The notes under the pieces: generated by a model | Databases searched by the model: none | What the model saw: only the letters and a program-made list of their open reading frames with translations | Told to the model about the DNA's origin: nothing | Translations under genes and position numbers: made by a program | In this document: positions 1-64,000 of the stretch, in pieces | Numbering within the stretch: position 1 is the first letter of the stretch | Layout: every line of letters begins with the position of its first letter | NCBI RefSeq assembly: GCF_037975245.1 | Contig: NC_092573.1 | Coordinates: 24,891,265-24,955,264 of the forward strand | DNA: 64,000 bases | Direction of reading: 5' to 3' | DNA from: Apostichopus japonicus | Taxonomy: Eukaryota; Echinodermata; Holothuroidea; Aspidochirotida; Stichopodidae

Positions 1-1330
1 ACCAGTGACTGATAGGCCATATTTTTTCAGTGTTATGTATGGGAATAACACTTTTCTTTGGTGCCATCGAATATGGTTATTAAATACGACACAATTTAGC
101 TAGACATGTACTTAAAGCATCACTGAAATACTGTAAATACCTTTATATTCACATGCACTTTGTTTAGGTCTGACTTATAGACAAGACTTCAAAGGGTGAC
201 TGAAATTCAAGAATCTTGCTAACACAGGAAGGAATACAGCATTGGTAGTACTACCAGCAAGTTAAAAAAAAGGCTTTTATTCCAAGGAAAATGAGTTATT
301 TTGCAATATTAGTGAAATATTGGACAAAATTTCTGTTGAGCTATGACAGTCTGTTTTTATTCCATGAATTTTAGCTGATCTTGAAATAAAAACTGAAAAC
401 GATGGGTTAATTACTAATAGATGGGAGTGGAAAATGTTATTTGGAATGAGGAGACGATTGCGTGCTGCTGCTTTAACCTAGAATTGTGTTTGTTTCTTGA
501 ATTCATACTCGTCACTTGACTTTGTAATTTTATGCTTGTTTTTAACCATGAATTCTACTAAAGGGAATCAAAGTTAAGATTTAATAATTCAGTGATGTAT
601 CTGGCTAGCATTACAGAGAGATGAGAATGGTGGGGGGAGGGGGGGGGGGGGAGTTAGACTATTATACTCATTTCAGGCTGAAGAAGTGAAGAAATAAGTT
701 TACATGGAATTTTTATACAGTAGATTTCCTTGATAATTATATTTAGTAGAATGGATCCTCAAGGCAGCTTTTAAAAGTTCTTTTTATTATGTACGAAATA
801 AATACATGTAATTATTTCCTTATATTCCATTTTTTTCAACCAACTCTAGTATATATAGTGACATTGCTAGAGGAAAGTTTACCATAATTGTTTAAAAATA
901 CCATGTGTTTTGTTTGAACATCATGTGCTAGCAATTTCTGTTTGCAATTTTTCCATACAAAATTTCACAATCAATTTCAAAACAATTCTTTCTCAAAGAT
1001 TTTGCCTACCTAAAAACTATAAACTGTTTTAATTGCTTGTTTGGCATGTACTGTTTCTTGGTGTTGCACATAGTGTTCTACATGTTGCACATGTATTTCT
1101 TCATGTTGCACATGTAGTATTTTTCCATATGTGCATATATACAGTCCTATCAGTAACGGAGCTCTGCTTCAAGATTTAGGAGCGAACGCAAATTTGAAAT
1201 GAAGCTGGTAGTCCTAAATGTGTTCTTCTCATGAACTTTAATGTGCCCTTTAGATTGCATTGAACCTCACCATATAACCACTGCAAAAAAAGAGTAAGAA
1301 TTGTAAAGAAAACGCTTAAAGAGTATCCAT
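1..1330. other. Non-coding flank, no gene seen
   Basis: No open frame with recognisable homology or plausible exon is visible on either strand. The stretch is AT-rich. It holds a G-rich tract at about 630-652 (G-runs broken by single A or T) and a short triplicated word, ATGTTGCACATGTA-like, at about 1051-1120. It could be 3' UTR or flank of a gene lying to the left, but nothing proves that. Confidence 0.5.
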
Positions 1331-2180
1331 CTTGAAGTGGGTTTTATGGCGAGCATACTTCAAGGTGATCAGTATTGATGCCAATCCTGAAGTGGGTTTT
1401 TATAGCAAGCATACTTCAAGGTGATCAGTATTAATGCCAATCTTGAAGTGGGTTTAATGGCAAGCATACTCAAGGTGATCAGTATTAATGCCAAATCTTG
1501 AAGTGGGTTTTATGGCAAGCATACTTCAAGGTGATCAGTATTGATGCCAATCTTGAAGTGGGTTTGATGGCAAGCATACTTCAAGGTGATCAGTATTGAT
1601 GCCAAATCTTGAAGTGGGTTTTATGACCAGCATACTTCAAGGTGATCAGTATTGATGCCAAATCTTGAAGTGGGTTTATGGTGAGCATACTTCAAGGTGA
1701 TCAGTATTGATGCCAAATCTTGAAGTGGGTTTTATGACCAGCATACTTCAAGGTGATCAGTATTGATGCCAAATCTTGAAGTGGGTTTTATGACCAGTAT
1801 ACTTCAAGGTGATCAGTATTGATGCCAATCTTGAAGTGGGTTTTATGGCGAGCATACTTCAAGGTGATCAGTATTGATGCCGAATCTTGAAGTGGGTTTT
1901 GTGGCGAGCATACTTCAAGGTGATCGGTATTGATGCCAAATCTTGAAGTGGGTTTTATGACCAGCATACTTCAAGGTGATCAGTATTGATGCCAATCTTG
2001 AAGTGGGTTTTATGGCGAGCATACTTCAAGGTGATCAGTATTGATGCCAAATCTTGAAGTGGGTTTTGTGGCGAGCATACTTCAAGGTGATCAGTATTGA
2101 TGCCAAATCTGGAAGTGGGTTTTATGGCAAGCATACTTCAAGGTGATCAGTATTGATGCCAATTCTTGAAGAGGGTTTCA
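1331..2180. repeat. 56-bp minisatellite, about 15 copies, each with an inverted repeat
   Basis: Tandem units of about 55-57 bp start with CTTGAAGTGGGTTT and end with GTATTGATGCCAAT. Roughly fifteen copies are present with a few substitutions and single-base indels (for example GGCGAGC, GGCAAGC or GACCAGC in the middle). Each unit contains the inverted pair CTTGAAGT / ACTTCAAG about 18 nt apart, followed by the palindrome TGATCA. The last unit is degenerate (CTTGAAGAGGG). No open frame runs through the array because the unit is not a multiple of three. It lies about 3 kb past the ABHD8 stop codon. Confidence 0.95.
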
Positions 2181-5100
2181 TTAAAATAATTTTGATTTTT
2201 TTCCCCCACCCCCACCCTTTTTATTCTCTTCCATCATAATAAAACTAGACTACATGTTAGAGGCTAAACTTTTATTCCTTTTGTTAAGTTTGCCTTGACT
2301 ACCAACTATTTTCTCTTTATTTTATTTCCTTTCTATACAATATACACGAGATACGAAAAGCATTTCATAAATGACTTACAATAAATACATTCCCATTTTA
2401 TATTAAGAGTTAACTGTAAATAAAAGTATTTGATTTTAAGTTTCTAGCAATCAACATTTCCTGTTTCCATGAAATGGCTGTTCTATGATAAAACACTGAA
2501 CCTGTAATATTCACTGCATGAAGTAAAACACAACCAGGAACACCATTAGTTATGTAAATATGCACATAGTTATGCTTTTGTATTACTGCAATACCTAAGC
2601 TGTAAGAAGGTAAATTTCAGCTTTGCATCATCTTTTTCCATCTGCTTGCCAAATGCACTGCACAGTTATCATATATTAATGGTCAATAAATATCTGCAAT
2701 TAACCTGATTTGTTTTTATTTTTTTTCTGCTTTTGTGACGGTATGAATTAGACCAGTCATATGGATCAATAAAAACAATAGTTTGTAATTAGCTTCATAT
2801 TTATTAACTAGATTCCTTAATTGTGGTTCATGTCGGCTGACAGGGATATTCAGCTGATAATGTTGCTAATTTGCACAATGATACATTCTGCAATAGATAT
2901 ATCTAGCAATACATGAATTGATGTAATGATACCTTGTTTGACACAAAAATATCAGAAGAAATGGGGAAACAATTACTTTCCACAACGGATGTAGATTTGA
3001 TATAGAAAGTGTGGAAACTTTTTGAATATGTTGATATGTAATTTACTAATGAATGTGCATATTCTTGGTACAAATATTAATAATATTCACTTCTGATTTA
3101 CACTTGATCTTTTGAACTAGGTCTTACAAAAACTGAAGAAAATTAGCTTTTTCCCCCGATTTATTTGGTTAACATTTCTTCAAGGTGAGCTGTCCTTGAA
3201 TCTTATCAAATTCATGATTAACTCATTTTTTATTATTAACATGACCAATAAAACGAAAACCTGTCTCAAATAGTGATATTTTAAAGGTTCAGAATACATA
3301 CAACAAGTTAACCCGATAAGGATCTGAAATAAATATATTATCCACATTAATACCACCTCATCGACATTTATACTTATGTAAAGTGCTCCCATATATATAC
3401 TGGATTCCAGAAAGACATGATTTTCTATAAAGATACACTTAATAACCCTCTTAAAATAATACCCCGGTCCATTACAAGCAAGGTTAAAATCAATTACATA
3501 GTTAACAATATAACTATCTAGACATTTCCTCTACATGCTGTTGTGTTTAAATATGCAAACCAAAATATTCACGGAAAGTATATTTAGTGGAATTGAAACA
3601 GAGCAGACACCAAAATATTAGAAATGGTGAAGCTCCCACGATGTTAACATTCCAGTCATGGTGTTATGAGGGAGGCTAAAGACCAGTGGCTACAATATAA
3701 TGTAGAAAAAGATGTAAAGGAAAATGATATTAAATGTACACTAATTTACATAAAAACATTCACTAAATGGTCTTACTGATATTGTGTTAAGAACTCTATT
3801 GTAGGTGTCTGCAGTAAACTTTCTTAAAAACTAAATTAGTCTCCAAGTAAATATCAAAAGTCATTTTATAAAGAGAAGCAGAACAGGTTAACATCAAAGT
3901 GCTGTCTGCTCTATATCAAATACAACAAGTTTACAGTAACTATTTGAACTGGGAAACTACTGCTGACATAAATCAATTTTCATGAAAAGGATTATGCTGG
4001 TGGCTGAACATGATTGCTTAGTAAAATTGCTGAAAATTTGTCTACCTCTATAGGTTTAAACCACACCTATTTAGCAAATTTGTATCACAATAATATGATT
4101 TTGTTTCAAATTTGGCAATTTGTTTTTACATGTATCTGGCAACAGCATAGTGAGTGATGTCATCAGGGCAATTGGTGGAAAGTGTGTTTTGTGTTTTCTT
4201 CATAATATTTCAATCATTTATCCACAAAGGAAAATTATATTTTTTATTAAAAAAAAGAGTTGTATTATGAAATTTACATTAAGAGATAATATTGACAGCT
4301 GAGGAAACAATCCAAATGTTATCAGACTTGTTTCAAGGATAAAAATCAATCAAGAAGATTATAAAAGTCTTTTAAGTAAAGCATTTGAAGAATATCTGCC
4401 CAAATAACATCACAAACCACCTACAGTAATCTGCAGAGCGGAGGAGAAGGTTAAGCTAGTCAAAATATGTTACATTCAATCAACCATACAGCATCTCGGA
4501 TAAGGCACAAGATACTGAGGTGGGATTATTAATTAACAGTTTTGGAATATCTTTACTATTCGATTTAACATTTTACATTGTTTACCACCTGAGTATCCCT
4601 TTAATAGTTCATCATAATAAAAAAAAACACAATAAAACTGTTTCAAGGTGAAAATGGCATATCAAAGTTTAAAAACAATTATTCTTAAAATAAGTAGAGC
4701 TTTTTTTCACTCCTTGGGAAATTGATTGTCAAATAAGAGAAAGTACAAATAATATTCAAATGGTACTGAAAATGTTGAAGAACTTTCAAGTCTTTGTGAT
4801 CCTGTGTTTTCCTCAATACCAAAGAGAAACATTTCATTGCAGTATACAAAAGAAGAAGACTTCCTGTTGAATTTAATCAAAGCATATAAAGCATGAAGGC
4901 TGGGTTAGAGGAACTTTCTTGCTTTTAAACATTCTACAGTAGCTGCAGTGACCAAGACACTCTTGGGACCTTTTTCAAGATTTCAGACTTACTTGGACGG
5001 ACTTGATCATTCACATTAAAACCTCTTTGGTTGACTTACTTTGCACGGATTGAAAATTCATAAATACGTCTGCATACACAATGCCAGTATGGTGCCCTTA

Positions 5101-5197
5101 ATCCATAGCAGGGAAATGCTCTGGGACAATTGGTTTACCTTTCCATGCATTGTCTTCTTCCTAGACAATGCTGGTGATGGTTACCATTTCTATCAGG
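2181..5197. other. 3' flank / possible 3' UTR of the ABHD8-type gene
   Basis: AT-rich sequence without a convincing gene. Because ABHD8 reads leftwards, the right part is probably its 3' UTR. A minus-strand AATAAA (plus-strand TTTATT) near 4243-4248 is one possible polyadenylation signal, and another lies near 3160. The short open frames seen here (for example 4120-4302) have no recognisable similarity. Confidence 0.4.
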
Positions 5198-5266
5198 TTA
5201 GGACAATGAGATACCGCCGGGCATTAAATGAGGCATTGTCTTCTTCCTAGACAATGCTGGTGATGG
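5147..5266. repeat. Imperfect 86-bp duplication spanning the ABHD8 stop region
   Basis: A 34-bp stretch beginning GCATTGTCTTCTTCCTAGAC occurs at 5147 and again at 5233. The second copy lies inside the last coding exon of ABHD8 and encodes part of its C-terminal tail; the first lies past the stop codon. Each copy contains the inverted pair TGTC / GACA. Confidence 0.75.
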
Positions 5267-8200
5267 TGTCCCTTTGTGTGTGTCTTCTTGTCTGCCTGTC
5301 TTTGGCCTGACAATCATATCTTTCATGACAAACTGATGAATGAGTTGATTAGTTTGGTCAGGGCATTCCAACATTACCATGTGGCCAGCTTCCACGGTCT
5401 CCATGGTTGAGGCAAAAATGGTCTGCAGAGTAACAAATATTTCCCAATTTTAGCCACTTCTAACACACTAAACAACACTTCTACAACATTTTTGCACTTG
5501 TAATCCAAACTTCGACTTACTTTGAAAATTTACTACTGAGAAATATTCCTTCTATGAATTCAGGTAAGAAACATGTCTCTTTTTAGTAGGCTGTTGTGCA
5601 AGAGCCATCAAGCAATTTTTTTTTCTTTTTTTGAACATGTGATCTTTCCACCTTTTAAAGTGAAATGTAATAAAATGTATCATTAAAAGACACACTATTA
5701 TTAAGCATCAAGTATGTTTATATTCGAAAAGATGACTAAAACATCCATATTTTGGGGCATTTGCGAACAATATTGACCAATATTTCTTCTAAAAAATATG
5801 GTCCTTCCATTCTTAATTGATAAACCACATTCACTGTATGGATTTGTCCAGCAAACTTATATTATCATATAGTGTATTGTAAGAGCAGCTAATGATGGCA
5901 ACCTTGCGATAGCATGGTTACAAGCTCGTGTCCACACCTGTGTGTGACGCGATGCACCCATATTGCTAACTTGTCTGAAACAGCTTACTTGGCCACCTAC
6001 TACAAGTGACCAAAATCTACTTGATGAGACATTATACCTGCAAGAATGCAATGCAAATCAAGTCATATTTTTTTTAATATTTATTTTCTCTACTGTTTAG
6101 TCTGTTACTATTGCTTACTTCATGCATCCATTGTGTCTCGTCTAAGGTCACAAATTCGTCCTGCAAACCATAAATGAGTAGGACTGCGACGTTCACAGCT
6201 GCGTGGTATTCCTGATTACCCTCTGGCCAATACTGCCCCTGCATAGTACCCCTCAGCACATATGAAGGCACATTAAAGGCACTGAAATTACTTGAGGGCA
6301 CTCTTGGTAGTGGTTTGTGGAAAGCTTGCCTGCAGATAGTCACAAATATTGCCACATGACTGAATATGAGATATCAAATATGTGATATCGCTATATAAGC
6401 AGTATTTATGCGTACAATCAATTAATCTACCATTCGGTATGTTTTGTTTTTTTTAAATAAAGGGATCTAAATATGATTGACCTAGCTGTCACAGGTGGAA
6501 ACCGAATCCTTCAATATTTACATGTAATTCTTGTTAATGTGATAACTGTTGCTTTTTTAAATGGGAAAGATCACTTCCTAAGTTCCCGCCTATCATCAAT
6601 ATCAATATTTCTTAATACATGACTTTCAATTGCTAAATCCACATTACTGTAGTTGCATGTGTTTGTTTGTGATAATTGTTCTTTGTTGGTCCAATTCCCT
6701 CCTAAAAGTCTAGATGGATGACTTGACTTTTTGATGACATATTTTGAATACAGTAAGACTATTGCAGAAAGCAAGAATATTTTGATGAAAGCAAGGACGA
6801 ATTGTTTGATGAATTGCCAAAGATACAAAGGCATTATTTTAAACAGGACTACAAAGCAAGCTCACCTTCTAAAGGCATCCGTAAGTAAAGGTTTCAAGCA
6901 AGCTAGCACACAAGATGGGAGACAGAATATGTTGCAGACTTGTGGATCAAGTGACACAGGGCCTCCTCCGCTCAGAAGGACCATCTTCGTCACTTTACGT
7001 TCACGTTCTCTGGCTATCACCGTACAGAAGGATGATCTGGGAAAGACGGAAAGTTTGCAACATGATCCCAAAAATTCTCAAAGTACTTCCCCCCCCCCCC
7101 CCCCAATAAAGGAGAGGCTTGTGCTCCTTTCTTACATGCTCATAATCAAGAATATTTCACTTTTATGAAATCATAGATCACACCAATAGCATTATATAAG
7201 CAAACCCTGAAGTCGATACTGTGTGCTAGGAGAGCAATCGAAAGCAAAATGAACACTGAACAAGTCTCACAATTTCACAAAGGTGAGAATGAATATATAA
7301 CCATTACAAGTACTAATGAATATTGAATGGCTGTCCACAATTAATACGTGGCCAGCTCAGGATTTTGTCAAGTTAAGTCCTATCCACACTTTTGCACAGC
7401 CTAAAGAAAGTTATAGTACAATATTAAGACAGGAAAGTAAATTATCCAGGGAGCATGAGAATGGATGTATAAATAGTCAATTGCTGTTGATCAACAAGTT
7501 TAGTTTACACATATGGTCAGAGTTAACTTAAAATACCAACCAAACAGATATCACATTATACATATATCCAGGTAGATTGACCTGTTTAAGCACATACCAT
7601 ATGTATTAGTTTATTACCCTTTTGAATAGTTTCAATTGTTACTTGCAAAGGATGGTTAAAGTCAAGCTACTTGTAACTCCTTGGGCCTGGTTGAGCCTCC
7701 AAGCCTATTTGATAAATTTGGTGGATATTTAACATCTAAAAGTCCAGTTAACAAAGTCCAGCAACCATGCAAAGTAGCAGAAACTTTCTGTTTTTCAGTT
7801 TTTGCATTAAAAGTTGTTAAATATTAAATTATTGAATAATTACCCATAGGAGTGTCCTATCAATATATTCCTCTTCTTACAGTATTTGTCAAAGATGGCC
7901 AAGGTGTCTTCCGCCAATTCATAAAACGAATAAGCCGATTCCCTCCTGGGTGCATCGCTGAAGCCGTGTCCAAACAAGTCAGGGGCTACAACTTCAAAGC
8001 CTTGCTCCTGGAAATATCGCATTTGGTAATACCAGAGAGAAGAGCTACCACCTACACCGTGAATAAAGAATAAAACTGTTCCCCCATCTCGATCAAAAAC
8101 AGATACCGTTGAATGTTCACTATCGCGGCGGACTAATTGCTTTGCTCGCGATGGTCTATGAGGCGTACCTGGACTATTTGTAGAAGTTCCCGGCAGGAAT

Positions 8201-8577
8201 GTCGACTGTGTCGCCAAAGAAGATAGAGAGTTCACTTCATCGTTACTCAAAACATCTGAATAGGCTGCCCTCATATAATTGTTTGAATCACTGCTTGAAG
8301 TCTCCGCTTTGGTTATATTTGTGGTGATAAATTTCTGATCTTGGTAACTCTTTAACTTTCTTTCTTCATCTCGTGCTGTTTCTTTCTCGGTTGTGCCATT
8401 TCTGTTCTCTTTGAATCTGTTACCTTGGAAATTCGATGGTTCTGTTGGCAGCAAATGTTGAACGTGAAGCCACCGGCCTTGACGGACTTTTGTCAATATT
8501 GGGACATCCTCCCCAGGGGATATTTTGTTGACTTTGAGAAAGAAAGAGTGATGGGAGTCTGGGGGTCGTGTTGTCAT
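5198..8577 (-). CDS. ABHD8: ABHD8-type alpha/beta hydrolase, 4 coding exons
   Basis: Predicted serine hydrolase of the alpha/beta-hydrolase fold, 446 aa. Coding exons on the minus strand are 8577-7844, 7036-6866, 6329-6119 and 5422-5198; each intron has GT/AG ends and the lengths sum to 447 codons including stop. Residues 1-160 are a variable, polar N-terminal region; the hydrolase domain follows. Visible landmarks are the oxyanion-type HGVGG (about 173-177), the nucleophile elbow GHSYG with Ser243, Asp359 in LQDEF and His386 in AGHMVMLECP. The segments FFIHGVGG, EVVAPDL.GHG, KKRN.LIGHSYG, GQYWPEG and GHMVMLECP match what I know of vertebrate ABHD8, which is about 439 aa. The start at 8577 is the first ATG after an in-frame stop; an upstream non-coding exon is likely. 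The physiological substrate of ABHD8 is not well established. The C-terminal tail is unusual and lies in a local duplication. Confidence 0.93.
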
Positions 8578-9142
8578 AGGAACTGTCTGACATTATGCAG
8601 GTACTCGAAAAATCTTCATGCATTGCAGTTTTCCTTCATCCGAACTTGATTCATGTATGGGGCATCTCAAATAAGCAGTCTGCAATGAGGTATACAAAAC
8701 AAAACAATCATTCACAATGAAAAAAAACAATATATATATCAATTAACCATTTGAATTGTTAAATTGCATGCGACTATTTGACGTTCCAGTTTACTAGAAT
8801 TTTTCACCAATTTGTTTAAAATAACACTAGTTACATAACTTATAAGCCTATGCTAACAATTACTCAACAAAATAGGTACAAGGATATATGCCATGTTTCT
8901 TTTCTATCTTATTTAGAAATATTTCAAAAATTGTCCCATTATTTAGGTAGACTGCTTCCGACAAAGCTGTAATAAACACAGCAGGCAAACTTTCTAGACA
9001 GTGGAATGGCCATTTACAGAAAGGCAAAATGTCAATAGTGACAGTCCTTAACACTTCTGATCTAACAAGGCCTACTGCTTTTTAAGTTCAAATGTATCAA
9101 CATTTTTTGGCTCTTAGGATCAATTCACCAAGTATAGTCAGT

Positions 9143-9616
9143 ACTGCGAAGTTCGCCATACTGCGAAGTTCGGGAACCCTAAGAAATACACGATTTTCAC
9201 CATGAAAACCTACAGGAAGAGCCAAATTTCACCAAAAAGTACGAAGCTACAGTTATTTTCTCTCCAAAATGACCCGTGTGCAAGAAATTACTTACATATT
9301 TGTCAATAAAATGACGAAGATCTATGAAGTCTGTTATAATTACTGAAAGAGCAACAGCGCCACCAATTTTTACCAGCGCCACACTGTAGGTTGCGTGGCC
9401 GAAATTCGCAATACTCTAGCAAGAAATACCAGTTCCACAATCACGAAGAATCTTCTTGGAAAACAACGTGAAAACAGTTTGCAGGAAAGAAAGTTTGGCC
9501 GTGTATCGTACTATAACAAAATTCTCCCACCATATGAAGTATATTTTCAAATGATTTATACCAGAAGATTTAGTTTTGGGGTGTTTTAAGTCTTAAGTGG
9601 GCGAACTTCGAAGTCA
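9143..9616. mobile_element. MITE family A, copy 1 (GCGAAGTTCG termini)
   Basis: Non-autonomous element of about 474 bp. The left end carries the word ACTGCGAAGTTCG twice (9143 and 9160); the right end carries the inverted word CGAACTTCG (9602). Its interior is similar, in reverse orientation, to 37292-37532: both share stretches such as a CCTACAGGAAGAGCCAAATT-type segment and a TATTTGTCAATAAAA-type segment. The shared termini and interior at two distant places indicate a dispersed element. No transposase frame is present. Superfamily not assigned. Confidence 0.75.
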
Positions 9617-10731
9617 CCATCCTAATAGTGATATTTTCAGGATTCTGCATATATTCCAAAATCACCAGTTAAGTATATTACATCCAAGACTAGATATCAC
9701 CCTCAGCTATCCATGACGAGTTACCACTCCTCTGTCTAGCTTGTCAGATCTGGATTATCACTCAACTTCAAAGGGTCTCATAATGATTCCTTTTTGTCAA
9801 CGTGGCTATTTGCCACGTTTGCCAAGTCTGTTCTTCATATAGCTTCCTAACCCCTACTAGGGTAAAATTTTTCCTTCTTACCCTGTACCCAATGCTGGCA
9901 GGAGTCCCATCAAGTTACTTGATACTAGGCTAAGGCTAGACCTGCTCACCAACATAGGGACTACGTCTGATTTCGTGAATTAGGGTGCACTTACAGTTAG
10001 GCTACACTTTACAGGGTTCACAAGACAATCATTCTGTACATATAGGCCTACACCTAGGCCCTAGGCATATTGTATGTATTTGTCTTTCTTTGCATCATTA
10101 TTGTTACTAAGGTAATGTAGTCAAGTAGTCTTGTTTATGTTATATCTGTTGCAATAGTTGGAACAAAACTAGGCTTAAGGACTAGCCTACTAGTACTAGT
10201 AAGTCGTATTGTAAGGCCTAATTACCCGAATTTTTCTGCCGAACTGTATTGTTACTAAACACTAGTTCTACTAGTTAGGCTAGCCTAGGGTGATATCTAC
10301 AAAGTGTCAAACAGAGAGACGGATGTAATCTTTAGGCGGATTGTTCTATACTTACGTTAAGACAAAGACTGCGTACTTCATAGACAAAGCATAGTCTAAC
10401 ATTGGGCAAGTAAACTGTAAAAACAATTATTATCACAACATGAGCAAACTTTTCTGTGTAGGCCTTAGTTTCATACATGTAAACAATTCTGGTTGTCAAG
10501 TAATCACAATCAGAAAACGACTGGGAAATGAAATCTATACTAGATAACCATGGAAGGCGGAAGGGATCCCCTTAACAGGGAATAGACCAAAGTTTTTTTT
10601 CTTCTTTTTCTTCTCTTAATTTTATTATTAGTCTGTAAGACCAGAATGGCTATAACCTACTTTTCACATCGGGTCACTATCCAATGTTCAGACTGAGCTC
10701 ATTCTGCATTAACTGATCGATTAACTGATGA

Positions 10732-10737
10732 CATATA

Positions 10738-10791
<54 letters not shown>
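10732..10791. repeat. TA dinucleotide microsatellite
   Basis: About 60 bp of nearly pure alternating TA. The 88-aa open frame on the minus strand that crosses it (Ile-Tyr repeats) is an artefact of the microsatellite. Confidence 0.95.
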
Positions 10792-10793
<2 letters not shown>

Positions 10794-10921
10794 TATTCCA
10801 GATCGCGATGAGAATGTCGTGGTGCAAATCGTATATGATCATAAACGTCATATCGACCATCTTTACAAGAGGATGATAATCTCGAAAAATGTAAGGAGCA
10901 CCTAAATTTAAGGTCCCACGA

Positions 10922-10956
10922 ACCAGGGAGTTGTTATGGAACATAAAAACTCCCTG
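10922..10956. repeat. Short hairpin, CAGGGAGTTGT family, copy 1
   Basis: ACCAGGGAGTTGT is followed, across a short loop, by AAACTCCCTG. The same hairpin occurs at 55867-55901 (perfect 13-bp arms) and, in shortened form, at 62685-62708. Confidence 0.7.
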
Positions 10957-11624
10957 CACGAACACAGCCTCGTTGACTCCGCTCTAAATCCAAATCTAAA
11001 TGTGCAGTATCAGTGGCGTTGGCAAGGTGTTTGTATGTGTGGTTTAGAGGGCGGGGGGGGGGGTATCTAACCATCATTCGGGGAAAACGGGGAAATCGGG
11101 ACTTTCTTTACATTTAGCCGGGAAAGAAATACACCAATGCTACGGGTGTACCCCCCCCCCCAACTCCACCCTCCTTTAAACCTCACAAAGTAAGAACTAC
11201 TTACATTTACTTAATTTACGGTCTTAATATCCGTCAGAATGCACAGTTTGCACAACTCGAAAGTTTCCGGGGGAGGACCGCCACCCCTAACCCCGCACAT
11301 CATGATTGAAGTCGGTTTCAACGACCCCACGTGTCGCACCTCTCTTTATTGAATCCATGGTTGTCTGCTGGCCCTTTCATAAATGCACAGGTGCTCCTAT
11401 CTAAATCAGTCGTGGTAAATCTGACCCCCCCCCCCCACACACACACCTTTCCTAGGCGCGCCAATGAGTTGAAGGGACATATGTTTTAAAGCAATTCTTG
11501 TTCTTCGTCTATAACTGTATATTGAATGGAAGCAGTGACTTCCTAAGAGTGCAAAGGGAATGTTAAAACATAATCCATTCAAATAATTTTATACTGCTTT
11601 ATGTAAGACGAATATGTCATAGCC

Positions 11625-11765
11625 CAACTTTCGACCAATCACGGCGTTTGTTTCCAACGTCTGCGCGAAGTTTTGCTTTGCCACACAATGAGCATGCGCA
11701 AGACAGTTCTTCGCGCTGTGCGTCGTTGCGTCGCAACCAAATACGTATATTATGTACTTTCACGC
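11625..11765. promoter_or_regulatory. Candidate divergent CpG/NRF1-type promoter
   Basis: A local island of CG dinucleotides in AT-rich surroundings. It has a CCAAT box (11635-11639), an NRF1-like core GCATGCGC (11692-11699) and several GCGC/GCGTCG words to about 11735. It sits between ABHD8, read leftwards, and the mucin-like gene, read rightwards, whose first coding exon is preceded by an AG acceptor. That layout fits a TATA-less bidirectional promoter. This is an inference from composition and position; no transcript data are available here. Confidence 0.45.
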
Positions 11766-12747
11766 ACTGATCACGAATGTTTTAAACGAACGTGTCATGT
11801 ACATACGCGTGGCTTGGCTAGACCTCACCTTACTTGATTCTTACACTCGTACTTTAGACGCATTTCTATTTCTCTCATCATAACTTTATTGACGACATTG
11901 ACGAGAAATTCTAGTCTTCATCATTAGAAAAGGTGAATTCACCATTAGGTTTGACGAGTTTGGCTTAAAGCTAAAGAACCTTAACTTTACCCTTCTTACT
12001 TTTACATTGGAATTTGAAATTTAACTAAGGCATAGGTTAGCTAACTTTGTTAGGCTTCAGTACTCTAGTAGCCTCAGTAAGTTCACAGTAGCAGGATAGG
12101 CTACGCCTAGCCTAAGTTAAAACAAGTTAGGCTAGCGATATTGTGACACGATTTTATTTAATTTCAGTGTTAATGTTACCAGACTCAAAAATTATAAGTA
12201 CCAGACTTACAAGTTGTAATTGTTACCAAACTAGGCCTAGGCTAGTGGAACTGAATATTTTTACCTCAAATTTGTGGCAATAAAGCCTCAGTTGTCAGAC
12301 TCGGAGTGGGTTCTGTATCCAGCCCCTTGGGAAATATCATTACTATTATATTTTACTATTTTCTAGTTACTGTTAAACGTAGGATTAAGCAAGGCTAGTT
12401 AGTGACATTGAGCAAGCCCTGACATGCTAAATTTGGATGATTTAATGTAGATCTTACCTTTCTGCATTAAGCCTAGATCACAAATTTGAAACTGCCACTC
12501 ATGCCATGATAATATGATGAAGGCCTACGCCCTATTCCATCAATTGAATGTTAAATGTTGAGCTAATGATTAATGAGTTGAATATGATTCTCAATCTCAG
12601 TGATTCTAATGCCCAGAATCTTTTAATATCAGTGATAATAACATGCACATGATGCAGAAGGCAATTTTAGTGCAACTTTTATATCTAATATATTTGTCCA
12701 TGAACTGTTGTTTTTCACTTTTTGTTTTCTTTTCTATTAAATTTCAG
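11766..12747. other. Probable 5' non-coding exon/intron of the mucin-like gene
   Basis: No coding potential recognised. The stretch ends in a polypyrimidine tract and the AG at 12746-12747 (TTAAATTTCAG), which suggests a 5' UTR intron ending there. Confidence 0.4.
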
Positions 12748-12789
12748 CCTTTCTGTTTTTACCACAAGAAGCAGAGAATATTTTACATC

Positions 12790-15700
12790 ATGGGCAACAT
12801 TTGGAAGACATGTTTGATCATGATTTGTGTGTTGAGTTCATTATGCCATCAACTCTGCTTTGCTCAGTCAACCGTGACAGACATTGTGTCTACACAAGGC
12901 ACCTCTGGTAAGTTATAACTTAGAATTGTGATATTTGTGATAAATTATTCATCAAAAGTTTATTTGTGACCCCACTCTAAACTGTTATATGTAAACAAAT
13001 AAACTATTCCATGTGTCCTTTTCCATACACAAAATAAGCTATGAGTATATGAAAATGAAATATCGGCTAAAATGTGCTAGAACTGAATATTTGCTTCAGA
13101 AGAAAAACAGTAGACAATTTTGTTATATTATTACATGGGGCATCCATGTCAAATCACCAGATTTTGGAGTATGTTGCAGTTAGTCCTATTTTAAAAATTT
13201 CCAAATTTATTGTATGCTTGGAACACTATGCATGGAGCATATTCAGAAAATTTCAGTTGCATTGCTTCAAAATTGGCCATTTCTCAGCAATTAAACATCC
13301 TCTACCTCTTTATTACAGAAGCCTATAGACTCTATCCCATAAAATGGAAAATAAAAGCCTTTATAAAGTCCTTAATTAAGTGAATTAAACCTGAAGCAGA
13401 CAGTACATTGAAAATGTTATTTGTTTATATGACATTGACAACTGCACAGTATTAATTGAATGACCTTGAAGTACAATACCCAGGGCTCAAAAACATGTGG
13501 AACAGCAAGCAGGCAAAACGTTTTTTTTATAAAAAAATCCCAAACTTTGAGAAGTTTACATTTACAAATAAGTCAAAATACCCTCCTGAAAGTGTTTGTA
13601 CAAACATGGTGGTACTATATCCCTTCTACAAAAAATAACCAGATTTTTTTCAACATGATGCAATTTGAGTTACTGGCTGTCAAAGACATCAGAGCAACTT
13701 TACAACCTCATAAATTAATATTGAGGAAAAATTGGAACCTTGAAATTTGGTCGATTGTAACATTTTTATAGTTATATTTAAAGTAAAAACCCTCACAGCT
13801 TTCACATGGTTATGTTGGTAAAATTTTAACATCAAAACATCTTCTTCATGCTGAATTGCAGAATGAAATAGCAACTTTAGAGCTGCACAACTTGCAAATA
13901 TATGACAGGAAAGCATTGTAATAATTATTTTGTGTTGTTTGGACTAGACATAATTATCCCTGAAAGATTCAAGTACCCTGAAGCAATAGTGTAGGAGCAA
14001 TTTATCACTAAAAACAGCACATTTTTTAGCAAAAAATACCAAAATTGAACATTTTGACTCTTTTAAGTTGACCTAACTCCACAAGAGAATGCTTTTATAG
14101 CCTAATTATTTTAATTTTCTCTTCTATGGGATAGAGTCTATAGGTGTATATAATAGAAAGGTAGGAGGATTTTTTAATTGCTGAGAAATGAGGCCTTGAA
14201 AAATCAAGAAAATGCCACGGTGGCGACAAATTGCAGAATTTCAAAGTGTGATAAATCGGCCAATTTTGAAGAAATGCAACTGAAATTGTCAGAATATGCT
14301 TATTTCATGGTGCACTAAGCATGCAATGAGGGTGGTAAGTTTTGGAGAGGGTCCAGCAATAGCCATCCCTGATGTGACACTGAATGACCAATCTTTATAC
14401 CTGAGTCTATTTGCCAACAAAGATATGGATACATAAATTCAGACTTATGCACTTCAATATACTGTAGTGCAGTTGATCAGAGATGTTTTAGTCAAAGAGA
14501 TTTTGTAAATCAGATCATTTAAACCTGGTAAGCATGGTCAGATATGATTGGCAGCATGCATATGATAATTCACAGATCAAAATTGACAGACAACTCTTCA
14601 TTAAACACTCACCCAGTGGGAAATAGTCAGGTAAAAAGAAACAAATTAGATATGAATATTAATGAACATCGCCACAGCTGTTTAAGTATTAAAATATTTT
14701 ATTAAATTTGTAAAAACAGAATATACTTGATGTCATTGGTGCAAAATAAGCCTCCTAGCATAAAAGTGAATTTACATGACCATTCAGTTGGGTTTTTAAT
14801 TTGGGCCCTAATTCTATTTCTGCTATGTAATTTACAGTAATATGCAGCTCAAGTTAATAACATAAATGATAATTTAGTAAGCATGAAATGTGGCGTCAGA
14901 ATTTCACAGCAAAGGTTCTCATGGGCAGTGCTGGATCTTGGATCTAATGCAGTGAATATGTTAGTTTATAATCTATATCATAAATATTTAAATAAGAAAT
15001 GCCCTTGTAGTGATACTATAGTTCTTCAGCAGTATGATTGTGCATTGTAACTTTCTTGAGGCGATGTTCTATGAGTTTATTTCTGGTTTAAGTGTAAAAA
15101 TGCCAGAGTGATCACTCTTTGAATCGATTCACAAACAAGTTGGTGTTTGATTAAGCTGTGCAATTGTGACAAAGTGGAAAAGAGTTTCTCTATACTTAAT
15201 GCACACACAGACTTTATGAACATGGAAGCAGCATTAAAAATGTATTAATCCAACCAACATCATTTAAGGGGCTATAGGTGCTTATAAGCAATGTTCAGCT
15301 CCCCAAGATTAATGTTTTCCCAATTGAAGGATACCTCGCTTTTGGTGTTCCTTTAAATGTATCTAAGACAGAGCAACTGTAAACGTGACATAACATATTC
15401 TTTTCCTTTTTGTTTTTGCTAAAGTGTCAATGGTCTCCACATTACACTTACTAAGTGTGGTATGTTGTCAGTGATAGTAACATAAATTATGTTTGTGCCA
15501 TAAGCTCAAGCAAATGGAAATATATTCCATGTAGATCTTTTGGTTGCTTGTTTACATCTATAGTTAACATTCCTGTATTATGTGCATTATGATTGTTTTA
15601 TGTCTTCTTCAATGTTCACACAACATAGGTATTTCAGAAAATAACATAAAAGGAAGAAATCAGTATACAAAGAAATTAATCATTCGCGTTTGCTTAATCC

Positions 15701-16136
15701 TTCTTTTCTTTTTTGTATCATTGTAGAGTCAGGTGTTTCAGTGGGAGCCACAACCTCGAATGATGCAAGTACAGATGCAGCAGTCACTGATGCAAGTAAC
15801 ACAGTATCTTTGGGGGTGACATCTCATGTTCCAACAGAAGAAGATGACACACAAACAGATAACACACAAGCAGATAACACACAAGCAGATAACACACAAG
15901 CAGATAACACAGGAACACAAGCAGAGGGAGGTTCCACTGAAACAATGACAGATGGGGGAGGACAAGATCCTGTCTCAACAGAAGCTGCTGAAGCTCACTC
16001 GACTGCTGCTGCTGGAGGTGATCCAAAACACAATACAACAAAGCCTACAAGTGGTGTTACTGTCAGTATTGTAACATTTTATGGGCATTGGCTAGGCTTA
16101 GTCATTTTTACCATTCTTATGGGAAGGTATATTTAG
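12790..16136 (+). CDS. Small secreted mucin-like, membrane- or GPI-anchored protein
   Basis: Two coding exons, 12790-12907 and 15727-16136, joined across a 2.8-kb intron (donor TCTG|GTAAGT, acceptor TTGTAG|AG), giving 175 aa. The chosen start, MGNIWKT, begins a typical signal peptide (hydrophobic core LIMICVLSSL, likely cleavage near CFAQ|STV); an in-frame ATG at 12643 lies before an AG acceptor at 12746-12747 and is less likely. The mature chain is rich in Thr, Ser, Asp, Gln and Ala, with four tandem five-residue units of the TQADN type (15-bp DNA repeats, about 15846-15912). One N-glycosylation sequon (NTT) lies near the C terminus. The chain ends in a hydrophobic segment (VSIVTF...GLVIFTILMG) with only a few residues after it, as in GPI signals or short single-pass proteins. 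No cysteine remains after the signal peptide. I do not recognise an orthologue; a role in cell-surface or mucus coating is only a guess. Confidence 0.72.
13208..14323. repeat. Long imperfect inverted repeat inside the mucin-like gene intron
   Basis: The stretch 13208-13340 is reverse-complementary, with mismatches, to 14126-14323. Shared words include CTATAGACTCTATCCCAT with its reverse complement, and ATTTCTCAGCAATTAAA with TTTAATTGCTGAGAAAT. The right arm carries an extra insertion of about 55 nt. The arms are separated by about 785 bp. It may be a non-autonomous foldback element; no target duplication was identified. The open frames within it (13460-13771) look accidental. Confidence 0.75.
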
Positions 16137-17930
16137 TATTGACATGCATCATTAAAAAATTAACAAGAACTTGAAAGCAAGCCATCATCAGGTTATCTGG
16201 CAATACTGAAATAAATGGTCATGTATGGTGTATCAATTCAATGTCAGTCACATATCAAATAACATGATATCCTCCTGCACATACTTTCCAGTCCACACTG
16301 TTTGGGTAGGGCATTAAATGAAATCAGTGTAATTGGCAAATACCATGACATATGCCTGCAAATAGTGTTTCTAACCTTTGTTTTCTTCTCCAAACTTTGT
16401 ATAATGGGAATTCAAACTCTTTTGCATGGCTTACTAGAAGGATTTTATGTGTGCCAACTGTCTCCTTCTGAGCAAGAGGCATTTTGCAAAAACCAACAAA
16501 TGATAAGGCAGTGCTAAATACATGTGAGAAAAACTCTGTAAAGATTAGCAGTATGATAGAAGCACATTCTGTAGACAAAAGTTTCTAATCTAGATTTTAT
16601 CTACTTAATAGTGATCTTATCCATTTTCTATGTAAACATTAACCTTTTTTTTAAAGATGCAAATGTCTAACTCTGGACACTCTGCTGGAAACAGATGTAA
16701 AATACACACTATGCTTACTTCCCAGTAAAGGTGATGCCAGATGTGATTTCACAATAGAAGTGTAGCAATGGCTTTCTTCTGAGATGTTGTCTTGATCTAG
16801 ATGTGGTATCTACAAGCATTATTGTTGTATAAATATCTTTCAAGCTGCCATCATGGGTCTTACATCCTCATGACACCTTCAACACAATAATACAGCAGAT
16901 TTTGCCATGGAGCTATCACAATTTCCCTGTCTCCTTTTAAATCCTGCCTAAGTTATACTGTCTTTTTCAACAGCTGAATTTCTCAAATATGTTGTTTTCA
17001 AGCTCTGCACTAAGAAGCAGGTGAAGATGGTTCTGATATAAAGGACAAGTGTAGCTTTACTGGTGCCTAGTTATAGTTTGTGCATATCAAGATTTGCCTT
17101 TTTGTGCTTGTAAAGCAGTATTAGCTAAGCATGCTTATATATAATAAGATGGTGTAGATGAAAACCTATAGCAATTTTACAGTGTCCCAATAACTTTCCA
17201 GGATTTATAGGTGCAAGAATAGGTTCTAAATATTTGTGTACAGTGCAATCAACAACAATTGCTATTTTTTGTGCTTTGTTTGCAAATTAAGCTTATACAT
17301 ATGTTGTGCTTGTTCTGCTTATAGGTGTTTTGGGGGCTGCTAGCTTATTTATATATTTGTGTGTAATAAGGATGTCATCATGATACAAAGCAGTGCTATC
17401 TCATTATAATCCGAAGAAAAAGGCACTCCTGCTAACTTTAACATATCAATGTTATAGCAAAGTGTTAATAGCTTACACACAACTATTGTATTATATCCCT
17501 CTTGACAATGGCAAATAGAACCTCGCTGTATTTCTACACCATGTGAAGTGTCTCTATGCTGCAATTTAACAGAGAGGTTGAGGCATTTATGAAAAAATCT
17601 CTTATATATATGAGATTTTGGAATGGGATGTATCTTAGAATCATCAGCTTTGTATTTTCTACTCTCTTGACTTCACATATTCCTATGACACAATTGTACC
17701 AAATATGGTCTTTGTTCAATAGGAGATCAACAGTTGCAATGCCAGAGAGGTTCCTTACTGCACTGCCAAAATTGTAGCAACTTGTAAAATATCATCCTCA
17801 GCCTTCCATTTTATAGGAGAAATTTAGCAGTAGTGAACAACACTGAAATTGTATCTTTTTACCCTCCCTGCCCCCCCCCCCCACCTTTGATGTATGAGCA
17901 CCAATGTTGAACAATAAACTTCATTTCTGT
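16137..17930 (+). other. Probable 3' UTR of the mucin-like gene
   Basis: No further coding exon is seen after the stop at 16134-16136. A plus-strand AATAAA occurs at 17913-17918 after a C-rich tract. If used, the 3' UTR would be about 1.8 kb. Small open frames in both strands have no recognisable similarity. Confidence 0.45.
17913..17918 (+). terminator. Candidate polyadenylation signal AATAAA
   Basis: Canonical hexamer on the plus strand downstream of the mucin-like gene. It is the best-placed candidate I see, but usage cannot be shown from sequence. Confidence 0.35.
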
Positions 17931-18774
17931 AATGCTAAGCCTTGTTAATGATTAATATGTGGTTATTTGATTTGGTGTGGTTATTCAACTTGATGATTTT
18001 GTGTAAAATTTGCAGAGATTGCTTACCTTGTTTTAGTGTTGGGATTTTTTACCATATTATGTCTCTGTTCTCAGGAGATGCTTAACACATTTGATTGTCT
18101 CACAACACGAATGTGGTTTTCATGGGACTCAGAGCTTTAGTACATTAATCATTTCATTTGGCAGTAGTTCTTGTGATTTCAGACCTAATTAAACCACATA
18201 ATGGAACAAGAAATTTTACACCGTGTTACATAGTACTTTGATATAGACTTTGCAAAGGACTGTTTCTTCATATATTCTTTCTTAACATGTTTAGAGTTGC
18301 TGTTAACATACTTTTGACTTTTTGTAATTGTTTCCAATGTGGGAAATGGCTTTGGAAGTTACTAATACTATGCAATTTCAGCAACTTAGTTCTTTCAGCC
18401 TTTTTCAGCACCAAGTTTAACCTCTTGTTCATCTTTCAGCCATGCCCAGTTCTGTTTGACTTGAATATTTCATTATATAAAAATATATGTAAAAATAAAA
18501 AAACTGCAAAAACAAAGTTTCTTTTTGTAGTGGTATATTAGAGTGTCATGCATATATACACAACTATAACCAACATTCATAATGTACGAGGTACGGTTTT
18601 TGTTTCTCTTTATAGCATAGTGTTTCAGTTTCATCCATAGCTCATCAGAGGAAATACCTGAATCACTGTCGATATTTATCACATCGGCTTTCTTGAAATT
18701 TGTCCCATGTTATGCTAACAACTTCCATCTTGTAGTTGATCCATGTAGGGAGGCTTTAATTGTATATATGTATA

Positions 18775-21700
18775 TCAAGGGAGCTTGTGGAGAGTTAATG
18801 TACAACATGCCATACCAGTGAAGGCCTTAGGGAAATTCCCTAACTCCTCCCATGAATCAGTTGTGGTGTCATATGCTTCAACTGTTTGCACCCATGACTT
18901 GGTATCCCAATTGTATCCTCCCAGGTAGTAGATTTGTTTCTCGAGGACAGTGCAACCTGCCTCTGCCCGTGGTGTAACCATTTTTGATAAAGTAATCCAT
19001 GTGTCAGACTTGGGGTGGTATTTCTCAATGTGAGGTGCACAACACAAAGCACCATTGTTACCAACTGTTGCACCACCAGCCAGATACATATGATCACCAA
19101 TAGGAGACAGAAGTCCAAATATCCGGGGAACCTGAAGAGGTCTTCGTGTTTTCCATGTGTTGACATCTGCAGCAAAACATTCAACTCGACTAGAAATTTT
19201 TCCCTGGCCTGTCAAAGAGAACGAATATTTTATTTGCAACAGTCTGACAAATATTTGACGGAGGCTCTCAGCTGTCTGCATAATTACTCCTGCAATATTA
19301 TAGCTACAGACAACACTCGATACAAGCAGAATTTATAAAGTTATGTAGCGTACTGAGAGTCTATATGTTTGTATACTATGCAACACTGCGATCAAAAACA
19401 CTTTTGCATATTAATTGACTCTGGTTATCAAACTGAAAACAGATACTTAATTTGTGGTATTTTCAGTTAAAGCCCACAATCAACTGAATTGAGACAACAT
19501 AAAAACAATTACAATGACCTCGTTGATGTAATTATAACACTATGTATGGTGTAGGTTACTAGTGTATATTAAAGGGGAAAACATGCTCTTACCAGAACCA
19601 CCCATTGCATAGAGGAGTTCGTTGTGCGTAGTTACTGCAACACACCGACGTGGATCGGTTAAGGGTGCAACCTCTTCCCATTCATCTTTGAATGGATCAT
19701 ACCGCTCTACATCGGCTAAAGAAGTCTTGTCATCAACACGTCCTCCTGTAGAAGACACCAATGTTATTCAATGCGATGTTACTAAACTGCTGATTGGTTC
19801 ATACGTGCGCTTGTTATTGTAAACGTGGGCTACATTAAGTAAAGTAAGTCTCATTTTCCCCGATACGACGGGCGGCGAGTTTTTTTTTATGCAGGTAGGT
19901 TCGTACTATTGTGTATATTGAATAGCCAATCACAGCCAAGTTTATTTTGACGTCATCAAATATGACAAGGAAAGCATGAAAAACTTAATATTTAAAGTCG
20001 ATAAGTTCAACCTGACGTGCTAGCCTGAGCATGAAACACTTAATATTTAAAGTCGATAAGTTCAACCTGACGTGCTAGCCTGATGCAACAACAATGCTGC
20101 AGTAATCTCTAGCGAAGCTATTCCATTAGCTTTAGCCATACACCGACTAAATTTTTAGTTTTTTAATATGAAATCTGTGTTCGTTCCAAAATTTTGGAAA
20201 CCTGGTAAGAATTCTTTGCCACAAATTTCCTATCTTAGTGATCTTCTTAACGTATCTTTGTGCATACGAATTGTTCAGGGAGTAGTTTTGCGAAATTTGC
20301 AGTTGACACAAAGTCACGATTCGATTGGGATGAATGATAAAACATGGCGGAAAATGCGTTTACCAGTGTACTGTACCAGTGTTTCTGCGATAATAATTCC
20401 ATAAAAGACCCCCGATTTAGTCGTGTTAAGGTTAGTTATCTGCATTCCTTTTGTGACAACTTTACTGGCGATGAGACAGGTGAACTTTATTGCTGTGTGA
20501 AATGTATTTTAAGTCACATTTGAGTGGGTTTATATAGCCTATATGGTAGGCCCATGTACATACCATACATTACATTGTATGTATACCATACATTACATTA
20601 CATTGTATGTATGTATGTTGAGTTCACAGTAAAGGTTGCACTTGGGAAGTAATAAAAATGAAATAGATTTCTGAACAAAAAAATGCTTGGTTTGGGAGAA
20701 AATAAAAGATAAAAACGAACTAATGACAACAACAACAACAATTTTCGGCAGATGTGGGATTCGAACTCACAATGCTCATACAGCATCAGATTGACATTGT
20801 TTACAAATCTTACTGCTTTAGAGCGAGTGACACGTGCATATTTGATGACGTCAAAATGAAATTGGCTGTCATTGGCTATTCAATATACACAATGGTACGA
20901 ACCTACCTGCATTAAAAAAACTCGCCGACGGGCGGTTAGCGATCCACCCCTAAACTTTCACTTTCGAGGGCGCTATCTTAGATTGTTTCTGTTTGCATCG
21001 TTATGTTGTAGCAATCATATCACTGCACATTTTATAATTAAATTATGACAGAGAGTAGGCTTGATAATACATTAAGCTTTTCTGGTGTCATTGAGCTATT
21101 GAGATATATATTATGACTACCGTGTGTCTTTGTAACTAGATATTGACATCGAAAGACTGAACTGAGTTTTAGCCGAATTGAGATATTCACATATATTCAG
21201 ATACATCTTAGTATCTGACGACATTAAAGATATTGAGCTTGACAATACACATCAATCTTAATATCCGAGTCTAAATGTGTCAATTTCTTAATAAGTTTTT
21301 ATTTTTTCTCCACTGATGCGACCTCTAAATCGTCGATAATTGAACAATTACCTATTGCGTAGATCATTTCTTTTAAAATTCCAAGCTGAAAACTCTCTCT
21401 TCCGTGTAACATATCAGCGATTTTGATCCAGGAGTCTGTTCTTGGGTCATATCGATAGGCAGTTTTCAAAGGGTGGTCGGTGGGGCTAGTTCGCTCACGT
21501 CCACCTGCAACGTACAGAAATCCCCCTAAAACCGCAACTGCGGAGCAAAAAATGGTAGAAAACAAGTAATATACTAGTGGATATAGCTATAGAAATATTT
21601 AGTATATAAAAAACGGAGTCTCATACAGATGCGTGTATAAATATTCCTCCATCACCAACCCTATCAAGACTATTACGAAGAATTTATCCGCCACTAGACG

Positions 21701-23216
21701 GTCCCTTTTAAACATTACCTCTGGAAATGCAGAATACAGAATTGTTATATTCGTAAATCATATTAACTTCATAATGAGAAGCACTTGTCACTCATTAGAC
21801 GTTCCAATCTCTAATTACCATCTGAACAATAAGAAATCACTTGTGAAATCACTGCATCCATGAGACATATATAAGCAATTTAAATGTCATGTGAAAACTA
21901 GTATTTCTTACTTTCTGTGATTAAAAATAAGACGTATTCGCTCAAATGTGGTGACGTCGTGACCACGTGAATAGCGTGACCACTTGGTACTTACCTGCGT
22001 GATGATGGCGCGGTTGAGGCATCTTCGTCAATGTATTCCAGATACGTGTTTGTGGATTAAAATACCTTACTTCCTTTGAAACACCGTCCTTAGCTTTTCG
22101 TGGTTGGCCTCCCAAAGAAACAATCGTTTTCAAGCTAACTACTGATCTTGGATTTGTTCTCGGTGATTGTAGAACGCTTTGCCTCAATGGTAAGCAGTAG
22201 TAGTGTAGTGCTTCTTTCACAAGGGTCTCGTACTCGGGTATTTGCATCAAGTAATCGACACTTTCAACATGATCCACTAAATCTGTCGGTTTAATCATAG
22301 GCAATCTTACTAAACTTAAAACGTTAGCAGATGATTTATTCAGACGATTATCCATATCGCTTTCTATCCACCTCTGTACTTTTCTGAATACCTTTAGTTC
22401 TGAATCGACCTTTAAATCATCCCTCTTTAAGAGATGTTTCAAAGGGTTTTCTTCCATCTCAAGAAATTCGTCGGTCTCAGCAACGTGAAGGAAGTTCATG
22501 GCTGCAATCTGCGCAGCTTGTTCAAGTATTTCAGAAAGTTCAAATGCATGCGAAACGGTCAATGTTCGAAGAGATGTATCAGCACATAGGTTCAGCAGTA
22601 GAAATTCTTTACATTTGTTTACAGCTACGGGTACCTTGAGATAGATAGCAGCATTAAGGAGTTCGTAAATGTTACTGTAAGTTACATTAAGATGTGATGT
22701 GTACATTGACTCCATTAGAATCTTCAACGCTTCGTAACTTAGTCCATGTAGTGTATATACTAAGTTAGACTCTTCGCAGTCGTCATTCTCTTCGTTGGTG
22801 AACAAATCCTTGAAATATCCGCTACATACAGCAAGGATTAGCCGATGAGCGCCTATGCGGTGATGCCCGACAGCCAATATGACGTCATGTAGTAGTTTCT
22901 TCCGCCAAAGTACTGCTGCCGCGCTAAGCACTCTCTCCGAATGAGGAGCTTCATCGTCTGATTCAAATTTCAAATTAGAATTAGAAGTTTCAACAACAGT
23001 ACTCATGCATGAATCTTTAGGAATCCGAGGTAAGGTGGTGTAAGGTCTGCCAACAGACGCCGATTGGACAGATGTTACGTCGACTAGGTGGGGCTTCCGC
23101 GAAGGGTTTGGGGTAGAACTTACAAAGCGACGCCTAGATGTCTTTTGATAGGACGATCCCTTGCGGGACTTCTCTTCGCTAGGTGACGGCAGGCTACGTG
23201 AACGGGATCGCCTCAT
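18775..23216 (-). CDS. BTB-BACK-Kelch (KLHL family) protein, 4 coding exons
   Basis: Predicted substrate adaptor of a Cullin-3 E3 ubiquitin ligase, 664 aa. Coding exons on the minus strand are 23216-21995, 21537-21352, 19745-19593 and 19208-18775; junctions are CGCAG|GTAAG, ATAG|GTAAT and TCTG|GTAAG with matching AG acceptors, and the lengths sum to 665 codons including stop. After a basic Arg/Ser-rich N-terminal tail of about 95 residues come a BTB domain (about 98-205; LLHDVILAVG...AHRLILAV.S.YF), a BACK domain (about 210-320) and six kelch repeats (about 350-660) with GG pairs and the Y/W signature residues (RYDPRTDSW, RYDPFKDEW, KYHPKSDTW, AYDTTTDSW). The conserved BACK-to-kelch linker QSPRT.PRS is present. 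The closest human relative cannot be named from sequence reading alone (KLHL26- or KLHL9/13-like are possibilities). The third and fourth kelch blades are separated by large introns containing mobile DNA. A MITE lies 165 bp upstream of the start codon. Confidence 0.92.
19874..20926. mobile_element. 1.05-kb foldback/MITE element in a kelch intron
   Basis: The left end (19874 to about 19965) is the reverse complement of the right end (about 20835-20926) with few mismatches: both begin GGCGAGTTTTTTT and include a GCAGGTAGGTTCGTAC block and a CAATATACACAAT block. A 7-bp direct repeat GACGGGC flanks it (19867-19873 and 20927-20933), consistent with a target-site duplication. Inside are a 55-bp tandem duplication (about 19975-20085), TACATTACATTG-type repeats (20560-20620) and a tRNA-like remnant. 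No transposase frame. It sits between coding exons 2 and 3 of the kelch gene. The superfamily is uncertain. Confidence 0.85.
20735..20835 (-). repeat. tRNA-like SINE remnant
   Basis: On the minus strand the word GAGTTCGAATCCCAC matches a tRNA B box and T-arm, and it is followed by a (GTT)n tail at 20720-20740. The A-box region is degenerate, so this is not a working tRNA gene. It lies inside the foldback element. Confidence 0.5.
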
Positions 23217-23380
23217 GATGTCATTAACGTAGTCTATACGATGCCGTTAAATGGAAGATACGTTGGACATAGTCAGAGATATGGCAATGTTGAGTTGCGC
23301 CGGAAAAGCTCACTGTGCGGAACAAAGATAAATAATCTTTATAAGTAACCGTGTTAGCCAGTTAGCTATGTAGAAACTAT

Positions 23381-23740
23381 GGTGGATTTGAAGGGACATG
23401 CTATAGACTTAGCGTGTTAGTATAACACGATAACACGACAAATGTATATACTTTTGTCCAGTTGACGAGTTACGCTAACGTTACATCTTGACGGAAATTA
23501 TCGCTTTGCCCAGTTGCTGCGTCGTTCATAACTTGACAACACGACAAAAATATGATTTTTGTCGAAATGAAAGTTACGCTAACGTTTCATGTTGATGAAA
23601 ACTTACGTTCATATATTTCGACTTGCTACGTTGTACGTAACTTGACAACACGTCAAAACATACGATATTTAACAAATTGAAAAGTTACGGTACTCCTTAC
23701 ACTAACACGTCTTCAACTCGCTCGTCCCTTCAGAACCACC
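23381..23740. mobile_element. 360-bp MITE with internal triplicate, upstream of the kelch gene
   Basis: The left end GGTGGATTTGAAGGGAC and the right end GTCCCTTCAGAACCACC form terminal inverted repeats, which extend inward through a GTGTTAGT-type word. The interior holds about three related units of roughly 115 bp carrying TTGACAACACGACAAA and AGTTACGCTAACGTT-type words. It lies about 165 bp upstream of the kelch start codon, so it may contribute promoter or 5' UTR sequence. No clear target duplication was seen. Confidence 0.7.
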
Positions 23741-25024
23741 GTAAGAAAACCTCTTAAGATAAACATGAACACATATTGTTCTAAACCACTTTTACAGCAT
23801 ATGGTTACGTAAATACGTCTTTCCTAAGTATGTATATTAATTCATGCATATGTATAAGAATCTAGAGGAAGATGATACGTGGGAGTTGCATTTTATATTA
23901 GATAAGGGAGGGGGAGGGGATGGGCACAAAAATCCCCCGCTAGTGTGTGAAAAGATATTGAACTAGCAATGGTAGATACTGATAGTTCATGTTATTAATG
24001 AAAGGAAAGCAGCTACTTGTATAAGAAAACTTGCGTCAACAGTTACAACACATTCTTATATGCACTATAAATATTATATAGTCTACGCGTGCCTCACAAG
24101 TAGATCAATTGCTGATTGTTGTTCCTCGTCTCTGCATGTCTGTGTCGTCATGTATATAAGTAAATGATATCAGACCATATCTTATCAAAACTGATCTATA
24201 GGCTACTATAGGCCGATGTATATGAAAAGAGATTCTTACGAGACATGGATACCCCCCCCCCCCACCCCATCACTCACCAGACGAAGGTCTACTAGTCTGG
24301 CTATATTTAAGATATTAATAAGACGTATATTTCCACTTGCAGAATGAAATATTTATGCGTAAAATTATCATCTCATTGGTGTTGTGGTTCTACTACGAAC
24401 ACCTATAGCTTCTCGCCGAATGACAGCATGACCTGTCAAGTCATGATTTTAAGGATGAAGCCACGTGCTTTGAAAAGCTAATAAAATAATTCTTTAGTAG
24501 CTAACATTGACCACCACACATATGTATCACTATCAAGGTAAACTTAAAAATGGTTTACACATGGTGGAAAAAAATACACACACAGAAGAAAATCAAAACC
24601 AAATGTAGTGCACTTACCTCACGGTGTTGGCCTCCATGATACACTGAGTAAGTGCTATAACGTACAGCTTTTACTCGTAAAAAACGTTACAATCACCAGA
24701 GTCCTTAAGTTGGTTTGATTTGATTACATCTGGAATTCAATTGGTAGGTCCTTCAAGACCCTATATAATAGATAACAACGAAGAAACGATACAGTGTCTT
24801 ATTATCAACACACACTCAACATGTACTCTGCATGTGTGTATAACAAACAGTACAAGATATTGAGCGTCTCACGCTTATTGCGTAATAACAAAAATGATAC
24901 CAGGGCAACTGGACGCGTGTATTGTTCGATTGGAGTATTGTTTGCCTGCGCGCCTCAATCGACTGTCACTCCGGTGGGACGGAAAAGGAAATAATAAACA
25001 GTCGTTCCAATTACTTGCATACTA

Positions 25025-25300
25025 AATTCGTCACTTTCAAGGCCCACTAGAGCATTTATGTATGTATTTTAGATCCTCCTGCAAGCAGGAACTCACGGAG
25101 AAGCCCCATTGGCTTATCAAAGCCGCAAGCTGACCGAAGTCAATCTCTTACATTCATATATTTAACGTCCATGATTTTGAATTGTCAACAACTCTGTAAC
25201 TGGACGACATACATTAATCTTGGAGTGACTCGAACCGGGGACCTTATGATTGGAAGGCATTGGCATTAACCATTGAGCTAACACTCCACTCCACATATAG
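25025..25300 (-). mobile_element. tRNA-derived SINE
   Basis: On the minus strand a tRNA-like head is visible: an A-box-like TTAGCTCAATGG is followed about 40 nt later by a B-box GGTTCGAGTCA, then about 200 nt of unrelated body and an A-rich ATACATACATAAATG tail. The head resembles a tRNA used in common SINE2 elements. It is not a functional tRNA because the stems do not close properly. Confidence 0.75.
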
Positions 25301-27758
25301 AAGTTTTCAACTGGCATATTCTACCCACCACATGATAGCTGACGGATTGGCCTGTGGGCACTAACACATTTTTATATCATGACAGTTTAGAATTTGAGCT
25401 ACAGTAGAAGAGGTGCAAGTTAATTTAGCAGACTGAACCACAACCCTTCCGTCTGCTCAACTCGTAGTAATATCCACATTTAATCAAAGAATTTCTAAAC
25501 TACTTTATATCACCTTCTATCCTCCTTATTTTCACACCATCTGTACTTTGAAGTATGTTCGTTCACATAAAGGCAGAATAAAACAATGATGGTAACTGAT
25601 AATATGCCAAACAAAGCATTCCATTCAGTCAGTTTAGGTCTTTGTTTTTTTCTCTCGAGCGGATGTACATTACTGTAACTGTGGTATGGTAAATTAATGC
25701 TGTGATGACGATAGTAGACCTATAACAAGGTTGGTCGATTTTACCTCGGTTAAATTCACTTGATTTTTTTTACTAAACTTTTCTTGACAGTTAAGAGATG
25801 AATGCAAATTTGTATTTATCACAAGAAAGTTTTTTTTTATTTTTTTTTTATAGTTTTCACAATAATTAGTGTAGACCTATTTGATGACACGCTCCTAATA
25901 ACAGTCTGTTTAAACAACTGAATTTAGTAACTACATAATTGAAATATGTTTTGGTTTAGTAGTTAACTTATATGTCAAGCACATTGAATGCATCTGGCAA
26001 ACAGGTTTCGATGATAAAATTAGCTGAAAAGGCTCTTAGGAATATGATATCTCAAATTTCTCTTCTTGAGATACACTTAAAGCAATTCACTTTTAGGGGA
26101 AACGTGGATGGGATATCATACTTAGCATGTGGATGCTCCATGTTGGTTTTACCAGATTTTTTCTGTATATTAAAGATCAGCAGAGGTCACCATGTGAAAA
26201 CCCTGCAAGAACAGCGAAATGAATTGGGAACATTATTTTGATGTTATTTGAATGTTTATTTGCTCATTGATTGTACAAAAACTATACTAAATCTATAAAA
26301 AGAAGAGAAAATTCATTTAAGACTACAATTTGCATACATTGTCTTTGACACATACATCCACAAACCTGTAAAAAATTTGGTCATATAAGATTTTACACTT
26401 GGTGCAAGTTTTCTAAATATAGAAGAAAGACATCATTTTCATTTCAAATTACAAGGTAATTGTTAAGCTATCAATTGTACACTAAAATTAGGCACAATAG
26501 TAGCTTTTGTAGGTAAGCAATAAGTGATGTAATATATAAGTATATATAAATATATATATATATATATATGTAGGCAATATTAAAAATTAAAAAAAAGGCA
26601 TAATGCTAAATCTATTAAAATATGGCATTTGTACAGTACCATGAGAATATTAGGAAACCCATGTTTGACAAGTATCAATGTGCTACAAATTGGCTTAAAT
26701 TTTAAAGAATGGAATGGAGAATGTTGTTAAGAATCTGTGAGAAGCCATTATTACTCCTTGAAAATGACTAAGAACATACTGCAAAATGTTAAGAATGTTA
26801 TATAAAGAACAGTTACTAGTTGTTTGTTGGTAAATGTAAGCGGAGTTTCTTTTCAGCTGGGTATTTATTATTATATACATTTACTTTATGTAAGCAATGT
26901 TCAAACCAGTCTAAAAAGTTGTCCAAAATAGCCATATTTTTTTTTACTGCTGTTGTAGTCAAACTGTACAAACTCCTCTTAATAGGTTACCTGTGAACAA
27001 CACTAAATTTTGCTTCATTTCAAGGGGGTTGGTTACATGCGGTAGATAAATTTGCTAAGACAGTTTAGTTGAACTTGGCTATTGAGATTTTTCTTTTTAA
27101 AAACTAGTTGTCTTGCTTGATGTTTTGGGCAACTGTTCAGAACGAGGAATTTTACAGATTTTACGATAACTGTACGATGTTCAGTTTGAAGTTAATGACC
27201 TTTTCTCAATATTATTCGACAAAACTGGTATATTAAAGTTTGTACACAAAAACTGCTATGCATATTTGTATTTTTGTACCGTTTGTCAATATTACAAAGG
27301 CATAAATGTCTGTACGCCACATCACACAAATGGATCGCTGTACTGTGACTCTAATGCTACTAAAGAATGCAATATCGTTTGCATATATCATTCCAGATTA
27401 ACTGGCTCAAATTTTTGGAAAACTTTGTTCATATCTCTAGTTATTGTCCATTCATAAATCCATGTATAGGAAATGTTACAGTCATGTTAAAATGTAAGGG
27501 ACATGTGAACAGAGAACCAAAAACATGGATCATTCCTTATCGTGCAACATGAAATTAGTAAATCTAGGGTGTCATGTCACAACAAAACAAACAGATTCCA
27601 TTTCCCATCATTTCATTGGCTTCTGGTCTCTGATGAAGAAACAACACAATCATAATACCTTAATATAAAAAAATATATATATTAAAAAAAAAAATTGATT
27701 CTTTTAAAGCATAGGAAATCAACTAAAATATTTTAAAAATAAATGCTGTGAATGAATT

Positions 27759-27872
27759 AATGTCCAAATAAAATGTGGATATTTTGACAATTTCTGAAGT
27801 AAAAACATATTTTAATAAATGTCCAAATAAAATGTATCTTTTGACAATTTCTGAAGTAAAACAAAACATATT
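27759..27872. repeat. 58-bp tandem duplication
   Basis: A unit starting AATGTCCAAATAAAATGT and including TTTTGACAATTTCTGAAG occurs twice, with small indels. Confidence 0.85.
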
Positions 27873-29851
27873 TAAATAGCATGTTCATTTTGGCAAATGG
27901 TAGACCTTTAGTAGTACTGATATCTTAACATTATCATGTAGTTACACAAGAAAGAAAAGAAAGTACCCATAGGGAATATTACTAGAAAAAAAAAACGGGA
28001 ATCACTTTGGTGATTTGGATAAAACTGTAGAACGGCAAAACGTTTTTGCATTCCATACCAAAGAGGTTCTTTAATTTCTGGCTGGCACAGATGCTTAACA
28101 TGCCATGTCCAATTGGCATATGATATAACAGGTACATTATTTACCAGCCTTTAGTTGCAAGAAGGATTCCTGACATTTCTAACAGATTTTCCTTTGAATA
28201 TGCATTAGATTTATTGTCTTTTTTTCCTTCATCACAAGCTAGCTTTACTTTGGCAGTACATAGGACTGTCTAGACAGGGTACAAAGGTATGACTGTGTTT
28301 CATCCCACTAATTCTCAACTTTTAAGCCTTTCCCATGCCTGAAATTATGTCTATAAATTAGATTTTCAGATTTCCTTTCCATTTGAGTTTGTCTGGTTTA
28401 GAATTTCAGCTTCCTGTGAAGACCCTGTGAATTGACTTTTTCATATCCTAGAGATGGTTTATCTCCTTATATAATTATGTAATTTGGCAAAATCTGTATT
28501 CTTTCTCTTTAGAGATTATGCAAAAGCAATTGTTTGCATTATAACATGAAGACCAAAATTTGTTAAATTTGCTGTAATTGGCATGAAAGTTTCCTTGTAC
28601 TTACAAATTTATTGTTCTCTTGGTAAGATATGGCAATGGCAAAAAAGGATCGGAACAAGTCGAATCAAGTCGATTGAATAAGGCATTCATGAAGATTGTT
28701 TCACATGATACTCGAACCATTGTTAACAGCTAAAAGTTACTTTTAATGCTTGATTAAAGCATTAAAAAATGGAAAAAGGATATTTGGACTCATTCAGTAG
28801 CATGCATCCTAAAATCATACTGGTCAGGTTGTGTGCGTAAGATTTAAACACAGAACTGTAACCCTGGTTTCAGTGAGCTAACAATTACTTCTAACAAATT
28901 ATAACATGAACTGATGTAAAAAATATAATTGCATAGTTACCAAAAAAACAAGATAAACATATTTGACAGCAAGTGATGAAAAAATTTCCTTTTCTAACAT
29001 AGATTATCATGTTACAATAATATATTCAGTTGCAGCAATAACTGCAAACATATATTGATTATCTTGACTAGCCCTGGCAGCAGCTCATAAAGCACAAATT
29101 GTAAAACTTTCCTCAAACAGAAACATGAGAAATAGCCAAACAATGTAAAATAAATAAATAAAATAAAATAAAAGAACAATGTTTAAGGAGCATCTGGTTG
29201 AAAGCTGTATCTGTACATAAGTACATTTATGTATGTGTACAAAAAACAACAGATATTAGAAAGAATTCATAGAGCTGGAAATTTACAATGGCCACTGAAA
29301 ACATGTTGTCATCTTGATCCCTTGGTACTTCTCAACACACCTGGCATGTAACAATCTTAGTTCAGATGTATTGCTCTCCCTACATCACTATAAACAGCCT
29401 CCACATGCTATTGTACAACTCTGTTGTAGGTGACATTTGGTGATGTTACATGAAAGTTCCATCATATTAATCACAACTTACAAATAAACCCTGTATTAAT
29501 ATCAACTTGTGAAATATTTTATAATCAGTTGTTGTAAAACCGAGTTACAAATTAAGAAGATACAAATTGGTAGTGATTCACTGTTACTTTCCTTATCAAT
29601 TACACATCGCAATCGGTGGCCAAAAAACACACACAAAAGAAAAAAAATCTGTCATGCATAAGTGGTTTCATTGCTTTTAACTTAATTTTTTTCAAAACAA
29701 GAAAAGTCACAGAGCATTTTTCTATACTGTTACAAGTCATTACTGTTTATCCAATGGATTGTCTGCACATCTGCAGGGTTGTCCCTGGAGCTATTTCATA
29801 CTCCAGGTACAACTATAAACTTTCTTTGGATTAGCTAGGTAGCCTTGGTAA

Positions 29852-30125
29852 CTAGCATATTTTGACATCCCTGGTGGTTACATCCCTTCTCTAGCTTTAT
29901 GTATGCATGGTAACTAGCTTCTGTGAAAATGTCTTGTATCCTTGAGATGCATATTTTGACATCCCTGGTGGTTACATCCCTTCTCTAGCTTTATCTATGC
30001 ATGGTAACTAGCTTCTGTGGACATGTCTTGTTCCCTTGAGATGCATACTTTGATATCCCTGGTGGTGAATTCCTTATTTGAGCTTACCTAGGCATGGTAA
30101 CTAGCTTCTGTGGATATGTCCTGTT
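29852..30125. repeat. Three-copy 94-bp repeat made from the MFS stop-codon region
   Basis: Three tandem copies of about 94 bp share GACATCCCTGGTGGTTACAT- and GCATGGTAACTAGCTTCTGT-type words. The rightmost copy includes the last codons and stop of the MFS transporter; the other two lie in the 3' UTR and, read on the minus strand in the same frame, still encode close versions of the tail (QDMSTEASYHA plus stop in the middle copy). Confidence 0.85.
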
Positions 30126-33100
30126 CCATATCACTTGTCTCATAAGACATGACAATGGCCTCATCGGACGGAGGTTCCTCATTTTTCATCAGATATCCCA
30201 GAATTGCAAAGAAAACTGCGGACACAATGTAACTGAATGTAACCACAATGCTGAGGGATTGACCGACACCGCGGTCACAATAGCTCCACTCTGGAGAGGC
30301 ATTCATGATAACAGGAACCTGTAAACAAAGTAAAAACAAAGCCAAAAATAAAAATGATATAGCCATATTTTTGAACAATAGTTAATGTTACTAAGAATAC
30401 TTAATTAAGGATTTGTAAATAGACATGCCTATTTTTCATGTGTCCTATACAGTGCTCGATACATACCAGCCTGAGTTGAATATCTTCTTAAATAATTAAT
30501 ATCTGATGAAATAGGCTGAGCAAATGCTTCTCTTTTTCGTCTTGTTAATTTCTTCTCAGTTAACAGGCAATTATAGAAATCTGATGAATGGACTATAATT
30601 TATGTTAAATTTTGCTATCAACTATTACTTCATTATTTGTAAACAAACTTAACTTAGTCACGCTAACTGACCTCCACAGTTATGACATTTGTAGAATATG
30701 AAAAAAAATTGAAAAATTGATCAAAATCCAATAAAAAAATTAAAAAATGAGACGTACCAGGATTGGGCCGATGCAACCACCGATAATGGTGTAGACTGTA
30801 ATATAAATTGCTGTTGCTTGTGTTCTGATGCTTGGGGAAAACAAATCCTGTAAAATGAAAACAACTGACCTTTTAATCTTCAATATGGTTATGAATAAGA
30901 AGATTGGTAAAAGTCTTAACATTGCAGCTTTGTCGTTTTGAGTTCAATTCAGTAAAACAGTGACAATAAAATAGACTTAGTATCATTGTATACAACACTC
31001 TTATACTTTACACTTTCTTCAAACATTTCATCAGCAGATAATTCTGTAAAATCTGAAAAAAGTGGGAAATCTGTAAAAAAGGGGGGGAAGAAAGCCCTTA
31101 GAAAGGTCAAACCTCATTTTGCTTGACACTTTTTTAGATAGATGGAACTTTTCCTTTATAAATGTGTATTATGATAAATTTGCTTTCCTCTTATCTCATC
31201 TTATTTGGTAAACTATCTCTCACATCTACAGTATGTATGCATTTTCACAATCTTGCCTAGGTTTCAGTTTTTTACTTTACCTGTACGATGGCTGATGCCA
31301 CTCCCAACCACGTCTCTGCTGCCAGGTAAGCCAAGAATAACATTGAATAAGACACTCTAGGATCATGCACCAGTAGTGCAGCAACTGTAAATGGTATTGC
31401 TAACAGTTGAGTAATTGTGATGATGTAAGCCTTGGCTGGTCTATGATCTTCTGAACACCTAAATAGTATTAAAAAAAACAACACTGGTAACTTTAACTGA
31501 TAACTTTGTCTATCAAAAAATAAAGAATCACATTCACAGACTTTTTTACATTTTCTACCATTTTAATGAAATATTGAAAACAAAAAGCAACGGTCAATTA
31601 ATTTTTAGAAATGAACGTGACAGGACAGCTTCATTAAAAACATTTCTTACAAGATTTTATCTGAATATACTGTTGTTTTCTAAAATCTAGAAACTATCCA
31701 TTTACTTAGTTAGAAGGAGGGGAGCAGAAAGCACTCAATTTTTTTTTTAGATCAATCACTCATGAATTTACTACTGAGTCTAGTTACATTTTCAAGAACA
31801 TTCATGGGCAGGGCATTTAAACAGTGAGAGTCCCATATATACTAATAATCATTGAGCCAATTGTCCGTTGAAGCATCACTATTGTCACCATCAATGGTTA
31901 TGTTTCATGAATGCAACATCTTTATGTAGACCACTTGATGAATACATATCATGCTATATAGCTGCATTTATATGCAATGCATAGTACAAAGTACATCTGG
32001 GCTGCTGTAATGCACTTTTGCTTGAAGCATGGGCATAAGCCTATTCTATACTGCGCACTACCTTTCGTTCAGATAACAAATGTCAGAAGTGACTCATTAC
32101 TTTTAAAATTGGCAAACCCTCCAATCACACCCTACCTCCCCCCTCCCCCTCAAAAATCAACTAGTTTTCCTGTGAAATGTAAAGACTACATGAAATAGTG
32201 TCACTTTCCCTGCAAACTGAAACAGTGAAAAGAATAGTTGATTCCCTAACCCCATATTTGCAAAATATGCGAAAGAAAAAAAGTTACTTTATTTACTTGT
32301 CAGCTAAATATCCAGCAACCAAGGAACTCATCCCACCTCCAAGAAAGACAATAATAGCTAAGATAAAACCAAATTGTCTAGATGGCAACATAAGCACCCT
32401 TGCATAGTAGGTGGCCAGCCAAGCTCCCAAGGCATAACCTCCAATGGCTCTTATTCCAGCAGCAATACAGAGCACCAAGAAAGGCTTGCAGGTCTTCAGA
32501 CGAAACAATGTTTCCTGTAAAATACAAATTGGGAGGTAAATATGTTTACTGGATATAGGCTGTAATGTAGTCGAATGCAGTAGTAAAACAAGGGGTTGAG
32601 GTGAGTGAGTGAAGGGGAGGGACAAAATTTAAAATGTAAAACGAAAAGAAAAAGGAAAGAAAAACAGTCAAAAATATTTGTGGGAGGCAATATGTTCGGC
32701 AGTTAACTTTATGGTTGTGTTCTTTACTTCTTCGGAGCGGCTTATTGGTTGTAACCACATATTTATGTAAGTTAACATTGAGGAGTGTTCAAGTTCAGAT
32801 ATGTATCGATATGCGCAAATTGATCAGATTCGCAAACTTACGACCCAAATACAAATCTGTTTGTAATTTGAGACTATGTTAAAACTGCAAGTGATGGCAT
32901 TTGCTGCTAATTTCTATTCATTTCCAAAGTACACAAAACTATCAGGTGTTTCTATTATTATTTTTTTATATTTATTAACTTTATGACCTTTATCATCACA
33001 TGCACTTAACAAGTTACATATCATCTGGACTACAATGACTAGTTTGAAAATGCCTCACTGGGCGTTGACAGGAGGGTTATCTATTCTTAACATATATAAA

Positions 33101-36100
33101 TTTGCTCAGACTCAGAAATATTCAAAATAACAATAACTCCATGTATAAACGAAGCATTTTTTTTTCTTGTGATATTTATATGAAAGTGCCTGACATACAA
33201 AATATTTAGTGGCAAGATACTGTTATACTAACCTTCAGAGTATAAGTTTTACCAAACAAAGGTGAAATTGTGGCCCGCTGAGGTTCATGAAGAGTAAAAA
33301 GAGCTAAGAGGATACAGACAGCCGATGTAATTGCTAATGAACCAAACGCCCATCTCCAACAAAATTCTGTAGTTATTGCACTGAGAGCATAGCCAGCTGC
33401 TCCACCTGTACAGAAATGAACACAATCGTTACATGCATGCACCAGTATCACAGGCCCGACATGCATAGACAACTGGGGAGGGGGAGGGAGGGGGAGGGAA
33501 GGGGAGGGAAGGGGAGGGAAGGGGATGGAAGGGGAGAGAACAAAGAGTGGTCACCCTGTACCCCTCCCCCCCCCCTTCACCATATATGACTTCAAGTTGA
33601 CGTAGACCTGCATAATTTGCATTTGGCCCACATCACTACAAACATGGAACATTCTAATATCAGACCAGTGCACTGGTTACATTGACAGAGCAGCAAACAG
33701 AGTTATTGATCCTTACCAACATAAACACCAATGTGATAGAAAGAAAGCGCTTTGCTCCTATCAATGGAATCAAAGTAGTCAGCAATCAAAGCTATAGCAG
33801 CAGGGTTGCAGATAGCCTGTGGAGATATGAATTATGATATGAAAGAAATATTTAGGTTCAAAAATCAAAGTTGTAGAAGCAGGGTTGGAGACAGCCTGTG
33901 GAGATATGAATTATGATGTGAAAGAAATATTTAGATTCAAAAATCAAAGTTGTAGAAGCAGGGTTGGAGACAGCCTGTGGAGATATGAATTATGATATGA
34001 AAGAAATATTTAGGTTCAAAAATCAAAGTTGTAGAAGCAGGGTTGGAGACAGCCTGTGGAGATATGAATTATGATGTGAAAGAAATATTTAGATTCAAAA
34101 ATCAAAAGTTGTAGAAACAGTGTTGAAGACAGCCTGTGGAGATATGAATTATGATATGAAAGAAATATTTAGGTTCAATATCAAAGTTGTAGGGATTTCA
34201 CTACCAAAATACATGACAATGTTATACTTCAACATTATGTTTAAGTTTTATATTGTAAAAAAAATACTGTAAAACTTTGAAACAAATTCTACAGTTTGTA
34301 GAGAGGTTTGTAGTGTTCAGACTTACTGTTCCGACACCGAGACCAATCCTGGCAAGAAGGAGCATCAGATAGGTGGTAGATAAAGTAGTGAGAAGCACCA
34401 TCAAGCCCGTCAGGAGTAAACCCAAGAGGAAGACTCGTACCCTAGATGTAGCATCTGCTAGTCTGGCAAATGGAATGCTTGCAATAGAATAAACCAGAGT
34501 GAAGGCAGGTCCAGTCAATATACCTTGCTGTAGAAATAACAAGAAAGCAAAATAGTTTAGAAGATGTTACCAAAGTCATCAAAACAAAACTTTGAACATC
34601 AGCAGAAAAACTATAACAAGACAGTGAATTATGTACAGCAAAGAGATTCATTAGAAATGTTAGGATCATACAGTAAACTACAGTAAAGTGTTTATTATTT
34701 TTGTCATATTGGCATTCCAAAGAACTTCCCCCGGAATGGTCCAGAACTTTCTACAACTTTTACTCACTGTACAGTATGTTGCTGAATAACTCGTTTGTAA
34801 ATCGTTCAACATCCAGAACAAAGCTGAACAGGCACAAATGCTTGGATCTTCATGCAAGTGAGAGACCGTCAGAACTCGGGGTTGCTGTTCCTGTGCTCAG
34901 AAGCCCTACGTAACCTATAATTTGCTCCGTTGGCAGAATATTAAACTACTGTCTAGCATACATTGTACTTGTTCAAGGGTATTAAGACTTGTGCATAAAG
35001 AAACGTCTCATGCAGGTTATCTGACCTAGTTTCGAATGAGGTGTAACAGAAGTGTTAGACACCACCAACGATCCCAGAAAATACACACACAGCTTGCTAC
35101 CGTCAGTAATTAGACACTAGTGTACAGTCAGTACATACAGCTGCGGTAAAAACCCACAGCACAGTGTACAAACCATACAGCGATGGACATCTCAGGTCCA
35201 GATAAAGATAACAAGGTGTCACGTTTCATTACTGTCTGCATTTTGTAGCGACAAGCAGAAAAATTCACTTGCAAGCAACGGAAAGTTAACTTTTTCAGAG
35301 CTTGGCACACGGTTTGGGGCGAGTCTTCAATGCCTTTCAGCATGAGCCTCATTTCTCCCTCACCCATACTGTACGAGCTTAGTCATCCTACTACACATAA
35401 CACATTAATGTAAACTGTACCTGAGTATCACTGAAATTTATGCAATTTCCCGGCTTGCACAATCCTTCATTAGCATAGTTCTCAGTTACCCCAGTTCCAG
35501 AGACGAATTTGAGTTCCTGTCGGTACTGTTCTGAGAAAGATAAAGGGCTTCTGTTTTCAGCCCTTCTACTATCTTCTCTGATAACGTTCTCTGAAGAACC
35601 ATAGAAGTGTTGGGAGCTGCTTATTGATGTTGCTGTCTGTGTAGTGGTGACTAAATTTGCTACTTCGCAAGAGTCATTTAAGTGTGAGTAACACCTCAAC
35701 CCTGTGAATGTAAAACATAACATAAGCACACGGTTGTTACATTCATTTATCTCAGGTTAGTTGACAAACATGCGTCCCTTCTCAAAAGATTCACTCCTAA
35801 AAGTGGTGCAAATGCTGTCTTCATATCCTATGAGGTACTTCTCCTCAATAACAAGGTTACAAAGAGTTCAGTTTCAGTTCATGACAATTTAATAAGCCCC
35901 ATTTCCAGTATGCAAAGTAGGTTTTGGCTAGAAATTTCTGCTTCCAGAGCATCATAGGCTTAGACTATGTACTGATGCATGTAAGATCTATGGTAAAAGA
36001 ATTTCTTTGACTTTTAAAAATTTGCTACAATATTCCTGCAACATGCTAACACCAGTCATTGTGCTTAAGTGTAATTTTTTTCCAAACAGCTGGTTTAAAG

Positions 36101-36969
36101 TGAGTAATTCTACTTATGCTAATGGAAATTAACTCATATACATTGTTACTGATAATGATCCATTAGAACTTTTCTTGTTAAAAACAGGTATTTAAATCGA
36201 TTCAATACAACTTGTTAAAAACAGGCATTTAAATCGATTCAATACAACTTGGCAAAGCAAAGTTATTCAGGCTCTCACAAGTCAAGCAATGGGTTGCTTA
36301 GTCCTTGAACATGCTGGACTATATAAGATAATTCCTTCATTGCAAATTTGTTCAAGCATTTTCATTCCTGACTTAAGTCAATCTGTTCAAAGTGTTTGAA
36401 ATGTTGTTGGTTACATTTAGCAACCTACAACGTAAAGGCCCACTGTATTAAGGTCATTTAATTATTTTAGTTAATTCACTTTAAGTTGATTTCTGAAAGT
36501 TGTGGCAGATTCAAGGTACCAACAAACCTAAGGAACCTCAGTAGACTCATAATTTTCAAATATCAAAATATGATACTTTTAATATATCAATTAAACCTGA
36601 AATTAATCATCATGGAAATTGAAATAAAACTAAAGGGAACTTTTGACAAGTAGTAAAACAGATAAGTATGGGATATATTAATCTCTATTGACATGCTTTA
36701 CAAAACAGAGAACGCTAGTATGAGGACAGCTTTCTTGAGATTATAATGATGAGAGTTGGTTATGTGATTCAATGTGTCCACAATATGATGCATACGTACA
36801 CACCTGATGGTATCAATACTGCCAACGCTTGCTGATCGGCTTGAGTCAAAACAAAAGCAAGAAATAAAACAAGCAGACAAATCACAGATCTTCTATAGTC
36901 AGAGCGTCTGCTCTTAGGAAAAAGACTCTGGGTTTCATCCACAGACTGCTCTAGATATGGATTATCCAT
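30088..36969 (-). CDS. Major facilitator superfamily transporter, spinster-like, 9 coding exons
   Basis: Predicted 12-helix transporter, 545 aa. Coding exons on the minus strand are 36969-36804, 35701-35421, 34527-34327, 33816-33717, 33405-33233, 32514-32297, 31458-31281, 30847-30758 and 30318-30088; all junctions are GT/AG and the lengths sum to 546 codons including stop. The first helix (ICLLVLFLAFVLTQADQQAL) is followed by a long loop of about 95 residues carrying three N-glycosylation sequons (NDS, NRS, NFS) and four Cys, so it is probably luminal or extracellular. Motif A-type sequence ARLADATSRVRV follows helix 2, ARIGLGVGTA lies in helix 4, and a second motif A-like GYLADK is in the C-terminal half. 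The cytosolic tail is acidic (EEPPSDEAIVMSYETSDMEQD). Spinster-type transporters move lipids such as lysophospholipids or sphingosine-1-phosphate, but the substrate here cannot be read from the sequence, and another MFS branch is possible. Tandem repeats derived from exon 4 and from the stop-codon region lie in and next to the gene. Confidence 0.88.
33474..33541. repeat. Purine-only GGGAGGGAAG tract (G4/triplex-prone)
   Basis: About 65 bp of G and A only, with more than ten runs of three or more G (GGGGAGGGAAG units). It lies in the MFS intron between coding exons 4 and 5, on the strand opposite to transcription. Such tracts can form G-quadruplexes or triplex DNA. Confidence 0.85.
33784..34195. 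repeat. 79-bp tandem repeat containing the exon 4 splice acceptor
   Basis: Units of 79 bp start near 33784, 33863, 33942, 34021 and 34100, with a partial sixth near 34175. The first unit holds the true start of MFS coding exon 4 (acceptor ending CTCCACAG at 33817). The others repeat the acceptor and the first 30 or so coding bases with changes, and lie in the upstream intron. Units alternate between ATGATATGA and ATGATGTGA variants, hinting at a two-unit duplication step. Confidence 0.9.
36178..36252. repeat. 39-bp tandem duplication
   Basis: The unit GTTAAAAACAGG(T/C)ATTTAAAT followed by CGATTCAATACAACTT occurs twice in a row, differing at one base, within the first MFS intron. Confidence 0.85.
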
Positions 36970-37291
36970 TCTTTTGATATTACCACAGTAACATCTTATA
37001 TTCTCCTTTACATTCTCTACAATAGAAATGGGAAGAAACCAAGAAAGGAATCCGAATTAAGAATACTTGTTCTATCATTCAGGATAATGCAACATCCACT
37101 TCACCACTCCCCCAACCCCTACCCAACCCCACTGCACCTACCACAAGAAAGTTAGGCAACTTAGTTATTGTTGAAGTACATTACAGGAGAATTTTCTGGT
37201 ATAGATCTTAGGAACCTTGACAGAATTACCTACTGAAAGCTAGGCTCATAGTCTAGAGTAGAACAGGCATAGCCACTACTTCTAGTAGCAT

Positions 37292-37532
37292 GGACACTGC
37301 GAAGTTCAGACACCTAAGCATTAAACACCCCAAAACTATAACTTCCTTTTATTGACAAATATGTAAGTACTTGCTTGCACACAGGTCATTTTGGAGAGAA
37401 AATAAATGTAGCTTCGTACTTTTTGGTGAATTTGGCTCTTCCTGTAGGTTGTCATGGTGAAATTGTGTATTTCTTATCTTAGGAGTTAGGGGTGTCCGAA
37501 CTTCGCAGTTTTACGAACTTCGCAATAGTGAC
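37292..37532. mobile_element. MITE family A, copy 2
   Basis: Shorter relative (about 241 bp) of the element at 9143-9616, in the opposite orientation and with an internal deletion. The left end carries ACTGCGAAGTTC; the right end carries GAACTTCGCA twice, as copy 1 does at its left end. It lies about 320 bp upstream of the MFS start codon. Confidence 0.75.
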
Positions 37533-38038
37533 TATACTAATTATTATTGAGTATTACTAAGTCTTGACCCAGGCTAGCCTTGTGTTTCATTGTTTTTCTT
37601 TAGTAAACCTGACACAGATGTAGGCCTTGTGCTTAGCTGTCGTTCCTCAAGTTAGGCCAATGGAGTATTTGGTATTTAAAAGTAGAACGATGTAGCCTAA
37701 CTAAAAATCTTACGAACGTTAGTGTGTCTTCCAGTACTAATGTCTAGTATATAGGCGCCTAAGTACTATGTTTTGGATTCAACCCTCGGCCAAACCTAAC
37801 TTAGCCTAGTCCTAGCTTAAGTAAGGAAGTCCGCATTACATCAATTCATGATGTGAACATGCTCGTCCAGTTCCCTGGTGAATACGGATGAACGTCAGTC
37901 TATTTTAGTCCGCCCAACTTAGGTTCCAAATGATTAATTTCGCACTCAGACACCTCTGTGACATCGACAACCGGGCCTGGCAAAAGTTTGTGTTTACTTT
38001 TAGATGTTTCTTTGATTACTATTAAACCAACCTGAAGC

Positions 38039-38176
38039 TATCGCAGGATTCATCACAGGATTCATCCCAGGATTCATCCCAGGGTTCATCCCAAGATTCA
38101 TCCCAGGATTCATCACAGGATTCATCACAGGATTCATCACAGGATTCATCACAGGATTCATCACAGGATTCATCCA
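38039..38176. repeat. 12-bp minisatellite (CAGGATTCATCM), about 11 copies
   Basis: Tandem 12-mers CAGGATTCATCA and CAGGATTCATCC. Because the unit is a multiple of three, the minus strand stays open and encodes MNPV/MNPG repeats, but no start, splice or homology context supports a protein. Confidence 0.95.
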
Positions 38177-38179
38177 GAG

Positions 38180-38260
38180 AGTGGCGAGGGAGCCGAGAGG
38201 GGGCGAGGGAGCCAAGAGGGGTGATCAGGGAGCCGAGAGGGGCGAGGGAGCCGAGAGGGC
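38180..38260. repeat. G-rich GGCGAGGGAGCCGAGAGGG repeat, 4 copies
   Basis: About four copies of a 19-22 bp unit with some variation (GCCAAGAGG, GATCAGGG). It directly abuts the 12-bp array. Confidence 0.85.
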
Positions 38261-38273
38261 CCTCATGTAATCA

Positions 38274-38650
38274 TTGGAGTGGTCCCGTACCCACACAAGG
38301 AAATATTACGTCATCAAAGACCCCCTTCCTCCCTAGTAAAGTACCACTATATTCAAAATTTAGTTTTTTCACAAAATCGAATGTGCGGCTGAGTTTATAT
38401 CTGCATTTTGCCTCATAGAATATCCAATTCGAATTCATATATGGTGTTGCACTATAGACTGATTGGAGTGGTCACGTAACCACACAAGGAAATACGACGT
38501 AGTAAAATACCACCTTCCTCAAAAGTAAAGTACCACTAAATTCAAAATTTATATAGTTTTTCACATAATTCGAATGTGCGGTTGAGTTTATATCAGCATT
38601 TTGCCTCCTAGACTGTCCTTTAAATTAATATATGGTGTAGGATTATCATG
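38274..38650. repeat. 188-bp tandem duplication
   Basis: A segment beginning ATTGGAGTGGTC occurs at 38274 and again at 38462. The copies share CACACAAGGAAATA, AGTAAAGTACCACTA and TCGAATGTGCGG-type blocks, with roughly 80-85 percent identity by eye. Confidence 0.85.
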
Positions 38651-39315
38651 TATACCCTCATGTTAAAGATTAGAGCCAGTTGCCGGAATACGCCCACCTG
38701 TTGGCACAAAAATGTTTACGGGGTGAAATTAAGCAATAAAATGGGATCATTTACTTTTCTTATTTCCTTGTTTACTAGGTACTTTTGCATTGATTCGATA
38801 AAGGCGCTGCCGGAATACGTTTGCCTGCTTGCTATTAGAACCACTTCGATTGTCATGAAATGGAAGAATAATATCCCTTCCATACACTTATGATTGCCAT
38901 TTGATTGCACACAAAAAAAATTACGGGTTGAAATTTAACAATTTATAACCTAGGATGTTTATTTTTCAATCTCGTACGAGTAAACTAAGGAAGAATATGT
39001 AACAGTAATAAAACTTGTCACCTGAGATACTGGGCCTAAATAATGAGGTACAGTTTGCGACTTAATTTAATTATTATTGGTGTTGTGTTCGATCTCAAAT
39101 TACGCAAATGTTTCTTTGAATAGAACGATGTAAAAACAGCTTGAGATTTAACCAGCTTAAATGTAGTTTGATTAAATGTGTTTACGAAATCTGTTTGCGT
39201 ATACTGAGGGCAAATAATGTCCGGACTTATTCATGTAAACTACACTATTCAATTTTCTCAATTTACGGTAATCTGCACTTTTATGTACGTAGTGTATCTT
39301 TTATATTAAGTATAA

Positions 39316-39451
39316 CTGACCTATATAGGTCAGTTAAACTTGAAGTAGCTGATTGTGTAACGTTGCCCACTGAATATATGCAATAACAGCTATATAGCTG
39401 TTATTGCATATATGCAGTGGGCAACGTTACACAATCAGCTACTTCAAGTTT
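39316..39451. repeat. 116-bp near-perfect palindrome plus an 18-bp palindrome
   Basis: 39336-39451 is an inverted repeat with 58-bp arms, one mismatch and no spacer, centred on CAGCTATATAGCTG. Outer arms begin AAACTTGAAGTAGCTGATTG. Immediately to its left, 39316-39333 is a perfect 18-bp palindrome (CTGACCTATATAGGTCAG). As RNA it would form a very long hairpin; as DNA it could extrude a cruciform. It lies about 100 bp left of the 24-bp array. Confidence 0.95.
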
Positions 39452-39555
39452 GTTTAGTTCATCTTGTTTTCTCTTTCTATCTCATCTCCCTGCATGTGAT
39501 GTATATGCAATAGGGACATGTCTCATCATTACCTGACATTACATGACATGTAATG

Positions 39556-40233
39556 TATAGGGACATGTGGTAATGTATAGGGAGATGAGACATGTAATGT
39601 ATAGGGAGATGAGACATGTAATGTATAGGGAGATGAGACATGTCATGTATAGGGAGATGAGACATGTAATGTATAGGGAGATGAGACATGTCATGTATTG
39701 GGAGATGAGACATATAATGTATAGGGAGATGAGACATGTAATGTATAGGGAGATGAGACATGTCATGTATAGGGAGATGAGACATGTCATGTATTGGGAG
39801 ATGAGACATATAATGTATTGGGAGATGAGACATGTAATGTATAGGGAGATGAGACATGTCATGTATAGGGAGATGAGACATGTCATGTATTGGGAGATGA
39901 GACATATAATGTATTGGGAGATGAGACATGTAATGTATAGGGAGATGAGACATGTAATGTATAGGGAGATGAGACATGTAATGTATAGGGAGATGAGACA
40001 TGTAATGTATAGGGCGATGAGACATGTCATGTATAGGGAGATGAGACATGTCATGTATAGGGAGATGAGACATATAATGTATTGGGAGATGAGACATGTA
40101 ATGTATAGGGAGATGAGACATGTCATGTATAGGGAGATGAGACATGTCATGTATAGGGAGATGAGACATGTAATGTATAGGGAGATGAGACATGTCATGT
40201 ATAGGGAGATGAGACATGTCATGTATAGGGAGA
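39556..40233. repeat. 24-bp satellite array, about 27 units, with four-unit higher-order pattern
   Basis: The unit is GGGAGATGAGACATGTAATG followed by TATA, with variants at three positions (ATGTA, ATGTC or ATATA; then TATA or TATT). Coding units A (GTAAT..TATA), C (GTCAT..TATA), C' (GTCAT..TATT) and T (ATAAT..TATT), the order A-C-C'-T appears twice exactly and several more times approximately, that is a 96-bp higher-order repeat. Because 24 is a multiple of three and the unit lacks stops in several frames, long open frames of 225-260 codons appear on both strands; they are not genes. Confidence 0.96.
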
Positions 40234-42582
40234 TGCCTGTGTGATTGGCGACGTCATATGTCAAATACCCCAAAACTGTTTTTAGCCATTTTCTGTTTGT
40301 CAGTAGGTTGGGAAAAGTCATTAAACCACAAGATATGTAGAGAATAATGTGACAAATATTAGAATATTACTTATAGTTGTTAAAGGTCTAGGTCAAAAGC
40401 CAATGTAGATCAATTCCGTCGTAGAAGAGATGAGATTGCCATCTTGTTGTTTTTTTTATGTTTTTTTTTTTGTGTGGGCTTCAAATGAAGATGTTTTCTT
40501 AATCTTTTATGATATCAACTAACGGAAACGTGAAAAGATAAAACAAACGTGACAATATTGATTAAATTGCGAGTAAAACTAACATCTCCTTTGACTGGTT
40601 ATACTTTGGTCTTTATTTAAATCGTTTTCATTTTAAACAATCGTTTGCCACGACAAAGAAGAATCTCATCCCACCTCTTTACAATACAATCACATCCCGT
40701 CATTTTATCGACAGAGGGCTTGGACAGAAATTATATTGAATGAACTGTCATCTCAAGGATCAATACTGTGAAACTTTCAAATTGATTTGGTCACCTCCAA
40801 CCACTTCGCAAAGTCAGTTAATTCCACATTTGTATAAACTGCCCAGTGCATGACAGACCTTTTACAGTAACGGTGTTGTGCGGCAATTGTTCATCAATTG
40901 AATTTAAAGGAAAACTTTGATTTGTAATGAAAGCAACGAATTTAATGCACCAGTGAAACTAATGACAACTCTTGTCGAGTTGTGTGTTTTGTTAACTGCG
41001 AAATCAATAGAGATAACTCATGATGTTTGGAAAGCCTATTGTGATTGCTCAATGAGAACGAAAAACATTTGTGAAGATGAATCTTTTGTACTCCTAACTT
41101 GGGTTATTGGTGCATTTACTACCATGAAACCGATCAAGTGATCACCGAGTGAAATAAATTTTCTTCCATTTTCTCCATTTGTGTACCGGGGGGGGGGGGG
41201 GGACAAGGAAGTTACATTCCTCAGTATCGTTTGAAAATAACTTATCAACAGCAAAGATGCGAAGGCATTGTAGCTTTCAGCTTCCGAAACACTCATTGAT
41301 TGAACAATCTCACACTGAGCATAACTTTATTATCGGTTAGGCATAAATTTATGCATAAACCCGAAGGAATATCCCCACTTCATGAAGGAAACAACAACAT
41401 TCCCTTAACATGTATTCATTGCTTCTATGAAGCAGACCTAGTGTTTTGTCTGCTAGACTAACTTGTTCAGCCACTTTCATTGATGTGTTTCTGGTGTTTA
41501 AAGGGTCGTTTCTCAAAACTTAAAACTGTTATTTCAATACAATTTGTATACTGTTAGCAGTGGTTTGTAACTGTCTGTTATATATGAAAATTGATTTTGT
41601 GACCATTAACGTATATCCTTTACAGACAGGATAGGTAAACGTTAAAGAAAACACTGACAACATGACCTGCCTGATCAAGACCCGAGCCAGCTGTTTCGTT
41701 CAAAATTATTCGTTATTCCGATTGGGCTGACCTGTTGATATGTCATTGACGTTTTTCCCCCTCTCTTTTCATCTGGCTTAATTGTATCACAATGCAAGAA
41801 AACAAAAGGAACATCGCACCTTCAAAGAGTATCTCAAGTGGCTGGAATCTTTAAACTAATCATCTCGAAAAACAAAACATCCTTTTAACAAAGAACAAAC
41901 TTGTTTTCGTGATTTCGTCATACCCGAGATCGATAAGCAACTTTCAAGTATACCCTTGCTTAATAATCAAACACGTTGGTCCTTCACCTGACAAATACAG
42001 AAGCTACAATTTTCACACCTTGGCTCAAAATCAACATTAGTCTTTAGGTTTTCCCTTGTAGATGCTGCGCGCAAATACAGGATTAGCCCAAGCTCGGGGG
42101 TTGTAACAGTCAACCGTTAATATGCAAACATATTGTATGTACTGTGGAGTGTTTGCAACGGTATCACATAGCGGTGGCGTTTCATTTAACAAAAGTTATA
42201 AGAAGGCATCATTGATACAAGAAGTCAAAAAAAGAGAACGAGGAAATTTGCAAAGGATTGAGACCATCTTGCAACTTCCGGCGAAGATTGCTGAATAGAA
42301 ATTTACATAAAAAAAACGAAAAAAAAAAGATAAAGAATAAAATAAGTAGCACACTTCGACGAAGAGAAACTCGGTGGTCAACATTTATAACTGATAAGCA
42401 GATGTGAAGTTACGTCTAATTCTTAGAAAGGATTGGTAGGGAAGAAGAAAGTAGTATATGGGAACAAACAACTGCATCTAAGAATGATTTTAACTATAGT
42501 ATGGTAACCTTCCACCACTTTAAAATATTGTACCGTATTGTAATTGTCACCCTTTAAAGGGGCTGGCATGGAAGACAGACCA

Positions 42583-42652
<70 letters not shown>
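42583..42652. repeat. TA dinucleotide microsatellite
   Basis: About 70 bp of pure alternating TA. Confidence 0.95.
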
Positions 42653-42655
<3 letters not shown>

Positions 42656-42783
42656 ACCCCGCTAGTTACGGTATTCCTATTTGACTTTTCCCGAGTCACC
42701 ATGTGTAGGCCTATATGATATATTCCCTTCGAACTGTCAAAGGGACCTATGATACCTCATTTAATAGTCTCGATTTAAGACAC

Positions 42784-42860
42784 TGTAGCGTCGTGGTGAG
42801 TGGATCAATTTTGTTTGCTTTTTGTGCTCACTGCCTGCAGGTTCTATTCCTGATAAATTT
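42784..42860 (+). repeat. Possible tRNA-like SINE head remnant
   Basis: TAGCGTCGTGG resembles an A box with one mismatch, and GGTTCTATTCC about 55 nt later resembles a B box with one mismatch. No SINE body or tail was recognised, so this is weak. Confidence 0.3.
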
Positions 42861-44492
42861 TCTTAAAAAGTATCTCTCGCCATGAATAATACATTTGCAA
42901 AAATACCTTGGTCAATCGGTATATTATTATCATAGAACATAGAACCGTTTGTTAGGTTTCAAAGCAAACGCAACTGTTTTATTGCACGTGATTGTATAGC
43001 TATAAGCTACCCTACATGCTTTATATGTAGGAATCGAGAAGGTCGCTGTTATTCCACTTACTCCACATGTAGGCTCTGTTTAAATAAAAGAGATCTATAC
43101 CAGGGTTTGCTACAGTATATTGTATATACAGTTAATCTCATTTCATTCCGGTATGTTTATTGTAACTTTGAGTTGATTGTGATACATTTATTATTTTATT
43201 CGATAATCATAAAATCCAAGATCAGACGATAGATCTCCCTGTTCAAGTGTTTAGTCAAGTATTATTCCAAATAATAAACGTCAAGTCAAACAAATTAACC
43301 CATTTGCATTTTACATGTCGTGAATTGTCATGCCAAGTATCTGGGCGACGAAATATACTTGAGGATCTAATTTATTAACGTTAATGACTTATCTCAAACA
43401 CGAAAATCTGCTGTATAAGAATTACGTTAACCTATATAATCGTAAGGGCTAAATGATTCAGTAGGAAATTCCTTCAAGTGAGAGTTCACTTCACCTCGTA
43501 TCCACCGTCCGTCCCACTTAAACTACTGGAGAGGTATACATGTGCATAAAGGGGTATTGTCAATTAAAGACCCAAAGACGGATAATTTGAGGGGTTTTAG
43601 ATCTACAGTGCCTGTCATGAATCCACGTACCGTGATTGGTTGCAGAAATGTCTACATTTATAGCTACTATACCATTTAATGTCACGACATCTCCACTCAT
43701 TTCTTAGAGTTCGCTTTACGTTCAATAAACTGAGCGGAAAATTGTTAATACTATGACCTTTTCACGTCTAAATCGCATTACCTATTCATGTTAATGCGTC
43801 TTTTGTGACTGTAGTTTCATGTATTTAGCATTAGCTCGGTCTAAATTGAGTTTAAGTGTCGTCTGCCCTAATGTATACATGCATGCATGTACATGTATAT
43901 AACGCATGTCTTTATATGGGATGATTCCGAGGGTGCAACTTTACAAGGTCATCAGGAAGTAGCATATTATATAGGATCGATGAAAGGGAGAAACACGCAA
44001 ATGTCGTGAATATATTAGGTATACATTTGATATTAGTCCTAATTTGGCGATGAAATATTATAATAATTTTTCAATGCTATAGAGCTACCAAGAAATGAAA
44101 TCTCTTCAATGATTTATAACTATAAAACGGCCTTTCGCATTGGTTGTATTTACAGGCGATCACACATGGATCTTGAAAGACAAACCAGGCATGCGCATTT
44201 CATCACATCAGTTCATGAACATGTCTTGAAAGATGTATAGCCGGTTTATATAATTCACCATTGTCATTTTCCTCCCATATTGTAGCTGAATGTGTTAGCA
44301 TTCATGTTTGATTTCTCTCGCCATCGATGGTATATATTATCTTGAAATCTGAGGAAAGTACATGAATTTCAAAACAGAGACAGAACAATTGGATCTACCA
44401 CAATTGATACTATACCAAAGAGTACATGACATTTCCTATACTTTGCATGTAATTACTGGGGCTGAAATCGTCTTTGTCATTTTTAGCTGAGG

Positions 44493-44518
44493 CTAATTTG
44501 CATAGCTAATTTGCATGG
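44493..44518. promoter_or_regulatory. Paired POU octamer motifs
   Basis: Two exact ATTTGCAT octamers (44496-44503 and 44509-44516) lie within a direct repeat of GCTAATTTGCAT. They are about 5.4 kb downstream of the forkhead gene. An enhancer role is only a suggestion. Confidence 0.35.
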
Positions 44519-46935
44519 CAATGGCAAATTTGCAACGTTTTTCATGAAAAGGAAATCTTTATTCTTTGTACAATTCCCACAGAAAATTTCTCAAGTTAAG
44601 AGGGATTCTGGTGACAGGTGGACTATGTTTAAACATGGCAGTCGGGTGCAGTAACTTTTGCTTTGATAACAGATTATTAATTGATATATGATGCTCTTCA
44701 AGAATAATAATTCGGATCATTTCGTCTAAAATAATTTTAAGTTGGTAACCCTTCTCACAACACCTTCAAGAACCTCGTAAATACGTACCGTTATATTTCT
44801 ATTCAAAAGGGTGCTCCTCTAATCATTATCTCCCTCTAACTCACTTCACCCACACTCACTACGTACTCCCCCTTACCCCTACCCCCCCCCCCTCCCGACT
44901 CCCTCGTATAGCAAAAGGTGCATCCCATCCTTAGAAAGAAAGTGTATGTGTTTGATCATCCAAGTAAAATTGACTTAACATGTTTGTGACATTTCCTCAA
45001 AGAGACTTTTACCTCGTCAGGAAACTTTTGAAGTGCGGTGACTGTAGACTGCGTGGTTTTCACCAAATCAATCTTAATGCTAACAGATAAAAGTGTTTTT
45101 AGACTTTACTCAAGCGCAAAATGGAAGGTGATTAGGTACAGAAACGGTTCGGCATACTTGAAAGAGTTATACCTTTCTACAGTAACAAATGTCCTTCCAT
45201 TGAATACCCTCCCAAATATTGACTCTTCAAACAGCAGGGCCCTTCTCTTGTCACTAAAAACTGATCAGAAACCAGTCGAGTAGAAAATTTGAATACTTAC
45301 CAATCAATACGAAGATTAAGGAGAAAAGGTTCTAACTGAAAATGTTCGGTTCATCTTCTTCAAGAGTCGTTAAAGTAAAATACAGTGAAGGATTTAAGGT
45401 ACAGGAGGTTAACCCCATGGTTGTACCCTGCACTGAGCTCTGCTAGTTCTTAGACTCTCTGCAATGCAGGTTTAAAACAGATGGTTGCGTTTCATCACTA
45501 GAAAGGTTCACTTTGTGGTACATGCATGCCGTATTAATCTCATCATGTATTGCTCACACAAACTAACAATGCTTTGTGTCAGATTATGTCAATTGATTGA
45601 TTTATAATTATTATTATTATTATTTTTATTTAGCTTTTCTCGTGATCGCTATGTTTACACATAATGTTATGTTTTCCTTTTTGCTCGTTTTCTGAGCGTC
45701 TTGAGAGAGATGAGCTATACAGCTAACCAAGTAAGCCTCCCAACAATTCCTTAAGAAAATATAACTTTGTTCATATACCTTACCAGAACGTACACTTGTA
45801 ATTGCTACTCACCGAGAATATCACACGGATGTGTTTATTATAGTATTGATGTCTTGGTGGTATTACTTCCGCCCAGAGCTTTATATGCAAACGAGGTTAA
45901 TCATGCAGTCACTTTTATTCGTAAAGTATAGTATCTAGAGGGACATAGACACATAGGGAGAAGGGAATACTGGGCTAATTATGAACGCGTAAATAAGCTA
46001 CACATTCACAGGGACAAGGGAGGCTCTTAGCATGCTTTTGCGAGTTGGCGCAGCGTGTACGTGTAATTGTATAAACGTGTGAATGGCAGTCATGTAGAGC
46101 AGAAACATTCTAGTCCTGTATTTTCCTTAGGCAAAAAGACATCATTCCCTGTAATGAAGCCTGTCTCTGGTTATATATTATGATGGACGCATATATTTAC
46201 TATAATATACACTACACTAGCGGGTAAAAAGTCCCCCCGGCTGCTGCTCTGTATGAACTTCAGAAGAGCAGCACTGCCACAACATACATGCCATGAAGTT
46301 CTTCTGGAATAAAATAGTGCAGTTTATACTCATTATTAACACACTATACCAATCTCTGGCCTTATAGTATTGTATGTGTATAGGACTATATACATGTAGG
46401 CTAGGTTTTTACGATTGTTTCGAGGAAGAAGAAACCGAACGCCCCCGGGACCAACTTTATTTTACGATGGCTCTGACGCAACAAACGGTACATGTTGTTG
46501 CAAAAGTTGTCAACATCGCCAAATGTTAATTATATAAGTGCGGAAATACTATAAGACTAAAATGACACTTTATGGATTCATTATTCTACAACAAATTAAT
46601 TATCAAGTTTTAGATTCACTCTCGTGGCAATTCGATAAGGAAATAAGGAAATAAAGGCCGGATCCAGGAAGAGGGGATTAATGGGGGGGGGGGGGTTGGG
46701 GAGAGTTGTCCACCCCATTAAATCCCCAAACAAGTAAACGTATATTTATTAGTACAACCTTAATTTGTTGACCTAATTATAAAAGTCATTTTTAGCCTAA
46801 ATAAGCATCAGAATGAAGCCATTTCATGTATGGGGTGAGGGAGGATCACTCACATGGGAGTCCGCTTCAAATAACCTCAGGGTCATAACCCCCTCCTTTA
46901 AAAAAAAACTACTGGATTCGGCTCATTGAAAAAAT

Positions 46936-47247
46936 GACCGGTGCTGTAGCCGAGTGGATAAAGGCGGTGGCATTTGAAGCAATGAGGCTTAGCAATCGGG
47001 AGGTTCGGGGTTCGATTCCCGGCCGGGTCATAGTAAGGTGGGTTTTTCATCCAAGAGCAATCTACGGTTTTCCCATCTGAAATGACTTTCTAAATTGAAA
47101 AGATTCCAAATTTGAGTTAAAATGTTGAATTGGAAGCCACCCGACGTGTACGTTGTAATCCATAAGCCCTTGCGGGCTTCTCTCACATTTGTGGTCGCTT
47201 AAGCGTCGTAAAAATAACTGCTGATTATTATTATTATTATTATTATA
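46936..47247 (+). mobile_element. tRNA-derived SINE with (TTA)n tail
   Basis: The head shows a good A box TAGCCGAGTGG and an exact B box GGTTCGATTCC, as in Ser/Leu-type tRNAs. The acceptor stem has mismatches at two of seven pairs and the T-stem has one G-G mismatch. A body of about 210 bp follows, including a TAAGCCCTTGCGGGCTTCTC hairpin, and the element ends in a TTA microsatellite. The body and tail show this is a retroposed SINE and not a free-standing tRNA gene. Confidence 0.88.
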
Positions 47248-49754
47248 ATGGGCACCATGCGGTCTTCTTATTTATAAATTTAGTTGGTTGTATTTTCAAT
47301 TTGACACAGCTGTGTAAGAATAGGTATGTTATAATAATTGTGATGCCCGTACAAAAACAGAACCTCAAGAAAAAACGAAACATTAAATATGATTTATTGT
47401 AATATATATTTTCATATTCTCTTTCAGATAATATACATACCCAACATAACATATGTAGTAACAACACTATTTGAACTTCCTTCGACTTGTTTAAATCATA
47501 CACAAAGTATAATGGAAGACATTTGAGTTTAGCTTAATCAAGTTTAATTTATTATTTGTTTGAAAGTTATACCAACCCTATTATGCTTATATTACCATTG
47601 TTTTGCATATAGTTGAATTATTTCAAACTGATCGACATGGAGCAAACTTATCTTCAAAGTTTGTTCTTTTTCCTACATTTCTCTCACAACTATGTAAATA
47701 TATCGATAAGATCTACTTAAAGTTATATATTTTATATTTACTTATTGTTTTAATGTTACTCTCAAGTCATAGCGAAAGCAGAAAAGTGGCCGCTAAGTTC
47801 ACTTTCGTAATCTTAACATAATGTGCCAAAAAACGACGAAAGCAAAAACATGTATACTTAGACAAAAAGTAAAAACATAACAAACAGAAAAACCTGCTGC
47901 GTCAAAAACATAATAACATATTTTTGTATATTTGTGGCTACACTTAACGTATATGCTATACTCTAAATAGTATATTTTTAAAGAAGTAAATGTTCTCCAT
48001 GCTTGCAAACATTTTGTCCACAAACAAATTACACTTAGTTCAGTTCTTAGGTTTTGCAGATGTTTGTAATTCTTTATGGTGAGAAGTCTACGACCTATAC
48101 TGTAAAGTATTAATATTTTATTATAATATTTGAATTAACATGAAAAAACTGCAAAATGTGGCCGAGTCTGTACTTTTAAATTAAAGTTAAAAACGTTAAT
48201 ATCCATAAAATATATAATACTGTCAATATTTTCAACATTTGTCAACGGAGAATATTGCTGAATTTTACGTTTTCGATGCACAAACCGATATCCATGGGGT
48301 TTAAATTTAATGTCTAGAGAAGACATATGGATTCTTTACAACTTTCTGAAATTAATTTTAGTAATATCTGAAGGAACAAAAACATAATTGGTTAAAAATT
48401 TACTGTTAGTCTCTATCTTGACATATATCATACAATTTGTTACAAATTTTGGCACGATCATTTAAGGAGTTGAATACACATTTCTTGAAAGCCTGACGTC
48501 AGATATTTACAATCTTTCTTGGAAAATAAACACAAAATTGTCCTTACAACACCAAGCTAAATCAAAAGAAGAAAGAGAGATATAAGAAAAGAAAGAAAAT
48601 TGATATACAAGTTAAAAACAAAAACAAATCTAATTTTGTAATAGTTTTTTTTTAAATAAATGCACATATTATAAGAAAAGACACCCAAACGTGTAATGTG
48701 TCTTTATGGAAAACATTCCAAGATTTTTCGTTTAAAGATTTTGGAAGGAAATCGAAATATCTAACCCCCTAACATTCATAACTATTTTTATATTAAAGAG
48801 GAACGTTCCCTATATTATCAATTGATTAAGGTAAAAATTCTAACTTTTATTCACTAACATCGATTATTCCCAACGAACACCCACATCCGTGCGTTCTTCA
48901 TAGTCAACACATCTCACAGATTCTTTGAAGAAAAAAACAGTAAATAAATATGTCAAAAAAAAATAATAATTTGTGACTTGAAACCGTTGTCTGTGGTTTT
49001 AATAACTTTCAACTGTAATAATGTACTTCTTTTCCCGATTCCTTGGTGTTTTTGTTTTCTCTCGCTCTCAAGTTAGTAAATTTGTCTACAAATGAAGTCT
49101 TCTCATGTTGTGTTTTACTTCAGGTCCTAACTTATATAGTTCAATGTTCAAGCCTGCACTATTAGAAGAATTTCGAATCTCGTGTGAACCCGAAATATCG
49201 AACCCAGAGAAGAAGTCATAACCGAACAGGCAGTGTAACAACATTTTTCATGAACTGAGTATCATAATTAAAAAAAAAAAAAGAATAAAAACGAAGAATT
49301 CCGCAAGAATAGATTAAATAGGAACATAGGAACTTTTTTCTTAAACATCCTGGCAATTGTCATAAATTTATTTTGAAACGACACAATGCGTATCTTTTTT
49401 ACACTACCAAATTGTTACCTGTTGGCTCTAGTTTTTCTAGTTGTATATATTAATTTGATGTTTCACAAAAGTTATGCCTCAAAGATATAGTATATTCCAA
49501 AATTAAAACTTACTCATAAAACCGGAACCTTAGTAAAAGCATATGGTATCGGGAGCCAAGTTTAATTTTGTAACACAGCGGACTTTTCAATATTCGTTCG
49601 CATTCTACCGATCTTTAATCCCAAGAGGTGTAAACTATAAGTGAATGCCATCCTTTCCTTCCGACCTGCGCACATATCAGTTAGTCGTTTCATATTTTTT
49701 CTGTGATCTGATTTCTTCTTTTCTTGCAATACGGAAGTATATTTGTAGTTTTAC

Positions 49755-49760
49755 TTTATT
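49755..49760 (-). terminator. Candidate polyadenylation signal of the forkhead gene
   Basis: AATAAA on the minus strand about 150 bp past the forkhead stop codon. Position is plausible; other TTTATT occurrences lie further left. Confidence 0.4.
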
Positions 49761-49907
49761 CCAGTTTGGAAACAGTTATTGATGAGCATGCATTGCATAA
49801 TACTAGTAACATAGAAATAAGTTTCCGCTGCCATCATGATTGTCTTGTAATCATATCGGACAAGGATTCCAACGAGTACGTATTTTTTTTTATATAATTG
49901 AACCAAT

Positions 49908-50798
49908 TCATGAAAATGGCATAATCCTACCCGCTGAATGAATAAATGAAGTTGGCGGAATAGATTTTGGAGTGAATTTGGGATAAACAGTTGACGCAAA
50001 TGAGCCATAGTTTGGTAAGCAGTCTCGATAATGACGAGACTGAGATGGAGAAAATACAGAGGAAGAACCGTAACCATGAGGCGGAGAATATGTCGACCGA
50101 TACCTCCAAAGATCTGCCTCTATGGGGTGATGTCTGGACGGTATGGAGAAAGGTGTTCTGTAGGAGGCGGTGATAAGCGAGGAAGGGTACGGCTGGTGTC
50201 CGTAAAGGCTAAAATGATTAAACGAATTGACATGATGGATCCGGGCAGGTTCATTCCTTCGCTTTTGTAACTTGAACCGTTTTGCTCTACGGAGGAAACT
50301 TCCATTGCTAAACATATCTCCACAGGCAGGATGAAGGGCCCAGTAATTTCCTTTACCGGGACGGCCCGGGGCCCTCGGTATCTTGATGAAGCAATCATTC
50401 AGAGACAAATTGTGTCGAATGGAATTTTGCCACCTTTGTTGATTTTCACGAAAATATGGAAACTTATCGATAATGAACTGATAGACCTCGTTCAAGGTAA
50501 GCATGCCGTCTTTGGAGTTTTCGATTGCCATCGTTATTAGTGCGATGTAAGAATATGGCGGTTTGACGTCAGCGAAACGCCTTCGTGGAGTCGTCTTTCG
50601 TTCGTCATCGTCATCGTCATTTTGAGATGAGTCAGTGATGCGATCGTTTTCTTCATCTATCACGTCCGGAGAAATGACGAAATCATCTCCTTCAACTCCG
50701 CAGAAACCGGCAGAATAGTCGTGCATTGTAGAAGTTTTACTTCCTTCCATTCTAGGTGAATAACAGCGGTCTTCGTAAACTCCGTTTGCAAAAGTCAT
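49908..50798 (-). CDS. FoxAB: Forkhead transcription factor, FoxAB/FoxB class, intronless
   Basis: 296-aa nuclear DNA-binding protein in one exon. The forkhead (winged-helix) domain spans about residues 79-175, starting [17 protein letters not shown], with recognition helix [13 protein letters not shown] and wing [19 protein letters not shown], ending [12 protein letters not shown]. The first half ([18 protein letters not shown]) is FoxA-like, while [21 protein letters not shown] is FoxB-like; this mixture is what I expect of the invertebrate FoxAB class. FoxB is the main alternative. An acidic run (DDDDDE) precedes the domain and a basic patch (KRFKLQKRR) follows it. The C-terminal part is rich in Ser, Pro, Tyr and His and has no domain I recognise. 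The start is the first ATG of the frame. Fox genes of this group are commonly intronless. In other animals they act in early patterning; the role here is not visible from sequence. Confidence 0.9.
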
Positions 50799-51204
50799 AA
50801 TTACAAATGTTCAAGTTTTGTCTTTGCATCAGTGTTTTGTTTTCCTTTTCAAATTTTAAATTATTTATTAAAAAGTTTAATTGACCGTCTAGCAGTCTTC
50901 TGTTTCAGAATGAACTAAATATAGACAGATAAACTTCTAGTTGACAATTTTTCTATATTCATCCTCGGAAATTTCTCGATATACTGCTACACAGAATGAG
51001 TTGGTTGTCAAGCGATCAAAGTTTCCCAGGTGTGTTATTTATGCCGAGGTATGCAGAATCAAATAGCGCATGTAGAGCTTCTGTCGGGATGATAAAGTTA
51101 TCGTAACAATGATGGTTGAATGCCTGCTATATACTTCCGACACCATGGTTAGTCCGAACGATGTACAAATGTACTTATCCCTGGTCGATACAACCACTAC
51201 ATAG

Positions 51205-51312
51205 AGTGCGATTGGTCGACCTATAACTTCACTCATGAATATTGATTGGTATTCATAAGCCAATCAAGGTGTTGTAATCACTAACAATAAAGTCCCAGTA
51301 TCCAATCCAATG
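51205..51312. promoter_or_regulatory. CCAAT-box cluster upstream of the forkhead gene
   Basis: Five CCAAT/ATTGG pentamers lie within about 100 bp (51210, 51244, 51260, 51302 and 51307). Two of them form the palindrome TTGATTGG / CCAATCAA with a 10-bp spacer (51242-51267). The cluster is 410-510 bp upstream of the start codon, where a promoter with NF-Y sites would be expected. Confidence 0.45.
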
Positions 51313-52013
51313 GATGGTCCACTGGCTTTGATAATGATCTATTGAATCCGATCATCAGACACTAATGAATCTCTGCTCAATGAAACGGACGTTCAGTAAC
51401 GCTATATACCACAGAAGGTACTGGGGTTTGTGTGTTTGGAGGTGTTTCAGAAGTGGGAATGGGACGGGAGGGTTGGGACCGAGGGATTCAGGGCACTTTC
51501 CTCTCAAATTTTGCACGGGCCCAATACGATAACCCAGACGGGAAATTAGAAAGACAGGTTAGAAAGACGAGAAAATATATTGCTGGCTATAGGCTATATA
51601 CATATAGCCTATATGTGTTGTCATTAACGCTGTGGCATAACCAAGCGAAGTACCGACCGAATCGGACTCAAAAGCCAACTCAAGGTCTGGGAAAAAGTGG
51701 GGGGAGGGGGGGGGAAGTGCCCCTCTCATGCCCCCTGTATTACCGCCATTGGTTGTATGTTTCACAATGTCGAGATAGTAGCAAAAAGTGCAAAACGGCA
51801 ATTTTCATTTTTTGTGGAAAAATCGTATTAACAGATTAATTCGTAAACCTCGTCAAAACTGTTACATTCAGATTAGTGACGTTTACGTAAATGGTATCAA
51901 TTGTGCAATAGGGTAATTGTTGTTGTTATTATTATTTAAATAAAATAAAACTGTTAGCAAACTGCTTATCCACTATAGAGAGCCTGTGTAATAGAACGTG
52001 TAAAAGTAAGTTG

Positions 52014-52053
52014 GCCTGACGTTTCGATCCTAGCAGGATCTTCTTCAGAGGCT
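52014..52053 (-). ncRNA. Hammerhead-ribozyme-like motif in a repeat remnant
   Basis: Read on the minus strand: GCCT, then CTGAAGA, a stem-loop GATCC/GGATC with a 5-nt loop, GAAAC, GTC, then AGGC. The flanking GCCT and AGGC pair as stem I, CTGANGA and GAAA match the hammerhead core, and GTC would be the cleavage triplet. Against this, there is one extra A between CTGAAGA and stem II, and stem III would be only the ACGT palindrome without a loop. Penelope-like retroelements are known to carry type I hammerheads with minimal stem III, so a degraded copy is conceivable. Confidence 0.3.
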
Positions 52054-53238
52054 AAATGACAATGTTATTATTATTCTCTGTGGGACATGTTACACCCCCT
52101 CCGAATGTATACGTTCTTGCAAGTAACTCTCATTGCTGGGCCCTGTTTGTTTACTGTAAAACTGTCTGGGAGTTACCCCTATAAGATTCCCGTTTTCTGT
52201 TTTATTCTCTCACACTTTCCATCCAGTAAAACTCATGGATCCTTCCCCTGTCTGATCTTTCTTAACACGGCAACTGTCAGCAATTTTTATTTTATTCGTT
52301 ATGATATTTTAACATGCTTACATATGTGTGTGTGTGTGTAACGAATACGGCACCAGTGTTGTTGGTATTGGTTTACATTAACCTAAGTAGCTGTGGCATT
52401 GGGAGGGGCGGGTGGGTGGGGGGGGGGGGGAGGACGTGGTCCCATGATGCGAATCACGAAAATTAGGATATTTTTTCGGACTGGTAATTTTCCGCAAGCA
52501 AGAAGAATTTAACTGCTATATCTGCTGTATAAAAAAGAAAGTTTGTTAATACTAAAGTACGTCACAGTCCCCTAGTTTATATAGTATGAAAGAACAATAC
52601 TGTTTAATTAAGCATAGAGCAGTAATTACAAGTCGTTCTCAATGGACACATTTGCATTGTAGCAGTGTTTTTACAGCCATTTTGTGCAAGTTTTAAATAA
52701 CAGATTGCATTATGCATCTTATTTTTTGCCCGCTGCGCAATAAAACTTGGACACAAAATATGCAAACAGCCTGCATGGACTTACTGCATATCACAACAGA
52801 CAATTTCCAAAGATATGCTCTTAGATTTTGAAATAATTATGACAACCATATGTAATAAATGAGGTCTCTGCATGCTTTCTTCACTATTTTATTCTTTTTT
52901 TATTTTGAGCTTGTTTTTCATCCATGTTTTCTTCAAATTTGTCTGCTATCTGTATAGGGGTTCATATATCTCTCGATGAAATCTCCACAATTACCGCTCA
53001 TCATCATCATTATCGCAATCACCGGTTGTCTCTTTTGTCTTTGAACAATTGACCAGCCAACGCCATCACTATACAGCTTCCTTCAACAAATCTCTTTGCT
53101 ATCCAAAATGGTTGTTTACATTCAAATTTGTCACTCTCTCCTGACGAGAATCAGCCACAAGCAAGAAACGAATTGTCAACAAAAAGCCATCAGAAGAAAG
53201 AATTGGTCAAAACAGCTATTATAGCCTAATTTCTGGGT

Positions 53239-53478
53239 TTACCTCATTTTGATTCTAAAAAGTCGAACTTCGTGTGCGATATACTTTCCTACTTTGTTTC
53301 TCATTCTGTACCGGGTTTTTCTCTCTCTATTGTTTCTTAGGTACACAACCAGGGGCATGATCCCTTTTACAAGATACAAAACCGCGGATAGAACTTGAAG
53401 TGCAGTATAGTAGAAAGCATCAAAAAGAAAAGTTGTGTTTTCTTGAAGGGTTTTAGCAGTTCTATTCACAGAAACCAT
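53239..53478 (-). pseudogene. Isolated membrane-segment open frame, possible exon relic
   Basis: A 79-codon frame with one hydrophobic segment (LQVLSAVLYLVKGIMPLVVY) followed by a basic tail (LRNNRERKTRYRMRNK). The pattern is reminiscent of helix 7 plus the start of the cytoplasmic tail of a class A GPCR, but the NPxxY motif is not intact. An in-frame stop lies just upstream of the ATG, and no companion exons were recognised. It may be a receptor relic, or chance. Confidence 0.2.
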
Positions 53479-55228
53479 TGGAGTTCAGGAAGCTAAACCG
53501 TACGGTAGACTTCGGTAGAATAGGATCGTCATTATCGGCTGTGTCAACATGTGTTTGGATTTCATAGCCTTACTAAATTAGAGAATTCTAAAGGTTTAAT
53601 TAGCCGAGAGATTTGCCACCAGTGATTCCTAAAGAAGAGAATGGTGAAGCAGAACGTTTTCTTGTAAGAGTGAATTAGGGGTTCATTGATACGCAAGCGG
53701 TGGTCCGGCACTAAAACAGGATCAACTTTAGTACTGCCAATAATATTATGCGGGCGTTATTTGCACTGATGACACTCACTGGGATCGGCTTGTCCAAACA
53801 TAACTGCAAAGGTACCGCTTAAGAATGAACCCGTCTCGAAATATTTGTCGGTATGATTACAGCCAGTCTTCACTGGTATAGGCCCGCCAGTAAATTACCT
53901 TTTGTGACGGTAACACCTGAGGGTAAAAGTCATTTACCCGACTTTGCTAGAGATGTTTGCTAGAGTCCTCTCACCCCCCCTCCCCCCTCCAAAAAAAAAA
54001 GAAGAAGCTTATCCAAAGAAAAATAGCAAGAAAGTTGGTAAATATTTGTTCAAGAAGACACAACGTCTCCGTGTGGAAAATGAAGATGTCACTTGGAGTG
54101 ACTGCCCTGAATAGAGGGAGATATATCGATAAACAGATGGAGCTAGGACTAATAGGTTGTTTGACGTTTAACGGGGAAATAGTCTGCAGGCGGCTAGAAA
54201 TTTATAAATTGAAAAACAACCATCTGTATATAGGGGTGGAGATGGAGGCGTTGCGCTATAAAGAACGATGGAGGCTGAATTTGGTATTCATATTTATCTG
54301 TTGTTGCTAGAGTAACGTGTACCATAATGACAGATAACTCTACAAGAATGTAAAACGTAAATAAATAATCCTTTAATTCAACCAACAGAAATACGCCAAT
54401 ATGTTAAAATGCTAAATATTAAATTAACATGAATGATAAATAATAAGGAAAGTAGCCTACTGCTTGTCAGAGCCCACGATACGAGGATGTAACTCATGTA
54501 GGGATGCACATTTCGACAGGTTTCTAAACTCCCCATAGTCCTCCAACCCCCTCCCCTAACCCTAATCCTCATATCTGTCTCACCTCTTAAATACATGCCG
54601 AACAGGGAGACCAGATCTATTTCTCCACCTGGAGAGGGTTATTGTTACCGAATTCACCTAATGAATATGTATGTGAGTGCATTCCGGGGAAGGTTGTCGT
54701 GCTATCGATATTGTTTCGCTTGGTTGCTCAAGTTATATAACAAAGCTTAACAAAACTGTTACACAGTTGTTTTGGATATGTAATCGTAGTTCACAGAGCT
54801 GCTTTGCTATAGTCCATAGGCAAGGCAATCGAGGTTTGTGTTTATCCATTTCCATAAAGGGCGTTATTTTGTTATACTCTTTTGCGAGGAACCAACGGAC
54901 CAGACGCCAGCTCCCAGTAAGTGATTGATTTCTGAAGTTATTCTCTTCCGTTTCAAGGCCAAGTAAAACCAAGTCAAATAACTTATATGACGTTTGGATG
55001 CGCTATCTAGAACTTGAGGGAACTTGTAACTGTGTTCGACTTTTTATGTTTTAGTTTGGAGTTTGTAGTGCTGGTTGATAATCCCCGCCCTCCCTCCTCC
55101 TCCACTAACTCTCCCCTCCCCCCCCCAGCTCAAGTGTATTATACCTTATGCTACCTAACACGACCATTTCTTTTGTGAAGTGTGAAATGGCTTGCTTGTA
55201 CAGTATAAAGCATCATTGACATTTAGTT

Positions 55229-55431
55229 CAAGCGTGGATCCAGGGGAGGGTCAACGGGGTGTACCCCCTCTTCAACCTCACACAAAAATTACAAAATAGG
55301 CTAGTTATAGCACAAATTTAATTTTTCGGGGTTTGTATGCTAATAAAAAACCCATGCTACATGAGCAATCGGCTTTTGACGACCACATGGCCACAACCCA
55401 TCCCCTTTAAAGCATCCTGGATCCAACCCTG
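55229..55431. mobile_element. Possible short MITE with GGATCCAGG termini
   Basis: The left end CAAGCGTGGATCCAGG and the right end CCTGGATCCAACCCTG form inverted termini of a roughly 200-bp segment with C/G runs inside. The flanking octamers (ATTTAGTT and TATATAGG) do not match, so a target duplication is not shown. A similar GGATCCAGG end occurs near 46652. Confidence 0.4.
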
Positions 55432-55866
55432 TATATAGGCCGATGCGATGTTATGTTATCCCTTTTCCCTCCAACATAGACAGTTTGATGCCATTATCCG
55501 TTACTTACCATGTGCTGACGTCACATCGGGAACGTTCCGATGGCCGACTCCTGTCTTTATCCAGTGACATTTTTATTTTGGGATTATGTAAATGACTATC
55601 AAAGCAAAAAGCAAGTAAGATTTAGTCAGGATTATCAGCGTTGAATATATGTACTTTTTCCTCATTATAACGGTACCTTTCTGATATAGCGCCCTCGTTA
55701 AATTTGCAATCCCTTCCTTGAGCCATTCCATAGCTCGGAGATGCCAGGTAATGCAAATATCTCTATTGTATTGAATTTACATTTCTGAAATAGAAGCACC
55801 ACACGAATCATGTTTTGCAATCTCTCCCTGCAGGAAAAGTTTTCCTGCATACACACAACAGGTACA

Positions 55867-55901
55867 ACCAGGGAGTTGTAATGGAATAACAACTCCCTGG
55901 T
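55867..55901. repeat. Short hairpin, CAGGGAGTTGT family, copy 2 (perfect)
   Basis: Perfect 13-bp arms ACCAGGGAGTTGT / ACAACTCCCTGGT around a 9-nt loop. Related to 10922-10956 and 62685-62708. Confidence 0.85.
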
Positions 55902-56522
55902 ACAACACCAGCCGGGCATTCTGCGGAATTCATAACCTCATGTCGGCTTTAAACACAAACCATTAAACAGTACGTGCGAAACCTTATGAATACTGCTCAC
56001 GCAGAAAATTGAATTTATAATTTAATATTCAGTGTGTGCAAAAGGTAAAGGTTGAACAGTGTTATTCACAATGTGTCTGAGTTGCTTGCTCAAGAATAAC
56101 AACGAGAAAATACTGCCGGAATGTTAATTCAGTCTGTCTTCCATCTTTGAAAAACTCGAAAACAAGTCTTCGTGACGAAAGCGCAGAAATCACTACAATA
56201 TTGTAGATCTTAGCCAATGAAGCGTATGAGATATCGTGCATTACGTGGTAACGACAGGAAGATTATATAATGTCCACGTGGAAGATTGTTAACCGACTTG
56301 AAATTTGCCCTCTTTATTAAAACCATCTTGGAATATATATGGTACAAAAAGTTCCAATCAAATTACAATTTTTTTCTATCTTGGCATGAAACAAATGTTC
56401 TTGCGATAGCGACGTAGGAAGGTATCACAACATACGGAGGTAGAGAACAGGCAGGGTTTGGGGGATTTCCCCAAGAAGACATTTTGTTCGGTAAATGTTA
56501 TAGTGTCCAAGTTGGCACATAG

Positions 56523-56553
56523 CGAAATTTGGAAATTACATTTCCAAATTTCG
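56523..56553. repeat. 31-bp palindrome within a TTTCGA-rich stretch
   Basis: Perfect 14-bp arms CGAAATTTGGAAAT / ATTTCCAAATTTCG with a 3-nt loop. From here to about 56765 the words TTTCGA and TCGAAAT recur six or more times at irregular spacing. Confidence 0.8.
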
Positions 56554-57438
56554 ACCTTTTCATTTACGATTTTTATCATTTTATCTCAAAATTTCGATAA
56601 TATTTCTCAGAATTATTATTATTTCGTCTTTCAAGTTAGAAAGTTTCATCTAATGCTTTTTATTGTAAGGAAATTTCGACTGTTTTGTGTCGAAATGTTG
56701 ACGTTGTATGTCGAAATATTGCTTCATCGCAAAAAATGAACATTCACCTTGAAATGTCGACTTTAGTTTCAAGTTTTCATCGGAAGAGGGGCAGAAACTA
56801 CGCCCCCCCCACCCACCCCAAACATGACCTAACCTCAAAATAATACGAACAATTAAGTACTAATTAGCATGAAAAAAAACCACAATATCCAAGCTAAATG
56901 AATTCTTTGCATGTGTTCTGGTACTTTGAACTCTGAACTTAAGAGTTATTTTTCATTTCCACACTTTAGTAGATTATTTGGTTTAGTTTTCATACAGACA
57001 CTGAGATATATAATATTATATAATGTAATGGATCGTCAGCGCCGCGGGCAAGTTAATAGTTATTATAGTCTTAGTGGTCTGCTTCTATTAGTGGTGGTAT
57101 TTCCCTGGTTAGCAGTCCTAAGCATTGAACCATTGACCCAGCATAGGTTAATCTGATGTTTATGACGTCATCTCGTCAGGAAGCAATCAACTTAAATTAC
57201 ACCCCATGACCTGTGTTCCTAGAGGATAGGTAATGAACGTTCCAAGTGATACAGTAAAGCTCAGATATATTAATAACACCAACAAATTGGAATCAAGTTT
57301 CGATGGGTTTATTGCAAGACTTTCATATTTTTATAACTTGATTGATCAAAACCAGCTGATAATGACTGAAGCAAAACCTGTGTGAAACCAGCGCAAATGA
57401 AAGTAGATAATGTAACATTAAAATATGATAGTGTCATA

Positions 57439-57812
57439 CAAGGGCGTAGGAACCGGGGGGCTGGGGGGGCGCCAGCCCCCCCGGTGAAAAATATGGGGGG
57501 CGGAAGTATCATTCCGCCCCCCCCCCCCCCGCTCCGCAAGTCAAAAAACCCCTTTTTCATTTCCAAATGAGAAAAAAATCTCATTTGGAGCACCAAATTG
57601 CATCTAAGGCCAGGTGAAAATGCAAAATTATTTACAAAATGGAGTGGGATGTTGAAGTGTGCTATATTGTACCAAATTGCATCTGAGGCCACCTGGAAAT
57701 GCAAAAAAAATTCCAAAGGGGAGGGGGACACCCCCTCCCCTTAGACCCCTCCCCCAGGCCGGCCATCAATCTTCAGCCCCCCCCCACTCAAAATTACCTT
57801 CCTACGCCACTG
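57439..57812. mobile_element. hAT-like MITE, 374 bp
   Basis: Terminal inverted repeats CAAGGGCGTAGGAACC and CCTTCCTACGCCACTG (reverse complement CAGTGGCGTAGGAAGG) match the CAGTGGCGTA form typical of hAT elements. The flanks GTGTCATA (57431-57438) and TTGTCATA (57813-57820) agree at 7 of 8 bases, fitting an 8-bp target duplication. Inside are long C and G runs that can pair across the element, and a near-duplicate CACCAAATTGCATCT / TACCAAATTGCATCT. No transposase. It lies about 450 bp past the astacin stop codon. Confidence 0.85.
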
Positions 57813-58257
57813 TTGTCATACAAATGCTTGATTTTATATCAAACTTCTTCAATACTTAGTAATTTCACATAACAGGAACAAATTTTAAAATTAAATGTTG
57901 GCCTATACCTAACTTTTGATCATGCAATTTGACAAAATAAAGGGGGAGGGGGATATGAAAAGATTGAGAAGAAAACCATAATTAAAAGAAATATTAAATC
58001 ACAAAACAGTCTTTATCAGAAATTTTCAATCACTTAATTGGCTCATCGTAAATTCAGTTTCTTATACGTCAGCTTTCAAACGGTTATATAAACCTTGCAC
58101 TGTTTTGCTTAATTAGTTAATTAGTTAATGAGAAAGAATAGCAACATATGATTTGCAAAAATCGTGAACACTAAATCATATACGGTAATACAATATTATT
58201 TGAATATCTTTGCTACATACCGGTATCAGTACTATTAAAGTACCGCAATCTGTATTC

Positions 58258-59415
58258 TTAACATAAGTTACAACTCTGTCTACACGATGTCCTCATGTAT
58301 AGTGGATTACGCGTACACTCTCCGTTTCTCGCCCACCACGCACAGTTGACGTTGTCGTCTGCACAGTTTGATGATGACCGTCTGCACTGCTGACAACTAA
58401 CGGGACAGTTCGGCAGCATCCAAGCAGGATTCCTGGAACACTCTCCTCTTGCAGCCCAAGCTGAACAGTTGGGATGAGTTTCTTCACAATCGGGGTTGGT
58501 TTCGTCTCCTTCCGTCTCGGTTGTATCCTCACATCCATAGTAACGATTTATTTTAAGAACATCAGTAGCGCTGAAGTCGTTTCTGTTGCCTATGGAAACT
58601 CCCGCCTGGCGAGGTACTATAGTCGGTCGTCCGTTGCGGCTGAAGGCATTCATTGGATAATGCATGATAGAGTAATAGTCATAACGGGTTTGTAAATGAT
58701 CAATGGTGTCCTGGTTATACCTGACAAAGTTGTACTCTAATCCAGACTGGATGTTTTGGTAATAAACGGTGACAAATTGATCTCTGTCGGTTCTTGTTTG
58801 TTCGTGTTGAAATCCTACAGCATGCATTAGTTCGTGCATGATAGTTCCTCTGTGAAAGTTACAGGCGCCCCCAACAGACAGTTCTTGGCGTCCTCCTCTT
58901 CGACCAACGGCCGAAAAGCAACCCTGTCTTGGTACGATGTGGACGTAATCTCTTTGTCCATTCCAAGGTGTAAACCGAATACAGGTTGTTTGATGGTAAC
59001 GGTTAATGGCCGCAATAATTCTTTGTCGAGCACCGGCGTCGAAGGAACGGTCGATGAAATACGGCACGACACCTCCTGGCCAACGTACATTACGGTTACG
59101 AACAGCATTCTGGGCAACCTGAGAAACATTGTAGTCGACTTTGATGTCGCCCTCAATCAGATAATGTTCAATTCCTGAGTCAATGTTTTGATTTTCTTTA
59201 AATATGTACTCCATACTGCCCTCCTCCTGGTTGGTACCAAAGATGCTCAGTTCGAGTGGTGTTGGCAGCTTTGAGTTAACCTCAAAACTGGGCACTTGAT
59301 TCAACTCGCCATTAACAAGATCAATCGGGTTGTCTCTGCTCAGTGGTATACAGGACGAGTAGCTCACCAGCACTATGGTTAAAATTACCGAGACGATCTT
59401 CATCTTGATGTACAA
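58258..59415 (-). CDS. Astacin-family zinc metalloprotease with two ShKT domains, intronless
   Basis: Secreted protease of 385 aa in one exon. A signal peptide (hydrophobic MKIVSVILTIVLVSYSSC) is followed by a propeptide to about residue 107, then the M12A catalytic domain (about 108-296). The zinc site HELMHAVGFQH gives His194, Glu195 (catalytic base), His198 and His204; HEQTRTDRD continues the signature, and the Met-turn SIMHY is at 249-253. Four Cys (145, 166, 185, 295) fit the two conserved disulphides. Two ShKT six-cysteine domains follow (Cys310-344 and Cys351-385), the last ending at the C terminus. ATG codons at 59415 and 59403 are both possible; the second gives a tighter signal peptide. 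The architecture resembles nematode, cnidarian and echinoderm astacins that act in matrix remodelling, hatching or prohormone processing. The specific substrate is unknown. The absence of introns in such a gene is notable. Confidence 0.95.
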   Translation of the reverse strand: MYIKMKIVSVILTIVLVSYSSCIPLSRDNPIDLVNGELNQVPSFEVNSKLPTPLELSIFGTNQEEGSMEYIFKENQNIDSGIEHYLIEGDIKVDYNVSQVAQNAVRNRNVRWPGGVVPYFIDRSFDAGARQRIIAAINRYHQTTCIRFTPWNGQRDYVHIVPRQGCFSAVGRRGGRQELSVGGACNFHRGTIMHELMHAVGFQHEQTRTDRDQFVTVYYQNIQSGLEYNFVRYNQDTIDHLQTRYDYYSIMHYPMNAFSRNGRPTIVPRQAGVSIGNRNDFSATDVLKINRYYGCEDTTETEGDETNPDCEETHPNCSAWAARGECSRNPAWMLPNCPVSCQQCRRSSSNCADDNVNCAWWARNGECTRNPLYMRTSCRQSCNLC

Positions 59416-59502
59416 CTCTCCGTTTGTTCTGTCAGTGATTGATAACGTCTTTAGTAGCTGAAGATTGATGTTTCTATGACGGTTAGTCGAGCTGTGTCTG
59501 GG

Positions 59503-59510
59503 TATTTATT
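59503..59510 (-). promoter_or_regulatory. Candidate TATA box of the astacin gene
   Basis: AATAAATA on the minus strand, 88 nt upstream of the first ATG. Transcription starting about 30 nt downstream would leave a 5' UTR of some 60 nt. Confidence 0.4.
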
Positions 59511-59533
59511 AGTTTGAACAAGTCAACAACTTC

Positions 59534-59837
59534 CAATGACTGGCCTAAACGGCGAGCCTTTCAATGACCTCGTTTGTGACGTTTCAGTCCTTATTTGGTT
59601 AATGTACTTACACTCTACCTAGTAAAGTCTAGTCACGTAATGGAGTTGTCATTGATTTTTCGACCCTGGGAATCGTCATATCTAAATGTGAACAATTAAT
59701 GGTATGGTAACAAAGTGAGTCAATGACTGGCCTAAACGGCGAGCCTTTCAATGACCTCGTTTGTGACGTTTCAGTCCTTATTTGGTTAATGTACTTACGC
59801 GCTACCAAGTAAAGTCAGTAGTAATTGGGGAGTCTTC
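59534..59837. repeat. 187-bp duplication upstream of the astacin gene
   Basis: The block beginning CAATGACTGGCCTAAACGGC occurs at 59534 and again at 59721, nearly identical for about 95 bp. It includes GTGACGTTTCAG and TTGGTTAATGTACTTAC. The rest of the second unit is found across the foldback element, at 61660-61738 (GTCTAGTCACGT, then AATCGTCATATCTAAATGTG). Confidence 0.85.
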
Positions 59838-60319
59838 GTAACACACAATAGGCGCTTTGTCATGGGATTAGGGGCCTAGTGTGTGACGAATACTCCCCTT
59901 ATATGAGAGCTTTTGATGTTATAGATGCAAAGATAGAGGGGACTAGTGTGTTTGGTAGGTCTTCCCACTATTGCTGGTTTGGTACTATGACTTCTGTTAC
60001 AGACGGGAGCGATAGGATCATATCGTGTTCTTGTATACATTCCCCTTTGCAGTTTGTGTACCATGTAATGTGGAACTTATGTACTGTCTTGGAATATCCA
60101 AAAATGAAAAACAGGTTGTGGGATTCGATAAGATCAAAAGCAAAGCTCCCGGCCCCCGAAAAACAGACAATTATACTATATATATATATACTACATGAAC
60201 TGTCATCTACACGTACGTAAGAAAGTCTTTGGACAGTTCACGCATAACAAATTTATATATATATATATATATACATAAAATAATAGAATATATATTTATA
60301 TATATATATTTTATTTTTA

Positions 60320-60350
<31 letters not shown>

Positions 60351-60471
60351 GATATATATATGATATATATTTTTTTGTTCCGCTTCCTTCACTTCATGTA
60401 TTATCCACTACTACTGTTATTTGTAAACGTTTAAATGCATGTTGTGAAAAACAAATAAATGAAATGAAAAA

Positions 60472-60472
<1 letters not shown>

Positions 60473-60525
<53 letters not shown>
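60473..60525. repeat. TA dinucleotide microsatellite
   Basis: About 50 bp of alternating TA inside the foldback element. Similar shorter TA-rich runs lie at 60255-60360, 60588-60603 and 61193-61224. Confidence 0.9.
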
Positions 60526-60527
<2 letters not shown>

Positions 60528-60589
60528 GAAAATCGTAATGTGTTGGAAAATCAAGAACAGTGAAAAAACTTTCAGCCTCCACCGGGATA

Positions 60590-61110
60590 TATATATATAT
60601 ATATTATTATTATTATGGATCCTTATATAGCGCAAATACTATAACATATGTATATTCAAATGCGCTTTACATGATGAAGAATAAAACAAAAATAAGTAGA
60701 AATAAAAAAACAAAAAAAATCAAGTTAAATTAAGTTAATAAAAAAGTGGATAAAAGAATATAATAATTACATGATAAACAGTAAAACAAATATATAACAA
60801 GAAAACAATTAACGAAATAATAATACATAAAATGAATTCAGATATTATAAGCATTGCAGTATAAATGAGTCTTAAGTTTGCATTTAAACAGGGTAAAACT
60901 TTCAATTTTTCTTTTATGCTGTCCGCCTCGCTTGCCTCTCCTTGTGGGGACATTGTATTTCAAAATTCCCAAATCTTTCAGATAGTCATAAGCAGTGGGA
61001 TTAAGTCGCTGAACCGGAGAAACGGAACAATAGGTGTTCAGCCGAAAAAGTTCTTTAGCTGTGTACTGTATAATGGTAGAGTTGTTACTATGACAACACA
61101 TAGTGCTAGG
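60590..61110 (-). mobile_element. Probable LINE 3' fragment with (TAA)n tail
   Basis: On the minus strand an 87-codon frame includes RRGKRGGQHKRK, a basic motif seen in many LINE polyproteins, and ends KLKTHLYCNAYN, similar to the end of LINE ORFs. It is followed by AT-rich sequence, GCGCTATATAAGGATCC and a short (TAA)n run (60602-60617), which is a common LINE/SINE 3' end. No reverse transcriptase motifs remain, so this is a short fragment. Confidence 0.45.
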
Positions 61111-61184
61111 GTAACAATTTTCAAAAAACAGCAGATAACGATAAAAGCATGCAAGACAGCAGATTCAGCATAATCTGGACAGTA

Positions 61185-61227
<43 letters not shown>

Positions 61228-62684
61228 AAAAATAATAGAATATATAAAATAATAGTGATGAAATGAAATGAAAACAGTTGTGTGCCCGCTTTTTATAAAT
61301 AAGAAGCGGGTCCCGAAACTGCTCCTGAAGAGACCCCGAAAAACGGGGGCTCCCGAAATGGCGCCCCGAAGTTGGCCCTGTTTGGAGTCCCGAGGGGGGG
61401 GGGGGGTGGTTGTGAAGTACCACGATATATATACAACTGCTTCAGCTTTTTTCTTTCAGATCTTTTCATGGCTTGCAGGGGGCACGCTTAATGACGTAAG
61501 TCTCAAGACTTTTCATCACACACTATAGCCCCCTAATTAATCCCCTCGATCTTTGCATACATACCATCAAAAGCTCTCATAAGAGGTTTATTCGTCACAC
61601 ACAATAGGCCCCTAATCACCTGACAAAGGGCATATTGCGTGTTACCTATTACGACTTAAGTCTAGTCACGTGGGAATCGTCATATCTAAATGTGAACATT
61701 TAATGATATGCATTGGTAACAAAGTGAGTCAATGGATTGTGTTTTACTGCTTGGTCATATTTACAAGATTATATCCTTACATGGTTCAATTTATGTGACG
61801 TCACAGCAAGGGACAAGCATGTGTTCCTTGGTCACTCCGTGACCCTGGAAAAACTCGAGATAGCTGCTTACTGTTATGATTAGTTTAAGGTATTAATGGT
61901 TTTAACATTCATACGATCCATCTTCCCCACATCAGCCCTAGAATTTAAAGTTTCAATACGGGGGGGGGGGGGGCGTAGAGGTGTTTTATTGTCTGATTTA
62001 TTGTGTTATGCCTAAGCATAAGCATATACATCTATCATGAAGGGTAAATTAAACTTATGTCCAGAGGGCTATGTAAGCAAGTACACTCCAAGCCACAGAA
62101 ATGAAACATAAAGTGAGTGAAGTAAATACGAAGAGTAATAACATTAGGTTAAAATCGCAAGTTTGTTTTTTAATTTTTAGTTATTTACTATCCTTTTCTC
62201 TATTTCCATCTCTCTTCCTTCCTTTCCTTTCTATTTTCTTGTTGTATCCCTCTGTCATGTCCTCTTTTGTATTGATCTCTGTATATTTTGTATTTATTTC
62301 TACATGATCACTAGCTTAGATATCATTACTTTCTGTTTTTTCTAGTGTCCTTCATTATGTTTAGTTCTAACTGTATTGCAATATTGTATTTAACTTGTAC
62401 AAACATATGAGAACTAAATTTGAAATTGAAATTGAAAAATAAAAACTTACGTTAAAATGCAGACCTTTTTTCCGTATATCACTGCTTCAGTGTCTCCATT
62501 TCACCCTGGATTGTCGTTCGATTCAGACACTATGGACAGATAACAGGAAAGAGCTATAAGAATCATTCAACCATATATGCATTTTGCCGTGTTAGAAGAT
62601 GTGAATAAAAATGCTGTTAAATATACATGAAGGGAGGTCTATGTATATAGATATTTCTTAATGCAGATAAAAGCTGGAGCTGAA

Positions 62685-62708
62685 ACCAGGGAGTTGCTAT
62701 TCTCCCTG
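62685..62708. repeat. Short hairpin, CAGGGAGTTGT family, copy 3
   Basis: ACCAGGGAGTTG followed by TCTCCCTG; a shortened version of the hairpins at 10922 and 55867. Confidence 0.5.
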
Positions 62709-63061
62709 CTCATACTAACCAAGTAAAACCATTTTGGGTTATATTGATGCTCTACAGCCAACAGAACGGTTGGATGAGAGATAAATCTTACTATTTACCG
62801 TGAACCATTCCTGATAATGTGATCTCTCTTATCAAGAGGAAACATCACGGTTACAATTAACTAATTTTTTTAAAACTTTGTATAGAAAAAGTGTTTCATC
62901 CAATGATGAAATCTTTTAAATTCCATTGTCAAGAACATAACCAAATCTGTAATGATTAAATGTTACAGTCTCACGGTATAGGTTGTGAATATCTATTCTT
63001 AATTCTTCTGCCAGTTTGTATGTAACGTTAATTAAGAACAAAATCATTTACGTGCGGGTTT

Positions 63062-63074
63062 GTATATGGTATAT

Positions 63075-63128
<54 letters not shown>

Positions 63129-63141
63129 ATATACCATATAG
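63062..63141. repeat. TA microsatellite inside a palindrome
   Basis: About 50 bp of alternating TA is flanked by ATATGGTATATGGTATATA on the left and its reverse complement on the right, so the whole 80 bp can fold into one hairpin or cruciform. Confidence 0.9.
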
Positions 63142-64000
63142 CTTTAGGGTAGCTTGCTATTGGTGTGGCTATGTTTAGGAATTAATAAAAATAATGAACA
63201 TTCTCTTGGTAACATAGGAGAATATAAGTTGATCATCAAAATTTGTTGTTATCTCTTCCTCCTACGTCACGCAGTCGATCCCCCTCCCCACACCGACGCC
63301 TTACCTCATATATGATGCGATACATAACCGTTTGTCAGGTCATTAGGTTATGCAAGTTCGATCATTTATCGTAGATTAATTTTAACGTTACTTCTGCTGT
63401 TTAGTCTTTGAGCGGCCATCCTGTGACAAACAGTCACAATGTGGGGAATTATGTGGACGTCATCATTATTTGGTAACGGTTACGTTTGCTATGGTTACCC
63501 GTTGATAAGGGTAATGATTTTTTAAGTGTGTATTTATAATCTTTTCGTCAGTAGTAAGTCAGTATATATATTTGTACTGTGCACATATCCAGCATACTTC
63601 CTTAACCACTTCTTCTTTGGCTTTTCCTAAATGTTAGTAAACTATTGATACCATAATTGATATTGTAACTTCGAAACGCTTTAACTCGTCTCATCTTCGT
63701 GAATAGAGAATACCGCATTAGAGAGGCCACTTTCCAATGTCACAATAATCGCAACAATCATAAACATTCTACTAATGTGTTGTAAAACCTCCGGCCCATC
63801 CTGACAACAACGAGGTTGATAAAGTAATGTAATCTGTAATGTATGATCCTCTCCTATGTTAGTTTCCAACTTTCCTTTTCATCTTCGTTGGGAGATAACT
63901 TTGAACCAGTACCATGGCCGGATTTTACCATTGGTCAAGATGGTCCGGGCATACGGCTCCCGATATAGGGTGCACCAAAGTCAGAGGAAGACAGGGAGGG

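Follow-up and report, generated by a model that had tools for sequence, protein, structure and literature searches.

The closest described counterparts of the array analysed here are the 'mirage' minisatellites of lancelets, which occur in Adh3, in the globin genes BflGb6 and BflGb9, in TnC and in PGBD5 (PMC3087553, PMC3902484; both cited from excerpts). In BflGb6 the 3' end of an intron and the 5' part of the next exon have been duplicated, with six and three units in two haplotypes and a unit identity of 81–100% (PMC3087553, PMC3902484). Many, not all, of the lancelet mirage copies keep splice signals, and the excerpted accounts report normal splicing as undisturbed (PMC3087553, PMC3902484). 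The unit lengths printed there are 10–72 bp for Adh3, 150–160 bp for BflGb6, 157 bp for BflGb9, and 60 and 108 bp for PGBD5. A human counterpart is the VNTR in intron 18 of ABCA7, whose 25-bp unit carries the exon 18 donor and is present in ~12 to ~427 copies; this repeat is polymorphic and has measured effects on splicing, mainly skipping of exon 19 (PMC5954066, in excerpt). More generally, internal tandem repeats at exon–intron boundaries can modify splicing, according to the part of PMC2812944 on which we draw.

Here we analyse a tandem array that covers an intron–exon boundary of a transporter gene of Apostichopus japonicus. The window, by which we mean the whole stretch of DNA that was analysed, is 64,000 nucleotides long (NCBI RefSeq assembly GCF_037975245.1, contig NC_092573.1, positions 24,891,265 to 24,955,264), and coordinates refer to it throughout. 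The gene and the array are placed as follows:

30088..36969, minus strand: host gene, a putative spinster-like MFS transporter with 9 coding exons and 545 amino acids in a hand-built model.
33717..33816, minus strand: exon 4, 100 nt long, entered through the true acceptor; the array takes in its first bases.
33817..34326, minus strand: intron 3, 510 nt, with GT at 34326 and AG at 33817.
33784..34192, minus strand: mirage-type minisatellite with a 79-bp unit, spanning the intron 3/exon 4 boundary (from TRF and the acceptor positions).

The nine exons and eight GT–AG introns join into one intact 545-codon frame plus stop, in a model whose exon boundaries were picked by hand with the frame in view. 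The product matches Pfam MFS_1 (E 2.2e-45) in two stretches, best at residues 144–467. Among PDB sequences, 6e8j (E 2.6e-27) matches best; it is entered as 'Major facilitator family transporter', and we take it to be a bacterial spinster homologue; 9boi, a 'Protein spinster homolog 1' fusion, has E 2.6e-07 and ranks below EfpA and a putative drug transporter. Because the 6e8j alignment (residues 141–254) passes without a gap over the exon 3/exon 4 junction (...lgvgt/aicnpaaialiadyf..., with the stroke at the junction), 33816 is the acceptor that makes the conserved protein. Exon 2 (35421–35701) encodes ~94 residues, most of which precede residue 144, where the best MFS_1 stretch starts, and the open frame around this exon matched no Pfam family at E up to 1.

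TRF describes the array with a period of 79, 5.2 copies, 93% matches and a score of 711, and its content resolves into the true acceptor unit, four further copies and a 5' stub. Read in the gene (minus) orientation, the array holds five occurrences of CTCCACAG, each leading into exon-like sequence, with exon starts at 34133 (d4), 34053 (d3), 33974 (d2), 33895 (d1) and 33816 (true), so named that the decoys are numbered away from the true site. Counted from the outer end, the spacings between acceptors are 80, 79, 79 and 79. The true acceptor is the innermost of the five and sits at the array edge, and the decoy units upstream of it are:

33817..33895, minus strand: decoy unit d1, with its exon-like start at 33895 and a stop at codon 39.
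33896..33974, minus strand: decoy unit d2, with its exon-like start at 33974 and a stop at codon 39.
33975..34053, minus strand: decoy unit d3, with its exon-like start at 34053, adding 237 nt, and a stop at codon 39.
34054..34133, minus strand: decoy unit d4, the outermost and most diverged, 80 bp, with its exon-like start at 34133 and a stop at codon 13.

TRF and the acceptor positions together bear out the preliminary description, which had placed about five copies of a 79-bp unit over the 3' splice site and the first bases of exon 4. It had further held that the upstream copies keep an AG acceptor and a diverged exon start, and that the transcript meets decoy acceptors before the true one; both points agree with what we find, namely five CTCCACAG acceptors, exon-like starts that differ from the true exon, and starts at 34133, 34053, 33974 and 33895 that precede 33816 on the minus strand.

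The unit draws in part on the exon. When the first 34 nt of exon 4 are compared with the array, 28 positions agree, whereas 500 dinucleotide shuffles of the array reach at most 20 (mean 16.9) and the rest of the window, searched on both strands, at most 22; part of the unit thus derives from the exon and does not resemble it by chance. The clearly exon-derived portion of each exon-like part comprises only about the first 20 nt, and the remainder coincides with the intron-side version of a 13-bp junction motif (see below). On the evidence of the window, we rejected a dispersed repeat or mobile element as a candidate: with unit d3 as BLAST query, the best other match there had E = 0.14.

The acceptor side of the unit is near-identical between copies. 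The 23-mer from −20 to +3 is identical at five of five acceptors, and over the longer stretch from −45 to −1 the d2 and d4 sequences equal the true site, with d1 and d3 differing from it at two positions (−40 and −23). In the first 20 nt of the exon-like part, d1, d2 and d3 are mutually identical and show three differences from the true exon; d4 shows five differences from the true exon and three from each of d1–d3. Central units are homogenised and edge units diverged, as in mirages, which with n=5 units is a weak test. Between the array's outer end and the true acceptor, intron 3 contains no AG dinucleotide besides those of the five acceptors, so that an AG scan begun in any unit reaches that unit's own acceptor. 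The motif yTnAy is a weak branch-point consensus, and candidates for it lie in each unit at −48 or −49, at −24 and at −12. Judged by these signals, the five acceptor modules look equally competent. Inspection by eye found no good donor in the repeat units, and the window as a whole returned no Rfam match at gathering score and no tRNA or tmRNA gene with ARAGORN. The possibility that the decoys are hidden by RNA secondary structure was also rejected, as the 641-nt fold has a z of −0.07 and is equalled or exceeded in stability by 9 of 20 shuffles.

Use of any decoy would cut the protein short. Premature stops follow from all four, at codon 13 for d4 and at codon 39 for d3, d2 and d1, and lie 62 to 378 nt before exon 4 ends. 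Transcripts from all four decoys would be NMD targets under the usual distance rule. An in-frame isoform via d3 was considered and rejected: the 237 nt added are a multiple of three, yet the frame stops at codon 39. On the predicted translations, only 33816, among the five acceptors, preserves the reading frame of the conserved MFS protein. The preliminary description went on to suggest that splicing could become alternative or suppressed; this may be so, given identical 23-mers at the acceptors and decoys that lead to stops, but the lancelet mirages, a published kind to which it did not assign the array, are reported to leave normal splicing intact (PMC3087553, PMC3902484).

The ends of the array carry two versions of the 13-bp junction motif:

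34180..34192, minus strand: intron-side copy of the motif, CTACAACTTTGAT, at the outer edge of the array.
33785..33797, minus strand: exon-side copy of the motif, CTATAGCTTTGAT, at the inner edge of the array, in exon 4.

The two copies share 11 of their 13 letters. Of the four internal junctions, three (34034, 33955 and 33876) also carry the intron version, and the motif at the fourth, beside d4, has one extra T, which is why unit d4 measures 80 bp. The imperfect repeat at the array ends suggests how the array began. From the motif positions and the unit order we infer an ancestral intron 3 of ~193 nt, whose 3' splice site would have been flanked by two similar 13-bp motifs, ~60 nt upstream of it in the intron and ~20 nt into exon 4. 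Slippage or unequal exchange between the motifs would have duplicated the segment bearing the splice site, and later steps, including one with a two-unit (158-bp) block, may have brought the acceptors to five. The array is presumably unstable.

Two linked sites (−40 and −23) alternate A-B-A-B-A along the five acceptors, and the longest exact run is 135 bp at a shift of 158, compared with 61 bp at a shift of 79. The alternation and the 135-bp run support expansion by two-unit (158-bp) blocks and so lend support to the stepwise two-unit expansion proposed at the outset. Perfect alternation is one of ten possible orders of three A and two B, and unit order by itself is therefore weak evidence for block expansion. 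That the array is recent is the best reading of these data.

Minisatellites are plentiful around the gene. Seventeen distinct TRF arrays with a unit of at least 10 bp (overlapping rows merged by hand) occupy 5.0% of the window, a richness that makes a neutral origin more likely, and the array is probably neutral for the biology of the MFS gene. Two of the 17, the 79-bp array and a 94-bp array (29855–30124, 2.9 copies by TRF), overlap MFS exons, the MFS gene being the only one whose exons were mapped. The 94-bp array covers the coding end and stop codon of the same gene and repeats its last codons and stop-codon region into the 3' flank; the MFS stop, TAG, is directly followed by a donor-like GTAAGC, and the other two 94-bp copies are without GTAAGC. 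Further away, a 56-bp array (1329–2178) of ~15 copies also shows higher-order periods at 111 and 167 bp, and a 15-bp array (15834–15911) falls within an open frame coding a D/N/T/Q/A repeat, a frame in which no Pfam family was found. A 24-bp array of 29 copies (39545–40235) is open from stop to stop in three reading frames, over 227–275 codons, and is probably non-coding. Close to it is an inverted repeat (39336–39451) with directly abutting arms of 58 nt that are 98% complementary. A single long open frame at 58258–59505 encodes an astacin domain and two ShK stretches.

We read the array as a recent mirage minisatellite, with exon 4 spliced mostly at 33816 and any decoy use leaking to NMD, and give this reading a probability of roughly 0.75. 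The conserved transporter is obtained from 33816 alone of the five acceptors, so that in a working gene the functional mRNA has to come from this site. It would be chosen for lying 100 nt from the exon 4 donor, in the true exon context, and splicing to the decoys would be either rare or a source of stop-bearing transcripts targeted to NMD. With equal splice-site signals, the sequence cannot by itself tell the winning acceptor. We favour a predominance of 33816 in which the decoys are used leakily at most, less firmly than we hold the anatomy of the array, because lancelet genes of the same structure are reported to splice normally and a working gene needs 33816.

The human proximity rule points the other way. 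In the excerpted study of Carranza et al. (PMC9225289), where human splice sites are nearly equal in strength, the upstream acceptor is preferred if the intron is short, 'short' meaning less than 250 nt in human genes. The preference is significantly reduced with long introns (the long-long class), and the short-long class, with a short upstream and a long downstream intron, behaves like intron definition (PMC9225289). Intron 3 measures 193 nt from its donor to the outermost decoy d4 and intron 4 measures 311 nt, so that d4 would compete from the short-long class; on the 510 nt from donor to 33816, it would belong instead to the long-long class, with its significantly weaker upstream preference. 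By analogy with the human genes, this rule counts against predominant use of 33816 (PMC9225289), just as the change of ABCA7 splicing with VNTR length counts against a splice-neutral array (PMC5954066).

It is unlikely, if consistent with several features of the locus, that the decoys serve as poison acceptors that send a set fraction of transcripts to NMD, with the copy number tuning transporter dosage. Such a role would fit the same 23-mer at all five acceptors and the stops from four of four decoys, and d4 keeps the likely ancestral donor–acceptor distance of 193 nt, which the intron-proximity rule favours (PMC9225289). The excerpted ABCA7 report offers a parallel: one isoform from the donor-side repeat keeps a single unit and is frameshifted, PTC transcripts became more abundant when cycloheximide blocked translation, and longer VNTRs went with more skipping of exon 19; the report also puts retention of one unit at ~2%, unaffected by VNTR size, which speaks against tuning of this kind (PMC5954066). 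The identity of the units is explained by recent block duplication, and the lancelet mirages, in the excerpts cited, are reported without disturbance of splicing (PMC3087553, PMC3902484). That equal poison acceptors form a copy-number rheostat, in which they set the share of NMD and a repeat length that varies between individuals, and perhaps between cells, tunes transporter dosage, strikes us as quite unlikely.

We consider it very unlikely that this is a damaged or hypomorphic allele, in which the expansion diverts most splicing to the decoys and the haplotype makes little protein. The decoys do precede the true acceptor in the transcript and match it in sequence, and their use breaks the protein; against this, the rest of the coding sequence is intact, with its 545 codons and eight GT–AG introns and no decay yet, an absence that a recent expansion would likewise explain. 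An assembly artefact, in the form of a wrong copy number or order such as a duplicated two-unit block, is most improbable: the 135-bp exact run at a 158-bp shift is what duplication by an assembler would give, and one lancelet mirage seems aberrantly assembled in the draft genome (PMC3087553, in excerpt), but the units fall into two types and d4 departs from the rest in substitutions and an additional base, so that several of the copies have to be genuine, and the window contains no N.

Five equal 23-nt acceptors in one native intron constitute a natural test of 3' splice site choice that contrasts intron proximity with exon proximity, in which each junction is distinguishable and four lead to a stop. 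Since both junction motifs are still readable, the locus also shows how a boundary-spanning minisatellite may start.

Several known arrangements bear comparison with the recent mirage that we favour. In intron gain by tandem duplication, boundary-spanning repeats can reportedly found new introns; in the MFS array no new intron is evident, and the repeats lie inside an existing one. NAGNAG acceptors lie within a few nucleotides of each other and are chosen at the second step; like these and other close tandem acceptors, the MFS array has several 3' splice sites competing for one donor, but its acceptors stand 79–80 nt apart, each with its own upstream module. The distinction is one that the excerpted PMC9225289 itself draws, with spacings of up to 9 nt treated separately from spacings of at least 20 nt. 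The ABCA7 VNTR resembles the MFS array in that its unit holds a genuine splice site of the host gene and the extra copies are potential cryptic sites; it differs in involving the donor side with a 25-bp unit, as against the acceptor side and 79 bp here (PMC5954066, in excerpt). Searches of open-licence full text, with queries that did not name the species, brought up the lancelet mirages and ABCA7 and had no paper on this gene's array among the matches listed, which is weak evidence.

The lancelet mirages are the nearest relatives in form. They too are tandem repeats across an intron–exon boundary in an otherwise normal gene, and that of BflGb6 has the same form as the MFS array, in the excerpts on which we draw (PMC3087553, PMC3902484). 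As in mirages, the MFS unit spans the boundary, the host gene is otherwise intact and the true boundary lies at the array edge. The MFS array differs from the published cases, as excerpted, in its gene and its 79-bp unit, in the single 23-mer shared by all five acceptors, and in that every decoy reaches a stop. It is a new, unusually clean example of the mirage kind already described, which by its structure alone may be placed beside those of the lancelets.
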